Below are positions 1 to 64,000 of a stretch of DNA of 64,000 nt, piece after piece. The position numbers and the translations under genes were made by a program. The stretch is taken from positions 1-64,000 of the forward strand of contig JAFYNZ010000028.1 in NCBI GenBank assembly GCA_017547845.1, written 5' to 3'. This DNA is from Muribaculaceae bacterium (lineage in GTDB: Bacteria > Bacteroidota > Bacteroidia > Bacteroidales > Muribaculaceae). Under the pieces are notes generated by a model that saw only the letters and a program-made list of their open reading frames with translations, made no database searches and was not told the DNA's origin. The first letter of the stretch is position 1, and each line of letters starts with the position of its first letter.

Positions 1-201
1 ACCGATCCTTATTCTTCTTGGCAAAAAGGTCTGGTTGAATATACTAATAAGCTTATCCGACAGTACATCCCTAAAGGTTCTGATTTTGACGATATTAGCC
101 CTCATGAATTATTCGCAATTCAAAAAAAATTAAACAATCGACCTCGTAAAAAATTAAATTTTAATAATCCAAAGTGTGCTTTCTTCAGCCATTTTAATTA
201 A
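1..201 (+). CDS. IS30-family transposase, C-terminal fragment (cut by window start)
   Basis: Frame 1 is open from the first base to TAA at 199-201 and gives 66 residues. It begins TDPYSSWQKGLVEYTNKLIR and contains QYIPKGSDF and LNNRPRKKLNF, the characteristic end of the IS30 integrase-core catalytic domain (the DPYSSWQ-G--E--N-L-RQY-PKG block carries the last acidic residue of the DDE triad, here E17 of the fragment). The start lies outside the window, so completeness is unknown. The right end of the element should fall just after the stop, between about 202 and 245. Base composition is more AT-rich than efp downstream, as expected of an insertion sequence. Confidence 0.85.
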   Translation, partial: TDPYSSWQKGLVEYTNKLIRQYIPKGSDFDDISPHELFAIQKKLNNRPRKKLNFNNPKCAFFSHFN

Positions 202-249
202 TTTCGCACTTGCTTGTTTAATCTGCGGAGCATCGTAAGTTGTTCAAAA

Positions 250-281
250 ATTGCTTATATTCTAATTTTTGACTATCTTTG
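250..281 (+). promoter_or_regulatory. efp promoter
   Basis: ATTG (250-253), 20 nt, then TATCTTTG (274-281) matches the Bacteroidota vegetative promoter TTTG-N19-21-TAnnTTTG with one mismatch in the -33 box. It lies about 50 bp before the efp start and about 50 bp after the transposase stop, so the insertion sequence ends immediately upstream of a working promoter. Confidence 0.7.
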
Positions 282-329
282 CACTTTGAAATAAAACCGA
301 GTAAAAATTTTCTAAACAGATAATTCAAA

Positions 330-896
330 ATGATTAACTCACAAGACATTAAGAACGGAACCTGCATTCGCATCGACGGCAGACTCTATTTCGTAATCGA
401 ATTCCTTCACGTTAAGCCAGGTAAGGGCAACACATTCATGCGTACAAAACTCAAAGACGTTGTAGATGGTCGCGTACTTGAACGCCGCTTCAACATCGGT
501 GAAAAGCTTGAAGACGTTCGCGTAGAACGCCGTCCATACCAATTCCTCTACTCTGAAGGCGACGACAACATCTTCATGAACAACGAGACTTTCGAACAAA
601 TTCCTATCGCTAAGGACCTCGTGACAGGTGTAGACTACATGAAGGAAGGCGACACAGTGGAAGTAGTGTCTGACGCATCTACAGAGACTGTGCTTTACGC
701 TGAAATGCCTACTAAGACTGTCCTCAAGATCACTTACACTGAGCCGGGTCTTAAGGGCGACACAGCTACCAACACACTCAAGCCTGCTACAGTAGAAACA
801 GGTGCTACAGTGCGCGTGCCTCTCTTCATCAACGAAGGCGAACTCATCGAAGTTGACACTCGTGACGGTTCTTACGTTGGTCGCGTAAAAGCTTAA
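330..896 (+). CDS. efp: Elongation factor P
   Basis: The 188-residue product has the usual EF-P length and three beta-barrel domains (KOW-like about 1-65, OB about 66-130, C-terminal OB about 131-188). EF-P binds between the ribosomal P and E sites and relieves stalling at proline runs. The loop that reaches the peptidyl-transferase centre is PGKGN with the modifiable lysine at K32, equivalent to E. coli K34. No EpmA or EpmB gene is in the window, so the modification route is not visible. The C-terminal domain ends [13 protein letters not shown] as in other EF-Ps. A glycosyltransferase gene follows 27 bp later. Confidence 0.97.
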
Positions 897-923
897 TACA
901 TCATCGTTGGAGTAAGTCTGCTT

Positions 924-1922
924 ATGAAACCATATTTTTCGATTATCGTTCCGGTCTATAATCGTATAGACGAGGTCAGCGACCTTCTTGAGAGCTTGAC
1001 TCATCAGAGTGACAACGACTTTGAGATCGTCTTGGTCGAAGATGGTTCGACTGAGCCTTGCAAGGCGGTGGCCGATCAATATGCCGACAGACTCAACCTC
1101 CAATACTATCACAAATCCAATGAAGGGCGAAGCATCGCCCGAAACTACGGCATAGTCAGAGCCAACGGAGATTATTTCGTCTTCGTTGACTCTGATTGCG
1201 TTCTTCCACCCGACTACATCGAGCAGCTTCATCTCTCGCTTCGCAACGACTACTCAGACTGTTTCGGAGGTCCTGATGCAGCCCACGAGTCGTTTACCGA
1301 CATTCAGAAGGCCATCAACTACTCGATGACATCGTTTCTCACTACCGGAGGCATCCGTGGCGGCAAAGTGCAACTTGAGAAATTTGTGCCACGCACATTC
1401 AACATGGGTTTCTCTCGCAAAGTCTACGAAAAGGTCGGCGGTTTCAGAGAAATGTTTAGCGAAGACATCGACATGAGTACACGCATTCGCTTGGCAGGAT
1501 TTGGCATCAAGTTATTCCGCAATGTCAGCGTCTACCACAAGCGTCGTGTCGACTTCAAGAAATTCTGGCGACAAGTCCATGTCTTCGGCATGTCGCGCAT
1601 CACGCTTAAGCTCCTCTATCCCGGCTCAATGAAAGCCGTTCACACCCTCCCTGCACTCTTTGTGATTTTCTCCATCTTTATGGTGTTGGGCACGATATGG
1701 TGTCGATGGAGCATTGTGCCACTGGCGTTTTATCTGCTATGTGTCTGGATAGCCGGCATCATCAGCACTCGAAGTCTGAAGATCGGCTCTATCGGTGTCA
1801 TCACCAGCTTGATCCAGCTTTTCGGCTACGGCACCGGTTTCATTAAGGCATACGTCTGGAAAATACTTCTCGGCCATGGTCGCAACGAAGCAGAAGAGAT
1901 CGAGATGCGCAGAGGCAAATGA
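924..1922 (+). CDS. Family 2 glycosyltransferase, membrane-anchored
   Basis: This 332-residue protein has a GT-A fold: the N-terminal SIIVPVYNR strand, nucleotide-binding VEDGST (about 38-43), the metal-binding DSD at 89-91, and SEDIDM near 183, which fits the acidic catalytic segment. The C-terminal quarter holds two or three hydrophobic segments (about 235-310) that should anchor it in the inner membrane with the catalytic domain in the cytoplasm. The family transfers sugars from nucleotide-sugars to lipid or polysaccharide acceptors; donor and acceptor cannot be read here. GGAG lies 12-16 nt before ATG. It sits between efp and radC on the same strand and may be read through from efp. Confidence 0.9.
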   Translation: MKPYFSIIVPVYNRIDEVSDLLESLTHQSDNDFEIVLVEDGSTEPCKAVADQYADRLNLQYYHKSNEGRSIARNYGIVRANGDYFVFVDSDCVLPPDYIEQLHLSLRNDYSDCFGGPDAAHESFTDIQKAINYSMTSFLTTGGIRGGKVQLEKFVPRTFNMGFSRKVYEKVGGFREMFSEDIDMSTRIRLAGFGIKLFRNVSVYHKRRVDFKKFWRQVHVFGMSRITLKLLYPGSMKAVHTLPALFVIFSIFMVLGTIWCRWSIVPLAFYLLCVWIAGIISTRSLKIGSIGVITSLIQLFGYGTGFIKAYVWKILLGHGRNEAEEIEMRRGK

Positions 1923-1971
1923 TGCAGTCGTGGCATAACCTCATCACCTTTATCCCTCACCTACCACACAA

Positions 1972-2724
1972 ATGATTGTCAAAGAAATCGACGCTCCATT
2001 TGCCGATGGCTCTGATGACGGCGACAACCGCCGAGCCTACCACTACCTCCCCATCAAGGACATGGATAAGGAGGACACTCCTCGCGAAAAAGCAGAGAAA
2101 TTCGGGTGTGGCGTGCTTAGCGTCGCAGAATTATGGGCATTGATTCTTCGCACCGGCACTGTCGGAATGCCCATCACCCAGCTTTGCCGTGAACTGATGC
2201 AAAACAACGACAATCGACTGACTACTCTCGAACGCCGTGACCGCAAAGAACTGCTCGAAATCAAAGGTCTCGGACGCACCAAAGCCATACAGATTGAAGC
2301 TGTCATGGAGATTATCCGTCGCTACAACCGCGAAGGTCTGGGCGACAAACCGACCATCAGATGCTCCGCCGACATCTATGAACTCATGCACACTATCATC
2401 GGCAACAAACCTCATGAGGAAATATGGGCTCTTATGCTTAATCGCCGCAATCAGGTCGTCAAGCGTTATCAAGCATCGCGCGGTGGAACCAATGCGACAG
2501 TATTTGACACTAAAATGGTGCTTAAAGAGGCTATCCTCGAAAACGCCTCATCGCTCATCCTTTGCCACAACCACCCTTCGGGCAACATCAACCCCAGCCC
2601 TCAAGACGACCAGATTACACAGCAGTGCAAAGCAGCTTGCCAAGCAATGGACATTCGCATGCTCGACCATGTGATAGTGACCGCCAACGGCTACTATAGC
2701 TACAATGACCAAAACAAACTTTAA
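1972..2724 (+). CDS. radC: RadC family JAB-domain protein
   Basis: The 250-residue protein has an N-terminal helix-hairpin-helix-like part (ELLEIKGLGRTKAIQIEAV, about 93-111) and a C-terminal MPN+/JAMM domain with HNHPSGNINPSPQDD (H199 and H201), the metal-binding H-x-H-P-S-G-x7-D motif. Length and domain order match RadC. Despite the name, the family has no established role in DNA repair; a metalloprotease or nuclease activity is predicted from JAMM. ATG at 1972 is the first start in frame; the 15 residues after it are poorly conserved in type, so a start a little downstream is possible. It is convergent with the GH3 gene. Confidence 0.93.
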   Translation: MIVKEIDAPFADGSDDGDNRRAYHYLPIKDMDKEDTPREKAEKFGCGVLSVAELWALILRTGTVGMPITQLCRELMQNNDNRLTTLERRDRKELLEIKGLGRTKAIQIEAVMEIIRRYNREGLGDKPTIRCSADIYELMHTIIGNKPHEEIWALMLNRRNQVVKRYQASRGGTNATVFDTKMVLKEAILENASSLILCHNHPSGNINPSPQDDQITQQCKAACQAMDIRMLDHVIVTANGYYSYNDQNKL

Positions 2725-2807
2725 GTTCCCCAATAAACAAAGCGTTTAATAGACTTTTGAAAATTTAGAGACTTTAAGAGACCTAAGGACTTTAAGGACC
2801 CTAACTT

Positions 2808-4034
2808 TTAATGCGATAGAGATTGCGACATTCGGCGACGAAGGTCGGCGTCACGGATAGAGTCAGAGATCTGTTGCGATGCGTCAGTCGTCTTGGGCAA
2901 TGCAAAACGATATTTATAAAGCAGTACTCGACGACATTTCTCCTTGATAAATTCCACCGACACCTCCCCCTTCAATACACTTCCGACTACGATTGCTATA
3001 TCCTTTGACGTATTTTCGGGTGCTATGACAATGTCGGCTCCGGCTTTCAGAGCCTCCAGCGAGAGCCGGTCGCTGCCGGTCGCACCTTTCATATTGATAG
3101 CGTCAGTCATAATCAATCCGTCAAAACCGATGCGCTGCTTGAGATACTCAGTAGTCACCACAGGCGAAATAGCCGATGAACGATGCACCTCATCTATCGA
3201 CGGCACATAGAGATGACCGACCATGATAGACGACAACCCTGCCGCCACATACTCGCGAAACGGACGAAAGTCGACACTATCCAAATACGCCACGCTTCGC
3301 TCAACTGTCGGCAGCATATCATGCGAGTCGCCTACGGCACTTCCATGCCCCGGAAAGTGCTTTCCGACACTCATCACTCTGCCATCTTCGAGACCACGCG
3401 CATACGCCACTGCCAAGTGTGCCACCTTCTGAGGGTCGCTACCGAAAGAGCGACTGCCGATAGAGCCTGCACCACGATAGCCTACCACATCGAGCACCGG
3501 CCCGAGTATGACATTGATGCCCAACAGTCGCGACTGACGAGCCACCTCGTAGCCATATTCGTACATCAATTGATCGTCGGAAGTCTTTCCCAGTCGACCA
3601 TTCATCGGATAAGTCGGTGCATCTTTGAGACGCATACCAAGCCCCCACTCAGCATCCATAGCCACAAACAGTGGCACTTGCGAAATCTTGCGAAGCGTGT
3701 CGGACAAGACTCTCTGCGACAATGTGTCACCCTGCAAGAACAGCACCCCACCGACATTGCTGTCAGCCACATATCTCACGAGTTGACGAATGGTCCAATA
3801 ATCAGTCGCGGCGTAAGATGCCGGCATAAACAGCTGTCCGACCATTTCCTCAAGCGACATTCGCTTCATCACCGAGTCTGCCCACTGATTGGCACTCTCG
3901 GTCCAATCGCTGACTATAGCCACCTCGTCAGAGTCTCGCACCTGTCGCTCATCTGCTCGACCACAATAAACAAAAACGGCCGATAGGAACGTTGCCCCTA
4001 TCGACCATAATATGCTATTGAGTCGGCATCTCAT
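2808..4034 (-). CDS. GH3 glycoside hydrolase, NagZ-like beta-N-acetylhexosaminidase
   Basis: The 408 residues cover one GH3 catalytic barrel and little else. The marker KHFPGHGSAVGDSHDMLP is the NagZ-type K-H-F-P-G-H-G / D-S-H signature in which the His/Asp dyad acts as general acid-base; MTDAINMKG carries the nucleophile aspartate. The family cleaves terminal beta-GlcNAc in peptidoglycan recycling. The N-terminus (hydrophobic about 8-23, then C24) looks like a lipoprotein signal, FVYC, so it is probably periplasmic or surface exposed rather than cytoplasmic as in E. coli. Many Bacteroidota homologues are about 1000 residues and fused to a beta-lactamase domain; this one is not. It starts 2 bp after the 5'-nucleotidase stop, so the two are co-transcribed. 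Confidence 0.88.
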   Translation of the reverse strand: MRCRLNSILWSIGATFLSAVFVYCGRADERQVRDSDEVAIVSDWTESANQWADSVMKRMSLEEMVGQLFMPASYAATDYWTIRQLVRYVADSNVGGVLFLQGDTLSQRVLSDTLRKISQVPLFVAMDAEWGLGMRLKDAPTYPMNGRLGKTSDDQLMYEYGYEVARQSRLLGINVILGPVLDVVGYRGAGSIGSRSFGSDPQKVAHLAVAYARGLEDGRVMSVGKHFPGHGSAVGDSHDMLPTVERSVAYLDSVDFRPFREYVAAGLSSIMVGHLYVPSIDEVHRSSAISPVVTTEYLKQRIGFDGLIMTDAINMKGATGSDRLSLEALKAGADIVIAPENTSKDIAIVVGSVLKGEVSVEFIKEKCRRVLLYKYRFALPKTTDASQQISDSIRDADLRRRMSQSLSH

Positions 4035-4036
4035 GA

Positions 4037-5587
4037 CTATTCTATGCTGATAAATCTACTATTGTCGTCGCTGACGATCGGCATACCCATCTCGGTGAGC
4101 CAACGCACATATGCCAGCACTCTGACCGACATGTCGACCGTGTCCGACCACACGATTTCACCCTTCTTAAACGAGACAAGGTCGTCGTTGCCCCATGCCA
4201 GGTAGTCGATGGTGCAGACATGATAATCTCTATCCTTCTGCAACTGCTCGCCATCAATCAAGACATTGAGCAAGCGTCTATCCTTGTCGACCATCACTCT
4301 GACCTCATCGCTGAGCGACTCGCCACCCTTGCGTGCCATCTCCTCAAAGATTGACCAAAGGTCAGCACCTTTAATCTTTACCATCACCATACGATTGGAG
4401 AATGGATAGATCGAAAGTATTTGACCTTCCGAGACTCCACCTTTATATATAGGCTGACGGATACCACCCACATTCATGATTGCCAAGTCGGCCTTTGGGG
4501 CTTTGCCCGATGACAATGTATCAAGCATACGATGGGCGAAATGCATGGCATAGTCGGCAGTCCAGTTGGGCAATGCTCCGCAACGCTCCTCGTTGGTCAT
4601 ATCAGTCACGGCACGAGCTATCGCGACATTATTGACCGAGTCAACCACTTCGGCATATGGTGCCAAAAACCGGGCCATCTCTGCATCGACCTTGCCGTCA
4701 AGGCGAGAGTCGACTGAAAGCAGACGATATGTCGGTGTCTTATCGGGATTGTCAAGGTCCACCTTTATATAACCCAACTTTTTGCCCCACTTACCACACT
4801 GAGCGACAAGCACCTCCTTGCCATCAGCATTCTTAATCAAGTGAGGAAAACTATCGGCTTGAGTCGGGTCGAGCATGGTGTGAGAGTGACCACCGATGAT
4901 AATATCGATGTCGCGACTGGCTTGCGCCAACTCCACATCAGAGGTCTTCGCATTGCTCTTCTCGTAGCCGATATGAGTCACTGCTACGACAAAGTCGCAC
5001 TTCTTTTCGCGCTTAAGCATTGCAGCGAGGTCGTTGGCTGTAGCCACCACATCATGCCACACAATCCCCTCGACATTCTGCTCGGTAATGAGACTTTTTG
5101 GGTCGATGTTCAGGCCGATAAAGCCCACTTTGTGGCGACCTATCTTCTTGATGTGATATGGCTTGAACAGGCCCTTCAGACCGGAGCCGGCGACATCGTA
5201 GTTTGACGACAGAAGCACCGACTTCGACTTCTCGAGATTGGCACGAAGTTCCTCGATACCGTTGTCAAATTCATGGTTGCCTACGACGCGAATCTCATAG
5301 CCCATCATGTCCATCAACGGATTCTCCACTTCGCCTCCAAAGAATTTGAAGAACAACGTACCCTGCACAGCATCGCCGGCATCGATAAGCACCACGTTCT
5401 TCTCGGCATTGCGCACACTGTCGATCAAGACCTTACGTCGCTGCACGCCACCAAGGCCATCTTTATCGGGGAAGATCATCGAGTGAGTGTCGTTGGTGTG
5501 TAGAAGCACGAGACTATCAGCCCACACAGCCACAGCTGACATCGCACACAACGATGCAACCATCAAATTTCTAAGGTTTAGTTTCAT
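4037..5587 (-). CDS. UshA-type 5'-nucleotidase / metallophosphoesterase
   Basis: The 516-residue exported protein has a signal peptide (MKLNLRNLMVASLCAMSAVAVWA, cleavage about residue 23), a calcineurin-like phosphoesterase domain (HTNDTHS about 30, DAGD, VGNHEFDNG, THIGYEKS, GGHSHT) and a C-terminal 5'-nucleotidase substrate domain (about 330-516, with NVGGIRQPI and YPFSNRMVMV). These enzymes hydrolyse nucleotides or UDP-sugars in the periplasm using two metal ions; substrate cannot be decided. It heads a two-gene operon with the GH3 hydrolase and is divergent from rplS. Confidence 0.92.
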   Translation of the reverse strand: MKLNLRNLMVASLCAMSAVAVWADSLVLLHTNDTHSMIFPDKDGLGGVQRRKVLIDSVRNAEKNVVLIDAGDAVQGTLFFKFFGGEVENPLMDMMGYEIRVVGNHEFDNGIEELRANLEKSKSVLLSSNYDVAGSGLKGLFKPYHIKKIGRHKVGFIGLNIDPKSLITEQNVEGIVWHDVVATANDLAAMLKREKKCDFVVAVTHIGYEKSNAKTSDVELAQASRDIDIIIGGHSHTMLDPTQADSFPHLIKNADGKEVLVAQCGKWGKKLGYIKVDLDNPDKTPTYRLLSVDSRLDGKVDAEMARFLAPYAEVVDSVNNVAIARAVTDMTNEERCGALPNWTADYAMHFAHRMLDTLSSGKAPKADLAIMNVGGIRQPIYKGGVSEGQILSIYPFSNRMVMVKIKGADLWSIFEEMARKGGESLSDEVRVMVDKDRRLLNVLIDGEQLQKDRDYHVCTIDYLAWGNDDLVSFKKGEIVWSDTVDMSVRVLAYVRWLTEMGMPIVSDDNSRFISIE

Positions 5588-5608
5588 ATCACATATGATT
5601 TATTTTCA

Positions 5609-5639
5609 CAAAACTACAAAAAATCACGCAATCGACAAA
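5609..5639 (-). promoter_or_regulatory. Promoter of the nucleotidase-GH3 operon
   Basis: Read on the minus strand: TTTG (5639-5636), 19 nt, TAGTTTTG (5616-5609), a full match to the Bacteroidota consensus, about 22 bp before the ATG at 5587. Confidence 0.7.
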
Positions 5640-5655
5640 CCATATCACAAAAAAA

Positions 5656-5693
5656 TTTGCGTATCTCAGAAATTTCTTGTAATTTTGCACCGC
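5656..5693 (+). promoter_or_regulatory. rplS promoter with extended GCACCGC block
   Basis: TTTG (5656-5659), 20 nt, TAATTTTG (5680-5687) continuing into CACCGC (5688-5693). The 14-nt block TAATTTTGCACCGC is identical at the rplU, rpsO and rpsU promoters in this window. The leader to the rplS ATG is about 70 nt. Confidence 0.8.
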
Positions 5694-5768
5694 TTTTCGC
5701 AATCTCTGGTAAGACATAGCAGCTTATTATATTGCATATTAATAACTTAACAAACGAAATAACAAGAA

Positions 5769-6122
5769 ATGGACTTAATTAAGATTGCTGAGGAAGCTTT
5801 CGCAACAGGCAAAGAACATCCTCAATTCGGTCCCGGCGATACAATCACTATCGCGTATCGCATCAAAGAAGGTAACAAGGAACGTATCCAGCAGTATCGC
5901 GGTGTTGTAATCCGCATCAACGGCGAGGGTACAAAGAAGCGTTTCACTGTTCGTAAGATCTCTGACGGTATCGGTGTAGAACGTATCTTCCCACTTGAGT
6001 CTCCATTCATCGACTCAATCACTGTTAACAAGTATGGTAAAGTACGCCGTGCTAAACTTTACTACCTCCGCAGCCTCACTGGTAAGAAGGCTCGTATCAA
6101 AGAACGTCGCGTAGTGAAGTAA
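5769..6122 (+). CDS. rplS: 50S ribosomal protein L19
   Basis: 117 residues, typical L19 length. [22 protein letters not shown] and FRGVVIRI-type segments (here [12 protein letters not shown]), then [21 protein letters not shown] and the basic tail [20 protein letters not shown] are diagnostic. L19 sits at the 30S-50S interface. In E. coli it is in the rpsP-rimM-trmD-rplS operon; here it stands alone with its own promoter and terminator. Confidence 0.98.
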
Positions 6123-6144
6123 TCCACGCCTCAAACGTAAAACG

Positions 6145-6180
6145 AAGGTCGCATCTCTCAGAGTTGTGACCTTTGTTTTT
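6145..6180 (+). terminator. rplS intrinsic terminator
   Basis: AAGGTC (6145-6150) pairs with GACCTT (6168-6173), with an inner CTCT/AGAG helix, followed by a T-rich run (6172-6181). Confidence 0.75.
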
Positions 6181-6278
6181 TTATATATAAACCTCTAAGA
6201 GAGACCTAACTGCATTGAGTCAATGCGCTCTACCAAATCCTCGCTCACCCCCAAGAAAAAAAAATGACAGATAGGAGA

Positions 6279-6622
6279 ATTGCCTATGTGGCAAGGGGTA
6301 ACTTTAAGGCGCACTCGCTCGGCAAACCGAACGTGCACCCGACTGCATCGGACTTGCACTGCTCCATCGCCTCTAACTTAGACAAATATTGCCTATGTGG
6401 CAGAGGGTAACTTTGAGGCGTTCTCGCTCGGCAAGCCGATCGTGCACCCGACTATCGTCGGACTTGCACTGCTCGACCACCTCGAACTTAATCAAATATT
6501 GCCTATGTGGCAGAGGGTAACTTTGAGGCGTTCTCGCTCGGCAAGCCGATCGTGCACCCGACTATCGTCGGACTTGCACTGCTCGACCACCTCGAACTTA
6601 ATCAAATATTGCCTATGTGGCA
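6279..6622 (+). repeat. Tandem 110-bp direct repeat (three units plus 15-bp partial) upstream of gpmI
   Basis: Units start with ATTGCCTATGTGGCA at 6279, 6388, 6498 and 6608. Unit 1 is 109 bp and diverged; units 2 (6388-6497) and 3 (6498-6607) are identical over 110 bp; the fourth is cut after 15 bp and passes into the gpmI promoter. Each unit carries GGTAACTTTG, which contains a -7 box, and small inverted repeats (TGCC-TATGT-GGCA, CGGC-AA-GCCG, CCGAC-TATC-GTCGG). The 77-codon open frame across it is produced by the repeats and shows no protein character. Confidence 0.93.
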
Positions 6623-6639
6623 ATTTTTGACTAACTTTG
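6608..6639 (+). promoter_or_regulatory. gpmI promoter
   Basis: ATTG (6608-6611), 20 nt, TAACTTTG (6632-6639). The -33 element is the first four bases of the partial fourth repeat unit. The leader of about 90 nt contains a GGGTG / CACCC pairing (about 6667-6694). Confidence 0.75.
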
Positions 6640-6737
6640 TAGTCGCAAATATTGTTAATATAAGATAGGGGTGCTTTCGCGATATGGCGTAGACACCCGA
6701 TAGTTTCAAAATCAATTTAAAACAGATAAAACATATC

Positions 6738-8246
6738 ATGGCAAAAAAAGCATTATTGATGATCCTCGATGGATGGGGTATCGGAAATCAAGGTAAAGGC
6801 GACGTAATCTTCCACACTCCGACTCCTTACATCGATAGCCTTGTGGCACAATATCCAAACTCTCAACTCTTCGCTTGCGGCGAAGATGTAGGTCTTCCTA
6901 ATGGTCAAATGGGTAACTCTGAAGTGGGTCACCTCAACATCGGCGCAGGACGCGTTGTCTACCAAGACCTTGTCAAGATCAACAAGGCTATCGAAGACAA
7001 GTCTATCCTTGCCAATAAGGAAATCGTCAACGCATTCACTTACGCTAAAGAAAACGGCAAGTCTATCCACTTCATGGGCCTTGCTTCAAATGGCGGTGTG
7101 CATAGCTCACTCGTTCACCTCTTCGCTCTCTGTGATATCGCTAAAGAATACAACCTCAACGATGTCTTTGTGCATTGCTTCATGGATGGTCGCGACACCG
7201 ACCCACGCTCAGGCGCCGGTTTCATCGCTCAAATCCAAGATCACTGCGCTAAGAGTGCCGGTCAAGTGGCTTCTATCATCGGTCGCTACTATGCTATGGA
7301 CCGCGACAAACGTTGGGAACGTGTCAAAGAAGCTTACGACATGCTCGTAGACGGCATCGGCAAGAAAGCTACCGACATGGTGGCAGCTGTCGAAGAGTCG
7401 TATGCAGAAGAGGTCACTGACGAATTCATCAAGCCTATCGTCAACCAAAACGTAGATGGTCGCATCAAAGAGGGCGACGTTGTCATCTTCTTCAACTATC
7501 GCAACGACCGCGCTAAGGAACTTACCATCGTTCTCACTCAGCACGAAGAAGGCGGCATGAAACCTATCGCCGACCTCCAATACTACTGCATGACTCCTTA
7601 CGATGCTTCGTTCACAGGCGTGCATATCCTCTTCGACAAAGAAAATGTCAACAACACACTCGGCGAATATCTCTCTGCCAACGGTCTTAAGCAACTCCAT
7701 ATCGCAGAGACCGAAAAGTATGCACACGTCACTTTCTTCTTCAATGGCGGTCGCGAGAAAGAATACGAAGGCGAAGAACGTATCCTCGTGGCATCACCTA
7801 AGGTTGCTACCTACGACCTTAAGCCTGAAATGAGTGCTTACGAAGTGAAGGACAAACTCGTCGAAGCTATCGCAACCGAGAAGTTCGACTTCATCGTTGT
7901 CAACTATGCCAACGGCGACATGGTGGGCCACACAGGCGTGATGGAGGCTATCGAAAAAGCAGTCGTGACTATCGACAATTGTGTCAACGAGACTGTAGAA
8001 GCCGCTAAGGCTCACGGCTACGAAGTAATCATCATTGCCGACCACGGTAACGCCGATGATGCTCTCAATCCTGATGGTTCGTCACAACCTGCACACTCAC
8101 TCAACCCTGTGCCATTCATCTACGTCACAGAGCGTAAAGACGCGACAGTCGAAAACGGCCGTCTTGCAGATGTCGCTCCGTCTTTGCTCCAGATCATGGG
8201 ATTGCCACAACCGGCTGAAATGACAGGTCGCTCACTCATCCACTAA
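6738..8246 (+). CDS. gpmI: 2,3-bisphosphoglycerate-independent phosphoglycerate mutase
   Basis: 502 residues, normal for the cofactor-independent enzyme that interconverts 3- and 2-phosphoglycerate in glycolysis and gluconeogenesis. Metal ligand D11 lies in MILDGWG; the nucleophile serine is S61 in [33 protein letters not shown] and [10 protein letters not shown] (second metal site) are all present. The protein needs Mn2+ in known cases. Tandem repeats lie directly upstream of its promoter. The C-terminus ends in the usual [21 protein letters not shown] segment, so it is full length. Confidence 0.98.
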
Positions 8247-8292
8247 TCAGAAATCAACATCGACCTCAAAAGTCGATTACTCCCCTATAACC

Positions 8293-8330
8293 AAGGCAGT
8301 CGTAATCAAATCGGCTGCCTTTGCTTTTTT
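8293..8330 (+). terminator. gpmI intrinsic terminator
   Basis: AAGGCAG (8293-8299) pairs with CTGCCTT (8315-8321), followed by a T6 run at 8325-8330. Confidence 0.85.
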
Positions 8331-8378
8331 ACCCCACATTTTTGGCGTAATACTATCAATGCTAAAGAAAAAAATAGT

Positions 8379-8386
8379 TAACTTTG
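8379..8386 (+). promoter_or_regulatory. Probable typA -7 box
   Basis: TAACTTTG lies 20 bp before the typA ATG. No good TTTG is found at 19-21 nt spacing, so only the -7 element is claimed. Confidence 0.5.
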
Positions 8387-8406
8387 TGGTTTCAAATTGA
8401 GATTAT

Positions 8407-10209
8407 ATGCAGGATATAAGGAATATCGCAATCATTGCACACGTCGACCACGGCAAAACGACTCTTGTCGATAAAATGCTTCTTGCTGGTCACTTATTTA
8501 GAGACAATCAGAATACCGGTGAATTAATTCTCGACAATAATGATTTGGAGCGAGAGCGCGGTATCACAATCCTATCCAAAAACGTATCAATCAATTATAA
8601 AGGCACCAAGATTAACATCATTGACACTCCGGGTCACGCCGACTTCGGTGGTGAGGTGGAGCGTGTGCTCAATATGGCCGACGGCTGTCTACTTCTCGTC
8701 GATGCATTCGAGGGCCCTATGCCTCAGACTCGTTTTGTGCTACAAAAAGCCATCGAAATGGGCCTCAAGCCGGTGGTCGTTGTCAACAAGGTAGACAAAC
8801 CAAACTGCCGTCCTGACGAAGTCAATGAGATGGTGTTTGACCTGATGTTCAACCTCAACGCTACCGAAGAGCAGCTTGATTTCCCTACCATCTACGGCTC
8901 TGCAAAGCAAAACTGGATGAGCACCGACTGGAGCAAACCGACTACCGACATCTCTGCCCTGCTCGATGCCATCATCGAATTTATCCCAGCACCGACACAG
9001 CTTGAAGGCGACCCACAGATGCTCATCACATCGCTCGACTTCTCTAATTATGTCGGTCGTATCGCTATCGGTCGCGTTCATCGCGGCACAATCCGCGAGG
9101 GCATGGACATCGCCCTATGCAAGAAGGACGGCTCTATCCAAAAGCAACGCATCAAAGAACTTCACACATTTGAGGGTATGGGACGCAAGAAAGTCGACAG
9201 CGTAAGCAGTGGCGACATCTGCGCTCTCGTCGGCCTCGAAAGTTTCGAAATCGGCGACACAATTTCAACCATCGAAAATCCTGAGCCTCTCCCTCGCATC
9301 GCTATCGACGAGCCTACAATGTCGATGACATTCACCATCAACGACTCACCTTTCTTCGGCAAAGACGGCAAGTATGTCACTTCTCGACACATAGCCGAAC
9401 GCCTCGCCAAAGAACTCGACCGCAACCTTGCACTTCGCGTCAGCAAATCGGAGACCGAAGATGTGTGGACAGTCTATGGTCGTGGTGTGCTTCACTTGTC
9501 GGTACTCATCGAGACCATGCGTCGCGAAGGCTACGAACTACAAGTCGGTCAGCCTCAGGTTATCATCAAAGAGATCGATGGCGTAAAATGCGAGCCTATC
9601 GAAGCCCTCTCTATCAACGTGCCTGAAGAATACTCGTCAAAAGTGGTCGATATGGTGACTCGTCGCAAAGGCGAAATCATGTCGATGGAGACTCAGAACG
9701 ACCGTATTCAAATCGAATTCAGCATACCATCACGCGGCATCATCGGCCTGCGCAACAATGTCCTCACTGCGACAGCCGGCGAGGCAATTATGGCTCACCG
9801 TTTCGCTGAATACCAACCATGGAAAGGCGACATCGAACGACGCACCAACGGCTCACTCATCGCACTTGAAGCCGGCACTGCCTATGCCTATGCCATCGAC
9901 AAACTTCAAGACCGCGGTCGCTTCTTCATCTTCCCTCAAGAAGAAGTGTATGCAGGACAAGTGGTCGGCGAAAACGCTAAGGACAACGACATCGTAGTCA
10001 ATGTCACCAAGTCGAAGAAACTCACCAATATGCGTGCGAGCGGTGCTGATGACAAAGCGCGTATCATCCCTCCTATCGTATTCTCGCTCGAAGAAGCTCT
10101 CGAATACATCAAGGAAGACGAGTACGTAGAGGTCACTCCTAATCACATCCGTCTACGCAAAATCATACTCGACGAAATCGAACGTAAACGCGCCAACCGC
10201 ACATACTAA
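8407..10209 (+). CDS. typA: Translational GTPase TypA/BipA
   Basis: 600 residues, the usual length. G1 is AHVDHGKTTL (about 10-19), G2 RGITI, G3 DTPGHADFGGEVER, G4 NKVDKP. Domains II, III and V follow, and the C-terminal BipA-specific part includes RRKGEIMSM and GIIGLRNNVLTATAGEAI. TypA binds the 70S or 50S particle and aids large-subunit assembly and stress or cold adaptation. It has its own promoter and a shared terminator with the converging transporter gene. Confidence 0.97.
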   Translation: MQDIRNIAIIAHVDHGKTTLVDKMLLAGHLFRDNQNTGELILDNNDLERERGITILSKNVSINYKGTKINIIDTPGHADFGGEVERVLNMADGCLLLVDAFEGPMPQTRFVLQKAIEMGLKPVVVVNKVDKPNCRPDEVNEMVFDLMFNLNATEEQLDFPTIYGSAKQNWMSTDWSKPTTDISALLDAIIEFIPAPTQLEGDPQMLITSLDFSNYVGRIAIGRVHRGTIREGMDIALCKKDGSIQKQRIKELHTFEGMGRKKVDSVSSGDICALVGLESFEIGDTISTIENPEPLPRIAIDEPTMSMTFTINDSPFFGKDGKYVTSRHIAERLAKELDRNLALRVSKSETEDVWTVYGRGVLHLSVLIETMRREGYELQVGQPQVIIKEIDGVKCEPIEALSINVPEEYSSKVVDMVTRRKGEIMSMETQNDRIQIEFSIPSRGIIGLRNNVLTATAGEAIMAHRFAEYQPWKGDIERRTNGSLIALEAGTAYAYAIDKLQDRGRFFIFPQEEVYAGQVVGENAKDNDIVVNVTKSKKLTNMRASGADDKARIIPPIVFSLEEALEYIKEDEYVEVTPNHIRLRKIILDEIERKRANRTY

Positions 10210-10231
10210 CGCCCAACCATCAACAACCATA

Positions 10232-10273
10232 AAGGCTTCCCACCACACGAGTGAGAAGCCTTCTATTTTTTTC
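10232..10273. terminator. Bidirectional terminator between typA and the transporter
   Basis: AAGGCTTC (10232-10239) pairs perfectly with GAAGCCTT (10255-10262). A T-rich run follows on the plus strand (10266-10273). It lies between convergent genes; on the minus strand the run after the stem is weaker. Confidence 0.75.
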
Positions 10274-10294
10274 TTGACAATCAGTCGAAGTCTA

Positions 10295-11671
10295 TTATAT
10301 CAACTGATAGATGAAGATGGAGATGATGAGCAGTGGTGCTACATATCTGACAAGAAATCGCACGACAGGGTAGACACGCTTGGCAATAGTGCCGAAATTG
10401 GTGATCTGATTGCGAAAAAATTCCTCCGGCACAATCCAACCGACATAGATGCAGGTCAGCAACGCAGCCACCGGAAGCATGTAGTAGGTCGTAGTCGAAT
10501 CTAAGAAGTCGAAGATGTTTTTGCCCATGATAGTGAAGTCGCTCAGTACGCCTTGCGACAATGAGCATAGCGGACTAAGCACAAGCAACGGTAGCACTAC
10601 GATAAGCACCGACTTAACGCGCGAAAATCGCATTTTCTCTTGCAAGAATAGGATTGACACCTCGCAAATTGAGACTGTCGAAGTCAGAGCGGCAATAGTC
10701 AACAGCAAGAAAAACAGTGCCGACCAGAGTTGCGTAAGCGGCATCTGCGCAAACACTTGTGGAAGAGTGACAAAGACCAATGCTGTGCTTTGCAATCCCG
10801 ATCCATCATCGGCGAGACCGAAAGATGTCACCGCCGGGAAGACGATAAATCCCATCAGGAATGCCACCAAAAAGTCACAGAAAGAGACCGAGAAAGCAGT
10901 AGTCGTAAGATTGTCCTTCTTCGGGAAATACGAGCTATAGGTCACCAATATGCCCATACCCAACGATAGCGAGAAAAACGCTTGCCCAAGTGCCGAGACA
11001 AACACGCCGGCATTTAGTTTGCTGAAGTCGGGATTGAGGAAGAAGTCAACGCCCGCGGAGGCATTAGGCAACGATAGCGACACACCGCACAACACCAACA
11101 ATATCACAAAAAGCAATGGCATCAACGTGTTGGACATCTTCTCTATACCACCTTTGACACCCTTCAAGAGTATGAAAAGGTTGATAGCCAACACGACTGC
11201 AATCCATATCAGAGGCGAAGCGACCGATTGCACCGAGTCGGCAAATGTCGCGGCAAACACCTCCTTCATCTCCAACGCCGATGTTCCGGCAGTGATGCCG
11301 GCGTAAAGCGACCCGTCCAAAGAACGCCAGAGATATTCGACCGTCCAAGCTGCCACCACCATATAGAAGCAGACTATCATGTAGGAAGCAAGCAGGGAAA
11401 TTGCTCCCACGCCCCACCATGGCTTGCGTGGCGTAAGGCGGCGGAATGCTCCTACTGTGTCGAGTCCCGTGCCACGACCGAGCGAGAACTCGGCAAGCAT
11501 CACAGGGATACCCAGCAGCAAGATACACCCGATGTAGACCACAAGAAATGCCGCGCCCCCGTTTTCGTGCACTTCGTTGGGGAATCGCCACACATTACCT
11601 AACCCTACAGCCGACCCAACGGTCGCTGCAATCAATCCTAATTTACTACCAAATGTCGCTTTATTACTCAT
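10295..11671 (-). CDS. Sodium-dependent transporter, neurotransmitter:sodium symporter (NSS) family
   Basis: 458 residues with about 11-12 membrane segments. The N-terminal GLIAATVGSAVGLGNVWRFP is the unwound TM1 sodium and substrate site of LeuT-fold NSS proteins, followed by NGGAAFLVVYI and GIPVMLAEFSLGRG. LSLGMGILVTYSSY carries TM6-like residues. Known bacterial members carry amino acids with sodium; the substrate here is unknown. The start lies 33 bp after the tamL stop on the same strand with no terminator between, so it may be the last gene of the tamB-tamL unit. Confidence 0.93.
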   Translation of the reverse strand: MSNKATFGSKLGLIAATVGSAVGLGNVWRFPNEVHENGGAAFLVVYIGCILLLGIPVMLAEFSLGRGTGLDTVGAFRRLTPRKPWWGVGAISLLASYMIVCFYMVVAAWTVEYLWRSLDGSLYAGITAGTSALEMKEVFAATFADSVQSVASPLIWIAVVLAINLFILLKGVKGGIEKMSNTLMPLLFVILLVLCGVSLSLPNASAGVDFFLNPDFSKLNAGVFVSALGQAFFSLSLGMGILVTYSSYFPKKDNLTTTAFSVSFCDFLVAFLMGFIVFPAVTSFGLADDGSGLQSTALVFVTLPQVFAQMPLTQLWSALFFLLLTIAALTSTVSICEVSILFLQEKMRFSRVKSVLIVVLPLLVLSPLCSLSQGVLSDFTIMGKNIFDFLDSTTTYYMLPVAALLTCIYVGWIVPEEFFRNQITNFGTIAKRVYPVVRFLVRYVAPLLIISIFIYQLI

Positions 11672-11704
11672 AATTATTTGTTTTACAATGAATTACCAAC
11701 CTCA

Positions 11705-14032
11705 TCAAAACGGATAACCGATGGCAAGATGGAATGCAAATGCGTTTTTAAACGGAATATTGAAATAGTGGCCCGTGCCGGTGTCGTATGGGACATGAAG
11801 GCCGTAGCCAAGGTCGCCACGCACCACAATCATACCCATATCGAAACGAAGTCCGATACCTGTACCTAAAGCCAAGTCCTTGAGGAAGCGTGAGCCGACG
11901 AGTTTACCACCCGGACGCAACGGGTCATCTTTGAGCAACCAGATATTTCCGGCATCGAGGAAGACAGCGCCATGCAGATAACCGAAAAGAGGGAAACGAT
12001 ATTCGGCATTCAGTTCGACCTTGAATGTACCCGTCTGGTCGAAATAACCGTTGGCCTGCGACTGCGGAGCACGATAGCTACCGGGACCGATAGAGCGTAC
12101 GGTGAAGGCTCTGATAGAGTTTGCCCCACCTATATAGAACTGCTCTGCATATGGCACTTCGACTGAATTGCGATAGGCATGAGCAATGCCGAGTGCCGCT
12201 CTGACAACGAGCCAATGCTCAGTCTTGCGGATAAGTCTGCGACTATAGGTGACTTGTCCGTGTCCCTTGATGAATTGCGAGAACGGAGTGCCAAACATAT
12301 GCTTCACTCCTTTAGCACCACAGAGGGTGTAGATACCATCGAATAGATTGCCGGCTTCGGTCAGCGTAGCCGAGAAATTTATCTTATTGATATGCTCACG
12401 TTCGAGGAATTTGTCGAGCGTATAGGTGTAGCTCAACTTTGGTATGTACTGACTTTGGAAACTGAGGGCAATTGCCGGGTTGCTCTGCATGATAGAGTCG
12501 AAAGAGGCAGTCGTCGAGAGGAGTTTGGTATAAGAGAGTTTGAATGGGGTGAAGATGTGACGAGTGTTGCGTGTGGCTCGCCATTCGTAGGAGATACCTG
12601 TCTCAAACTCCACCATTTTGAAGTAATGAGGACGATTGAGAATACTACCACTCAGCACAATGGTCGACCAGTTGAGGTCGCGCTGACTGCGTGGGATAAA
12701 CTTCGGAGCAAGCAGTCGTGGGAACGATAGTGTGCCGGTCACTCCAAACTCGTAGCTATTGAATAGCGATGACTTGTTGCGACCTGTCTGCCACTCATAT
12801 GCAGCATCGAAAGCCACCGATAATTTTTCGGCTCCACCAAATAGGTTGTGATGTGTAATCCCCACATTGAGCCCCGGACCAAGGTAGCTATTGGACTTGG
12901 AGACAACATTTAGCTCCAACATGGTCTCAATCGGTCGGTCGAAACGGCAGGTAATCTGCAAGTCCAGCGTGTCGACATTGAGGGCTGAGTCGCGCGGGAC
13001 AGCCTGAATGTCGATGCTACTGAATATGCCCAGACGAGAGAGTCGCGTCTGAGTGCGGTCCATATCACGCACCGTAAAAAGTCGTCCTTTGCGGAAGGAT
13101 ACACACTCCGGCACAAGGTCGTTATCGAGAGTCGCCGGACGCATTACTATCACCTTAGCCTTTGGATTGTCGATAGTGTCGGGAGTCCCCGGCTCATTAA
13201 TATTGGAACGCAACACACGGACTGTCACATCACCGGCATGATACTGACGCAGAGCCGATGCAGGAGTCGACGATGCATATACGGCTTTGATGGTGATACG
13301 ACCGGGGTGGATAGTGCTATCGGCAAGAAACTCGATATACTCCGGACGGAAGAAATAATAGCCACGGTTGCGCATACGATTGGCAACGTTGACACGCACT
13401 GATAGCAAAGAGTCGGTCACAAATCGCTCGCCTACCTTGAGGTATTCGCTACGGCGCAGAAGCGTATCAATGTAGAGACTTGTAGGGTTGCTTCGGTCGT
13501 TGAAATATATGATGGAATCTATCAGATACGGCTTTCCCACATTGACCTCATAATTGATGCGTGCCTTCTTGGGGTTCTTGGCATTCTGCTTGATTTCGTA
13601 GGTAGCAGTTGAGCCGAAGTAACCGTTGTTGTCGAGGATATCCTCTATCATCTTGGTACGGACATCGGGGCGTACATCGCTCACAAGTACAGGCTGAGCC
13701 ACGAGCTTATCGTAGATCCAGCCACTGAGACCTCGGGCTGAGTCACTCCAATTGTTGTAGACCCACAGACCGATTGGCAACGGCGTACGCACATAAGGCG
13801 ACATAAATGGCATCGGATTGTTGGGGGCAACGTTCACTGCCTCCTTGATATTGGCCACCATTTCGCTGTTAAGTTTCTCGCCATCAGTCGGATTGACATG
13901 AATATAGTCGACACCTGTATAGAGTTGTTCGCCCGGGTCGATGCGTCGCGTTGTCGAACACGCCACCGCCATACACGCCACTATCAACAGCGTCAAAAAT
14001 CGCCATATGTATCTTCTAATTGAGCTCATCAT
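11705..14032 (-). CDS. tamL: TamL: lipoprotein-type TamA/BamA-family outer-membrane protein
   Basis: The start chosen, ATG at 14032, gives 775 residues; an in-frame ATG at 14062 exists but lies deep inside tamB. The protein has a lipoprotein signal (hydrophobic LTLLIVACMAVAC, lipidated Cys then STTRR), POTRA-like repeats (about 30-350), and a C-terminal Omp85 beta-barrel (about 390-775) with GGANSIRAF (the conserved barrel loop), VELNAEYRFPLFG and the final aromatic FHLAIGYPF. A lipidated TamA homologue is the known Bacteroidota variant TamL. It overlaps the tamB stop by 17 bp, so translation is probably coupled. Expected role: with TamB, moves lipids or assembles proteins at the outer membrane. 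Confidence 0.88.
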   Translation of the reverse strand: MMSSIRRYIWRFLTLLIVACMAVACSTTRRIDPGEQLYTGVDYIHVNPTDGEKLNSEMVANIKEAVNVAPNNPMPFMSPYVRTPLPIGLWVYNNWSDSARGLSGWIYDKLVAQPVLVSDVRPDVRTKMIEDILDNNGYFGSTATYEIKQNAKNPKKARINYEVNVGKPYLIDSIIYFNDRSNPTSLYIDTLLRRSEYLKVGERFVTDSLLSVRVNVANRMRNRGYYFFRPEYIEFLADSTIHPGRITIKAVYASSTPASALRQYHAGDVTVRVLRSNINEPGTPDTIDNPKAKVIVMRPATLDNDLVPECVSFRKGRLFTVRDMDRTQTRLSRLGIFSSIDIQAVPRDSALNVDTLDLQITCRFDRPIETMLELNVVSKSNSYLGPGLNVGITHHNLFGGAEKLSVAFDAAYEWQTGRNKSSLFNSYEFGVTGTLSFPRLLAPKFIPRSQRDLNWSTIVLSGSILNRPHYFKMVEFETGISYEWRATRNTRHIFTPFKLSYTKLLSTTASFDSIMQSNPAIALSFQSQYIPKLSYTYTLDKFLEREHINKINFSATLTEAGNLFDGIYTLCGAKGVKHMFGTPFSQFIKGHGQVTYSRRLIRKTEHWLVVRAALGIAHAYRNSVEVPYAEQFYIGGANSIRAFTVRSIGPGSYRAPQSQANGYFDQTGTFKVELNAEYRFPLFGYLHGAVFLDAGNIWLLKDDPLRPGGKLVGSRFLKDLALGTGIGLRFDMGMIVVRGDLGYGLHVPYDTGTGHYFNIPFKNAFAFHLAIGYPF

Positions 14033-17000
14033 AACCATCATTTTCAGGTATTTCATCACCAAGTATCGAGTCCGGAGAAGTCTTCAGTGCCTCATGTTTC
14101 AACTCCTTGAGACGAGAGTCGATGCTATCGTCAGGAGCAGTAGTCGGCTTGTTGCGCTTCACAGGTCGGAATAGGTGATAGAAGTTAGCTATGCGATGTT
14201 TCAACACAAAACCGGCACCCATTTCAGTGATTTCACCCTCAAGGATACTTTCGAAATCGGAGTGACGGAAGAGTTTGAAATACATGTTCAACGTGCTTGT
14301 CTGACGGAGCGTGTACTCAAACGATATGTCGGAGATAAGATTCTGTGCAAAGTTCTCATCGGCCGATGCATCGGTGGTGTAGTTGCCACCTACGACAATC
14401 TTAAACTTATTGTCAAACAACGATTTAGACACCTGATAGGAGTAGCTCATTGACGACGAATTGCGGCCATCGATAGTCTTGTTGTACTGGTCGATACCAA
14501 ACGAGAGGTCGACACCGCGGATATTGCTTGCCGCCCACGAGTTGAGTTTTGATGTCAAGAACGAATAGAGTGCATTTTCACCCAACGATGCCGCAGAGGC
14601 CGCCACATTGCCCGAGTAGGTGTTGGTGATGAGCATATTCATCGCTTGAGTCGAACGTTGGTCATCGCTCATCGTCTTTAGCTGATTCTGCACAGTGGCA
14701 TCGTCATTGGTCGAGACATCGAAGAGAATACCCATGTTGCTCAACGTGTTGGTGACAGCAAGAGTGATGTCAAAATTGACCACACGCGAATTTTGACCAT
14801 CCATATTGACCGTAGCCTTCATCTTATTGACAGCCTTGAGGTTGAGTATAGGATTCATCATCTCGCCGTTCCATAGGATATAGCTATCCGGCTGTATCTC
14901 AAACAATTTTTCGCCCATAATTGGCGGAGTATATCTCACCGTTCCACCGCCGATATTGAGTTGACCATTCAGACGCGTGTCGCCCATGTAGCTCTGACTA
15001 TACACAAGTGAGCCGCTTGGAAGCACCTGCACCCTATCCGAGCCGCTTGCAGAGAGATTGACCGTCGCTTTTGCTCCATTGACGATATCCAACGCAGCAT
15101 TGATACGCATCGCCATAGCAGTCGAAACAGAATCAGCGACAACCTTGGTGGTGTCGGAAAGTTGCACAAATCTGACCACATCTTGTGATGTCTGCTCGCT
15201 AATCATAGCCTGCGCGTCAGGGATAGTGTAGTAGACATCGGTAGCTGGAAGCACCGAAGCCTTAGCATTGATATCCAACTGATTAAGGCGACCTTTAGCA
15301 GTAGCAGACAACGACATGAACAGCTTGCCATAGATATCGCTCTTGGCACGCTTATCGTTGTTGATGACTTGCAATTCGTTAGCACTCAACCTAAGGTCCA
15401 CGCCTATATTGGTAAAGTCTCGAGCATCGACCGTTCCATCGACCACGAGTGGATTGTTGTTGGCTGCTTTGACCTTAAAATGGTCGAAGTGTATGATATT
15501 GTCCTTGACCGGCACATCTACACTGTCCAATCGCAATGAGCTACCCATAATCGGTAGAAAGACCGATGCATCGTGGAAACGTATATCGCCATTGAGCTGC
15601 GGCTTGGTCAACGAGCCATCCATGGTCATTTCGCCATTGACCACACCTCCGAGTTTTGCCACATCTTTGCCCAAGAAAGCATTAGCTAATCGCAGTGGGA
15701 AATCGGTCAATGTCAGTCCCATACGAGTCTTATCCTCGGCTATTGAGTCGTTGAGGTTTGCGATACCATAACCGGTGAGTACCTTCTGCTTGTCTATCAA
15801 TAGCGACACACGCGCTCCGGAGCGACCTTCGCTACCCATGCCTGCCATAAACTCGAAATCAAAGTCACCGATACGCTGACGATCGTAGGTCAAGCCTTCG
15901 ACTCCTATCTCACCCTTGCCGCCGATACCTTTCTGACGGAACACCAGTTTCATGTCTGAACTCAACGAGCCTTTCACCGGCGGAGCAAAAGCATAGAGTT
16001 GGAGGAAGTCCTCTATATGAATATTTGAGAGATTAACTTGCAATGCATTGCCATTCTCTTCGCTGACACTATTCAGACGAATGTGGCTATCGTTGCTCAT
16101 CGCCTCAAGGTTGGCCTCAATGCGATGGTCCTTCATGTGATAGTCTACATGGTTGTCGTCATTTAGCATCCAAGGCATGTAGCCGATGGTAGCATTCAAA
16201 GGTGTAAAGTGAACTGAAACGACAGAGTCACGCAAAGCCGCTGTGGCGCCGAGTCGATAGCCCATTTCTCCGGCGATATTCTTCTGCGTCAACGATACAG
16301 AGGCACGTCCGTCTCCTAAGTAACCCTTTACATCTACTTGAGCAAACTCATCGAGCGTACCCCTCTTGTTGCCCACATGGATGCCATAGTCCAACATACG
16401 ACCGCGATCCTTGACTTGCATCATGACCGTATCGAATGTGATTGAAGCGACACTTATACGCTTGACAGCACCATTCATCGTAATACCCTCTGCCTTGCGT
16501 AGACGCACATCGATTGAGTCCATTGCCACGCCTGCCAATCCGAGCATCTGACCAAAGAGACCCTTACCCTCCGCATTGAGCGAGAGATTAAATTGTGGTA
16601 AATGACGACGCAAATCTTCGACCGACACATGCTTTCTATCGACTTGTCGCATCAGCGTGTCTGAGGCTACCATCACACGATTGACCAAAGTGTCCAAAGC
16701 GTATGGACTGTCAAACGATGCCCGCATATTGGGTGCAACGACATTCATATTGACACTCTGCTCTGCTGAAGCAAAATGAAGCGATAGTCCGTCGGGAAGG
16801 TGTATATAGCGATCGGGCAACGACCATTCGATATCATTGAGGCTCAGATCAATGTCATAAATGCTTCGTGTCGGCTCGGCAGTGCATTGCAGAGAGATAT
16901 TAGCTCCGCCGGCACTCTGAAGGTCCGATAGTCCCAATGCTTGCATATCCACATGATTGAGAGCAATGTCTACATCAGCCGAATAGACTTTGCCGACAAT

Positions 17001-18950
17001 GTTCCCCACGGCTCGCAGGTCGAAATCGGCATATGGGTCGTAGCATATGATATCGGCATCAAATCGACCATCTTCAAGGCTCAGTGAAGCTTCAAGTTCG
17101 CCATAGTGATGCCCCTTAAATTCTGCTTCTGTGACATCGAGATTAATTGATGTCCATGTCTTTTGATTCAGTGGATCGAAACCACTACCCTCTGCCCTAA
17201 GTTCGGCAGAGATAGTGCCAAGTTCCAACGCCGGCATTATGGCACGCATCTGCAGACTGTCGATCGACACTTCTGCACGATACGATTCGCTACCGAGCAT
17301 CAGTGCACCATCGACCACCACATCGCCTCGCTCGGTCAGCAACGCAAGGTCGGCGGCATAATTACCACCGCCAATCTCCACTCTGCCATCAATGCTCAAT
17401 GCCGGTAAATCTACACCATAGGAGTGCACCAGACGGTTGACAAGCGACGTATTATCGAGTCGGCCCTGCATTTCTACAAAGCCCGACGATTTGGCTATAT
17501 CCATTGGGTGGGTCACTTCGCCGTGGGCCATAAGCGAGAGATAGTCACGCATCTGCAAATCTATATTCTTGACATCTATCTGCTGAAGACAGCCTTCGAC
17601 ATCGATGTCAAGTTGCAATGGATTATGGGTAGGGACTCCCTCAACTAATTTCTGCAACATTGGCATCACACAATACAAGTCGCCAAAACCGACACTCGCT
17701 TCAGCCATTAACTCAAACGGTGCATCTTTCTGCATTACCATCACACCGTTCGACATATCAGCGTCGATAGCAATCTGCGAGTTGGCAGTAGTCAGTCTAA
17801 AACCCTCGGCTTTAAAACCATTGTCAGTCAGACTGATTACACCATGAGCATCAGTCACCTCGAGTCCGCAACGCTCTTTGACTGTCAGCCTTCGAAGTGG
17901 CACACGGATATCGCTCCCTTTCATGCTGAAATCTGCCACACCTACCCCTAAATCACTAATCGCAATGTGCGACACATCAAGACCTTGACCGGGTCGATAC
18001 CCATTGACAGCATAGACTCCGTGATAGTCATCGACAGCGATGCTATCGACCTCAATTGTTATAGGAGGTGTCTTGACCACTATAGTATCCACCGGCAACG
18101 GTGCAGGCAATTTATAGTCAGACGGCGGCAAGAGATAGCTAAAGTCTCCGCCACTGGTCGCTATGTATCCGACTTTGATCTGATTGTTGACAAGATCGAC
18201 GACTCCATTACGCATCACAGTCTTATCAATAGCCACTTTCAGTGTGTCAATGGTAGGCAGCATAGTCATAGCAAACTTCACATCTTCCACAGCCACACTT
18301 CCGGCCTTAACAATCCATTTTGCAGCAGTAGTGTCGCTCTCCTCCGGCTTGGCTTTCCAGACATCCATTGCCAGACTGACATCTCCACCCTTCACAATGA
18401 TATCACCGACATCTATACTACTACCTCCAAGGTCTACAATACTCTGACCGCCGACCTTCACATAGTCTACGTTAGCCTTTAGAAGCATTGACGAGTCGGC
18501 AGAAAGCATACGATAACGGCAATCATGTAGTTGCAACTTCTGCGGCACTACTTGCATATCCAGCAACGGAATCAATTTCACATCGACCACAGCCTCTCCG
18601 ACATGCAACATCGTGTCGCCACTCTGCTCCACTACGGTCACTCCGCAAAGCGACACATCAAGAGGAAACTTCAGTCCAAATCTATCTATCGTGATGTCCA
18701 TCCCGGTGGCATCTGAAGCCACCGAGCAAGCGATTTCCTTGAGCAACGACTGCACCGGAGGAATATAAACCACCAACGGCAATAATATCAGAAAGACAAG
18801 CAGTCCGACCACTATCCGCGAAACTCGCTTCAATAGCCCGACACGCTTCTCTTTAGACTGCACGGCAGCATCAGCTCCGACACTTTTTGAGCCGTCGGAG
18901 ACATCGTTCTGCAAGGCTTCGCGCCTTAAATCAGGTTCTTGCTCGTGCAT
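14016..18950 (-). CDS. tamB: TamB-like AsmA-family translocation/assembly protein
   Basis: 1644 residues. A cytoplasmic, charged N-terminus (1-37) is followed by one membrane anchor (about 40-60, IVVGLLVFLILLPLVVYIPP) and then a very long beta-rich periplasmic region typical of bridge-like AsmA proteins. The last 350 residues form the DUF490/TamB C-terminal domain, with GGTVRYTPP, ILNLKAVNKM and VVNFDITLAVTNTLSN, ending near LFRHSDFESILEGEITEMGAGF. Such proteins are thought to carry phospholipid from inner to outer membrane. It is the first gene of the tamB-tamL pair. The tail after the domain (about 40 polar residues) is probably disordered. Confidence 0.9.
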   Translation of the reverse strand: MHEQEPDLRREALQNDVSDGSKSVGADAAVQSKEKRVGLLKRVSRIVVGLLVFLILLPLVVYIPPVQSLLKEIACSVASDATGMDITIDRFGLKFPLDVSLCGVTVVEQSGDTMLHVGEAVVDVKLIPLLDMQVVPQKLQLHDCRYRMLSADSSMLLKANVDYVKVGGQSIVDLGGSSIDVGDIIVKGGDVSLAMDVWKAKPEESDTTAAKWIVKAGSVAVEDVKFAMTMLPTIDTLKVAIDKTVMRNGVVDLVNNQIKVGYIATSGGDFSYLLPPSDYKLPAPLPVDTIVVKTPPITIEVDSIAVDDYHGVYAVNGYRPGQGLDVSHIAISDLGVGVADFSMKGSDIRVPLRRLTVKERCGLEVTDAHGVISLTDNGFKAEGFRLTTANSQIAIDADMSNGVMVMQKDAPFELMAEASVGFGDLYCVMPMLQKLVEGVPTHNPLQLDIDVEGCLQQIDVKNIDLQMRDYLSLMAHGEVTHPMDIAKSSGFVEMQGRLDNTSLVNRLVHSYGVDLPALSIDGRVEIGGGNYAADLALLTERGDVVVDGALMLGSESYRAEVSIDSLQMRAIMPALELGTISAELRAEGSGFDPLNQKTWTSINLDVTEAEFKGHHYGELEASLSLEDGRFDADIICYDPYADFDLRAVGNIVGKVYSADVDIALNHVDMQALGLSDLQSAGGANISLQCTAEPTRSIYDIDLSLNDIEWSLPDRYIHLPDGLSLHFASAEQSVNMNVVAPNMRASFDSPYALDTLVNRVMVASDTLMRQVDRKHVSVEDLRRHLPQFNLSLNAEGKGLFGQMLGLAGVAMDSIDVRLRKAEGITMNGAVKRISVASITFDTVMMQVKDRGRMLDYGIHVGNKRGTLDEFAQVDVKGYLGDGRASVSLTQKNIAGEMGYRLGATAALRDSVVSVHFTPLNATIGYMPWMLNDDNHVDYHMKDHRIEANLEAMSNDSHIRLNSVSEENGNALQVNLSNIHIEDFLQLYAFAPPVKGSLSSDMKLVFRQKGIGGKGEIGVEGLTYDRQRIGDFDFEFMAGMGSEGRSGARVSLLIDKQKVLTGYGIANLNDSIAEDKTRMGLTLTDFPLRLANAFLGKDVAKLGGVVNGEMTMDGSLTKPQLNGDIRFHDASVFLPIMGSSLRLDSVDVPVKDNIIHFDHFKVKAANNNPLVVDGTVDARDFTNIGVDLRLSANELQVINNDKRAKSDIYGKLFMSLSATAKGRLNQLDINAKASVLPATDVYYTIPDAQAMISEQTSQDVVRFVQLSDTTKVVADSVSTAMAMRINAALDIVNGAKATVNLSASGSDRVQVLPSGSLVYSQSYMGDTRLNGQLNIGGGTVRYTPPIMGEKLFEIQPDSYILWNGEMMNPILNLKAVNKMKATVNMDGQNSRVVNFDITLAVTNTLSNMGILFDVSTNDDATVQNQLKTMSDDQRSTQAMNMLITNTYSGNVAASAASLGENALYSFLTSKLNSWAASNIRGVDLSFGIDQYNKTIDGRNSSSMSYSYQVSKSLFDNKFKIVVGGNYTTDASADENFAQNLISDISFEYTLRQTSTLNMYFKLFRHSDFESILEGEITEMGAGFVLKHRIANFYHLFRPVKRNKPTTAPDDSIDSRLKELKHEALKTSPDSILGDEIPENDGYDELN

Positions 18951-19045
18951 GTTGTGGAACGAAGATTATTATTAGAATGTAAATTTACAACAAATTGTTG
19001 ACATTCCCCACACCTTTAACCGAAAATATCAAGCATCTCACACTT

Positions 19046-19447
19046 TTAATGGTCAACATGACGCAAAATCAGTCGAAAAATAAGCGTTCCGACTAATGCT
19101 CCTACAGCATCTGCTATCATATCTTCTACCTCAAAACTGCGTCCTGTGGACATATAAAGTTGCATAAACTCCACTGCCACACCGATAATAGAAGCGACCG
19201 CAAACACAAGCACCGACCTTGTCCATGAGATGCAGTGCGACCAATCTGCTCGTTGCAAATCAAGACACAACACAACACTCAGCCCGGCAAACATTATCGC
19301 ATGAGCCACCTTGTCGCTTCCTTCAAAGAGACCGACTTCGACACCCATAGCATCGCCATCAAGCGTAAGACACAGGATCGCTATCAGCACCACGACCGAC
19401 AACATAAAGCGCGGCCACTTATCAAACAAATGCAACAATCTCTTCAT
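19046..19447 (-). CDS. VanZ-like family membrane protein
   Basis: 133 residues with four hydrophobic segments. GSDKVAHAIMFAGLSVVL and the second half IGVAVEFMQLYMSTGRSFEVEDMIADAVGALVG match the VanZ-like pattern (D-K--H---F; G---E--Q------R--ad--D---N/A--G). The name derives from teicoplanin resistance VanZ, but short members like this have no proven function and are common in Bacteroidota. It lies 95 bp upstream of tamB on the same strand. Confidence 0.85.
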   Translation of the reverse strand: MKRLLHLFDKWPRFMLSVVVLIAILCLTLDGDAMGVEVGLFEGSDKVAHAIMFAGLSVVLCLDLQRADWSHCISWTRSVLVFAVASIIGVAVEFMQLYMSTGRSFEVEDMIADAVGALVGTLIFRLILRHVDH

Positions 19448-19550
19448 AACTGCAAAATTACTAAAAAACCGGCGTATAGGTCAAATAAAATCTCCGGACC
19501 TCTCTTCTCCCACCTCATCACAAAGCAGTAAGCGAGTCGTACTAATACAA

Positions 19551-19580
19551 CAATTGGCAGCCCATATGGACTGCCAATTG
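19551..19580 (-). terminator. Hairpin after the M6 protease gene
   Basis: CAATTGGCAG (19551-19560) and CTGCCAATTG (19571-19580) form a perfect 10-bp stem 27 bp past the stop codon. The T-run after it on the minus strand is weak (TTGTATTAG), so termination is likely but not certain. Confidence 0.6.
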
Positions 19581-19606
19581 CTATTTATTTTGAAGAATAA
19601 TAATGC

Positions 19607-22459
19607 TTACCAGTTGACCTTTGCCACCTTTGAGCCGGCTTTAACGATGTAAAGACCTGCCTGTGGAAGTTGGTACTGACCTACAACATTGAGTGCCACA
19701 ACACGACCATCTACAGTGTAGATGTTGTAGCTTTGTGTCGCATCGCTGAGACTCACAAGACCGTTGTCGACTGTCACTGCAAGACGGTTTTCAGATGTCA
19801 CTGCATCGATAGAAGCACTGTCGATTGTCACAAAACTGATTGCGCGTGAAACCTTAGACTCTTCACCATTACCGACGGCCTTAACATAAGCCACATACTC
19901 TGTATTCTCTTCTAGACCGGTCACCTTGCAAGACGTAGCATCGACACGAATATCATCATAGCCATCGACAGCTACATCGTTAATGTCGCCTATAAACTTC
20001 ACTGTGATATCGTCCAAATAGAGGATAGCTTCCTTAGAAGCGAAATAGTAGTTGATTGACACTTGACGTGTGCCATATGGAAGATTATCGATTACGAGGT
20101 TAGTACCCTCCTCTGTGCCGTCAATCTCGGTGATAGTTGCCACATGATATTTCGACATACCGTCGCTACCATACACCTCAAGACGTGCGCTAACGTTTTC
20201 ACGAGAGAGACGAGTCCAAAGGTTTATAGAGTGAATATCCTTATCGTAGACAGGAGTTTCAATCAAGTCGCCTTGTGACGAGAATTTCAACGAAGGAGCA
20301 GCCTCACCGAAATAACCTGTGCGAGTTTCCCAGCCACCAAATGTGTACCATTGAGATGAAGGGAGTTTCTTGTTGTCGAACGAAGCTACTTCTTTATCAT
20401 CAGACTCAGTCACTGTGCGTGTAGCCACTGTCAGCTGATAGTGTTCTGCATCAGGAAGCGATGTCCACCAAAGTTCTGCTTCTGTAGGCAACACCTTACC
20501 GACATTGAGCATTGGAGCCGAATCAGCCAAGTCGCCTGAGATAGTAGAAATATTAATCTCTTGCGCCGCCGACATGTTGTAGCGATTGTATGCATAGAGA
20601 CGAGCCACGTAAGCCTGTTCAGAGTCGAGATCGGTGATTTCGATAGATGTGATATTACCGAGGTCCTTAGTCAAGTAGTCGCCTACGTGACCATATAGTT
20701 CTGCTCCGTCTGTGTCTTCAAACGCATAGACTGTCAACATGTAACCATCTGCATTTGCCACAGCGCCCCACTCCATTGTAAACTTATCGCTATCGATAGC
20801 TGTCACCTTAGCCGATGGAGAAGCAATATACATAGGAGACTTCTCGTCGCCTCCACCTTTCACTTTCATAGAGATAACACCATCGACCGACTCATAAATC
20901 TCAGTGATAGGATAGTCGATAATCTCGTTTGCCCAGTTGCGGAACGCAGGACGAGACTTGCCGGTAAATTCATAGACACCCGATGTGCCAGGGAATGGGT
21001 CGCCGGCACGAGTCTGTGCACTTTGAGCATTGTCAGCCTCCTCGATATCGACACCTTGGTGAGTAGCAGAGTTATTCACAATGTTGTAAAACCATTTATT
21101 AGCATCGTAGTCAATGTGCCATACGAGCATACCATGACCAGGGATATAAGAGTCCCAAGACTCTTGTTGACGGTTTTCAAACATGAAATACTCCTTAGCA
21201 TTCTTATCGCTTGCAGGAACCTTGTAAGCCACATTGGCACGAGTCATCGGAGCCATGTTAATTGTCATCGGCTGATCGATAACGACTGGGTTCAACCATT
21301 CCAAAGCGTAACGCTCATAGCATGAGAATGTAGGAGGCACATAACCATCACCATTGTAAGGACCCGAGTCCATTGCCGAATATTCGCCTGGAGTAAACGC
21401 TCCCGATGAGTAAGATGTCTCATACAAGTCAGGAAGACCAAGCACGTGAGCAAACTCGTGGCAGAACGTACCGATACCATCAAACGAATCATTACGATTC
21501 AACTCGTTTGATGTAGCATACTTATCGACTTTCACACCATCTACCTCAATAGGAGCACCCAAAGCATATTGCAATTGGTAAGAGTGTGGCCAGATCACAT
21601 CGTCCAAACCTGTATCTGCCTGTCCGTAACCGGCATAGAACACATAAATATTGTCGACATAACCATCATTATTTCGGTCATATTGTGTAAAGTCTACATC
21701 TGGGTCAAGCACTGTCAATACGTCTTTGATCATCTCAGCAGCACGGAAGTCAATTTCCGAGCCACGGTCAGCTCCATAGTAAGAATATGAACTTGACAAT
21801 GTCACAGGTCCATAAACGTCAAACTTAGGGATAAACTGACCTGCACTTGAACTAGTGTAGAAGTCAAACGCACTACCCGATGCGCCATATTCAGAATAAC
21901 CGACCTCATTCATCATGCGAGTCATCGCAGCGTGTGGATCTGGGTCGAAGCTAAATTTCAAGTCTGAGAAGTTGACACACACCACAAGCACGTTTTGCTC
22001 ACCTGAAGTAGGGAACACACGAAGGTCGTGACCATCTGCATTGTCATATTCATCGCCATTAGCACGTTGTGGAGTCAACTTGCGCTGAGCCTTCTGAGTG
22101 TTCCACATCTTAGAAGTTGCCAATGTAGAAGCCTTTAGTTCTGCAAATGTCTGAGCAGGATTCAATGCAAGCAACGCTGTCTTTACTGACTCAGAGCGGT
22201 CAGCAGCATTCGCTGCACGCAATGACATCACTTCACCATTGTCGTCGATATAATTGTAGCCGCCATCAGATGCTTTCTTCACAAGATAGCCGTCTTCAGT
22301 CATCAAACAATGGAAAAATTCGTCACCCACAATGCGAATTGTGAGCGTTGTGCCATCAGGCTGTGTCACTGTGAACGGACGTGGGTCGGCCGGCACAGCA
22401 TATGCTGCAGAGACACCCAACATCCCTGCGCATACTAAGGTCAATACTTTTTTAAACAT
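19607..22459 (-). CDS. M6-family secreted metalloprotease with type IX sorting tail
   Basis: 950 residues. Signal peptide (MFKKVLTLVCAGMLGVSAAYA), propeptide-like segment to about 130, then a M6 (immune inhibitor A-like) peptidase domain with the zinc motif CHEFAHVLGLPDLYE near residue 335 (two His, catalytic Glu, third ligand Asp) and MDSGPYNGDG as the Met-turn region. About residues 545-890 contain fibronectin-III-like modules around a beta-sandwich. The last 70-80 residues (YNIYTVDGRVV to GLYIVKAGSKVAKVNW) match a type A C-terminal sorting domain, so the protein is probably exported by the type IX system and held at or released from the surface. Host or food proteins are likely substrates, but this is inference. 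Confidence 0.9.
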   Translation of the reverse strand: MFKKVLTLVCAGMLGVSAAYAVPADPRPFTVTQPDGTTLTIRIVGDEFFHCLMTEDGYLVKKASDGGYNYIDDNGEVMSLRAANAADRSESVKTALLALNPAQTFAELKASTLATSKMWNTQKAQRKLTPQRANGDEYDNADGHDLRVFPTSGEQNVLVVCVNFSDLKFSFDPDPHAAMTRMMNEVGYSEYGASGSAFDFYTSSSAGQFIPKFDVYGPVTLSSSYSYYGADRGSEIDFRAAEMIKDVLTVLDPDVDFTQYDRNNDGYVDNIYVFYAGYGQADTGLDDVIWPHSYQLQYALGAPIEVDGVKVDKYATSNELNRNDSFDGIGTFCHEFAHVLGLPDLYETSYSSGAFTPGEYSAMDSGPYNGDGYVPPTFSCYERYALEWLNPVVIDQPMTINMAPMTRANVAYKVPASDKNAKEYFMFENRQQESWDSYIPGHGMLVWHIDYDANKWFYNIVNNSATHQGVDIEEADNAQSAQTRAGDPFPGTSGVYEFTGKSRPAFRNWANEIIDYPITEIYESVDGVISMKVKGGGDEKSPMYIASPSAKVTAIDSDKFTMEWGAVANADGYMLTVYAFEDTDGAELYGHVGDYLTKDLGNITSIEITDLDSEQAYVARLYAYNRYNMSAAQEINISTISGDLADSAPMLNVGKVLPTEAELWWTSLPDAEHYQLTVATRTVTESDDKEVASFDNKKLPSSQWYTFGGWETRTGYFGEAAPSLKFSSQGDLIETPVYDKDIHSINLWTRLSRENVSARLEVYGSDGMSKYHVATITEIDGTEEGTNLVIDNLPYGTRQVSINYYFASKEAILYLDDITVKFIGDINDVAVDGYDDIRVDATSCKVTGLEENTEYVAYVKAVGNGEESKVSRAISFVTIDSASIDAVTSENRLAVTVDNGLVSLSDATQSYNIYTVDGRVVALNVVGQYQLPQAGLYIVKAGSKVAKVNW

Positions 22460-22484
22460 ACTTTTGCTAAGTTAATTTTGACGC

Positions 22485-22514
22485 AAAATTAAGAAAATCA
22501 ACGCATAACACAAA
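22485..22514 (-). promoter_or_regulatory. M6 protease promoter
   Basis: On the minus strand: TTTG (22514-22511), 18 nt, TAATTTTG (22492-22485), 25 bp before the start. The spacing is one shorter than the usual 19-21. Confidence 0.6.
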
Positions 22515-22649
22515 ATATTACTCTCCTTTTTATAGTTAATTCTTCTAAATACCACCTTTTCACCTCCTCTTACAAACTCTCCAATGCACCAATTTATCTT
22601 AAAAAATCAAAATTTAGTCAGAAAATTTTACAATACACTCTATTTTTGC

Positions 22650-22657
22650 TATCTTCG
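22650..22657 (+). promoter_or_regulatory. folP -7 box
   Basis: TATCTTCG, followed by CAC, ends 11 bp before the folP ATG; the transcript would have an almost absent leader. The -33 box is not clear. Confidence 0.5.
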
Positions 22658-22668
22658 CACTTAGTTTT

Positions 22669-23514
22669 ATGAATCACTTATCAATCAACATAAAGGGCTC
22701 GCTCCACCACTTCCACAAGCCGTGGGTGATGGGCATTCTCAACGTTACGCCCGACTCTTTCTTCGCCGAGTCTCGCACCATTGAGACCGACGACATTCGC
22801 CGTCGCATCGACGACTTGATATCTCAAGGCGCCGACATCATCGACATCGGCGGATACTCTTCTCGCCCCGGAGCTCCCGAGGTCTCTGCCGATGAAGAAT
22901 ATTCTCGCCTCGCTCGTGGACTTGAGGCAATACGCAAATATCACCCCGACACACTCATTTCCGTCGACACTTTCCGTGCCGATGTCGCACGCCGATGCGT
23001 ATCCGACTGGGAAGCCGATATTATCAACGACATCTCCGGAGGCAACCTCGATGCCGAAATGTGGCCAACTGTAGCAGAACTGCAAGTGCCTTATATCTTG
23101 ATGCATATGCGTGGCACACCATCATCTATGCAGTCTCTCTGCGACTACAATGATGTGACGGCCGACGTAATCCGCGACCTCGCATTCAAAATCGATGCTA
23201 TGCATCAGCTCGGAATCGCCGACATCATAGTCGACCCCGGATTTGGATTTGCGAAAGACATCAATCAAAACTACCAACTCATGGCAGAGCTCGACCAGTT
23301 TAAACAACTCAATACTCCTCTACTTGTCGGCATCTCTCGCAAATCGATGATCTACCGTCCTCTCGACATCACCCCTCAGACTGCAATCAACGGCACTACA
23401 GTCCTCAACACCTTCGCCCTGCTCCACGGCGCAAACATTCTGCGTGTGCACGACGTCAAAGAGGCTGTCGAAGCAGTCAAAATTATAGACCTCATCAAGC
23501 AAAACACTCCATAA
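22669..23514 (+). CDS. folP: Dihydropteroate synthase
   Basis: 281 residues. WVMGILNVTPDSFF is the first pterin/pyrophosphate loop; IDIGGYSSRPGA the second loop, with the Ser/Arg-Pro-Gly turn; IINDISGG and VDPGFGFAKD bind pterin; GISRKSM is the terminal loop. It joins 6-hydroxymethyl-dihydropterin pyrophosphate to p-aminobenzoate and is the sulfonamide target. The 16-bp gap to cdaA suggests one transcript; a folP-cdaA pair is familiar in Bacteroidota and mirrors cdaA-glmM neighbourhoods elsewhere only loosely. Confidence 0.97.
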   Translation: MNHLSINIKGSLHHFHKPWVMGILNVTPDSFFAESRTIETDDIRRRIDDLISQGADIIDIGGYSSRPGAPEVSADEEYSRLARGLEAIRKYHPDTLISVDTFRADVARRCVSDWEADIINDISGGNLDAEMWPTVAELQVPYILMHMRGTPSSMQSLCDYNDVTADVIRDLAFKIDAMHQLGIADIIVDPGFGFAKDINQNYQLMAELDQFKQLNTPLLVGISRKSMIYRPLDITPQTAINGTTVLNTFALLHGANILRVHDVKEAVEAVKIIDLIKQNTP

Positions 23515-23530
23515 ACACCTCTACTTCACA

Positions 23531-24298
23531 ATGATAGACTTCGGAATAAAAGATATTATCGATATCCTACTGGTGGCACTACTCCTTTATTACCTTTACT
23601 CGGTAATGAAAAAGAGCGGCACCATCAACATCTTCGTCGGTATCCTTTCGGTAATCGGCGTATGGATTATCACCTCAGGAATATTCGACATGAAATTGAC
23701 GGGTACGATACTCGACAAATTCATGAACATCGGTCTGATTATCCTCGTAATCCTCTTCCAAGACCAAGTCAAACGATTCCTCGTTGACCTCGGTTCGCAA
23801 AACAAATGGAGAGCTATCCGACGACTCATCTTCCGCCAAGAAGACACCGGCGAAGACAATCACGCCCATATCATGCCGATAGTCTACTCATGTATGAACA
23901 TGTCAAAGACCAAAACCGGCGCATTGATAGTCATTCAGCGCAAAATGCCACTGACCGACTACGAAAAGACCGGTGATGAAATCCATGCTGACATCAACAT
24001 GCGACTTATCGAAAACATCTTCTTCAAAAATTCTCCACTTCACGACGGAGCAATGATTATAGGCCAACGCAGAATCACAGCAGCCGGCTGCATTCTCCCC
24101 GTCAGCCACGACATGAACATTCCCAAGAGTCTCGGTCTACGCCACCGCGCAGCACTTGGTATGTCGCAAGTCACCGACGCAGTCTGCATCATAGTCAGCG
24201 AAGAGACCGGCAACATCTCTGTAGCCAAAGACGGCGCACTTTCTGTCAAAATCTCAGCTATCGACCTCGAAAAAATACTCTCACAAGCCCTCAGCTGA
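23531..24298 (+). CDS. cdaA: Diadenylate cyclase CdaA (cyclic di-AMP synthase)
   Basis: 255 residues: three membrane helices (about 10-85) then a DisA_N catalytic domain. SPLHDGAMII contains the DGA motif and GLRHRAALGMSQVTDAV the RHR motif, which bind ATP and metal; VSEETGNISVAKDG follows as in other CdaA proteins. It makes cyclic di-AMP, used for envelope and osmotic control. No CdaR regulator gene is next to it, unlike Firmicutes. Confidence 0.96.
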   Translation: MIDFGIKDIIDILLVALLLYYLYSVMKKSGTINIFVGILSVIGVWIITSGIFDMKLTGTILDKFMNIGLIILVILFQDQVKRFLVDLGSQNKWRAIRRLIFRQEDTGEDNHAHIMPIVYSCMNMSKTKTGALIVIQRKMPLTDYEKTGDEIHADINMRLIENIFFKNSPLHDGAMIIGQRRITAAGCILPVSHDMNIPKSLGLRHRAALGMSQVTDAVCIIVSEETGNISVAKDGALSVKISAIDLEKILSQALS

Positions 24299-24393
24299 CA
24301 TCCCCACAAACATTTAGCCAACCCTCAACAAAATCTCTCCTCCCTCCAACTACTTTCTCAACCACTCAGCTGACGCCTCGCAGCCGCGTCTGA

Positions 24394-24415
24394 TTGCCAC
24401 GTTTCCCCGTGGCAA
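24394..24415. other. Perfect hairpin in the 238-bp gap after cdaA
   Basis: TTGCCACG (24394-24401), loop TTTCCC, CGTGGCAA (24408-24415). It is not followed by a T-run, so it is not a standard terminator. The rest of the gap 24299-24536 shows no gene; TTGGTA / TACCAA flank an AT-rich run at about 24483-24511. Confidence 0.6.
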
Positions 24416-24536
24416 ATACTTCAGCCCCTATCGGCATATAGCCTCACCACCTATTACATCTATCGGTCTATTAGTCGAAATAGTTGGTAATTTTTTTTAA
24501 TATTATACCAAATAGGCTTAATAGACAAGATTAATA

Positions 24537-24947
24537 CTACCACAACTCGTCTTTCTTATTAAATTTCAGCCACCCATAAGCTCTTTTTCCCGCTTTTAGA
24601 TTACAAAGCTTCAACTTACTACCACTAAAGTTCATAGGGATATTACGTTGATACGAAAAATCATAATAGTTTCCATGTATAATAAAATTAGCTGATATCA
24701 GATTCTTTTCCGACAAGTATTTATAAGTAAAGCTCTCAATTTCAAGCTTACCTCCATCTACATAAGTAAAATAGCCTCTATTATTAGAATAGAAACTAAT
24801 AACAAGTTGCTCCTTTGCACACTCCCAACTTCCAACAAGTTTCTTAATATCATTTGGCTCATCATACTCATCTGCATTGCAAGCTCCCAACGCACAACAA
24901 CCAAATAATACAACAATTAGCATTCCTATCAATTTCATTTGTCTCAT
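24537..24947 (-). CDS. Small hypothetical lipoprotein
   Basis: 136 residues; not assigned to a family with certainty. The N-terminus is a lipoprotein signal (MRQMKLIGMLIVVLFGCCALGACNADEYDEPND; lipobox ALGAC near C23). The rest is beta-rich, starting with KKLVGSWECAKEQLVISFYSNNRGYF, the pattern of lipocalin-like or DUF-type lipoproteins of Bacteroidales (W in a GSW motif, aromatic strands). The gene is clearly more AT-rich than its neighbours, consistent with recent transfer. A -7-like TAACTTTA lies at 24980-24973. It is alone between cdaA and rpmA. Confidence 0.75.
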   Translation of the reverse strand: MRQMKLIGMLIVVLFGCCALGACNADEYDEPNDIKKLVGSWECAKEQLVISFYSNNRGYFTYVDGGKLEIESFTYKYLSEKNLISANFIIHGNYYDFSYQRNIPMNFSGSKLKLCNLKAGKRAYGWLKFNKKDELW

Positions 24948-25017
24948 ATTCTCACAAAGTAAAAATTCGCACTAAAGTTAATACTTTTTTCAAAAAACGA
25001 CAACGCCATCAATAAAA

Positions 25018-25050
25018 AAAATAGGACAAAGCATAACTTTGTCCTATTTT
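25018..25050. terminator. Terminator after rplU-rpmA
   Basis: AAAATAGGACAAAG (25018-25031) and CTTTGTCCTATTTT (25037-25050) form a perfect 14-bp stem with loop CATAA. T-runs exist on both strands, so it can stop transcription from either side. Confidence 0.9.
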
Positions 25051-25071
25051 AATTTCTTTAAATCTGCAATA

Positions 25072-25335
25072 TTAGTTAGCAGCGTGTGGCTCAACGTTGA
25101 TGAACTTGCGTCCTTCCTTACCGGTAGTGAACACAACAACACCATCGATGAGAGCGAACAATGTGTGGTCCTTACCCATACCCACGTTCAAACCTGGGTG
25201 GTGAACTGTACCACGTTGACGCTTGATAATGTTACCTGCTTTACATTTAGATCCACCATAGATCTTAACACCAAGTCGTTTGCTTTCTGATTCGCGGCCG
25301 TTCTTAGAACTACCGACACCTTTTTTATGTGCCAT
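25072..25335 (-). CDS. rpmA: 50S ribosomal protein L27
   Basis: 87 residues. [20 protein letters not shown] and [20 protein letters not shown] are unmistakable L27. Its N-terminus reaches the peptidyl-transferase centre; there is no extra cleaved leader before AHKK, unlike Firmicutes L27. It follows rplU by 19 bp. Confidence 0.98.
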
Positions 25336-25354
25336 ATCCGAGAGTGGTTTTTAA

Positions 25355-25678
25355 TTAAGCTTTAACAATTGATTTAACTAACACTTTTGAGAAGCTTTGA
25401 CGGTGACCGTTCAAACGACGATAACCTTTGCGTCTTTTCTTCTTGAAAACGATTACCTTTTCACCCTTTACAAGTGATTCGAGTACTTCGCAAGTTACTT
25501 TTGCGCCTTTAACGGTAGGCATGCCAACTTCTACATTACCGTCGGTGTCTACGAGGAGTACCTTTTCGAAGTCGATAACTTCACCTTGCTTTACTGCCTC
25601 ACCGAGATAGTGGACATACAGATACTTTCCTTCTTCAGCTCTGAACTGTTGTCCTTGAATTTCTACGATAGCGTACAT
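25355..25678 (-). CDS. rplU: 50S ribosomal protein L21
   Basis: 107 residues. [32 protein letters not shown] and the basic end [13 protein letters not shown] are diagnostic. L21 binds 23S rRNA with L20. It heads the rplU-rpmA operon with its own promoter. Confidence 0.98.
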
Positions 25679-25762
25679 TGCTAATTTTTAATGTTTTTAC
25701 AAGTTAATCCGTTGGGCGGCAATCTCCTTGAAATTGCGCTTATTCGTGCCTTGGCGGAATGA

Positions 25763-25800
25763 GCGGTGCAAAATTACTACTTTTCCCCGAATTGACCAAA
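25763..25800 (-). promoter_or_regulatory. rplU-rpmA promoter with extended GCACCGC block
   Basis: Minus strand: TTTG (25800-25797), 20 nt, TAATTTTGCACCGC (25776-25763). The last 14 nt equal those at rplS, rpsO and rpsU. The leader is about 80 nt. Confidence 0.8.
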
Positions 25801-25876
25801 ATTTTCAGTGTTTTTTACTCGTTTTTTGCCAATTTCATCTTTTTTTCATCTTTTTTGAAATTTTTTCGCCGAAAAA

Positions 25877-25914
25877 TTTGGTGGTTCCAAAAATAAGTCG
25901 TAACTTTGCATCGC
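25877..25914 (+). promoter_or_regulatory. tRNA-Gln promoter
   Basis: TTTG (25877-25880), 20 nt, TAACTTTGCATCGC (25901-25914). The block matches the one at rpsL exactly. About 30 nt of leader precede the tRNA. Confidence 0.8.
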
Positions 25915-25946
25915 TTTTGAGAGGAACACCTCACAGAGCTTAGGAT

Positions 25947-26017
25947 AGTCTTATGGTGTAATGGTAGCACTACAGGTTTTGGTTCTGTCTGTCCAGGTTC
26001 GAATCCTGGTAAGACTA
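25947..26017 (+). tRNA. tRNA-Gln (anticodon TTG)
   Basis: Acceptor AGTCTTA (25947-25953) pairs with TAAGACT (26010-26016). The anticodon stem ACAGG/TCTGT encloses loop TTTTGGT, so the anticodon is TTG (Gln, CAA). T8, A14, GG in the D loop and GTTCGAATC in the T arm are present. CCA is not encoded. Confidence 0.93.
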
Positions 26018-26021
26018 CAAG

Positions 26022-26053
26022 AAAGGGTTGGGATTCCAACCCTTTTCTTTTTT
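26022..26053 (+). terminator. tRNA-Gln terminator
   Basis: AAAGGGTTGG (26022-26031), loop GATT, CCAACCCTTT (26036-26045), then a T-rich run to 26053. Confidence 0.9.
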
Positions 26054-26194
26054 ACATATCTACCCCTCTCCTCTTCTACTACCGACACGACATCGAGCCA
26101 TCCTACCCTCACCTCAACCGGCATCTCATTCCCATCACTCCCACAATCACCACATCAGCCATAGCCACCATATATAGTTACTATAAATACTATG

Positions 26195-26215
26195 GCTACT
26201 ATAAACACTATCCCT
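26195..26215. repeat. Copy 1 of a 21-bp motif shared with 29149-29169
   Basis: GCTACTATAAA followed by C and ACTATCCCT; the copy at 29149 differs only by T at the twelfth base. Both lie in AT-rich DNA rich in TATA/ACTAT steps beyond the 3' end of minus-strand genes (rpsO and the SPFH gene). No function assigned. Confidence 0.6.
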
Positions 26216-26248
26216 TTCCATCCACCGGCTACCCAAGCATATATACAC

Positions 26249-26283
26249 AAAAAAGTCCAATCTCGCAATGAGACCGGACTTTG
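26249..26283 (-). terminator. rpsO terminator
   Basis: Plus-strand AAAGTCC (26252-26258) pairs with GGACTTT (26276-26282), with an inner TCTC/GAGA helix. On the minus strand the stem is followed by a T-run (26255-26249). Confidence 0.85.
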
Positions 26284-26308
26284 TTTCTTTCTTCGCTTAC
26301 GCCTAAGA

Positions 26309-26584
26309 TTACTTACGGATACCGAGTTCCTTCTTAGCGATGATAGCACGGTAGCGGTTGATATCCTTGCGGATGAGGTAGTCAAGAAGGCTACGACGCT
26401 TACCTACGAGTGCTTTCAATGCGCGAGCTGTAGTATGATCCTTGTGATTTGACTTAAGGTGTTCAGTCAAATGAGCGATACGGATAGAGAACAATGCTAT
26501 CTGAGCTTCTGGTGAGCCAGTATCAGTCTTACCCTGACCGTATTTCTCGAAGATCGCTTGCTTGTCTTCAGAACTTAAGAACAT
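26309..26584 (-). CDS. rpsO: 30S ribosomal protein S15
   Basis: 91 residues (89 in E. coli). GKGKTDTGSPEAQIALF-type N-terminus (here YGQGKTDTGSPEAQIALF), LKSNHKDHTTARALKALVGKRRSLLDYL and the KDINRYRAIIAKKELGIRK end are diagnostic. S15 is a primary 16S binder and often controls its own mRNA. Monocistronic here, with a structured leader. Confidence 0.98.
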   Translation of the reverse strand: MFLSSEDKQAIFEKYGQGKTDTGSPEAQIALFSIRIAHLTEHLKSNHKDHTTARALKALVGKRRSLLDYLIRKDINRYRAIIAKKELGIRK

Positions 26585-26639
26585 TCTTCAAAAAATTTTT
26601 AATTGTTAATAATTCGGTTTACTTTATTTTGAAAAAGAC

Positions 26640-26682
26640 CGAAACGCCATGAAGTCTACCGTCATAACATCGCGGGCTTTCG
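26640..26682 (-). promoter_or_regulatory. Candidate structured rpsO leader (S15 site)
   Basis: In the mRNA, CGAAA-GCC (26682-26675) pairs with GGC-G-TTTCG (26648-26640) with one bulged base, closing about 26 nt. The element begins within about 10 nt of the predicted transcription start and ends about 55 nt before the ATG. S15 represses its own mRNA through diverse leader folds in several phyla; that this is such a site is inference. Confidence 0.45.
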
Positions 26683-26689
26683 TCAAAAA

Positions 26690-26726
26690 GCGGTGCAAAA
26701 TTACTACTTTATTTCGACTCCACAAA
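26690..26726 (-). promoter_or_regulatory. rpsO promoter with extended GCACCGC block
   Basis: Minus strand: TTTG (26726-26723), 19 nt, TAATTTTGCACCGC (26703-26690). Confidence 0.8.
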
Positions 26727-26816
26727 ATATTGCAGCGTTTTTTCTCTCCAAATCGCTGATTTTTCGACATTTCCACCACTTTAACACCCTTTTCACCTTT
26801 ATTATATATAGAGAGA

Positions 26817-26845
26817 TTTGCTGTCCAAAGTTTTTTTCGTAACTT
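26817..26845 (+). promoter_or_regulatory. Pullulanase gene promoter
   Basis: TTTG (26817-26820), 17 nt, TAACTTTG (26838-26845). The spacing is short, so the -33 assignment is weak. The leader to ATG 26920 is about 68 nt. Confidence 0.55.
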
Positions 26846-26919
26846 TGCATCATGACTATCCATCTCATAGATGGCTAATCCTCAGAATTTTATTAACTAA
26901 TAAATTTTTACATACAAGA

Positions 26920-28959
26920 ATGAAAAAGCCAATTTTCGCTTATTTTATGGCAGCTACTATGTTATCAGCATCTATGGTCGCTACCTCTCAAGATGCGTCG
27001 GCTCAAAGCAACTACGATGCTCAGTTCGTCGACTACCCTTCTTACGCAGGCGACGACCTCGAAATGCGCGTTGACAAGTCGGGCACTCACTTCAAGCTTT
27101 GGAGTCCTAAAGCCGACAAGGTCAACCTCCATCTCTACAACGATGGTCGCACCGGCGAAGCCTACAAGACCATCGCCATGACTTTCAATAGCACAGACGG
27201 CACTTGGAGTGCTTCGGTTGCCGAGCAACTCTATGGCAAGTTCTACACTTTCCAGATTGAGCAAGGTGGCAAACTATACGCTGAAACTCCGGGCGTCTGG
27301 GCAAAAGCTGTAGGCGTAAACGGCAAACGCGCTGCTATCATCGACTTCGCCAACACCAACCCTGAGGGCTGGACTGAAGACCGCGGTCCTAAAGTGGACT
27401 ATTTCACCGATGTCATCATCTACGAAATGCACCACCGCGACATGTCGGTTCACACCAACTCAGGCATCGCCAACAAGGGTAAATTCCTCGCTCTCACCGA
27501 AGAAGGCGTACGCTCTCTCAACGGCGAGAAGACAGGCATCGACCACCTCAAAGAGCTCGGTATCACTCACGTGCATATCCTCCCTTCTTACGACTACAAC
27601 TCTGTCGACGAAACTCAACTCCCATCCAATGTTTACAACTGGGGCTACGACCCTATGAACTACAACACTCCGGAAGGCTCTTACTCTACCAACCCTTCCG
27701 ACCCTGAAACTCGCATCCGCGAAATGAAGGAGATGATTAAGGCACTCCACGATGCCGGCATCGGCGTTATCCTCGACGTTGTCTACAACCACACTGCCGA
27801 AAACGATGGCTCAAACTTCAACCTCACTGCTCCGGGCTACTACCACCGCCATTGGGAAGATGGCAACTATAGCGACGCTTCAGGTTGTAACAATGAGACA
27901 GCATCAGACCGTCAACAAATGCGCAACTACATCATCAACTCTACCAAATATTGGGTTAACGAATACCACATCGACGGCTTCCGTTTCGACCTCATGGCTA
28001 TCCACGACATCGAAACGATGAACCAAGTCGCTGCCGAACTCAAGAAAATCGACCCACGCATCTTCGTTTACGGCGAAGGTTGGACATGTGGCGACTCTCC
28101 TCTCAAGGTCGAAAAGCGTGCACTCAAAGAGCATGTATCGCAGATGTCGGGCATCGCAGTATTCAGCGACGACCTACGCGACGCAGTCAAAGGCCACTAC
28201 TCTAATGCTGCCGACCGTGGTTTTGCATCAGGCAAACCGGGCAATGAAGAGACTGTCAAGATTGGTATCGTAGCTGCTACTGCTCACCCACAAGTTGACT
28301 ACAGCAAGGGCCAAAACTCAAAGTTCCCTTACGCTGCATCACCACAAATGATTGTCAACTACGTATCATGCCACGACGACCTCTGTCTCACCGACAAGCT
28401 TCGCCTCTCAATGCCTGACGCTACAGATGCTGAACGCATGGCTGTCGCTAAACTCGCACAGACTATCGTCTTCACATCACAAGGCACACCGTTCATGTTC
28501 TGCGGCGAAGAAATCTTCCGTGACAAGAAAGGCATCCACAACACCTACAATCAGCCTGACCACGTCAACGCTATCGACTGGAACCTCAAAGCGACAAACA
28601 AAGACCAATTCAACTACTACAAAGGTCTCATCGCTCTCCGCAAGGCTCACCCTGCATTCCGTATGCCGACTGCCGAAATGATTGCAAAGCACATCGTTTT
28701 CGACAAAATCGACTCTGAAAAGCAACCAAACCTCATCGCTTACTCTCTCGTTGACAACGCCAACGGCGACAGCTGGAAAGAGATTAAAGTCGTGCTCAAT
28801 GGTGCAGCCACAGCTCAAGAAGTGAAGATTAAGAAAGGCGACTGGATGATCGTAGCACAAGACGGCAAAATCTGCCCTGAAGGCCAACTCGGCACTACCA
28901 AGGGTGGCAAAATCACCGTTGCTCCTTACTCAGCACTCATCATCGCCCGCACAAAATAA
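26920..28959 (+). CDS. pulA: Type I pullulanase (GH13), exported
   Basis: The frame opens upstream at 26818, but the start at 26920 gives a proper signal peptide (MKKPIFAYFMAATMLSASMV, cleavage after about 29), so 679 residues. A CBM48-type domain (about 50-145, FKLWSPKADKVNLHLY) precedes the GH13 barrel: DVVYNHTAE (region I), GFRFDLMAIHD with the nucleophile Asp (II), VYGEGW with the acid Glu (III), VSCHDD (IV). YNWGYDPMNYNTPEGSY is the signature of type I pullulanases, which cut alpha-1,6 links in pullulan and branched starch. No SusC/D genes are adjacent, so it is not in a starch utilisation locus here. Probably periplasmic. Confidence 0.95.
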   Translation: MKKPIFAYFMAATMLSASMVATSQDASAQSNYDAQFVDYPSYAGDDLEMRVDKSGTHFKLWSPKADKVNLHLYNDGRTGEAYKTIAMTFNSTDGTWSASVAEQLYGKFYTFQIEQGGKLYAETPGVWAKAVGVNGKRAAIIDFANTNPEGWTEDRGPKVDYFTDVIIYEMHHRDMSVHTNSGIANKGKFLALTEEGVRSLNGEKTGIDHLKELGITHVHILPSYDYNSVDETQLPSNVYNWGYDPMNYNTPEGSYSTNPSDPETRIREMKEMIKALHDAGIGVILDVVYNHTAENDGSNFNLTAPGYYHRHWEDGNYSDASGCNNETASDRQQMRNYIINSTKYWVNEYHIDGFRFDLMAIHDIETMNQVAAELKKIDPRIFVYGEGWTCGDSPLKVEKRALKEHVSQMSGIAVFSDDLRDAVKGHYSNAADRGFASGKPGNEETVKIGIVAATAHPQVDYSKGQNSKFPYAASPQMIVNYVSCHDDLCLTDKLRLSMPDATDAERMAVAKLAQTIVFTSQGTPFMFCGEEIFRDKKGIHNTYNQPDHVNAIDWNLKATNKDQFNYYKGLIALRKAHPAFRMPTAEMIAKHIVFDKIDSEKQPNLIAYSLVDNANGDSWKEIKVVLNGAATAQEVKIKKGDWMIVAQDGKICPEGQLGTTKGGKITVAPYSALIIARTK

Positions 28960-29042
28960 TCGCCACATAAGTCAATTAGATTACACAAAAAATACACTAC
29001 TCAGTGTAAACTATCAAAAGAAAGTATCTTTCCCTTAATAAA

Positions 29043-29076
29043 AAAAGTCTCGACACAACTCTGTGCCGAGACTTTT
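29043..29076. terminator. Terminator between pullulanase and SPFH genes
   Basis: AAAAGTCTCG (29043-29052) pairs with CGAGACTTTT (29067-29076), with an inner CACA/TGTG helix. It serves the converging genes on both strands. Confidence 0.85.
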
Positions 29077-29106
29077 CTATATCATAAAGATTATAACTCA
29101 ATAAAT

Positions 29107-29142
29107 ACTATCTATACTATCTATACTATCTATACTGTCTAT
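29107..29142. repeat. Four tandem 9-bp repeats (ACTATCTAT)
   Basis: Three exact ACTATCTAT units and a fourth with one change (ACTGTCTAT), then ACTATT and a copy of the 21-bp motif (29149-29169) that is also at 26195. A microsatellite-like tract beyond the 3' end of the SPFH gene. Confidence 0.8.
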
Positions 29143-29174
29143 ACTATTGCTACTATAAATACTATCCCTCAAGT

Positions 29175-30140
29175 TTACTGCTTGAAGAGCTCTTTGATTG
29201 AGCCGATTGAGCCGAGCACGCCTGATGCTTCGTATGGCACATAGACTGTCTTGTTGTCCTGACCTGATGTCATCTCCTTGAGTGTCTCGATGTATTTCAT
29301 TGCGAGCATGTAGGTCGCAGGATCGGTCTGCGATTCTTTGATGGCTTCTGCGACACGACGGATAGCTTCTGCTTCTGCTTCTGCCACAAGCACCTTGGCG
29401 CGTGATTCACCTTCAGCCTTGAGAATTTCTGCTTGCTTCACAGCTTCTGCTTGGTTGATTTGCGACTGTTTTTCACCTTCCGAACGCAAGATGAGCGATT
29501 TCTTTTCACCCTCAGCATTAAGGATTTCAGCACGACGATTACGTTCTGCCTGCATCTGTTTTTCCATGGCTACGCGCACACTTTCAGGAGGCGTAATATC
29601 TTGAAGTTCAACACGGTTTACCTTTACACCCCACTTGTTGGTAGCTTCATCAAGGATAGCTTGCAACTTAGAGTTGATGGTGTCGCGTGATGTGAGCGTT
29701 TCGTCAAGTTCGAGTTCACCGATGACGTTACGAAGCGATGTCTGTGTCAACTTTTCGATTGCGTTAGGGAGGTTTTCGATTTCATAGACCGACTTTTTCG
29801 GATCGACGATTTGGAAGTAGATCAAGGCGTTGATTTCTGTCGTCACGTTATCCTTGGTGATCACTTGCTGAGATGGAAAGTCATAGACTTGCTCACGAAG
29901 GTCGATTACGGAAGTCGACACGATGCGTGCATAGTTGCCCACCATGTTGCGAGTGTAGACCATCTTCGGCTTATCGATAAACGGCCAGATGATGTTCAAG
30001 CCCGGAGGCAGCACTGCATGAAAGCGACCAAGACGCTCGATAACGCGTGTTTCAGACTGTGGCACTACCTTAACACCGGCAGACACCAACGCTATCACTA
30101 TAAAGGCCAGTATGCCTAATAAAACCATAGAACTTGTCAT
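29175..30140 (-). CDS. SPFH/band 7 membrane protein (stomatin/QmcA type)
   Basis: 321 residues. One N-terminal membrane helix (about 5-24), then the band 7 domain starting VVPQSETRVIERLGRFHAVLPPGLNIIWPF, and a coiled-coil rich C-terminal half with repeated EILNAEGEKKSLI and EAEAEA blocks used for ring assembly. ITPPESVRVAMEKQMQAERNRRA is the classic stomatin segment. Such proteins form cages in membrane microdomains. The gene follows an NfeD-type gene by 13 bp; the two families act together and are coupled in most bacteria. Confidence 0.95.
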   Translation of the reverse strand: MTSSMVLLGILAFIVIALVSAGVKVVPQSETRVIERLGRFHAVLPPGLNIIWPFIDKPKMVYTRNMVGNYARIVSTSVIDLREQVYDFPSQQVITKDNVTTEINALIYFQIVDPKKSVYEIENLPNAIEKLTQTSLRNVIGELELDETLTSRDTINSKLQAILDEATNKWGVKVNRVELQDITPPESVRVAMEKQMQAERNRRAEILNAEGEKKSLILRSEGEKQSQINQAEAVKQAEILKAEGESRAKVLVAEAEAEAIRRVAEAIKESQTDPATYMLAMKYIETLKEMTSGQDNKTVYVPYEASGVLGSIGSIKELFKQ

Positions 30141-30153
30141 AATATACTGATTT

Positions 30154-30600
30154 TTAAAAGTTTGTTTCTACATCTAATATAATGCTGTCATAGCCGACTA
30201 CTCTCACTTTGTCGCCTACTGAAAACGCACAGCCATCGACACTGCGAGCCTGCCAACGGTCGCCATCAACGCGTACTCGTCCGCAACCGCCGTCAGACGG
30301 GATTGCCTCCACAACCTCTGCCACGCGACCTCTAAGTGCGTCCATGTTGCTCACTCCTCTGTCATCAGATTTTCCACGACGGCTCTGCAAGCGTCTGATG
30401 AACGGAGCGAAGAAGATGAATGCAAGCACTGTGCCGAGCACCAACGCACCCAACTGCCATTCCAATCCGCCACCAAGCAGAGAGGCAACCATTGCCAACA
30501 ATGCTCCGACAGCCAAACAAAATGTCGCGATAAAACTTGTCAGCAATTCTACCAGAATTAGTAAGGCCGTAATAATAAGCCATATCAACCAACTGTCCAT
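30154..30600 (-). CDS. NfeD-family membrane protein
   Basis: 148 residues: two or three N-terminal helices (about 5-75, with VELLTSFIATFCLAVGALLAM), then an OB-fold NfeD C-terminal domain (about 85-146, LRGRVAEVVEAI, GRVRVDGDRWQARS, VGDKVRVVGYDSIILDV). This is the short form without the ClpP-class protease domain. It pairs with the SPFH protein in the same operon. Confidence 0.92.
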   Translation of the reverse strand: MDSWLIWLIITALLILVELLTSFIATFCLAVGALLAMVASLLGGGLEWQLGALVLGTVLAFIFFAPFIRRLQSRRGKSDDRGVSNMDALRGRVAEVVEAIPSDGGCGRVRVDGDRWQARSVDGCAFSVGDKVRVVGYDSIILDVETNF

Positions 30601-30626
30601 AATGTATTCGTATTAATTTGATAGTG

Positions 30627-30657
30627 CAAATATAGTGAATTTTTGCAGATTTCACAA
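30627..30657 (-). promoter_or_regulatory. nfeD-SPFH operon promoter
   Basis: Minus strand: TTTG (30657-30654), 19 nt, TATATTTG (30634-30627), 27 bp before the NfeD start; a full consensus match. Confidence 0.8.
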
Positions 30658-30801
30658 ATCCCGAAATCATTTTTCAAGCGTTTCACTATAAAAACATCCA
30701 AAAACACCAAATTTCAGTAAAAACCGCACCCTTTTTCATTAATAAATGTTAAGGTGTGGAAATTTTCCATTTACACTATTCGCAGTTTCAAAATTTATTA
30801 C

Positions 30802-30884
30802 TAACTTTGCATCGAGTTTTTCATGGTATTAGATTTTAAGGTTAACAATGAGATTGGTTGTCGAGAGACAATCAATTTTTTTTA
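30802..30884 (+). ncRNA. Candidate short transcript: promoter box plus terminator
   Basis: TAACTTTGCATCGAG (-7 box 30802-30809, TTCG at -33 is weak) is followed 43 nt later by ATTGGTTGTC (30853-30862), loop GAGA, GACAATCAAT (30867-30876) and a T8 run (30876-30883). The predicted RNA is about 70 nt. A 51-codon frame starts ATG at 30823 and runs to TAA at 30978 through the hairpin, so a small protein with an internal attenuator is an alternative. Nothing else is seen in 30885-30976. Confidence 0.45.
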
Positions 30885-30976
30885 TTTATACCCCAACCCT
30901 CAATTTAAACCCCTATCCTATTGCAGAATCTTATATATGGATAGTGAGGTTGTTCCACTTCTTGACCGACTCCTAT

Positions 30977-31012
30977 AAAAAATCGACCGCCTTGATTATC
31001 CAAGACGATCGA
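30977..31012 (-). terminator. tRNA-Arg terminator
   Basis: On the minus strand TCGATCGTCTTG (31012-31001) pairs with CAAGGCGGTCGA (30994-30983), 12 bp with two G-U pairs, followed by T6 (30982-30977). Confidence 0.85.
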
Positions 31013-31023
31013 GAGAAATCTGA

Positions 31024-31098
31024 TGGTACGCCCATGGGGAGTCGAACCCCAATCGAAGGAACCGGAATCCTTTATTCTATCCATTGAACTATAGGCGC
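31024..31098 (-). tRNA. tRNA-Arg (anticodon CCG)
   Basis: On the minus strand the acceptor GCGCCTA (31098-31092) pairs with TGGGCGT, discriminator A (31027) and encoded CCA (31026-31024). The anticodon stem AAGGA/TCCTT encloses TTCCGGT: anticodon CCG (Arg, CGG). The T arm TGGGGTTCGACTCCCCA is perfect. A TAACTTTG box lies at 31125-31118, 20 bp before the 5' end; it is divergent from ung. Confidence 0.95.
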
Positions 31099-31132
31099 AT
31101 AATATGCTAACGAGTAGCAAAGTTAGTGATTT

Positions 31133-31165
31133 TTTGCGTAATGTGGAATTTTTTGCCTAAATTTG
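31133..31165 (+). promoter_or_regulatory. ung promoter
   Basis: TTTG (31133-31136), 21 nt, TAAATTTG (31158-31165), ending 4 bp before the ATG. The message would be leaderless or nearly so. Confidence 0.7.
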
Positions 31166-31169
31166 TGCT

Positions 31170-31832
31170 ATGAATGTAAGAATAGAAGAGAGTTGGAAAC
31201 GACAACTGGCCGATGAGTTTGAAAAAGACTACTTCTACCGGTTGACGCAATGGCTACGCAACGAGTATGCCACTCAGACCATCTATCCACCGGGCAAAGA
31301 AATCTTTGCCGCTTTTGACGCATCGCCTTTTGATGCCACCAAGGTGGTCATCATCGGCCAAGACCCATACCACGGACCGGGTCAAGCCAACGGCCTTTGC
31401 TTCTCTGTGCGCGAAGGCATCGACATGCCTCCATCGCTGGTCAACATATTCAAAGAGGTAAGCGCCGATACAGGTGCTCCTATCCCTTCCAACGGCGACC
31501 TTTCGCGTTGGGCAAAGCAAGGCGTGCTGCTACTCAACACCACGCTGACAGTCAGAGCCCACACTCCGAAATCGCATAGTGGCAAAGGTTGGGAACGCTT
31601 CACCGACCGAGTGGTGCATGAACTCGCCGAAAATCGCGACAATCTGGTGTTCATCCTTTGGGGAGCCGATGCCAAGCGCAAGTGTGATTTCATCGATCGC
31701 TCGCGCCATCTGGTCCTCACTTCTGCCCACCCGTCGCCACTATCCTCCTATCGCGGATTTTTTGGCAACCACCACTTCTCTCTCGCCAACGATTATCTAA
31801 TTAAACACAATAAGCAACCCATAATCTGGTAA
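31170..31832 (+). CDS. ung: Uracil-DNA glycosylase
   Basis: 220 residues, family 1 UDG. GQDPYHGPGQANGLCFSV contains the water-activating Asp and the uracil-binding Tyr; LLLNTTLTVRAHTPKSH is motif two; HPSPLSSYRGFFG is the leucine-loop region with the catalytic His. It removes uracil from DNA to begin base excision repair. First gene of a four-gene run with very short gaps (6 bp, -4 bp, 19 bp). Confidence 0.98.
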   Translation: MNVRIEESWKRQLADEFEKDYFYRLTQWLRNEYATQTIYPPGKEIFAAFDASPFDATKVVIIGQDPYHGPGQANGLCFSVREGIDMPPSLVNIFKEVSADTGAPIPSNGDLSRWAKQGVLLLNTTLTVRAHTPKSHSGKGWERFTDRVVHELAENRDNLVFILWGADAKRKCDFIDRSRHLVLTSAHPSPLSSYRGFFGNHHFSLANDYLIKHNKQPIIW

Positions 31833-31838
31833 AACAAT

Positions 31839-32237
31839 ATGACACTCAACGAACGTATAGAAATAGCGCAGAAGCTTCGCGCACAAGGCCTTAATTGCTC
31901 TCAATGCGTAGCAATGGCATTTCCCGACATCCACAACCTCCCTGATGAAGTCATCGCCAAGCTGTCGATAGGTTTTGGTGGCGGCTTTGGTGGGCAAGGT
32001 GAAGTGTGCGGAGTCGTGAGCGGAATGACGATAATCGAGGGTTTCCGCAGCAACGGCGGTGCTAAAGACAAAATCACCGTCTACCCACGCGTTTCAAACC
32101 TTTCGGAGATTTTCAAGTCTAAACATTGCTCTATCATCTGTCGCGAGTTAAAAGGAATGACACCTCCTCGCCCATGCAACGAGCTCATCCTTAGCGGAAT
32201 AGAGATCCTTCACAATTTTATCAACGAGACAGAATGA
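31839..32237 (+). CDS. C_GCAxxG_C_C family protein
   Basis: 132 residues. The cysteine pattern LNCSQCVAMAF (about 20), GEVCGVVSGMTI (the GxxCGAxxG core, with V for A), HCSIIC and PPRPCNELI (four cysteine positions) matches the C_GCAxxG_C_C family (TIGR01909/DUF1440-type redox proteins), which has no proven biochemical role; metal or redox function is presumed. No signal peptide. It starts 6 bp after ung and overlaps the next gene by 4 bp (ATGA). Confidence 0.85.
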   Translation: MTLNERIEIAQKLRAQGLNCSQCVAMAFPDIHNLPDEVIAKLSIGFGGGFGGQGEVCGVVSGMTIIEGFRSNGGAKDKITVYPRVSNLSEIFKSKHCSIICRELKGMTPPRPCNELILSGIEILHNFINETE

Positions 32238-33505
32238 AGCGCTTCTTCGCCATCAGCATCGTCACAACTCTCCTAAGCATAACCCATCTGTATGCTCAGA
32301 AGATGAACACCGACACGCAAATTTTCCACCCCGATTTTCGCACACTGAAGGTCCAGGTGGAGAATGACTTCATGTCGCCACCTATCATTCATCTCAACGG
32401 CAACGATCGCATCACCATCATGTTCGATGAGTTGTCTGACGATGTCCGCTACATGCAGTATCGACTGGTACATTGCAACGCCGATTGGCAACCATCGATG
32501 CTACTCGACAGCGAGTTTGTCGATGGTTTCAACATTGCCAATGTCGACGACTACGCCTTCTCGAGCAACACCTTCATTCACTATGTCAACTATCTCATAA
32601 CCATACCCAACGACAATATCGCGCCACTTGTATCGGGCAATTATCTGCTACAAGTCTTTGACGAAAGCGACCCCGACGAGACGCTGCTTCAGGCACGTTT
32701 CTGCGTCGACGAAGCTCAGGTCACCGTCACAGGCGAAGCGACATCTCGCACCGACTTGGGTGTCAACGACATATTTCAGCAAGTCAATTTTTCGGTTGCA
32801 CAAAATCAGTATAAGATAACCGACCCATTCTCCGAACTTATAGCCGTCGTCGAGCAGAATGGACGCACCGACAATAGCGTCACTCTTCGCAATCCCCAAC
32901 GCATTCAAGCATCTCAGATCATCTATGAGCACTTGCCACAATTGATATTCAAGGCCGGCAACGAATTTCGACGATTTGAGACCGTACGCACCAACTATCC
33001 GGGCATGCACGTCGACTCCACACGCTACATCGGCAACTCCTACAATGCTTTCTTGCAAGTCGATGAAGAGAGAGCATCTGCCTCCTATCTCTTCGACCGC
33101 ACGCAAAATGGTCGCTACTGCATCGACGAATACAATTCCACCGACCCCAACCTCGGTGCCGACTACATCATGACACACTTCGCTCTCGATGTGCCTCAAG
33201 TAATGAATGCCGACATCTACATCAGTGGCGAACTATCGCTCAACCATTTTGACGATAGCAACAAGATGGAATACAACTACGACACCGGCCTCTACGAAAA
33301 AACGTTGCAACTCAAGCAAGGTTCCTACAACTATCAGTATCTTGCCGTGCCCCATCGTTCAGCCACGCCGATCGGCGACACTTCGCTGATAGAAGGCAAT
33401 CACTACGAGACAATCAACGAATACGTTATAAAAATTTATCATCACACTCCGGGCAGCCGTGCCGACCGACTCATTGGCTCATGCGTCGTCTACTCCGGAC
33501 TATAA
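32234..33505 (+). CDS. DUF5103 / type IX secretion system plug protein
   Basis: 423 residues with signal peptide (MKRFFAISIVTTLLSITHLYAQ). The body matches DUF5103: IFHPDFRTLKVQVENDFMSPPIIHL near the N-terminus, YRLVHCNADWQPS, SNTFIHYVNY and the late GSYNYQYL and HYETINEY segments. In Flavobacterium the corresponding Plug closes the periplasmic side of the SprA translocon. Its presence, with the M6 cargo at 19607, supports a working type IX system. Translationally coupled to the preceding gene by a 4-bp overlap. Confidence 0.88.
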   Translation: MKRFFAISIVTTLLSITHLYAQKMNTDTQIFHPDFRTLKVQVENDFMSPPIIHLNGNDRITIMFDELSDDVRYMQYRLVHCNADWQPSMLLDSEFVDGFNIANVDDYAFSSNTFIHYVNYLITIPNDNIAPLVSGNYLLQVFDESDPDETLLQARFCVDEAQVTVTGEATSRTDLGVNDIFQQVNFSVAQNQYKITDPFSELIAVVEQNGRTDNSVTLRNPQRIQASQIIYEHLPQLIFKAGNEFRRFETVRTNYPGMHVDSTRYIGNSYNAFLQVDEERASASYLFDRTQNGRYCIDEYNSTDPNLGADYIMTHFALDVPQVMNADIYISGELSLNHFDDSNKMEYNYDTGLYEKTLQLKQGSYNYQYLAVPHRSATPIGDTSLIEGNHYETINEYVIKIYHHTPGSRADRLIGSCVVYSGL

Positions 33506-33524
33506 ATCAACCCTTTTTCATCAA

Positions 33525-34115
33525 ATGATACAGATTAAAGACACTCTCGTAACTCTCGACCTCATAGAGCAATTTTTCCTCTGCGACCTTGACTCGTGCA
33601 AAGGCGAATGCTGCATCGAAGGAGATGCCGGCGCCCCAATCAGCAAAGAGGAATACGAAATCCTCAAGTCGCTCGTGCCTACCGTATGGGACGACCTCAC
33701 TCCGGCAGCCAAGCAGATTATCGAAGAGCAAGGCGTCGGCTACATCGACGAAGATGGCGACCTCGTGACATCAATTGTCAATGGTCGCGACTGCGTTTTC
33801 ACTACCTATGCACCAAACGGCATGTGCTACTGCGCTATCGAAAAAGCCTATCGCGAAGGACGCACAGACTTCTATAAACCGATATCCTGCCACCTCTACC
33901 CTGTCCGCCTCAATCGCTATCCCGATTTCACTGCCGTCAACTATCATAAGTGGAACATCTGCAAGTGTGCCGAAGTGCTCGGACGCAAAGAAAAAGTCAG
34001 AGCCTACCAATTCTTGCGCGAGCCTCTCGTGCGCCGATTCGGTCAAGAATGGTACGACGAGCTTTGCCTTGTCGCTAAAGAATACTTAGAGCAAAAAGAA
34101 GCAGGCAAAATATAA
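33525..34115 (+). CDS. DUF3109 family protein, cysteine-rich
   Basis: The frame opens at 33459 inside the plug gene, but ATG 33525 (19 bp after its stop) gives 196 residues beginning MIQIKDTLVTLDLIEQFF. Cysteines cluster as FLCDLDSCKGECCIEGD (about 17-33), NGRDCVF, GMCYCAIEKA, ISCHLYPVR and WNICKC: a pattern like the YkgJ/Fe-S or zinc-binding cluster proteins, with the CHLYPVR motif. DUF3109 has no assigned function. Last gene of the ung run. Confidence 0.88.
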   Translation: MIQIKDTLVTLDLIEQFFLCDLDSCKGECCIEGDAGAPISKEEYEILKSLVPTVWDDLTPAAKQIIEEQGVGYIDEDGDLVTSIVNGRDCVFTTYAPNGMCYCAIEKAYREGRTDFYKPISCHLYPVRLNRYPDFTAVNYHKWNICKCAEVLGRKEKVRAYQFLREPLVRRFGQEWYDELCLVAKEYLEQKEAGKI

Positions 34116-34252
34116 ACTGCTGTCATCATTAAAACGACAATTAACAGGATTGCATGGAATAAAATTGGTCTAATTTTCGCTTGAAAAACATATTATCACT
34201 ATCTTTAAGATTTATTAAGCAAAAATTATAAGACAAAATGTGAAAATATCGC

Positions 34253-34370
34253 TAACTTTGCAAGCGATTAGACATAGTTATTAACTGTGAACCTAGCATG
34301 TAAGAATTTATTTAGTTAAGCTAAAAAGGAAGCGTGAAGATTGTGAAATTATCCCGCTTCCTTTTGTTTT
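34253..34370 (+). ncRNA. Candidate small RNA of about 105 nt
   Basis: TAACTTTG (34253-34260) is a perfect -7 box (no clear -33). About 65 nt later AAAAGGAAGCG (34324-34334) pairs perfectly with CGCTTCCTTTT (34355-34365) and is followed by GTTTT. No start codon in between opens a frame of more than a few codons. The transcript would end 130 bp before cls, which has its own -7-like box TACCTTAG (about 34482-34489), so this is more likely an independent RNA than a cls leader, though an attenuated leader remains possible. Confidence 0.55.
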
Positions 34371-34497
34371 ATACAATTTTCGACAACTCCAAAACCTACC
34401 AAGTCTTTGAATCATAGACCTTTCAGCATCATTCCGTGGATTTTTAAAGCCAATTATTATTGCCATATCCGAAAAAATCACTACCTTAGTCGCGAAT

Positions 34498-35946
34498 ATG
34501 GATTTCTGGAGCGACATAACTATCAATCAATGGATGACCTACATCTGCTTCGCAATCTACATTGCGATTATCATCAGTTGCATCTATGTCGTTCTGACCG
34601 AAAATCGCAACCCAATCAAGTCGCTTGCATGGGTAACGGTTTTGATTTTCCTTCCTGTAGTCGGATGGATTTTCTATCTATTCTTTGGACGCAGCCTCAA
34701 GGGTATGCAACTCATCTCTCGACACAAGAAACGCAAGCTGCTCAACACTCAGACTGAACATTGCCAAGACATCAGCACGCTCGACATCTCCGACCATAGC
34801 CGACAGATTATCAAACTCGCTCACTCCCTTTGTGGAGCAACGCTCTACGACCACAATGACATCGCCATTTATCACTCCGGCAGTGACAAATTTGATATGC
34901 TCAAAGAAGACTTGCGTAATGCTCAAAGATACATTCATCTACAGTACTACATATTCTCGAATGACCGAATAGGGAGAGAGATTGCCGAGATCCTGATTGA
35001 CAAAGCAAAGCAAGGAGTGAATGTCAACGTCATCTACGACCATGTGGGCAGCTTCAGCATCGACAGCAAGTTCTTCAAATCGCTATCTAAAGCCGGGGTT
35101 AATATCCATCCGTTCTTCCGCGTAACCTTCCCTCAACTTGCCAATCGCATCAATTGGCGCAACCACCGAAAGATTACAATCATAGATGGAAAGATAGGCT
35201 ATATCGGAGGCATGAACATCGCCGACCGATATGTATATGGCGCTAAAATAGGCAAAATATGGCGTGACACCCATGTAAGAACTACGGGTGGTATCGTTAA
35301 GGCATTGCAGCAATCGTTTGCTACAGACTGGAACTTCATCAACGACATTCTCCTTCTCGATAACGAGTCCGACACACGTCGCCAGGACACACCATCAAAG
35401 TTGCCGATGCAGCTCATCACCAGTGGACCGACATCGACATGGCCCAACATTGCCCTCGTATTCCACAAAGCAATCGCTGGAGCAAAAAAATCCATCTACA
35501 TTCAGACTCCTTATTTCCTCCCAACGGAGGCACTGATGCGTGCACTACTGACTGCCGCCCTTGCAAAAGTCGATGTTCGCATCATGATTCCGCGCAAGAG
35601 CGACTCCAAGATACTCAACTATGCATCATTCTCCTACATCGAAGAATGTCTTAAAGCCGGCATCAAAATCTACCTCTACGACAAAGGCATGATGCACTCC
35701 AAAAACCTAATTATCGACAACGAATTTGTATCTACCGGCTCGACCAATTTTGACTTCCGAAGTTTTGAACACAACTTCGAGGCCAACCTTCTGATCTACG
35801 ACAAAGAGACTACTACTCGAATGAAAGAAACATTCTTCGAAGACATAAAGGACTCCGTCAAACTATCGTTGTCGGCATGGCAACAACGTCCGAAAACTCA
35901 AAGCCTGATTGAGTCGATAGTGCGACTCTTCGCTCCGATACTCTAA
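34498..35946 (+). CDS. cls: Cardiolipin synthase
   Basis: 482 residues. Two N-terminal membrane helices (about 15-70, with LTENRNPIKSLAWVTVLIFLPVVGWIFYLFFGR, typical PLDc_N), then two phospholipase D domains with HKD motifs NHRKITIIDGKIGYIGGMN and HSKNLIIDNEFVSTGSTNFD. It joins phosphatidylglycerol to another lipid to form cardiolipin at the inner membrane. Stand-alone gene; the start leaves a leader of only about 9 nt if TACCTTAG is the -7 box. Confidence 0.95.
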   Translation: MDFWSDITINQWMTYICFAIYIAIIISCIYVVLTENRNPIKSLAWVTVLIFLPVVGWIFYLFFGRSLKGMQLISRHKKRKLLNTQTEHCQDISTLDISDHSRQIIKLAHSLCGATLYDHNDIAIYHSGSDKFDMLKEDLRNAQRYIHLQYYIFSNDRIGREIAEILIDKAKQGVNVNVIYDHVGSFSIDSKFFKSLSKAGVNIHPFFRVTFPQLANRINWRNHRKITIIDGKIGYIGGMNIADRYVYGAKIGKIWRDTHVRTTGGIVKALQQSFATDWNFINDILLLDNESDTRRQDTPSKLPMQLITSGPTSTWPNIALVFHKAIAGAKKSIYIQTPYFLPTEALMRALLTAALAKVDVRIMIPRKSDSKILNYASFSYIEECLKAGIKIYLYDKGMMHSKNLIIDNEFVSTGSTNFDFRSFEHNFEANLLIYDKETTTRMKETFFEDIKDSVKLSLSAWQQRPKTQSLIESIVRLFAPIL

Positions 35947-36140
35947 TACATCCAGCCTCACAAAAGCAACCATCAGAAATTAGCGACCTAATGGTCGAAA
36001 TTACAAACTTGTCAGGACTGTCCAAGCATGGCTGGTCCTTTTGTATGCATCTCAGACTCACTTTTGGGAACAGTATCCAGTATCTCCTACTGGGTCTTTT
36101 CTTAGTGTAACACTATATCAGGACGGGACATCCATAACGA
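35947..36140. other. Gap between cls and rplQ without a gene
   Basis: No open frame with protein character. Weak pairing GGAC-TGTCC (about 36017-36022) and an AGTATC/ACTGGG-rich part are seen but no promoter-terminator pair. Confidence 0.5.
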
Positions 36141-36170
36141 CAAAAAAGACCGCCCCATGGGACGGTCTTC
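36141..36170 (-). terminator. Terminator at the end of the ribosomal cluster
   Basis: AAGACCG (36147-36153) pairs with CGGTCTT (36164-36170), inner CCC/GGG; on the minus strand a T6 run follows (36148-36143). It lies 27 bp past the rplQ stop. Confidence 0.88.
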
Positions 36171-36196
36171 TATATCTGATGTCGTATGACTCAAGA

Positions 36197-36661
36197 TTAT
36201 TCTGCAGTTTCAGCTGGAGCTTCAGCAGCAGGAGCTGCCTTTTTGCTGCGTGAACGGCGAGTCTTAGGAGCCTTCTTCTCAGCCTTATCCTTGAGCATAG
36301 CTTCGTTGAAGTCTACGAGCTCGATGAAGCAAGTTTCAGCGTTGTCACCAAGACGGTTGCCAGTCTTAAGAATACGAGTGTAACCACCGTTACGTTCAGC
36401 GATCTTATCTGCCACTACACCGAAGAGTTCCTTCACAGCTTCCTTGTTTTGGAGGTAGCTGAACACGAGGCGACGGTTAGCCATGTCATCTTTCTTAGCG
36501 CGATTGATGATAGGCTCAGCGAAGATACGGAGCGCCTTTGCTTTAGCAACAGTTGTATTGATTCTCTTATGCATGATAAGAGAGATAGTCATATTAGCCA
36601 ACATCGCGTCACGATGTGCCTTCTTACGACCTAAGTGATTGAATTTTTTATTGTGTCTCAT
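36197..36661 (-). CDS. rplQ: 50S ribosomal protein L17
   Basis: 154 residues against 127 in E. coli. The core ([54 protein letters not shown]) is standard; the extra is a C-terminal tail from about 130, [12 protein letters not shown]-rich and probably disordered, common in Bacteroidota. Last gene of the alpha section. Confidence 0.98.
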
Positions 36662-36666
36662 CGTTT

Positions 36667-37665
36667 TTAGTCTTTATCTAATTTATACTTTGAAATGTCC
36701 ATGTCGAAAGATAAGTTCAAGTTTGCGAGCAACTCATCAAGCTCTGTGAGTGACTTCTTACCGAAGTTGCGGAACTTCAACAAGTCTTGCTTGTTGTACT
36801 TCACCAATTCGCCAAGAGTTTCCACTTCAGCAGATTTCAAGCAGTTGAGTGCGCGTACAGAAAGATCCATATCGACAAGCTTGCTCTTAAGCAATTGACG
36901 CATGTGAAGCACTTCTTCATCGAATTCGTTTGATGCATCTTCTACTGGCGACTCGAGTGTAATCTTGTCGTCGCTGAAGAGCATGAAGTGATGGATAAGT
37001 ATCTTCGCTGCTTCTTTGAGAGCATCTTGAGGTTGAATTGATCCGTCTGTAGTAACTTCCAACACAAGTTTTTCGTAGTCGGTCTTTTGTTCTACACGGA
37101 AGTTTTCGACTGCATACTTCACGTTCTTAATAGGAGTGTAGATTGAGTCGATTGCAATCGTGTTGAGCTCATCACCGCAATACATTTCGCGATTTTCATC
37201 GGCTGGAACCCAACCACGACCCTTGTTGATGCAGAATTCCATTTGGAAGCCTGCCTTAGAGTCGAGGTGGCATATTTCCAATTCCGGATTCAATACTTCG
37301 AATCCTGTCAAAACTTTGTTGAGGTCACCGGCTTTGAACACATCTTGACCCGACACGTTGACTGTCGCCTTTTCGGTCTCTGTCTCTTCAACAATCTGCT
37401 TGAAGCGGACTTGCTTAAGGTTTAGGATGATGTTTGTCACATCCTCTCTAACTCCCGGGATAGTTCCCAACTCGTGTGCAACGCCATCGATGCGGATTGT
37501 GCAGATTGCAAAACCCTCCAATGAAGAGAGCAATATGCGACGCAATGCGTTACCTACGGTCTGACCATAACCAGGCTCCAAAGGCCTAAACTCAAACTTA
37601 CCGTAGAAGTTATCAGCCTCCAACATTAAAACTTTGTCAGGTTTCTGAAATGCTAAAATAGCCAT
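36667..37665 (-). CDS. rpoA: RNA polymerase alpha subunit
   Basis: 332 residues. N-terminal assembly domain with [18 protein letters not shown] and a C-terminal domain (about 260-320) with [37 protein letters not shown], which contacts UP elements and activators. Gap to rplQ is 5 bp. Confidence 0.99.
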
Positions 37666-37681
37666 GGATCTCTATAATTTA

Positions 37682-38287
37682 TTATTTAGAATACAACTCA
37701 ACGATCAACTGTTCCTTAATTGTTTCAGGAATATCTTCTCTTTGTGGAAGATGGAGGAATTTACCACCCTTTACGCTTTCGTCCCACTCGATCCAAGGAT
37801 ACTTGCTGTGGTTGAAGCCTGCAAGGCAGTCTGCGATTACTTCGAGTGACTTAGACTTTTCACGTACTGCTACTACGTCACCAGGCTTTACCTGATATGA
37901 TGCGATGTTCACTACTGCACCATTCACTGTGATGTGCTTGTGAAGTACGATTTGACGTGCTGCTGGACGTGTAGGTGCTATACCCAAACGATATACAACG
38001 TTGTCGAGACGGCTTTCGAGCAATTGCAAAAGCACTTCACCGGTAATACCCTTTGTGCGTGCTGCCTTGTCGAAGAGGTTGCGGAATTGACGTTCCAATA
38101 CACCGTAAGTGTATTTTGCTTTCTGCTTTTCGCGCAACTGAATACCATACTCAGATGTTTTCTTTCTACGGTTTACACCGTGTTGACCAGGAGGATAGTT
38201 TTTCTTGCTGAGAACCTTATCCTCGCCATAAATAGCCTCGCCGAATTTGCGGGCGATTCTTGATTTTGGACCAGTATATCTTGCCAT
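37682..38287 (-). CDS. rpsD: 30S ribosomal protein S4
   Basis: 201 residues. [21 protein letters not shown], an S4 RNA-binding domain (about 95-155, [34 protein letters not shown]) and a C-terminal YSK end. The N-terminal zinc cysteines of some S4 proteins are absent. S4 is a primary 16S binder and, in E. coli and Bacillus, represses its own mRNA. It is preceded by a 142-nt structured gap. Confidence 0.98.
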
Positions 38288-38319
38288 TGTTTTTGCTTTT
38301 AATTTAAATTAAAGTCTAA

Positions 38320-38394
38320 AGTGTCGCTCCTTAGCGCAGCCGCGACTATCGAGAGAAAGCTGATCAGATAGTCTATTCGCATTCAGAGCGCACT
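38320..38394 (-). promoter_or_regulatory. Structured RNA element before rpsD (candidate S4 site)
   Basis: The rpsK-rpsD gap (38288-38429) is one of the two longest in the cluster. In the mRNA, AGTG-CGCTC (38394-38386) pairs with GAGCG-A-CACT (38329-38320), 9 bp with one bulge, and encloses GACTATC (38373-38367) paired with GATAGTC (38350-38344). The element ends about 30 nt before the rpsD start. No -7 box is seen in the gap, which argues for an RNA role rather than an internal promoter. Confidence 0.55.
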
Positions 38395-38429
38395 ATAAGG
38401 TTTTAATCTAAGAAAAAATTAATTTGTTA

Positions 38430-38819
38430 TTAAACTCTTCTTCTCTTAGGAGGACGGCAACCGTTGTGTGGAAGTGGTGTAACGTCGATGATTTCTGTAA
38501 CTTCGATACCAGCACCGTGTACTGTACGAATTGCAGACTCGCGACCATTACCTGGACCCTTAACATATGCCTTTACCTTACGCAAACCAAGGTCGAAAGC
38601 AACCTTAGCGCAATCTTGAGCTGCCATTTGAGCTGCATACGGAGTATTCTTCTTTGATCCGCGGAAGCCCATCTTACCAGCTGAAGACCATGAAATTACT
38701 TGACCTTCTCCATTTGTCAAGCATACGATGATGTTGTTGAAAGATGAGTGAACGTGAAGTTGACCCATTGCGTCAACCTTAACATTTCTCTTCTTTGCTG
38801 CGACTGTCTTTTTTGCCAT
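38430..38819 (-). CDS. rpsK: 30S ribosomal protein S11
   Basis: 129 residues; [43 protein letters not shown] and the [11 protein letters not shown] end are diagnostic. S11 lies in the platform near the mRNA exit. 9 bp after rpsM. Confidence 0.99.
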
Positions 38820-38828
38820 ACTTTAATT

Positions 38829-39209
38829 TTATTTAGTAGCTTTTTTCTTATTAGCAACTGTTTTCTTACGTCCCTTACGTGTACGTGCGTTGTTCTTTGT
38901 GCTTTGTCCACGAAGTGGAAGACCGATACGGTGACGGATACCACGGTAGCAACCGATATCCATGAGACGCTTAATGTTAAGCTGGATTTCTGAACGAAGG
39001 TCACCTTCTACCTTGTAGTTAGCTTGGATCACTTCACGAACTGCTGCTGCTTGGTCGTCTGTCCAGTCTTTTACTTTGATATCACGGTCAACGCCTGCCT
39101 TAGTCAAAATTGTGTTGGCTGCACTGCGTCCAATACCGAAGATATATGTCAAGGCTATTTCACCTCTTTTGTTTTGCGGCAAATCTACGCCGACGATTCT
39201 TACTGCCAT
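38829..39209 (-). CDS. rpsM: 30S ribosomal protein S13
   Basis: 126 residues; [29 protein letters not shown] and [29 protein letters not shown] mark S13, the head protein touching the P-site tRNA and bridge B1. Lysine-rich tail. Confidence 0.99.
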
Positions 39210-39241
39210 ATTGTCTGATTACAATTTTTTAAGGAATAAAA

Positions 39242-39358
39242 TTATCCTTGACGTTGTTTATATTTTGGATTCTTTTTGTTGATCACATACAATCTACCCT
39301 TGCGACGAACAATCTTGCTGTCTGGGGTACGCTTCTTTACTGAGGCTCTTACTTTCAT
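39242..39358 (-). CDS. rpmJ: 50S ribosomal protein L36
   Basis: 38 residues, too short for common ORF cut-offs. It begins [20 protein letters not shown] and ends NPKYKQRQG. The zinc ligands C-x2-C...C-x4-H of the C+ paralogue are absent ([17 protein letters not shown]), so this is the zinc-free form. Placed between infA and rpsM as in other bacteria. Confidence 0.95.
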
Positions 39359-39373
39359 ATCTTGTTTCTTTTA

Positions 39374-39592
39374 TTATTTATATCTAAAAGCGATTCTTCC
39401 CTTTGATAAGTCGTAAGGCGACATTTCGACTCTTACCTTATCGCCAGGCAAAATTTTAATGTAATGCATACGCATCTTTCCTGAGATGTGAGCGGTGATC
39501 ACGTGACCATTTTCCAACTCTACCTTAAACATTGCATTTGACAATGCTTCAAGGATTACACCATCTTGTTCGATTGCAGCTTGTTTTGCCAT
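39374..39592 (-). CDS. infA: Translation initiation factor IF-1
   Basis: 72 residues, one S1-like OB fold: [60 protein letters not shown]. It blocks the A site during initiation. 14 bp after map. Confidence 0.99.
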
Positions 39593-39606
39593 ATAAGTTG
39601 TTTGCG

Positions 39607-40389
39607 TTAAATAAATCTATCTCCGAGTGCTTCTTTTATATAATCAAAGGTTGTCAAGATCTCTGTCTGTCCATCTACGATTGCAATCGTATGCTCATAG
39701 TGAGCTGATGGCTTTCTATCCTTGGTGCGACATTGCCATCCATCACGCTCGATAACGATATTCTTGCTTCCAAGATTAATCATTGGCTCGATTGCGATAC
39801 ACATGCCATTGCGCAACACCGGTCCGATACCTCGACGACCATAGTTAGGCACTTCAGGATCTTCATGCATCTTCTTGCCGATGCCATGACCACACATCTC
39901 ACGAACCACTCCATAACCGTGCTTTTCGCAGAATGTCTGGATAGCATTTGCAATATCACCGATGCGCTTTCCTTCTTGTGCTGCTGCGATGCCCTTGTAC
40001 AATGACTCTTTTGTCACACGACAAAGCTCCATCACCTTTTCGTCAACTTCTCCGACAGCGAACGTATAACATGTATCGCCGTGGAAGCCGTTGAGTTCTA
40101 CAACACAATCCGTGCCAATTATATCCCCTTCCTTCAATACATATGAACTTGGAAAACCATGTACCACTGTTTCGTTGACCTCAATGCAAAGAGTGCCAGG
40201 GAAACCACCATATCCTAAACATGCAGGTTTACCACCATTGTCCAAGATGAACTCGCGAGCAATAGTGTCGAGCTTCAGAGTAGTAACTCCCGGAGCCACC
40301 CACTTGGCTACTTCACCAAGTGTCTGGCTCACAAGAGTGTTTGCTGCTCTCATCAACTCAAGTTCTTCTGATGTTTTGAGATAGATCAT
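39607..40389 (-). CDS. map: Type I methionine aminopeptidase
   Basis: 260 residues. Metal ligands appear in [19 protein letters not shown] (Asp, Asp), [12 protein letters not shown] (His), IEPMINLGS (Glu) and [10 protein letters not shown] (Glu region). It removes the initiator Met. No N-terminal zinc finger. Between secY and infA, as in many spc operons. Confidence 0.98.
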
Positions 40390-40419
40390 TTACTTTTTAT
40401 ATAGTTTAAAAAGTTACAA

Positions 40420-41757
40420 TTAGAATGCTGCATTACCGGTTGTACGACCTTTGATTCTGCCGTCCTTCATCAATCCATCATAGTGACGCATCAACAAGTG
40501 ACCTTCGATAATACGAAGAGTGTCGAGAATCACGCCAACCAAAATAAGAAGAGACGTACCACCGAAGAATTGAGCAAAACTGCTATTAAGACCACACACT
40601 GTAGCGATCGCTGGAAGGATTGCCACGATGCCAAGGAAGATAGATCCAGGCAATGTGATGCGCGACATAATAGAGTCAAGATAATCCACTGTCGGCTTAC
40701 CTGGCTTAACACCAGGGATAAATCCGTTGTTACGCTTCATATCTTCTGCCATCTGAGCTGGACGCACTGTGATGGCTGTATAGAAATATGTAAATGCCAC
40801 AATCATCAAGAAGTACACGAGGTTGTACCAAAAGCCATACATATCTGTGAATGCACGTGCTACTGCGCTTTCACCACCTGTGAAACCTGTAAGTGTGATT
40901 GGGATGAACATAATCGCTTGTGCGAAGATGATTGGCATAACGCCGGCTGCATTTACCTTCAATGGGATGTATTGACGTGCACCGCCATATTGCTTGTTGC
41001 CGACAATGCGCTTAGCATATTGTACAGGCACTTTGCGAGTACCTTGAACCAACAATACTGCGCCTGCGATTACAGCAAGCAAGATGATGATTTCAACCAA
41101 GAATACGATAAGACCACCAGCCTCTGAGTTGAGAAGACGACCTGTAAACTCTTGGATGAATGCTTGTGGGAGACGAGCAATGATACCCACCAAGATGATG
41201 AATGAAATACCATTACCGATACCCTTTTGATCGATGCGTTCGCCAAGCCACATGATAAACATAGAGCCTGCAGCCAAGATGATAGTCATATAAGCTATCG
41301 TCCAGAAACCAAGTTCTACGTTACCACCTGCAGACATAACTTGATACTTCAAGTTAAGAAGATAAGCAGGACCTTGCACCAAGAGAATCAACACTGTCAA
41401 ATAGCGAGTGTACTGATTCATCTTCATGCGGCCACTTTCTCCTTCGCGCTGCATCTTCTGGAATGCCGGCAATACCATACCCAACAACTGAATCACGATA
41501 GACGCAGTGATGTAAGGCATGATACCCAACGCAAAGATAGAAGCTTGAGCAAATGCACCACCCGAGAACATGTCGAGGAGTTGCATCAAGCCATCTTTGG
41601 TGAAGTCTTTGAGTGCCATGAGTTCGTTAGGGTCGATACCCGGGAGAACTACGTAGCAACCAAAGCGATAGATAATCACAAGCAAAAGGGTGATACCGAT
41701 TCGCTTGCGAAGATCTTCGACGCTCCAGATATTTTTAACTGTTTGAATAAATCCCAT
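40420..41757 (-). CDS. secY: Protein translocase subunit SecY
   Basis: 445 residues with ten membrane helices. GGAFAQASIFALGIMPYITASIVIQLL, GTRKVPVQYAKRIVG and NNGFIPGVKPGKPT are the classic segments; the plug helix and cytoplasmic loop C5 for SecA binding are in place. No adk gene follows, unlike E. coli-distant Firmicutes clusters. Confidence 0.98.
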   Translation of the reverse strand: MGFIQTVKNIWSVEDLRKRIGITLLLVIIYRFGCYVVLPGIDPNELMALKDFTKDGLMQLLDMFSGGAFAQASIFALGIMPYITASIVIQLLGMVLPAFQKMQREGESGRMKMNQYTRYLTVLILLVQGPAYLLNLKYQVMSAGGNVELGFWTIAYMTIILAAGSMFIMWLGERIDQKGIGNGISFIILVGIIARLPQAFIQEFTGRLLNSEAGGLIVFLVEIIILLAVIAGAVLLVQGTRKVPVQYAKRIVGNKQYGGARQYIPLKVNAAGVMPIIFAQAIMFIPITLTGFTGGESAVARAFTDMYGFWYNLVYFLMIVAFTYFYTAITVRPAQMAEDMKRNNGFIPGVKPGKPTVDYLDSIMSRITLPGSIFLGIVAILPAIATVCGLNSSFAQFFGGTSLLILVGVILDTLRIIEGHLLMRHYDGLMKDGRIKGRTTGNAAF

Positions 41758-41763
41758 TGTTTA

Positions 41764-42210
41764 TTATTTTTTAGTTACTGTACCACCTGCTGCAACGATT
41801 GCTTCTTCAGCTTTCTTAGAGAAGGCATTAGCCTCTACTTCGAGAGCGCGAGTCAAAGCGCCATTACCAAGCACCTTAACAAGCTGATTCTTAGAAACCA
41901 ATCCTGCTGCCAACAAGTCAGCAACTGTAATCTTGCTCAAGTTCTTAGCTGTAGCCAAGTCTTCGAGCACATTGAGATTAATAGCTTTGTATTCAACTCG
42001 GTTGAAATTCTTGAAACCGAATTTAGGAACACGACGTTGCAAAGGCATTTGACCACCTTCAAAACCTACTTTGTGCTTGTAGCCTGAACGTGATTTAGCA
42101 CCCTTATGACCACGTGTAGAAGTGCCACCGTAGCCTGAACCTGGACCGCGTCCTATTCTCTTCCTGTCTTTGTTGCTGCCAACTGCAGGTTGCAAATTAC
42201 TTAAATCCAT
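41764..42210 (-). CDS. rplO: 50S ribosomal protein L15
   Basis: 148 residues: [34 protein letters not shown]-type glycine-rich start, [20 protein letters not shown]. 6 bp before secY. Confidence 0.98.
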
Positions 42211-42224
42211 ATTCTTATACTTTT

Positions 42225-42404
42225 TTAGGCGTTGGTCACTTCAACCAAGTGACGTACTTTGTTTACCATTCCCATTACTGCAGGAGAATCCTCCTTAACC
42301 ACTACTTGATTCATCTTTCTCAATCCAAGAGCATCAAGCGTTCTCTTTTGAACGGCCGGACAATTGATGCGGCTCTTAATTTGTTTAATCTTAATCTGTG
42401 CCAT
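42225..42404 (-). CDS. rpmD: 50S ribosomal protein L30
   Basis: 59 residues from [13 protein letters not shown]. An upstream in-frame TTG (42410) could add two residues, but ATG 42404 is the family start. [19 protein letters not shown] is the L30 core. Confidence 0.96.
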
Positions 42405-42412
42405 GTTCAATA

Positions 42413-42934
42413 TTATTTGCCGTTAAACACTTTTTCTACTGATACTCCACGGTGTTGAGCGACTTGAGCTGGGCTACGCATTTCGCCAAGCGCTGCGATA
42501 GTCGCCTTAACCAAGTTGTGAGGGTTAGAAGAACCCTTAGATTTTGCAAGTACGTCGGTGATACCAACACTTTCAAATACGGCACGCATCGCACCACCAG
42601 CCTTTACTCCGGTACCGGTAGATGCTGGCTTCATCAATACGCGTGAGCCACCGAATTTTGCAACTTGCTCGTGTGGAATTGTACCTTTGTGAACAGGTAC
42701 ACGGATAAGGTTTTTCTTAGCTGCTTCTACGCCCTTTGCAATTGCTGCAGTGACTTCATTAGCCTTACCAAGACCCCAGCCTACGATGCCATCTTCGTTA
42801 CCTACAACTACGATAGCCGCGAAACTGAAAGCACGTCCACCCTTTGTAACCTTAGTTACGCGGTTGATGGCTACAAGACGGTCCTTCAATTCCAAATCAT
42901 TTGTTGACTTTACTCTGTTATTCTTATTTGCCAT
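42413..42934 (-). CDS. rpsE: 30S ribosomal protein S5
   Basis: 173 residues: double-stranded RNA-binding N-domain ([23 protein letters not shown]) and C-domain ([24 protein letters not shown]). Part of the decoding-fidelity region. Confidence 0.99.
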
Positions 42935-42942
42935 GATTTCAA

Positions 42943-43284
42943 TTAAAATTTAAGACCGGCTTTGCGTGCTGCATCGGCCAATGATTTTACTCTACCATGG
43001 AAAAGGTAACCATTTCTGTCGAATACAACTTCTGTGATACCCATTTCCAATGCTTTCTTAGCAATTACTTCACCCACCTTTTCTGAGATTTCGCATTTTG
43101 TACCTTCTGCAATACCCTTTGAAGATGCTGCACAAAGTGTCTTACCTGCTAAGTCATCGATGAGCTGAACATAGATTGCCTTGTTACTGCGAAATACTGT
43201 CATACGTGGACGTTGTGCAGTGCCTGAAATTTTACCGCGGATGCGGGTTTTAATTTTTTGTCTTCTTGCTATCTTAGATACCAT
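42943..43284 (-). CDS. rplR: 50S ribosomal protein L18
   Basis: 113 residues: [34 protein letters not shown], then [24 protein letters not shown]. Binds 5S rRNA with L5. Confidence 0.98.
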
Positions 43285-43300
43285 GATTTCTTAATTTTAA

Positions 43301-43855
43301 TTATTTAGCACTTGCTGATTTACCCGACTTACGACGAATAATTTCACCAACAAACTTGATACCCTTACCCTTATATGGTTCAGGCTTGCGCAATGAGCGG
43401 ATCTTTGCACATACTTGACCAAGCAATTGCTTGTCAGCAGACTCAAGAATGATAAGTGGGTTCTTATTTCTTTCAGTCTTAGCCTCAACCTTAATCTCTT
43501 TAGGCATCTTAATATAAATCGCGTGAGAGAAACCGAGAGCCAATTCAAGTACTTGACCAGTAGATGTCGCACGATAACCTACGCCGACAAGTTCCATTTC
43601 CTTCTTGTAGCCTTCTGATACACCAACCACCATGTTGTTGATCAATGCACGATAGAGACCGTGAAGTGAACGGTGTTCGCGGTTGTCGCTTGGACGAGTC
43701 AACTCGATAACGCCATCTTCAATTGCTACATTGATTTCTGGGTTAACATATTGTGAGAGCTCACCCTTAGGGCCTTTTACTGTTACTACGTTGTCCTTAA
43801 CCTGGATGCTTACGCCAGCAGGTACTGTAATCGGTGCTTTACCTATTCTTGACAT
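43301..43855 (-). CDS. rplF: 50S ribosomal protein L6
   Basis: 184 residues, two repeated L6 folds; MSRIGKAPITVPAGVSIQV, then EPYKGKGIKFVGEIIRRKSGKSA. A GGAGGT-like run (AAGGAGG, minus strand near 43866-43860) precedes the ATG, unusually strong for a Bacteroidota gene. Confidence 0.98.
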   Translation of the reverse strand: MSRIGKAPITVPAGVSIQVKDNVVTVKGPKGELSQYVNPEINVAIEDGVIELTRPSDNREHRSLHGLYRALINNMVVGVSEGYKKEMELVGVGYRATSTGQVLELALGFSHAIYIKMPKEIKVEAKTERNKNPLIILESADKQLLGQVCAKIRSLRKPEPYKGKGIKFVGEIIRRKSGKSASAK

Positions 43856-43873
43856 ATCAATACCTCCTTCCGA

Positions 43874-44272
43874 TTAATAAACATAACACAATACTTCGCC
43901 ACCAATCTTTCTCTCTTTAGCTTCCTTGTTGGTCATAACGCCTTGAGAAGTAGAAATGATAGCAATACCTAAACCATTCAATACGCGTGGCATTTCTTTG
44001 TAGCCAGTGTATTGACGAAGACCTGGACGAGATACGCGACCAAGTGCCTTGATTGCGTTCACCTTGTCTACTGGATCATACTTAAGCGCAATTTTGATTG
44101 CACCTGAAGGAGTGTTGTTCTCAACAAATTTGTAGTTGAGGATGTAACCCTGTTCGAACAGGATCTTTGTGATCTCCTTCTTCATTTTTGAAGCAGGAAC
44201 TTCTACTACACGGTGACCCGCCTTGATTGCGTTCCTGAGTCTTGTTAAATAATCTGCTATTGGATCAGTCAT
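43874..44272 (-). CDS. rpsH: 30S ribosomal protein S8
   Basis: 132 residues: MTDPIADYLTRLRNAIKAGH, LGIAIISTSQGVMTNKEAKERKIGGEVLCYV. S8 is the primary binder of 16S helix 21 and in E. coli the repressor of the spc operon. A 75-nt gap with a hairpin lies before it. Confidence 0.99.
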   Translation of the reverse strand: MTDPIADYLTRLRNAIKAGHRVVEVPASKMKKEITKILFEQGYILNYKFVENNTPSGAIKIALKYDPVDKVNAIKALGRVSRPGLRQYTGYKEMPRVLNGLGIAIISTSQGVMTNKEAKERKIGGEVLCYVY

Positions 44273-44288
44273 TTTTTTGATGTTTTAA

Positions 44289-44312
44289 ATTGATTCAGAT
44301 GTACTGAACAAT
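44289..44312 (-). promoter_or_regulatory. Hairpin before rpsH (candidate S8 site)
   Basis: In the mRNA ATTG-TTCAG (44312-44304) pairs with CTGAA-T-CAAT (44298-44289) around loop TACAT: 9 bp with one bulge, 16 nt before the rpsH start. The 75-nt rpsN-rpsH gap is the third longest in the cluster. Function is inferred from position and the known habit of S8. Confidence 0.4.
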
Positions 44313-44347
44313 ATTTAATACTCTCTTTATTGATTTCGATGTAAAAA

Positions 44348-44650
44348 TTACCAACTTGCTTTCTTCACACCTGGAATAAGGCCTGCTGATGCCATTTCAC
44401 GGAATTGAATACGTGAGATGCCGAATTGACGCATGAAACCTTTTGGACGTCCGGTGATTGAGCAGCGATTGTGAAGACGCACACGTGAAGCATTCTTAGG
44501 AAGCTTTTGGAGCTTTGTAAGAGCTTCGTAATCGATGTTGCCGTTTTCGTCTGCGAGGGCAGCCTTCTTAAGCGCAGCCTTACGTTCTGCGTATTTAGCC
44601 ACCATTCTTTGACGCTTCACTTCGCGGGCTTTCATTGATTCTTTTGCCAT
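44348..44650 (-). CDS. rpsN: 30S ribosomal protein S14
   Basis: 100-residue zinc-independent long form: [53 protein letters not shown]; no CxxC zinc pair. Confidence 0.98.
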
Positions 44651-44653
44651 ATC

Positions 44654-45199
44654 TTATTTCTCGTTTTTAAATGGTAAGCCAAATTGTTTAAGGAGAGCGA
44701 AACCTTCTTCATCTGTGTTAGCTGATGTAACGAAAGTGATGTTCATACCCATCATCTTTGATACGCTATCGATGTTGATTTCAGGGAAGATGATTTGCTC
44801 TGTGATACCGAGTGTGTAGTTGCCACGGCCATCGAGCTTCGCATTGATACCCTTGAAGTCGCGGATACGAGGCAATGCCACGCGTACCAAACGTTCCAAG
44901 AATTCATACATGCGGTCGCGACGAAGTGTCACCATTACACCGACAGGCATTTTCTTACGCAACTTAAAGTTAGAGATGTCCTTACGTGAAAGAGTTGCTA
45001 CAGCCTTTTGACCTGTGATAGCAGTCAACTCGTTGATAGAAGTTTCGATCAACTTCTTGTCTTGAGTCGCAGCACCGATACCTTGGTTGATAACGATCTT
45101 TTCAAGTCTTGGAACCTGCATCACTGTAGTGTAGTTGAACTCTTTTTGAAGTGCAGGAACGATTCTTTCCTGATATTCCTTGCTAAGTGTTGTAGCCAT
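44654..45199 (-). CDS. rplE: 50S ribosomal protein L5
   Basis: 181 residues: [45 protein letters not shown]. Its ATG shares one base with the rplX stop (TAATG), so translation is coupled. Confidence 0.99.
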
Positions 45200-45519
45200 T
45201 ACTTAATCTCCTCTCCTGATTTTTTTGAATAACGAACTAATTTACCTGCATCATTCAACTTACGACCGATACGAGTAGGCTTGCCGCTCTTAGGGTCTAC
45301 AAGATTAAGATTAGAAATGTGTACAGGAGCTTCAATTTTCACGATTCCACCTTGTGGATATTTTGCACTGGGTTTAGTGCTCTTAGAGACGATGTTTACA
45401 CCCTCAACAACTGCACGGTTTTTCTTTACTTGCACTGAGAGTACACGTCCTGTTTTGCCCTTATCATCACCTGAAAGAACATAAACAATGTCACCCTTTT
45501 TGATATGTAATTTTGCCAT
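45199..45519 (-). CDS. rplX: 50S ribosomal protein L24
   Basis: 106 residues with a KOW motif: [23 protein letters not shown]. Initiates 50S assembly. Confidence 0.98.
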
Positions 45520-45539
45520 TACTTTATTCTATTAGCTGA

Positions 45540-45905
45540 TTAGAGAACTTCAGGAGCAAGTGACACAATCTTCATGTTAACGGCACGCAATTCACGAGCC
45601 ACTGGACCGAAGATACGGCTGCCACGGATTTCACCTGCATTATTCAACAAAACACAAGCATTATCATCAAAACGGATGTAGCTACCATCTGCACGACGAA
45701 TTTCCTTCTTTGTGCGAACTACGATCGCTTTTGATACTGTACCCTTCTTTACATCTGATGAAGGGATAACGCTCTTAACCGAAACAACGATAATGTCGCC
45801 TACTGATGCATAACGACGACCTGTACCGCCAAGCACGTGGATACAAAGTGCTTCTTTTGCACCACTGTTATCTGCTACTGTCAAACGTGATTCACTCTGT
45901 ATCAT
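45540..45905 (-). CDS. rplN: 50S ribosomal protein L14
   Basis: 121 residues: [57 protein letters not shown]. Subunit-interface protein, 2 bp after rpsQ. Confidence 0.99.
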
Positions 45906-45907
45906 AA

Positions 45908-46168
45908 TTACTTAACTTTTTCGATTATTTCAACAAGTCTCCATCTCTTAGTCTTGCTCAATGGACGAGTTTCCATCAAACGCACTGTATCGCCGATTGA
46001 ACACTCGTTGTTTTCATCATGAGCATGATACTTCTTTGTCTTATTGACAAACTTACCATAAATTGGGTGTTTCTCTTTCCACTTAATCTCAACAGTGATT
46101 GTCTTATCACCCTTGTTGCTAGAAACAACCCCAATTCTTTCTTTTCTCAAATGTCTTTTTACTTCCAT
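45908..46168 (-). CDS. rpsQ: 30S ribosomal protein S17
   Basis: 86 residues: [66 protein letters not shown]. Confidence 0.98.
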
Positions 46169-46189
46169 TTTCTTAAATACTTAATAGGG

Positions 46190-46402
46190 TTATTCAACTA
46201 CTGAAGCTTGAGCTTCGATTTCTTTAGAACGCAACACGGTCTTCAGACGAGCAATCTCGCGACGATCACAAGTGATCTTCGCGGGATTGTCTATAGGAGA
46301 TATCGCGTGCGTTACTTTCAATTCACGATAAGCCTTCTCAGCGACCTCGATTTGGTCCTTGAGTTCTTTAATGCTTAATTCCTTGATTTCTTCCTTTTTC
46401 AT
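46190..46402 (-). CDS. rpmC: 50S ribosomal protein L29
   Basis: 70 residues, helical hairpin: MKKEEIKELSIKELKDQIE, REIARLKTVLRSKEIEA. Part of the polypeptide exit rim. Confidence 0.96.
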   Translation of the reverse strand: MKKEEIKELSIKELKDQIEVAEKAYRELKVTHAISPIDNPAKITCDRREIARLKTVLRSKEIEAQASVVE

Positions 46403-46417
46403 TGTTAAAATTATTTA

Positions 46418-46849
46418 TTATACGTTCTGAGATGGATCGTAATCTCTTCTCACAACGAACTTTGTAATAACAGGAAGCTTCTGTGCAGCAAGACGGAGTG
46501 CTTCTTTAGCGATGTCATAGCTTACACCTTCTACTTCGATGATGATACGTCCTGGAGTTACAGGTGCTACGTAACCTTCTGGGTTACCCTTACCTTTACC
46601 CATACGTACTTCTGCAGGCTTCTTAGTGATTGGTTTGTCCGGGAAAATACGGATCCAAATCTGACCTTGACGCTGCATGTAACGAGTCACAGCGATACGG
46701 GCTGCTTCAATTTGGCGACCTGTGATCCACTTAGCTTCAAGAGTCTTGATACCAAATGAACCGAAAGCCAACTGATTGCCACGTTGAGCCTCACCTTTCA
46801 TGCGGCCCTTTTGTGATCTGCGATATCTGGTTTTCTTTGGTTGTAACAT
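46418..46849 (-). CDS. rplP: 50S ribosomal protein L16
   Basis: 143 residues: [69 protein letters not shown]. Confidence 0.99.
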
Positions 46850-46869
46850 TGTTCTGTAGATTCAGTTAA

Positions 46870-47610
46870 TTAACGATTGTTGTTTTTCTTATTACGGAAA
46901 CCACCCTTACGAGCACCACCACCTTGACGTGCATTTTCCTTAGAATTTGCAGTGTATTGTGGAGTGAGGTCGCGCTTGCCATAAACTTCGCCACGGCAAA
47001 TCCAAACCTTGATACCGATAATACCCACCTTAGTGAGAGCTTCTACCAAAGCGTAGTCGATGTCTGCACGGAGAGTGTGAAGTGGAGTACGACCCTCTTT
47101 GAACATTTCTGAACGAGCCATTTCAGCACCGTTCAAACGACCGCTCACTTGGATCTTGATACCTTCAGCACCTGCACGCATAGTTGAAGCGACAGCCATC
47201 TTCACAGCGCGACGATAAGCTACCTTGCCTTCTACTTGGCGAGCGATGTTAGCAGCAACGATCTCTGCATCCAATTCAGGACGCTTGATTTCGTGGATAT
47301 TGATTTGTACTTCCTTTTCGGTGAGCTTCTTGAGTTCTTCTTTGAGAGCATCGACATCCTTACCACCCTTACCGATAATCATACCAGGACGAGAAGTGCA
47401 GATAGTCACAGTCACCATCTTAAGTGTACGTTCGATGATAATTCTTGAAACGCTAGCTTTAGCAAGACGAGTTTGGAGATACTTACGGATTTTGCTGTCC
47501 TCAAGAAGAGTTTCACCAAACTTCTTACCTTTCTTGCCACCATACCAGTTAGAGTCCCAACCACGGATGACACCGAGGCGATTTGCAATAGGATTTACTT
47601 TCTGACCCAT
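46870..47610 (-). CDS. rpsC: 30S ribosomal protein S3
   Basis: 246 residues: KH domain with [17 protein letters not shown], and C-domain [26 protein letters not shown]. Tail is Arg/Gly/Asn-rich ([16 protein letters not shown]). Confidence 0.99.
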
Positions 47611-47618
47611 TTTATTTA

Positions 47619-48026
47619 TTAAGCTTTAGCGTTATTATCTTTAGTATCCACAAACAATGTCACATGGTTAGAGCGCTTACGGATTCTGTAGCCTCTACCT
47701 TGTGGAGCTGGACGAAGGCGCTTAAGCATTGGAGCACAATCTACGAAGATAGTTGTGATGAAAAGTTCTCCTTGCTCAGCCTTACGCTCGTTCTTTTGCT
47801 CCCAGTTAGCGATTGCAGAGCGGAGGAGTTTTTCCACGCGCTGTGCAGCCTCTTTATTTGAGAATTTAAGGATGCCGAGAGCCTTGAACACTTCTTGACC
47901 GCGAACCATGTCAGCCACCAAACGCATTTTGCGAGGTGATGTTGGCACATTGCGCAGCTTAGCGAAGCTCTGTGATTTGCGGGCCTCCTTTATCATTTCA
48001 GCTGATTGTCTTTTTCTTACACCCAT
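47619..48026 (-). CDS. rplV: 50S ribosomal protein L22
   Basis: 135 residues: [33 protein letters not shown]-type end (here [19 protein letters not shown]). Its loop lines the exit tunnel. Confidence 0.98.
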
Positions 48027-48070
48027 TGTATTTTATTCTTTATTTTTTCTTGAATTAATATTACGGGCCA

Positions 48071-48340
48071 TTATTTCTTCTTGTTACCACCGTGACCACG
48101 GAAGTTACGAGTTGGAGCGAATTCTCCAAGCTTGTGACCAACCATGTTTTCAGTTACGTAAACAGGAATGAACTTGTTACCATTGTGCACTGCGAAAGTG
48201 TGACCTACGAAGTCAGGCGAAATCATAGAAGCACGGCTCCAAGTCTTGATTACAGACTTCTTGCCTGATTCTTCCATAGCAGCCACTTTCTTTTCGAGCT
48301 TAACGCTGATAAATGGTCCTTTTTTTAATGAACGACTCAT
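48071..48340 (-). CDS. rpsS: 30S ribosomal protein S19
   Basis: 89 residues: [59 protein letters not shown]. Confidence 0.99.
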
Positions 48341-48360
48341 AGTTGTTTAATTAATCAAAT

Positions 48361-49188
48361 TTACTTTTTTCTTCTTTCAATAATGTACTTAGAAGACTGT
48401 TTCTTAGGAGCACGTGTCTTCAAGCCCTTAGCATACAAGCCTGTACGTGAACGTGGGTGACCACCAGACGCACGACCTTCACCACCACCCATTGGGTGAT
48501 CGACTGGGTTCATAACAACACCACGGTTGTGAGGACGACGGCCGAGGTGGCGAGTTCTACCTGCTTTACCTGATTGCTCGAGAGCGTGATCAGAGTTACC
48601 GACAACGCCTACTGTTGCTTTACAAGCAGCGAGGACTTTACGTGTTTCTCCTGAAGGCAATTTGATAATCGCGTAATCACCTTCACGCGATGTCAACTGA
48701 GCGAACGTACCGGCAGAGCGAGCCATAGAAGCGCCCTGACCTGGACGAAGTTCAATACAATGGATTACTGTACCTACAGGTATTTTGCTTAGTGGGAGAG
48801 CGTTACCAACTTCTGGAGCTGCATCTGGACCACTCATGACTGTAGTGCCAACTTCAAGACCGTTGGGTGCAATCATGTAAGCTTTTGTTCCGTCAACGTA
48901 GTAGAGCAATGCGATACGAGCCGAACGGTTTGGGTCGTATTCGATTGTTTTTACTACCGCTGGTACACCGTCTTTAGTTCTCTTGAAGTCGATGAAACGA
49001 TATCTGCGCTTGTGACCTCCACCACGATAGCGTGTTGCGAGGTGACCTTCGGCATTACGACCGCCAGTAGAACGCTTTCCTACTGTAAGAGATTTTTCTG
49101 GTGTAGTAGCAGTGATTGTTCCTTTAAATACACCAATAATTTTGTGACGTTGCCCCGGTGTAGTGGGCTTAAATTTTTTAACTGCCAT
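48361..49188 (-). CDS. rplB: 50S ribosomal protein L2
   Basis: 275 residues: [37 protein letters not shown], then [21 protein letters not shown] containing the conserved His near the peptidyl-transferase centre. Confidence 0.99.
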
Positions 49189-49196
49189 TCTATTTA

Positions 49197-49487
49197 TTAA
49201 ATATTGCTATAGTAGTCAATTGATTGTCCTTCAGCCACCATAACCAATGCTTTCTTGAATGCAGCAGTTTTACCCTTGAGCAAGCCGCTCTTAGTGTAAC
49301 GTTGCTTTCTTTTGCCGGCATAGTTAGCTGTGTTAACTTTAACCACTTTGACGTTGTACAACTTTTCTACAATATCCTTGATTTGAAATTTGTTTGCGTC
49401 TGGAGACACAGCAAATGTGTAACAATTGAGCTTTTCAGTCACTGCTGTAGCCTTCTCTGTTACGATTGGTCTGATTTGAATATCCAT
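49197..49487 (-). CDS. rplW: 50S ribosomal protein L23
   Basis: 96 residues: [46 protein letters not shown]. Exit-site docking point for SRP and trigger factor. Confidence 0.98.
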
Positions 49488-49508
49488 AGTTTTCTATATC
49501 TCCTTGAA

Positions 49509-50144
49509 TTAAAGTTCATTAATTTGATTTACGCTATCTTCTGTCAATACCAAAGCATTATTGTTCAATATTGCGTATGTATTGAGGTCGCGTGCCTGCA
49601 TCATTTTAGCGTTTGGCACGTTTCTAAGGGACAAATATACGTTATTATTTGCTTCTGACAAAACTAAAAGCACTTTTTTGTCCTCAATTTTAAGATTTTT
49701 AGCAAAATCGATGTAATTTTTGGTCTTTGGAGCCTCGAAAGTGAAGTTTTCCACCACAATAAGCTCATTGTTCTGAACCTTTGAAGTGAGTGCAAGTTTA
49801 CGAGCCAACATTTTCACTTTTTTATTGATTTTGAATCTATAGTCGCGAGGACGTGGACCGAATACTCTACCACCACCTACGAGTACTGGAGAGTTGATAT
49901 CACCACGGCGAGCACCGCCACCACCTTTTTGGCGACCGAGCTTGCGAGTAGATCCAGAAACTTCACTACGTTCTTTGCTCTTGTGAGTTCCTTGACGTTG
50001 GTTAGCGAGGAATTGTTTTACGTCGAGATACACTACGTGTTCTGGATTAGCCTCGTTACCTGCTTCGTAAGCAAAAACGTCATCATTGAGGGTAATTTTA
50101 CGACCTGTGTCTTGTCCTTTGATGTTATATACTGCTACTTCCAT
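49509..50144 (-). CDS. rplD: 50S ribosomal protein L4
   Basis: 211 residues: [33 protein letters not shown] is the tunnel loop, [16 protein letters not shown] follows. In E. coli L4 represses the S10 operon. Start codon shares one base with the rplC stop. Confidence 0.98.
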
Positions 50145-50761
50145 TATTTCTCAACAATTACGATTGAACCTTTACTACCTGGGATAGAACCCTTAATCAT
50201 CAACACATTGTGCTCTGGGAGAACCTTGATCACTTGAAGGTTTTGCACAGTCACGCGTTCGTTACCAGTCTGACCGGCCATGCGCATGCCCTTGAATACC
50301 TTTGCTGGGTAAGAACAAGCACCGATTGAACCTGGAGCGCGGAGACGGTTGTGCTGACCGTGTGTACGTTGACCTACACCACCGAAACCATGACGCTTAA
50401 CTACACCTTGGAAACCTTTACCCTTAGAAGTACCAACTACGTCTACGAAACCACCTTCTTGGAAGATGTCGACAGTGATAGTTGCACCTAATTCAGGCAC
50501 TTCTGTGAATGATTTGAACTCGGCCAAGTGTCTCATTGGAGCTACTCCTGCTTTCTTGAAATGACCTGCTTCTGGCTTAGTTGTGTGCTTTTCTTTCTTT
50601 TCTTGGAAACCAAGTTGCACAGCTGCATAGCCGTCATTTTCTACTGTCTTGATTTGAGTAACTACACAAGGACCTACTTCGATAACAGTGCACGGAATGT
50701 TCTTACCGTCGGCACTGAAAACGGATGTCATTCCGATTTTCTTTCCTAATAATCCTGGCAT
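50144..50761 (-). CDS. rplC: 50S ribosomal protein L3
   Basis: 205 residues: [64 protein letters not shown]. Confidence 0.99.
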
Positions 50762-50789
50762 TTCTACTAAATTTTAAAAATTAAACGAA

Positions 50790-51095
50790 TCACACTTTAA
50801 TTGATACATCTACGCCGCTAGGCAATTCAAGCTTCATAAGAGCGTCTACAGTCTTAGAAGTAGAGCTGTAGATGTCGATAAGACGCTGGAATGAAGACAA
50901 CTGGAACTGTTCGCGTGACTTCTTGTTTACGAAAGTCGAGCGGTTAACAGTAAAGATACGTTTGTGAGTGGGAAGCGGAATTGGACCGCTTACCACTGCA
51001 CCTGTAGCCTTAACTGTCTTTACAATCTTTTCAGCTGATTTATCAACCAAGCTGTGATCGTAAGATTTCAATTTAATTCTAATTTTTTGGCTCAT
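50790..51095 (-). CDS. rpsJ: 30S ribosomal protein S10
   Basis: 101 residues: [50 protein letters not shown]. Also NusE in antitermination. Only 16 bp after fusA: tuf does not lie between, and str and S10 sections are fused in one run. Confidence 0.99.
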
Positions 51096-51111
51096 ATATT
51101 TTTTAATAAAA

Positions 51112-53232
51112 TTATTTCAACAAATCAACACGGCCTTGACATTCTGTGAGAACGTTCTTAGCGATTGAAGAGCTAACTTCTGCGTAGTGAGAGAATGTCA
51201 TTGTAGAAGTTGCACGACCTGAAGTGATTGTACGGAGTGCAGTCACATAACCGAACATTTCAGCAAGTGGAGACTTAGCCTTGACGATACGTGCACCGCT
51301 GCGGCTTGTTTCCATACCTTCTACTTGACCACGACGCTTGTTAAGGTCACCGATTACGTCACCCATTGATTCTTCTGGAGTAACTACTTCGATCTTCATG
51401 ATTGGCTCTTGGAGCACTGGACCTGCTTTTTCGCAAGCCTTCTTGAATGCTTGGATAGCACAAAGTTCGAATGAAAGTTGGTCAGAGTCGACTGGGTGGA
51501 AGCTACCATCAAGGAGAGTAACCTTGAGTTGTTCTACTGGGTAACCAGCGAGAACACCATTCTTCATAGCTGTTTGGAAACCCTTTTGTACAGATGGGAT
51601 GTATTCCTTAGGAACGTTACCACCCTTAACTTCGTCAACGAATTGCAAGCTACCTTCGAAGCCTTCGTCTACTGGCTCAACGCGTACGATGATGTCAGCG
51701 AACTTACCACGACCACCAGTTTGCTTCTTAAATGTTTCACGAAGTTCAACTGCTTGTGTAATAGCTTCCTTGTAAGTAACTTGTGGACGACCTTGGTTAC
51801 ATTCTACCTTGAACTCACGACGAAGACGGTCGATAATGATATCGAGGTGAAGCTCACCCATACCGCTGATGACAGTTTGACCTGTTTCTTCGTTAGTTTC
51901 AACGCGGAATGTTGGGTCTTCTTCAGCAAGCTTTTGGAGACCAACACCGAGTTTATCAAGGTCTTTTTGTGTCTTAGGCTCTACTGCGATACCGATCACT
52001 GGATCTGGGAATTCCATTGCTTCGAGTACGATAGGAGCGTCTTCAGCACAAAGAGTGTCACCTGTGCGGATATCCTTGAAACCTACGCCGGCACCGATAT
52101 CACCGCAGCCGATCATTTCCTTAGGGTTTTGCTTGTTAGAGTGCATTTGGAAGAGACGTGAGATACGTTCCTTCTTACCTGAACGGCTGTTGAAGCAGTA
52201 GCTACCTGCAGCCATTTCACCAGAGTAAACGCGGAAGAAGCAGAGACGACCTACATATGGGTCGGTTGCAATCTTAAATGCGAGAGCAGCCAATGGTTCG
52301 TCTGCGCTTGGCTTACGAGTGATGATAGTCTCAGGATCGCCAACTTCGTGACCTTCGATAGCACCTTGGTCAGCTGGAGATGGAAGGTAAGCACATACGT
52401 TGTCGAGCAATGCTTGTACGCCCTTGTTCTTGAATGAAGAGCCACAAGTCATTGGGTTAACGTGCATACCAAGAGTTGCTGTACGGATAGCTGACTTGAT
52501 TTCGTCTACTGTGATAGTAGATGGGTCATCGAAGTATTTTTCCATGAATGCTTCGTCAAACTCAGCGAGAGTTTCGAGCATCTTGTCACGCCATTCTTCA
52601 GCTTCGTCGCGAAGGTTAGCAGGGATTTCTTCAATAGAGTATTCAGCACCCATAGTTTCATCGTGCCAGAAGTAAGCCTTCATAGTCACGAGGTCAACTA
52701 CACCCTTGAATGTTTCTTCAGCACCGATTGGAATTTGGATTGGAAGTGGGTTAGCACCGAGCACTTCGCGCACCTGGCGAACCACTTCGAAGAAGTTTGC
52801 ACCAGAGCGGTCCATCTTGTTGACGTAACCGATACGTGGCACGTTATATTTGTCAGCTTGACGCCAAACTGTTTCTGACTGAGGCTCAACACCACCTACT
52901 GCACAGAATGCAGCGACAGCACCGTCGAGTACACGCAAAGAACGTTCTACTTCTACTGTAAAGTCAACGTGTCCAGGAGTGTCAATAAGATTAATCTTGT
53001 ATTGAGTATCGTTGTATTTCCAGAACGCTGTTGTCGCAGCAGATGTAATTGTGATACCACGTTCTTGCTCCTGTTCCATCCAGTCCATAGTAGCACCACC
53101 ATCGTGTACTTCACCGATTTTGTGAGTAAGACCTGTATAGAAGAGGATACGTTCAGAAGTTGTTGTCTTACCGGCATCGATGTGAGCCATGATACCGATA
53201 TTTCTGGTAAGTTTAAGATCTTCTTTTGCCAT
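51112..53232 (-). CDS. fusA: Elongation factor G
   Basis: 706 residues. G1 [20 protein letters not shown]2 [12 protein letters not shown]3 [22 protein letters not shown]4 [10 protein letters not shown]; domain [20 protein letters not shown]. As it sits in the str operon, it is the housekeeping translocase; Bacteroides can carry further EF-G2-like paralogues elsewhere. Confidence 0.97.
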
Positions 53233-53254
53233 TGTGAAAAGTATCTATCAATTA

Positions 53255-53731
53255 TTAAAATCTGAAGTGAGCGAAAGCACGGTTAGCTTCAGCCATGCGG
53301 TGCATATCTTCTTTACGCTTGAAAGCACCACCTTGCTCGTTGAATGCGTCAACGATTTCAGCAGCAAGCTTGTCGGCCATAGTTTTACCACCACGCTTAC
53401 GAGCGAAGATGATAAGGTTCTTCATTGAGATAGACTCTTTACGATCCGGACGGATTTCAGTTGGAACTTGGAAAGTAGCACCACCGATACGGCGTGACTT
53501 AACTTCCACTTGAGGAGTAATCTTTTCGAGCGCTGCTTTCCAGATTTCGAGAGCAGTCTTCTCCTCGTTAGGCAATTTAGACTTCACAGTCTCAAGAGCT
53601 GTATAGAAAATAGTGTATGCAGTGTTTTTCTTACCGTCATACATCAAGTGATTTACGAATTTAGTAACTCGTACATCGTTAAAAACAGGATCCGGAAGGA
53701 TCACTCTTTTTTTTGGTTTAGCTTTTCTCAT
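53255..53731 (-). CDS. rpsG: 30S ribosomal protein S7
   Basis: The frame is open from 53797, but [19 protein letters not shown] at 53731 gives the family length, 158 residues. [39 protein letters not shown] and [17 protein letters not shown] are diagnostic. S7 organises the 30S head and in E. coli represses translation by binding the rpsL-rpsG intercistronic RNA. Confidence 0.98.
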
Positions 53732-53751
53732 TTTAAAATAATTGTGTTTTT

Positions 53752-53832
53752 GTTTTTGGCTGCTTTTTACATCTTCAACGACACACTCTTGTGTCATTTA
53801 CTCAACCTGTAGCCATCCAATAAATCAAAAAC
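53752..53832 (-). promoter_or_regulatory. Foldable rpsL-rpsG intercistronic region (candidate S7 site)
   Basis: The gap 53732-53876 (145 nt) is the longest inside the cluster. Within it AGCCA (53815-53811) pairs with TGGCT (53761-53757), GTTTT (53752-53756) with AAAAC (53828-53832), and a hairpin GACACA/TGTGTC (53780-53795) lies inside. In E. coli S7 binds the same interval. Sequence similarity to the E. coli site is not claimed. Confidence 0.45.
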
Positions 53833-53876
53833 TAGTTTTAAATTGTGATTTAATTGAATCTGCAGTTCAGGAATAA

Positions 53877-54260
53877 TTATTTCTTAGCTGCTTTAGGACG
53901 CTTCGCACCGTATTTAGAGCGACGTTGTGTACGGCCGTTTACACCTGCAGTATCGAGAGTACCGCGAACGATGTGATAACGAACACCCGGAAGGTCTTTC
54001 ACACGACCACCACGTACCATTACGATTGAGTGCTCCTGAAGGTTGTGTCCTTCACCTGGGATGTAAGAGTTGACCTCTTTACCGTTAGTGAGGCGCACAC
54101 GCGCAACTTTACGCATAGCCGAGTTAGGCTTCTTAGGAGTTGTAGTGTAAACTCTCACGCAAACGCCACGACGTTGTGGGCATGAATCCAATGCCGGTGA
54201 TTTGCTCTTATCTTGCAAAGCCACACGTCCTTTTCTTACTAATTGTTGAATTGTAGGCAT
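53877..54260 (-). CDS. rpsL: 30S ribosomal protein S12
   Basis: 127 residues: [47 protein letters not shown] with the K43-equivalent lysine wild-type (TTPKKPNSA), and [16 protein letters not shown] including the K88 region. No streptomycin-resistance substitution is seen at the PKKPN site. First gene of the cluster. Confidence 0.99.
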
Positions 54261-54310
54261 TCTTTGTCTTTTTTACTTTTATTTTGTTAATAGTTCTCTC
54301 TTGTTTTACG

Positions 54311-54348
54311 AGTGGCAGACCACGTCTACACACCCAACAAACGCCACT
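54311..54348 (-). promoter_or_regulatory. Hairpin in the rpsL leader
   Basis: AGTGGC (54348-54343 in mRNA sense) pairs with GCCACT (54316-54311), enclosing about 26 nt with a further AGAC/GTCT helix. It is in the approximately 140-nt untranslated leader, 50 nt before the ATG. No T-run follows, so it is not a terminator. Confidence 0.45.
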
Positions 54349-54403
54349 AAAGTCCTATTTATCAGGAAATTAGCAACATCAGACTTTCAAATTCTCTCCA
54401 AAA

Positions 54404-54441
54404 GCGATGCAAAGTTACTAATAATTAGCGAATTACGCAAT
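54404..54441 (-). promoter_or_regulatory. Promoter of the str-S10-spc-alpha cluster
   Basis: Minus strand: ATTG (54441-54438), 20 nt, TAACTTTGCATCGC (54417-54404). No other consensus promoter was found between here and 36197, so the 32-gene run may be read largely from this site. Confidence 0.75.
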
Positions 54442-54544
54442 ATATCGCCTTATTTTTTTCGTCGCAACTCGTTTTTTTCGTCTAAAGGAACTTCTAAAAA
54501 ATCCACAAACACTACGAAGCAATTTGCAGAAACCCCTCAAGAAA

Positions 54545-54575
54545 AGCAGTCCACACCTCGAAGGTGCAGACTGCT
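54545..54575 (-). terminator. Terminator after the GlmU-like gene
   Basis: AGCAGTC (54545-54551) pairs with GACTGCT (54569-54575); CACCT/AGGTG forms an inner helix. On the minus strand TTTTCTT follows. The rest of the gap 54576-54735 shows no gene. Confidence 0.85.
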
Positions 54576-54735
54576 GTATACTTCAGAATCTATCATCTCA
54601 CTATCGCCACGCCGACATTCGCTCAAATGCCACTCATGCGTATTCACGCACAATACTGCCACAATTGTCGAGCATTGAGATTTTATCGCACGACTGTCGT
54701 AATCGCGACTTTCTGCGACACCACAATCCGACGAC

Positions 54736-55917
54736 CTATTTATATGTGTCGGCTATCTTATAGATTTCTTCAAAGATTTCGTAATCAAGGTCGGTAAGCA
54801 ACAGACCACGTCGTGCCATTGCACGGTTGGCTATATCGAAGAATTTCTTGAGTTGGACATCCGTAAATCCTCCGACAGGCGAACCCTCGCTGAATGACGG
54901 AATAAACGTGCGAGGAAAACCTGAGCCATGAATGTTTACGCCGACTCCGACTACCGTCGCTGTGTTAAACATGCAGTTGATGCCCACCTTGGAGTGATCA
55001 CCCATTATGAGACCGCAGAATTGAAGGTCGGTGCGCATGAACGTGTGGTCGGGATAATTCCATACGCGAATCTTCGAGTAGTCGTTCTTGAGATTGGAAG
55101 CGTTTGTTCCGGCACCAATATTGCACCACTCTCCTATCACGGCATTACCCAAGAATCCATCGTGTGCCTTATTACTGTAGCCGAATACCACAACATTGTT
55201 CAACTCTCCACCCACTTTAGACCATGGACCGATAGTGGTGTCGCTATATATCTTCGACCCCATATTGATATTGGAGTGTTCGCACAATGCCATCGGACCA
55301 CGCACACAGCTTCCCTCCATGACTTGCGCATCTTTACCTATATATATAGGACCGCCGTTTGTATTCAAGAAAGCACCTTCGACATAAGCGCCTTCTTCGA
55401 CAAACACCAAGCCGGGATCGCCTATTACTGTGTTTGAAGCCGACAAAGCACAACTTGTTCTGCCCTTGGTAATCATCTCGAAATCCTGCTTGATGACAGC
55501 ACCATTATTAAGGAAGATATCAAACAGATAGTGCAACACAAGGCATTCGCCATTGTATTCCTTCTTCATATAGTTATCGGCATGCATATCGGGCGACACA
55601 CCTCTATAGGCAATAAAATCATCACCTTTAAATAATGCTTCACCGATTTCGAGTCTTAGAACTTCTTCGACCAAAGTCGGATTAGGCACCACATTGCCGG
55701 CGATAAACAAATTATCGTCAATCTCTTCTGCTTTATATTTCTTGACGAGAAAACCGACTGTGCGATAGCCGTAACGACAATCTTGAGGCAACATCATTGC
55801 CCATTTCTCACGAATGGTCGTGATACCGATTCTGAAATCAGCCACCGGACGCGTGAATGTCATCGGCAAGAGGTCGGCATGCACTCGCGGCAAATCATAA
55901 AAGATTACATTTATCAT
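54736..55917 (-). CDS. GlmU-family putative sugar nucleotidyltransferase
   Basis: 393 residues: a short N-terminal nucleotidyltransferase-like part (MINVIFYDLPRVHADLLPMTFTRPVADFRIGI, with the L-P-x-T-x-T-R-P motif of the GlmU-like family) and a left-handed beta-helix from about 160 (hexapeptides such as IGDPGLVFVEEGAYVEGAFL, VIGEWCNIGAGTNASNLKNDYS). It lacks the GxGTRM loop of true GlmU, so UTP-dependent uridylyltransferase activity is doubtful. The family is typical for Bacteroidota and its substrate is unknown. Confidence 0.88.
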   Translation of the reverse strand: MINVIFYDLPRVHADLLPMTFTRPVADFRIGITTIREKWAMMLPQDCRYGYRTVGFLVKKYKAEEIDDNLFIAGNVVPNPTLVEEVLRLEIGEALFKGDDFIAYRGVSPDMHADNYMKKEYNGECLVLHYLFDIFLNNGAVIKQDFEMITKGRTSCALSASNTVIGDPGLVFVEEGAYVEGAFLNTNGGPIYIGKDAQVMEGSCVRGPMALCEHSNINMGSKIYSDTTIGPWSKVGGELNNVVVFGYSNKAHDGFLGNAVIGEWCNIGAGTNASNLKNDYSKIRVWNYPDHTFMRTDLQFCGLIMGDHSKVGINCMFNTATVVGVGVNIHGSGFPRTFIPSFSEGSPVGGFTDVQLKKFFDIANRAMARRGLLLTDLDYEIFEEIYKIADTYK

Positions 55918-55963
55918 AGTCTATTTCTTTCTGAAATTTCACTAAAACATCTATCTTAGACCA

Positions 55964-55971
55964 CAAAAGTA
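55964..55971 (-). promoter_or_regulatory. Probable -7 box of the GlmU-like gene
   Basis: TACTTTTG on the minus strand, 47 bp before the start. The -33 box is not at standard spacing. Confidence 0.45.
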
Positions 55972-56031
55972 ATCTTTTTTTCACAAACAAACGCTACATA
56001 AGTCACTAAATCAGCCAAAAAGCGAAAAATA

Positions 56032-56063
56032 TTTGCATATAACATCTAATTTTACTATCTTTA
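56032..56063 (+). promoter_or_regulatory. Aminopeptidase P promoter
   Basis: TTTG (56032-56035), 20 nt, TATCTTTA (56056-56063); one mismatch in the -7 box. Leader about 28 nt. Confidence 0.65.
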
Positions 56064-56097
56064 CACCATAAAAATTACAACAAACAAAATTTGAATC

Positions 56098-57891
56098 ATG
56101 AAAAAGAACTTCGAATATCTGACACGACTTCGTCAAGTCATGAAAGAACACAATGTCGATGCCGTAATCATCTCAGGCACCGACCCTCACCAAAGCGAAA
56201 ATCCTCCTCACCACTGGAGAGACCGCGAGTGGCTTACAGGCTTCTGGTCGACCAATGGTACTAATGGTACTGCCGTAGTGCTCCAAGACCAAGCTTACTG
56301 CTGGACCGACTCTCGATATTTCATCCAAGCTGAGGAGCAACTCGCCGACACCGGTTTCAAGATGATGAAAGAAGATGGTCCTGAAGCTATCGACTTGGTA
56401 GGCTGGATTGTCGACAATATGCCAAGCGGATCGACTGTCGCTATCGACGGCATGACATTCTCTACAGCACTTGCAGAAAAGATCGAACAGCAACTCAGCG
56501 GCAACGGCTTAAAGCTCATCACAGACTTTGCTCCATTCGACACTATCAACCCTGAACGTCCAAAACGCCCTCTTAACGTGCTCTTTGTGCACGATGAAAA
56601 GATCGTAGGCGAAACCGTTGACTCTAAGGCCAACCGAGTGATGGAACAAGTGCGCAACGAAGGTGCAGAAGCTATCATCATGTCGTCACTCGACGATATC
56701 GCTTGGACAACCAACCTTCGCACAGCCAACGACATCTCTTACAGTCCGATGTTTGTGTCGTATGTCTACCTTTGCAACGACCGCCGCATCCTCTTCATCG
56801 ATGAAGAAAAGCTCAACGATGAAGTAAAGGCTCACCTTGCAACCTACAAGTTTGAGATTATGCCTTACGATGCAGTGCTCGACTTCGTAGCAACACTTCC
56901 GACAGAAACAAAGATCCTCGTTGACCCTGACAAGGTGTCACGTGGCTTGTTTGACAAGATTTCTTGCTGCCCTGTATTCGGCGGTTCGAAGGTTGCTAAG
57001 CTCAAGAGCATCAAGAACGAGTCTATGCTTCGCAGCATCGACATCGCTATGGAAAAGGACGGCGTAGCATTGACACGCTTCTTCATGATGGTCGAAAGAG
57101 ATCACCCTAAGGGCGAACTCACCGAACTTATCCTCAGCGAACGTCTTCGCGAAATCCGTCTTTCCGACCCAAGCTGTGTAGACGAAAGCTTCGCATCAAT
57201 CCTCGGCTTCAAGGAACACGGTGCTATTATCCACTACGAAGCGACTGAAGAAAGCAACATTCCTGTCGTAGGCGATGGTCTTCTCTTGGTGGACTCAGGT
57301 GGTCAATACATCTATGGCACAACCGACATCACTCGCACAGTAGCATTGGGCACTCCGACTGCTGAAGAAATCCACGACTATACACTCGTTCTCAAGGGCC
57401 ACATCGCAATTGCAAACGCCGTATTCCCTGAAGGCACAACAGGTCACCAACTCGACGCAATGGCTCGCCAATACCTTTGGAAAGAAGGTAAGGCCTACTA
57501 CCACGGCACAGGCCACGGCATCGGATTCTTCATCAACTGTCACGAAGGTCCACAAAGCATTCGTCTCAACATCAACCCTACTCCACTCGAAGTCGGCATG
57601 GCGACAAGTAATGAGCCGGGCGTTTACTACGAAGGCAAGTATGGTATCCGCACCGAAAACATCATCATCACAGTTCCTGCGATGGAGACAGAGTTTGGCA
57701 AATTCTTCAAGTTTAAGTCAGTGACACTCTTCCCATACGATCGTCGTTTGATCGACACAAGCATCATGAGCGACGACGAAATCCAATGGGTAAACGACTA
57801 CCACCAAATGGTGAAATCACGCCTCACTCCGCTTCTCAACGAAGAAGAAGCTGCATGGCTCGAAGCTAAGACACAACCATTAACACGATAA
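56098..57891 (+). CDS. Xaa-Pro aminopeptidase (M24B, aminopeptidase P)
   Basis: 597 residues, the three-domain form as in eukaryotic APP1-like enzymes: two creatinase-like N-terminal domains (about 1-310) and a pita-bread M24 domain. Metal ligands: VDSGGQYIYGTTDITRT (Asp, Asp), GTGHGIGFFINCHEGPQSI (His), TSNEPGVYYEGKYGIRTENI (Glu, Glu). It removes an N-terminal residue before proline. No signal peptide, so cytoplasmic. 5 bp before the carbonic anhydrase gene, likely co-transcribed. Confidence 0.95.
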   Translation: MKKNFEYLTRLRQVMKEHNVDAVIISGTDPHQSENPPHHWRDREWLTGFWSTNGTNGTAVVLQDQAYCWTDSRYFIQAEEQLADTGFKMMKEDGPEAIDLVGWIVDNMPSGSTVAIDGMTFSTALAEKIEQQLSGNGLKLITDFAPFDTINPERPKRPLNVLFVHDEKIVGETVDSKANRVMEQVRNEGAEAIIMSSLDDIAWTTNLRTANDISYSPMFVSYVYLCNDRRILFIDEEKLNDEVKAHLATYKFEIMPYDAVLDFVATLPTETKILVDPDKVSRGLFDKISCCPVFGGSKVAKLKSIKNESMLRSIDIAMEKDGVALTRFFMMVERDHPKGELTELILSERLREIRLSDPSCVDESFASILGFKEHGAIIHYEATEESNIPVVGDGLLLVDSGGQYIYGTTDITRTVALGTPTAEEIHDYTLVLKGHIAIANAVFPEGTTGHQLDAMARQYLWKEGKAYYHGTGHGIGFFINCHEGPQSIRLNINPTPLEVGMATSNEPGVYYEGKYGIRTENIIITVPAMETEFGKFFKFKSVTLFPYDRRLIDTSIMSDDEIQWVNDYHQMVKSRLTPLLNEEEAAWLEAKTQPLTR

Positions 57892-57896
57892 AGACC

Positions 57897-58430
57897 ATGG
57901 CATTAATCAAACCAGTCAGAGGTTTCACACCTGTCATCGGCAAAGATTGCTACCTTGCCGACAATGCGACTATCGTGGGCGACGTGACCATCGGTGACGA
58001 ATGCAGCATATGGTTTGGCGCAATCCTTCGTGGTGACGTCAACACCATCACTGTCGGCAACCGTGTCAACATCCAAGACGGCTCTGTGCTTCACACCCTC
58101 TATCAGAAATCAACTATTGAAATCGGCGACGATGTATCAATCGGCCACAACGTAGTGATCCATGGTGCTAAGATCAGAGACTTTGCTCTCATCGGCATGG
58201 GCGCAATCGTGATGGACGACGCTGAAGTCGGCGAAGGTGCATTGGTAGCTGCAGGCTCGGTAGTGTTGGGCAAGACAAAAATCGGTCCTAACGAAATGTG
58301 GGCAGGCGCACCGGCGAAGTTTGTCAAAATGGTCGAACCGGAGAAAGCCAAAGAGATGAATCAGAAGATTGCACGCAACTATCTGATGTATTCTAAGTGG
58401 TATGACGAAGACAACCAACAAGAAGGCTAA
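57897..58430 (+). CDS. Gamma-class carbonic anhydrase-like protein
   Basis: 177 residues forming a left-handed beta-helix: GKDCYLADNATIVGDVTIGDECSIWFGAILRGD, NIQDGSVLH, SIGHNVVIHGAKI, LIGMGAIVMDDAEVG. The histidines in SVLH, IGHNVVIHG are the zinc ligand positions. The YrdA/PaaY-like subfamily has uncertain activity, so carbonic anhydrase is a family name rather than proof. Confidence 0.9.
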   Translation: MALIKPVRGFTPVIGKDCYLADNATIVGDVTIGDECSIWFGAILRGDVNTITVGNRVNIQDGSVLHTLYQKSTIEIGDDVSIGHNVVIHGAKIRDFALIGMGAIVMDDAEVGEGALVAAGSVVLGKTKIGPNEMWAGAPAKFVKMVEPEKAKEMNQKIARNYLMYSKWYDEDNQQEG

Positions 58431-58449
58431 TACACCTTAATTATATAGT

Positions 58450-58491
58450 GACAGGGGCAATTCATCACGGATTGCTCCTGTCGTAGTTTTC
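58450..58491 (+). terminator. Terminator after the carbonic anhydrase gene
   Basis: GACAGGGGCAAT (58450-58461) pairs with ATTGCTCCTGTC (58471-58482) over 12 bp with one G-U, followed by GTAGTTTT. The gap from here to the rpsU promoter (58492-58641) shows no gene. Confidence 0.8.
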
Positions 58492-58641
58492 AAAGGTCGG
58501 CAACCGACAGCAACGATGACACGCCTCCGGGTAGAGGAATGTATTGCAGCCGGAAATGCGCCGAAAATCATTGCAATAAGACGAATAGAGGGCGAAAAGA
58601 GTTAAAATATGCCCCAAAACAAAATATTTTCGTTAAAAAAT

Positions 58642-58678
58642 TTTGCTATTCGGATAACATTGCCTAATTTTGCACCGC
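58642..58678 (+). promoter_or_regulatory. rpsU promoter with extended GCACCGC block
   Basis: TTTG (58642-58645), 19 nt, TAATTTTGCACCGC (58665-58678). The leader of about 68 nt contains GGTAA/TTACC (58690-58705). Confidence 0.82.
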
Positions 58679-58747
58679 TAAATCTATGGGGTAACACCAT
58701 TTACCTCAGCAACAACTTGATTAATAACTAAAACAACAATAAAAAAC

Positions 58748-58939
58748 ATGATCATTGTACAAGTAAAAGAAGGTGACAACATCGAAAAAGCACTTAAGAG
58801 ATTCAAACGTAAATTTGAAAAGACAGGCATCGTAAAAGAATTGCGCAGCCGTCAGGCATTTGAAAAGCCATCTGTAGCAAACCGTAAGAAAATGATGAAG
58901 GCGGTTTACGTTCAGAAGCTTCGCCAAGTAGAAGAATAA
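58748..58939 (+). CDS. rpsU: 30S ribosomal protein S21
   Basis: 63 residues: MIIVQVKEGDNIEKALKRFKRKFEKTG, LRSRQAFEKPSVANRKK. S21 lies by the anti-Shine-Dalgarno sequence; in Bacteroidota it takes part in sequestering the 16S tail, in keeping with the scarcity of Shine-Dalgarno sites in this window. Confidence 0.97.
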   Translation: MIIVQVKEGDNIEKALKRFKRKFEKTGIVKELRSRQAFEKPSVANRKKMMKAVYVQKLRQVEE

Positions 58940-58955
58940 AAAAATTTTCAGATTT

Positions 58956-58988
58956 ATTTGGATAATTCAAGAAAATAGTATATCTTCG
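58956..58988 (+). promoter_or_regulatory. xerC promoter
   Basis: TTTG (58956-58959), 21 nt, TATCTTCG (58981-58988), 47 bp before the xerC ATG. Confidence 0.6.
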
Positions 58989-59035
58989 TAGGACAAAACC
59001 GTTGTGGCGTTCACAAGGGTGAAAATGCGAAGATT

Positions 59036-59938
59036 ATGACAGTTGACAACTTCTTGAAATATATACGGTATGAGTTGAATTATTCGACTCATACCGTTTC
59101 GTCATATTCTCTCGACCTCACCCAGTTTGTCGACCACATCACCGGCGGAGCAACAGAGACTTTTGTAGCGCAAGAAGTGACCGTCAACGATATCCGCAAT
59201 TGGCTCGGCAGAATGGCAAAAGCAGGTCGCTCGCCACGCACACTGAGACGCAAAGCGCAGTCACTCAGAGCTTTCTATAATTATCTGCTTAGAAACAAGG
59301 CAATCGACCACAATCCGGCAGCAGATGTAGTGTTAACGAAAGTGAACAAACCGCTCCCCGAATTTGTTAGAAATAATGAGATGCAGAGCATCTTGGAGGA
59401 GATGCAACCGACGACAACCGATGACTTCATCGCACATCGCGACCACTTGATAATTACACTGCTCTACTCGACCGGCATGCGACAAGCAGAGCTATTAGGC
59501 ATAGCCGACTCCGACATCGATTTCTCAAAGTATGAGATAAAGGTGACCGGGAAACGCAACAAGCAACGCATCATTCCGATAGCCCGAGAGATGAGCGAGG
59601 AAATACGCCGATACCAGCAGCTACGCGATAAGCAAGAGGGCAACATCGAAGGCCGGCCGTTGATAGTGCACAAAGGCAAAGCGATGACTCGCAACGTGCT
59701 TTACAACCTGGTCAGCAAACGACTACGCGACTGCTCATCTCATCAGAAAGGCGCCCATGTGTTGCGACACACGTTTGCGACATCGATGCTCAACAACGGT
59801 GCGAAAATCAATACGGTGAAAGAGATTTTGGGACATAGCTCTCTGGCTACAACCCAGGTCTACACACATATAACATTACGTGAGTTACAATCTAATTATG
59901 AACATGCTCATCCAAGAGCACAAAAACAGGAGGTTTAA
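59036..59938 (+). CDS. xerC: Tyrosine recombinase XerC
   Basis: 300 residues. SAM-like N-domain (about 1-88) and catalytic domain with Arg in STGMRQAELLG, HVLRHTFATSM (His-x-x-Arg), LGHSSLATTQVYTH (His and the nucleophile Tyr). With XerD it resolves chromosome dimers at dif. No dif-like site was recognised here. The rpsU-xerC-hpf order is common in Bacteroidota, so this is the housekeeping recombinase and not a phage integrase. Confidence 0.93.
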   Translation: MTVDNFLKYIRYELNYSTHTVSSYSLDLTQFVDHITGGATETFVAQEVTVNDIRNWLGRMAKAGRSPRTLRRKAQSLRAFYNYLLRNKAIDHNPAADVVLTKVNKPLPEFVRNNEMQSILEEMQPTTTDDFIAHRDHLIITLLYSTGMRQAELLGIADSDIDFSKYEIKVTGKRNKQRIIPIAREMSEEIRRYQQLRDKQEGNIEGRPLIVHKGKAMTRNVLYNLVSKRLRDCSSHQKGAHVLRHTFATSMLNNGAKINTVKEILGHSSLATTQVYTHITLRELQSNYEHAHPRAQKQEV

Positions 59939-59940
59939 TT

Positions 59941-60234
59941 ATGGAAGCAAAGATTAAAGCCATTCATTTCGACGCATCTGAAAAGCTTGTTGCATTTATC
60001 AACAAGAAAGTAGAAAAGATCACTCGCAGATTCGAAGCTGTGACAGAAGTAGAAGTGACGTTGAAAGTAGTTAAGCCGGAAACAGCCATGAACAAGGAGG
60101 CTGCTATCCAACTCGCAGTTCCACCTACAGACGACCTATTCGCATCTAAGACTGCCGACACATTCGAAGAAGCAGTCGACCTATGCCTCGACGCACTCGA
60201 AAAACAGCTTGAAAAAATCAAAGCTAAGAAATAA
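59941..60234 (+). CDS. hpf: Ribosome hibernation-promoting factor, short form
   Basis: 97 residues: EAKIKAIHFDASEKLVAFINKKVEKITRRFE, then KLEKIKAKK end. One HPF/YfiA domain without the long C-terminal dimerisation part. It starts 2 bp after xerC with AGGAGGT immediately before (59930-59936), so it is translated from the xerC message. Confidence 0.93.
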   Translation: MEAKIKAIHFDASEKLVAFINKKVEKITRRFEAVTEVEVTLKVVKPETAMNKEAAIQLAVPPTDDLFASKTADTFEEAVDLCLDALEKQLEKIKAKK

Positions 60235-60271
60235 CACGCTATAAATCAAGACAATAACATTCAACAAATAT

Positions 60272-60297
60272 GCCGGCATGAAGCTTTTCATGCCGGC
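60272..60297. other. Strong inverted repeat after hpf
   Basis: GCCGGCATGAA (60272-60282), loop GCTT, TTCATGCCGGC (60287-60297). No T-run follows on the plus strand, so its role as terminator is uncertain. Confidence 0.6.
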
Positions 60298-60326
60298 TAT
60301 CATACAAACACCAACCATCGTTCAAT

Positions 60327-60743
60327 ATGTCTTTACTCGACCAAGTAAAAGTATTTGAATTCCCCAAAATCAGCGATCCACGCGGCAACCTATCGTTTGT
60401 CGAAGGAGCTCGTCACATCCCATTCAGCATCAAACGCGTCTACTACATATACGACGTTCCCGGCGGAGAAACTCGCGGAGGACACGCACATAAGACATGC
60501 TCAAGCGTGCTCATCGCCCTTTCAGGCTCACTCGACGTCAGACTCACCGACGGCGAAAACGAAGTGACAATCACCCTCAACAGAGCCAACAAGGGCGTAC
60601 TGACACCTCCCGGACTATGGCGCACGATGCACAATTTCACCACAGGCACCGTGGTGCTTGCCCTCGCTTCTCACCTCTACGAAGAGGAAGACTACATTCG
60701 CGACTACGACGAGTTTCTCGAATATGTTAAAACACTGAAATAG
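60327..60743 (+). CDS. FdtA/QdtA-like sugar 3,4-ketoisomerase (cupin)
   Basis: 138 residues, one cupin: FEFPKISDPRGNLSFVEGARHIPFSIKRVYYIYDVPGGETRGGHAHKTC carries the substrate Arg and GGHAHK histidines; PPGLWRTMHNF and LASHLYEEEDYIRDYDEFL complete the pattern. Known members convert dTDP-4-keto-6-deoxyglucose to the 3-keto isomer for dTDP-Fuc3NAc or dTDP-Qui3NAc. Which isomer is made cannot be read. 1 bp before the aminotransferase. Confidence 0.88.
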   Translation: MSLLDQVKVFEFPKISDPRGNLSFVEGARHIPFSIKRVYYIYDVPGGETRGGHAHKTCSSVLIALSGSLDVRLTDGENEVTITLNRANKGVLTPPGLWRTMHNFTTGTVVLALASHLYEEEDYIRDYDEFLEYVKTLK

Positions 60744-60744
60744 A

Positions 60745-61863
60745 ATGAAATACCCGTTTCTTCAACTCAGCGATGTAAACGCCCCATACGCAGAGCAACT
60801 CAAAGAAGCCGCAGCAAGAGTAATCGACTCGGGATGGTATCTCAACGGCAACGAGACCAAAGCCCTTGAGAGAGGATTGGCACAAGTGTGCCAGACCGCT
60901 CACGCCCTGACAGTCAGCAACGGCCTCGATGCTTTGCGTCTGATTTTCAGAGCATATATCCGATTGGGACGACTCCATGAAGGCGACGAAGTGATCGTAC
61001 AAGCCAACACCTATATCGCTTCGGTGCTCGCAATCCACGACGCCGGACTGACACCGGTGCTTGTTGACCCCTCCGAATCGACCTACAACCTCGACTCTTC
61101 ACTCATCGAGCAAGCCATCACTGAGAAGACACGGGCAATCCTCGTGGTACACCTCTACGGCACACCATGCTGGGATAGCAAAATAAAAGAGATAGCCGAG
61201 CGACACGACCTGCTTGTAATCGAAGACAACGCACAAGCCATCGGTGCACTTGCCGACACCCCGGGACTCAACGGCACTAACCCGACCGGCGGACTCGGCC
61301 ACGCAGCAGCCATCAGCTTCTACCCCACAAAAAATGTCGGTGCACTCGGCGATGCAGGTGCCATCACCTCGTCCGACACTCAACTTATCGACACAGCACG
61401 CGCACTTGCCAACTACGGCAGCGACCGTCGCTATCACAACATCTATCAAGGCTTCAACTGCCGCATGGACGAAATCCAAGCAGCATTCCTACGCGTAAAA
61501 CTGCGCCACCTTGATGATGAGTCACAAGCTCGTCACCTCGCAGCATGCGCCTACGACGAAGCCATCACCAATCCCCTGATACGCAAGCCCGAAATCTTTG
61601 AAGGTATGCGTCAAGTGTGGCATCAATATGTCATTCGTTGCGAAGAACGCGACCGCCTACGCCAACACCTACTCGACAACGGCGTCGGCACCGACATCCA
61701 CTATGCCACCCCACCGCACATGCAACCATGCTACGAAGGCACATTCAGCAATCCTCTACCGATGACCGAACGCTTGGCCGACCAAATCGTCAGCCTCCCA
61801 ATCGCCACCATCACCCCATCTGATGCCCAAGCCATCGCCCAGCTCATCAACACCTTCAAATAA
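60745..61863 (+). CDS. DegT/DnrJ/EryC1 PLP-dependent sugar aminotransferase
   Basis: 372 residues. VSNGLDALRLIFRA (PLP phosphate site), VIEDNAQAIGA, and FYPTKNVGALGDAGAI with the Schiff-base lysine; NCRMDEIQAAFLRVKL and WHQYVIRCEERD follow. With the ketoisomerase it should make a 3-amino-3,6-dideoxyhexose nucleotide for O-antigen or glycan. dTDP-glucose synthesis genes and an acetyltransferase are not in the window. Its stop lies 6 bp before the first CRISPR repeat with no terminator between. Confidence 0.92.
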   Translation: MKYPFLQLSDVNAPYAEQLKEAAARVIDSGWYLNGNETKALERGLAQVCQTAHALTVSNGLDALRLIFRAYIRLGRLHEGDEVIVQANTYIASVLAIHDAGLTPVLVDPSESTYNLDSSLIEQAITEKTRAILVVHLYGTPCWDSKIKEIAERHDLLVIEDNAQAIGALADTPGLNGTNPTGGLGHAAAISFYPTKNVGALGDAGAITSSDTQLIDTARALANYGSDRRYHNIYQGFNCRMDEIQAAFLRVKLRHLDDESQARHLAACAYDEAITNPLIRKPEIFEGMRQVWHQYVIRCEERDRLRQHLLDNGVGTDIHYATPPHMQPCYEGTFSNPLPMTERLADQIVSLPIATITPSDAQAIAQLINTFK

Positions 61864-61869
61864 CCCTCC

Positions 61870-63144
61870 CACCCCAAGTGCTTACATTTTAGTAACTTTG
61901 CACTATAAGAAACAACGATAACGTCGAAATACTAAACGCCCGCCTGGTTGTGATTTGCTTACATTTTAGTAACTTTGCACTATAAGAAACAACCGACGCG
62001 CCAACAGTCGCAAGGCAGAGAGCGTTGTGATTTGCTTACATTTTAGTAACTTTGCACTATAAGAAACAACTAAACGTCAACGACACGACGTAGCCACTGG
62101 TTGTGATTTGCTTACATTTTAGTAACTTTGCACTATAAGAAACAACAAGATTTATTGTTGAAAGACCTTTCAAATAGTTGTGATTTGCTTACATTTTAGT
62201 AACTTTGCACTATAAGAAACAACCGATCCAAAAGAGCGCCGTTATACGGTTAAGTTGTGATTTGCTTACATTTTAGTAACTTTGCACTATAAGAAACAAC
62301 CGCGCCAAATGAATACACCGAAGTAAGCGGTTGTGATTTGCTTACATTTTAGTAACTTTGCACTATAAGAAACAACAATTGGCACTCCATACTTTCACGT
62401 CGGTAAGTTGTGATTTGCTTACATTTTAGTAACTTTGCACTATAAGAAACAACCTGCTATAGTTGCAGGCTCTTCGAGCTCGGTTGTGATTTGCTTTAAA
62501 ATTCGTACCTTTGTACTATTAGAAACAACAAAGCTATGAGTAAAGCAGACAAAGCAAATGTTGTGATTTGCTTTAAAATTCGTACCTTTGTACTATTAGA
62601 AACAACTTTGAGGTTGAGAGCGTCAAAAAGATTTCTGTTGTGATTTGCTTTAAAATTCGTACCTTTGTACTATTAGAAACAACGGCGGTGCGCTTATCCG
62701 CTTTTTTAGCCGAGTTGTGATTTGCTTTAAAATTCGTACCTTTGTACTATTAGAAACAACGTTTTACCTTTAGGGAAGATGATACATTTAGTTGTGATTT
62801 GCTTTAAAATTCGTACCTTTGTACTATTAGAAACAACGCATTAAGTGCCATAATGTTGCAAGTTTCGGTTGTGATTTGCTTTAAAATTCGTACCTTTGTA
62901 CTATTAGAAACAACAGATTGGTAAAGAGTATAGGTTCAAACCTGTTGTGATTTGCTTTAAAATTCGTACCTTTGTACTATTAGAAACAACTCTACATTAG
63001 GAAATGCTGCAAACGTTGTAGTTGTGATTTGCTTTAAAATTCGTACCTTTGTACTATTAGAAACAACGTTAAGCTGTGTCTTGGCGTGCGTGGTCTTGTT
63101 GTGATTTGCTTTAAAATTCGTACCTTTGTACTATTAGAAACAAC
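61870..63144 (+). CRISPR. Type II-C CRISPR array: 17 repeats of 47 bp, 16 spacers, two repeat families
   Basis: Repeats begin at 61870, 61947, 62024, 62100, 62177, 62254, 62330, 62407 (family A) and 62483, 62560, 62637, 62714, 62791, 62868, 62944, 63021, 63098 (family B). Both start GTTGTGATTTGCTT and end AGAAACAAC; family A has ACATTTTAGTAACTTTGCAC in the middle, family B TAAAATTCGTACCTTTGTAC, 8 differences in 47. Within each family the full copies are identical. Spacers are 29 (four) or 30 bp (twelve), all different. The first repeat has lost its first 9-10 bases, which marks the old, distal end; the cas2-proximal side is then the insertion end. The 47-bp repeat length and GTTGTGATTTGC start are those of Bacteroidales type II-C arrays. 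Processed crRNA should be spacer followed by the 5' part of the repeat on the plus strand. Confidence 0.98.
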
Positions 63145-63197
63145 AGATTATTCATAACGCGTTGGGTATCAATCAAGTAAAAGGTTTCTTAGAAAAT
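63145..63197. other. Short flank between last repeat and terminator (possible leader)
   Basis: 53 bp, AT-rich, no gene and no anti-repeat. If spacers are added on the cas2 side, the integration leader must be here. Confidence 0.4.
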
Positions 63198-63230
63198 AAA
63201 ATCTGATGAAGAAAAACTTCATCAGATTTT
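63198..63230. terminator. Bidirectional terminator between array and cas2
   Basis: AAAATCTGATGAAG (63198-63211), loop AAAAA, CTTCATCAGATTTT (63217-63230): perfect 14-bp stem with T-rich ends on both strands. It separates convergent crRNA and cas transcripts. Confidence 0.92.
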
Positions 63231-63265
63231 ATTTATCACCCATTTTGTAATTCTGTAATGTGCTG

Positions 63266-64000
<735 letters not shown>

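Follow-up and report, generated by a model that had tools for sequence, protein, structure and literature searches.

How does a single CRISPR array come to hold two kinds of repeat that meet at one sharp boundary? The question is posed by a stretch of 64,000 nucleotides from a Muribaculaceae bacterium (assembly GCA_017547845.1, contig JAFYNZ010000028.1), to which, at its full length, we refer as the window. Its CRISPR array (61870-63144) comprises 17 repeats of 47 bp separated by spacers of 29-30 bp, namely eight repeats of family A (61870-62453) followed by nine of family B (62483-63144). The B repeats are all exact copies, and the A repeats consist of seven exact copies (61947-62453) behind a decayed first one. 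Eight fixed differences distinguish the families, at repeat positions 15, 16, 18, 19, 22, 26, 32 and 38, six of them within positions 15-26 and two within 27-47; positions 1-14 and 39-47 are the same in both, and no intermediate repeat occurs among the 17. Our alignment of the repeats agrees with the original prediction on the two families, the sharp boundary, the eight differing positions and the absence of an intermediate. As 16 of the 17 copies score above the gathering score of the Rfam family CRISPR-DR49, the repeats are not a chance pattern.

Among 101 arrays (1669 repeats) of comparable loci, two families distinguished by substitution (at least two copies each, at least three differences) are present in the window only; two other arrays were flagged for differences by insertion, and three show steps of one or two bases. 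These arrays stem from a set in which 37 of 134 loci lacked an array of at least three repeats in the stretch examined. One of the insertions, 21 bp in the middle of the repeat, is present in 5 of the 23 repeats of a type II-C array of the Paludibacteraceae MAG RGIG1559 (L126:15548-17370), interspersed with normal repeats. In a Parabacteroides MAG (L083), a small step lies at the leader end, where three repeats are followed by two with two base changes within the promoter motif discussed below.

It had been argued that stepwise mutation during array growth would leave a graded series, which made the clean switch itself telling. Since new repeats copy the repeat at the leader end, any change in the latter gives a sharp step, and this part of the argument does not stand. 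What does stand is that eight changes at once call for recombination.

The locus and the polarity of its array

The array is situated on a contig of 112,494 bases (G000:C25 in our set), where it is followed by cas2, cas1, cas9 and a tracrRNA gene diverging from cas9. The cas2 gene (63266..63598, minus strand; 110 aa) is recognized by TIGR01573 and by PADLOC as Cas2_II. The cas1 gene (298 aa) occupies 63618..64000 on the minus strand and extends past the end of the window to contig position 64514. Further along the contig lie cas9 (64573-69105; 1511 aa) and, on the plus strand, the anti-repeat of the tracrRNA (69184-69209). Other than these three cas genes, the only ORFs of at least 90 aa between the array and the tracrRNA are two antisense ORFs inside cas9, and neither csn2 nor cas4 was named among the proteins scanned. 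From the presence of cas9, cas1 and cas2, with no csn2 or cas4 seen, we assign the locus to type II-C. Its Cas9 matches TIGR01865 with 384.6 bits over 4-1388, and the translation contains the stretches DVGTNSIGWA, HIIPQ and DHRHHALDA, which we take to be the RuvC/HNH motifs. PcrIIC1 is the partner protein of another Cas9, CbCas9. By sequence, the latter is the closest solved relative of the long Cas9 of the window (1436.8 bits; PDB 8iyq, 8wmh).

The predicted tracrRNA has an anti-repeat, a core, a hairpin and a T run. The search for an anti-repeat near cas9 that the original prediction had proposed yielded the one at 69184-69209, with a full fit to B and a poor fit to A. By exact word it is the only one in its own assembly, which is 89.8% complete and may thus lack a second tracrRNA; a looser pattern recovers two further matches with three mismatches, on contigs C60 and C65, both without the tracrRNA core.

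Type II-C arrays are transcribed toward the leader, and acquisition takes place at the last repeat, as described in the excerpts of PMC8092290 and PMC12080349 used here. From these reports and from relatives of the locus, we place the leader, and with it the acquisition end, at 63145..63265; it contains a hairpin at about 63194-63234. The first and oldest repeat, of family A (61870..61916, plus strand), has eight mismatches to A, all in its first nine nucleotides, which belong to the tracrRNA-pairing part; the TAACTTTG motif and the 3' end are retained, and the TTG is gone. Relatives show the same pattern of decay. The repeat at the 5' end of transcription is off consensus in 26 of 54 motif-bearing arrays of the locus set and the leader-end repeat in four, a count that leaves out two first repeats with N runs and in which the window was compared with A. 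Most of the decay falls in the tracrRNA-pairing part, with 0.30 changes per site; the TAnnTTTG motif, retained in 23 of the 26, has 0.05 and the sequence downstream of it 0.07. As the decayed copy is the first A repeat, A is, by this sequence criterion, the old, leader-distal end of the array, and B the young, leader end. Decay of the oldest ("extra") repeat in type II-C arrays is described in an excerpt of PMC12080349, and the window resembles it in that the first nucleotides have decayed and the TAnnTTTG part has been retained; such decay accounts for repeat 1 only and not for the step from A to B.

A promoter motif within the repeats

All 16 intact repeats of the window, of either family, contain TTG-N19-TAnnTTTG at the same place, as exemplified on the plus strand at 62484..62513 by TTG (62484-62486), 19 bp and TACCTTTG (62506-62513); the sole A/B difference inside TAnnTTTG falls on a free base. 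TAnnTTTG is described as a Bacteroidota promoter pattern in an excerpt of PMC10309648, and TTG within the repeat in one of PMC8092290 for Flavobacterium columnare. Among the 96 distinct repeats of 100 loci (one further repeat, L249, read on the wrong strand, is left out), 87 contain the motif in almost the same position, as against 0.4 on average and at most 4 in repeats shuffled over 2000 rounds with only base composition kept; the TAnnTTTG core is found in none of the reverse complements of the 96. TAnnTTTG also precedes the tracrRNA core, within 45 nt, in 87 of 97 tracrRNA genes. As each repeat has its own promoter motif, the A spacers are probably still transcribed. A general in-repeat promoter is at odds with Riemerella, in whose repeats no promoter was found according to the excerpt of PMC5006608. 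The nine distinct repeats that lack the motif come from L072, L074, L091, L110, L117, L121, L125, L126 and L140; they include those of a Fibrobacter MAG and two Dysgonomonas, which have TATCTTAG at about the same place, and other promoter rules may hold there.

Fit of the two repeat families to the tracrRNA

In type II-C systems, the handle of a crRNA derives from the repeat downstream of its spacer. On the plus strand, A repeats 2-8 with spacers 2-7 (61947..62453) are followed by spacer 8 (62454..62482), which has an A repeat before it, on the promoter side, and a B repeat after it, on the handle side, and then by B repeats 9-17 with spacers 9-16 (62483..63144). Spacers 1-7 should accordingly receive A handles, and spacer 8 is predicted to receive a B handle, as the handle is taken from the downstream repeat. 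If the step from A to B was made by a crossover, the latter lies between 62445 and 62496, past the last A-specific base and ahead of the first B-specific one.

The anti-repeat of the window is predicted to pair with B at -32.6 kcal/mol, in 24 continuous base pairs, and with A at -19.4 kcal/mol, continuously over a common stem of ~14 bp and weakly beyond it; the values become -29.6 and -19.1 kcal/mol if a guessed transcript start is used. The preference is reversed in another genome of the genus, G323, whose tracrRNA is predicted to pair with A at -28.4 kcal/mol and with B at -18.6 kcal/mol, in the latter case over the common stem only. The anti-repeat of a further relative, G013, likewise prefers A (-24.7 against -18.6 kcal/mol). 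The first 14 nt of the repeat alone pair fully with the anti-repeat of the window, at -18.4 kcal/mol in both families, and the first 15 nt are the part that contacts Cas9 after cleavage by RNase III, as given in an excerpt of PMC12080349.

It had been proposed that A crRNAs fit the present tracrRNA worse, leaving the old spacers partly or wholly silent. The worse fit is evident in the pairing energies; complete silence is not borne out, given that the shared 14 nt pair fully and the promoter motif is retained. With the Cas9-contacting part of the handle unchanged and the upper stem lost, we expect poorer maturation of the A crRNAs and competition from B crRNAs rather than certain silence, and their use would be reduced but perhaps not absent.

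Relatives with a different Cas9

Among 111 genomes of the genus, A repeats are found in two, that of the window and G323, and B repeats in that of the window alone. The proposal to look in related genomes for arrays made only of A or only of B was thus answered for A, by the pure array of eight A repeats in G323, the first of them with two changes; no B-only array was found among these genomes. The A repeats 2-8 of the window are identical to those of G323 at 47 of 47 positions. The two arrays have no spacer in common by inspection. In G323 (L163:5911-6062), the oldest spacer is duplicated along with its repeat.

Cas1 and Cas2 of the window and G323 are 96% and 91% identical at the amino acid level; the Cas9 of G323 has 1254 aa and is 24% identical to the 1511-aa Cas9 of the window. 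Similarity between the loci stops at the cas1 start codon, restarts inside the anti-repeat and continues for ~148 bp, with 4 of 147 aligned bases differing in this tracrRNA tail region (4 of 60 in its non-coding part alone). The leaders agree at 107 of 120 aligned bases, with 13 differences and 13 gap columns. Both leader hairpins have the same inner stem, with a loop of AAAAA in one genome and TTTTT in the other, as if the hairpin were inverted. Fourfold sites differ at 36% (44/123) in cas1 and 29% (9/31) in cas2, and at 57% (68/120) and 75% (36/48) in two flanking genes.

G323 is collinear with the window to the left of the array, at 73-77% nucleotide identity, and at 88% in the first 564 bases. 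The chromosomal sites of the two CRISPR loci differ: the site of the window locus, between an aminotransferase gene and a cysteine-rich gene, is empty in G323, and the locus of G323 adjoins a malic-enzyme-like gene. Hence, the CRISPR locus is mobile.

On a tree of 121 Cas1 proteins, G013 is by path the nearest other relative of the pair, and no starred branch unites it with them; it has a short Cas9 and repeats that are A-like at positions 15-24. Over the 30 nt that end at the anti-repeat core, the window more closely resembles loci with a long Cas9 (mean 8.0 vs 5.5) and G323 those with a short one (10.1 vs 5.0). The tail behind the tracrRNA core is identical in the window and G323 and on average nearer to short-Cas9 tails (4.1 vs 0.9), a likeness that is weak apart from G323, as 8 of the 15 next-nearest tails belong to long-Cas9 loci. 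Taken together, the traits of G013, the sequences on either side of the tracrRNA core and the order of the array suggest that the short Cas9 and A came first and the long Cas9 and B later.

Origin of the two repeat families

We consider it probable that the array is a record of the replacement of the effector, Cas9, in a type II-C locus. The original prediction had listed a change of cas machinery among its explanations, and such a change by recombination now finds good support in the anti-repeat fit, the A-only array of G323 and the differing Cas9s. The locus would at first have had a short Cas9 of ~1250 aa, a matching tracrRNA and A repeats, as the locus of G323 still does. Recombination with a related locus would then have exchanged cas9 together with the promoter of the tracrRNA and the variable half of its anti-repeat, and set a B repeat at the leader end, with the cas1-cas2-leader type and the tracrRNA tail left unchanged. 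Spacers acquired afterwards would all have come with B, since it is the leader-end repeat that is copied at each acquisition. The old spacers would have kept their own promoter motifs and a handle that pairs continuously with the new tracrRNA over ~14 bp only.

One tract would suffice if it began in spacer 8 or in the first 14 nt of the repeat behind it, took in the leader, cas2, cas1 and cas9, and ended midway along the anti-repeat; two shorter tracts could also have produced the change. The long-Cas9 locus L079 of a Prevotella MAG, for which no tracrRNA was found, has a repeat that matches B exactly over positions 1-25, and positions 32-47 of B are nearest to A, with two differences. A donor of the same cas1 lineage with a long Cas9 would explain both in one tract. 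A single long tract also predicts that the tail should be closer to G323 than cas1 is, and this is seen (4/60 in the non-coding part of the tail against 44/123 at fourfold sites of cas1, p 1e-5); relative to the leader, which would also lie inside the tract (13/120), the tail is not significantly closer (p 0.43).

No pure B array or B donor was found in a search covering the best 80 of 502 relatives, in a contig set that may omit the window's own genome, and no B array is present among the matches listed for 397 genomes of the family. Nor is there a match inside a spacer among the matches listed for these 397 genomes. With the whole array as query, phages gave four weak records (best E 1) and plasmids five, with no clear protospacer; judged by coverage, two of the five are other CRISPR arrays of Bacteroidota. 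For 8 of the 16 spacers (two of spacers 1-8 and six of spacers 9-16), 3'-terminal words of 14-20 bases gave nothing usable among the matches listed for viral contigs, the best extension being 24/30.

A fusion of arrays is the strongest of the rival explanations, and we regard it as unlikely. Here, a complete B locus would have landed, for instance through recombination between the arrays, in or beside an older A array of a separate locus, the cas genes of which were lost, with no exchange of Cas9 within one locus. The array alone would look the same in either case, the locus is mobile, and the disparity between cas1 (44/123 at fourfold sites) and the tracrRNA tail (4/147) may mean that the parts differ in origin. 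However, the tracrRNA has an anti-repeat half like that of long-Cas9 loci and a tail that matches the A locus exactly, and the leader, cas2 and cas1 are of the A-locus type, which makes the two systems merged at both ends and not mere neighbors. Moreover, the window's own assembly (89.8% complete) showed neither a trace of a short Cas9 nor any type II cas genes or anti-repeats besides those of this locus.

There is only a slight chance that the boundary is an assembly join between the arrays of two strains. The source assembly is in 69 contigs and incomplete, as just given, which leaves some room for such a join, but its contamination is 0.02, and the longest exact word common to the A and B parts has 16 bases, fewer than an ordinary assembly graph would need to make a join. 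Furthermore, the A repeats on one side of the supposed join and the leader type and tracrRNA tail on the other all match G323.

Slighter yet is the chance of stepwise compensatory change, in which the tracrRNA changed first, the leader-end repeat followed by point mutations and the intermediates were deleted: spacer deletion is common in CRISPR arrays and six of the eight differences do lie in positions 15-26, but Cas9 has changed as well, positions 26, 32 and 38 are altered without a pairing reason, the identity of B 1-25 with L079 is what import predicts, and the 101 arrays hold no other families of at least two copies, bar the small steps and insertions described above.

Cas9 exchange across the group

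Parsimony requires nine changes of Cas9 clade on the 121-protein Cas1 tree, where the minimum for three clades is two; the tree is a quick one with SH-aLRT support only and 41 of its 118 inner branches are weak, and the starred branches alone force five changes for the long clade and four and two for the others. Exchange of cas9 without a change of repeat is exemplified by G044 (L051) and G098 (L217), two genomes of another genus, which have the same chromosomal site, an identical repeat and Cas1 proteins 97% identical, with Cas9s that are 24% identical. Cas9 exchange therefore recurs in the group, usually with the repeat unchanged.

We also considered whether the 5' half of the repeat tracks Cas9 and the 3' half Cas1. 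This was ruled out over 64 loci, in which both halves track Cas1: the partial correlation for positions 7-23 is 0.39 (p 0.001) with Cas1 and 0.03 (p 0.285) with Cas9, and for positions 32-47 it is 0.17 (p 0.002) and 0.04 (p 0.123), respectively. As the repeats thus follow Cas1 and not Cas9, a change of repeat alongside a change of Cas9 is the exception.

A looser pattern that already demands part of the tracrRNA core found it in 101 loci and missed it in a further 28; 83 of the 101, from all three Cas9 clades, have exactly CACAATAAGGATTATTCCGTTGTGAAAACA. As for the repeat, its first 14 nt are GTTGTGATTTGCTT in 47 and GTTGTGAATTGCTT in 33 of 101 loci. The shared RNA core is a possible reason why Cas9 can be exchanged while the repeat stays as it is. 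Of the 18 loci with a deviating core, two are the window and G323, which have short insertions in its middle, and the window is the exception in which exchange extended into the anti-repeat.

Conclusions

The locus has counterparts in known systems. It shares with the type II-C locus of Flavobacterium columnare the minimal cas set with tracrRNA or anti-repeat, a TTG in the repeat and an array that here, too, is predicted to be transcribed toward the leader; the repeats of F. columnare have 36 bp (excerpt of PMC8092290) as against 47 bp here. With that of Bacteroides fragilis (excerpt of PMC9367070), it shares the minimal cas set with tracrRNA or anti-repeat and a 47-bp repeat of the same kind. 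What sets it apart from both, as far as these excerpts describe them, is that its array has two repeat families, each of which fits its own pair of tracrRNA and Cas9. That one Cas9 can replace another in a type II-C locus is already described: in Flavobacterium psychrophilum CN46, a different Cas9, Fp2Cas9, replaced the resident one (PMC10309648), as we propose here. A replacement of this kind at the same chromosomal site is seen in G044 and G098 and not in the window and G323, which do combine the same cas1/cas2 type (Cas1 96% identical) with different Cas9s. The excerpt of PMC10309648 mentions no change of repeat family, whereas in the window the anti-repeat and the leader-end repeat have changed and both kinds of repeat are kept. 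In the literature searched, with most subscription journals outside its scope, we found no array that keeps both generations of repeat, with a matching tracrRNA for each.

We tentatively raise the possibility, which we hold to be rather doubtful, that type II-C memory in Bacteroidota is built to outlive its effector. In this view, the first 14 nt of the repeat, shared by A and B, and a near-constant tracrRNA core serve Cas9 clades that are only ~23-34% identical, and each repeat has its own promoter, with old spacers still readable by a new Cas9 and the variable repeat/anti-repeat segment favoring new spacers. If true, the array would show, in order of time, under which Cas9 each spacer was acquired.

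In either event, the locus offers a natural test of what becomes of stored memory after replacement of the nuclease, with spacers 1-7 bearing the former handle and spacers 8-16 the present one under the same type of promoter. Cas9 and its RNAs have been held to be interchangeable only between close relatives, with largely agreeing Cas9 and Cas1 trees (excerpt of PMC3936727). The loci presented here, in which Cas9 has been repeatedly exchanged over cas1-cas2, qualify that picture, and the conserved RNA core may be what permits the exchange.
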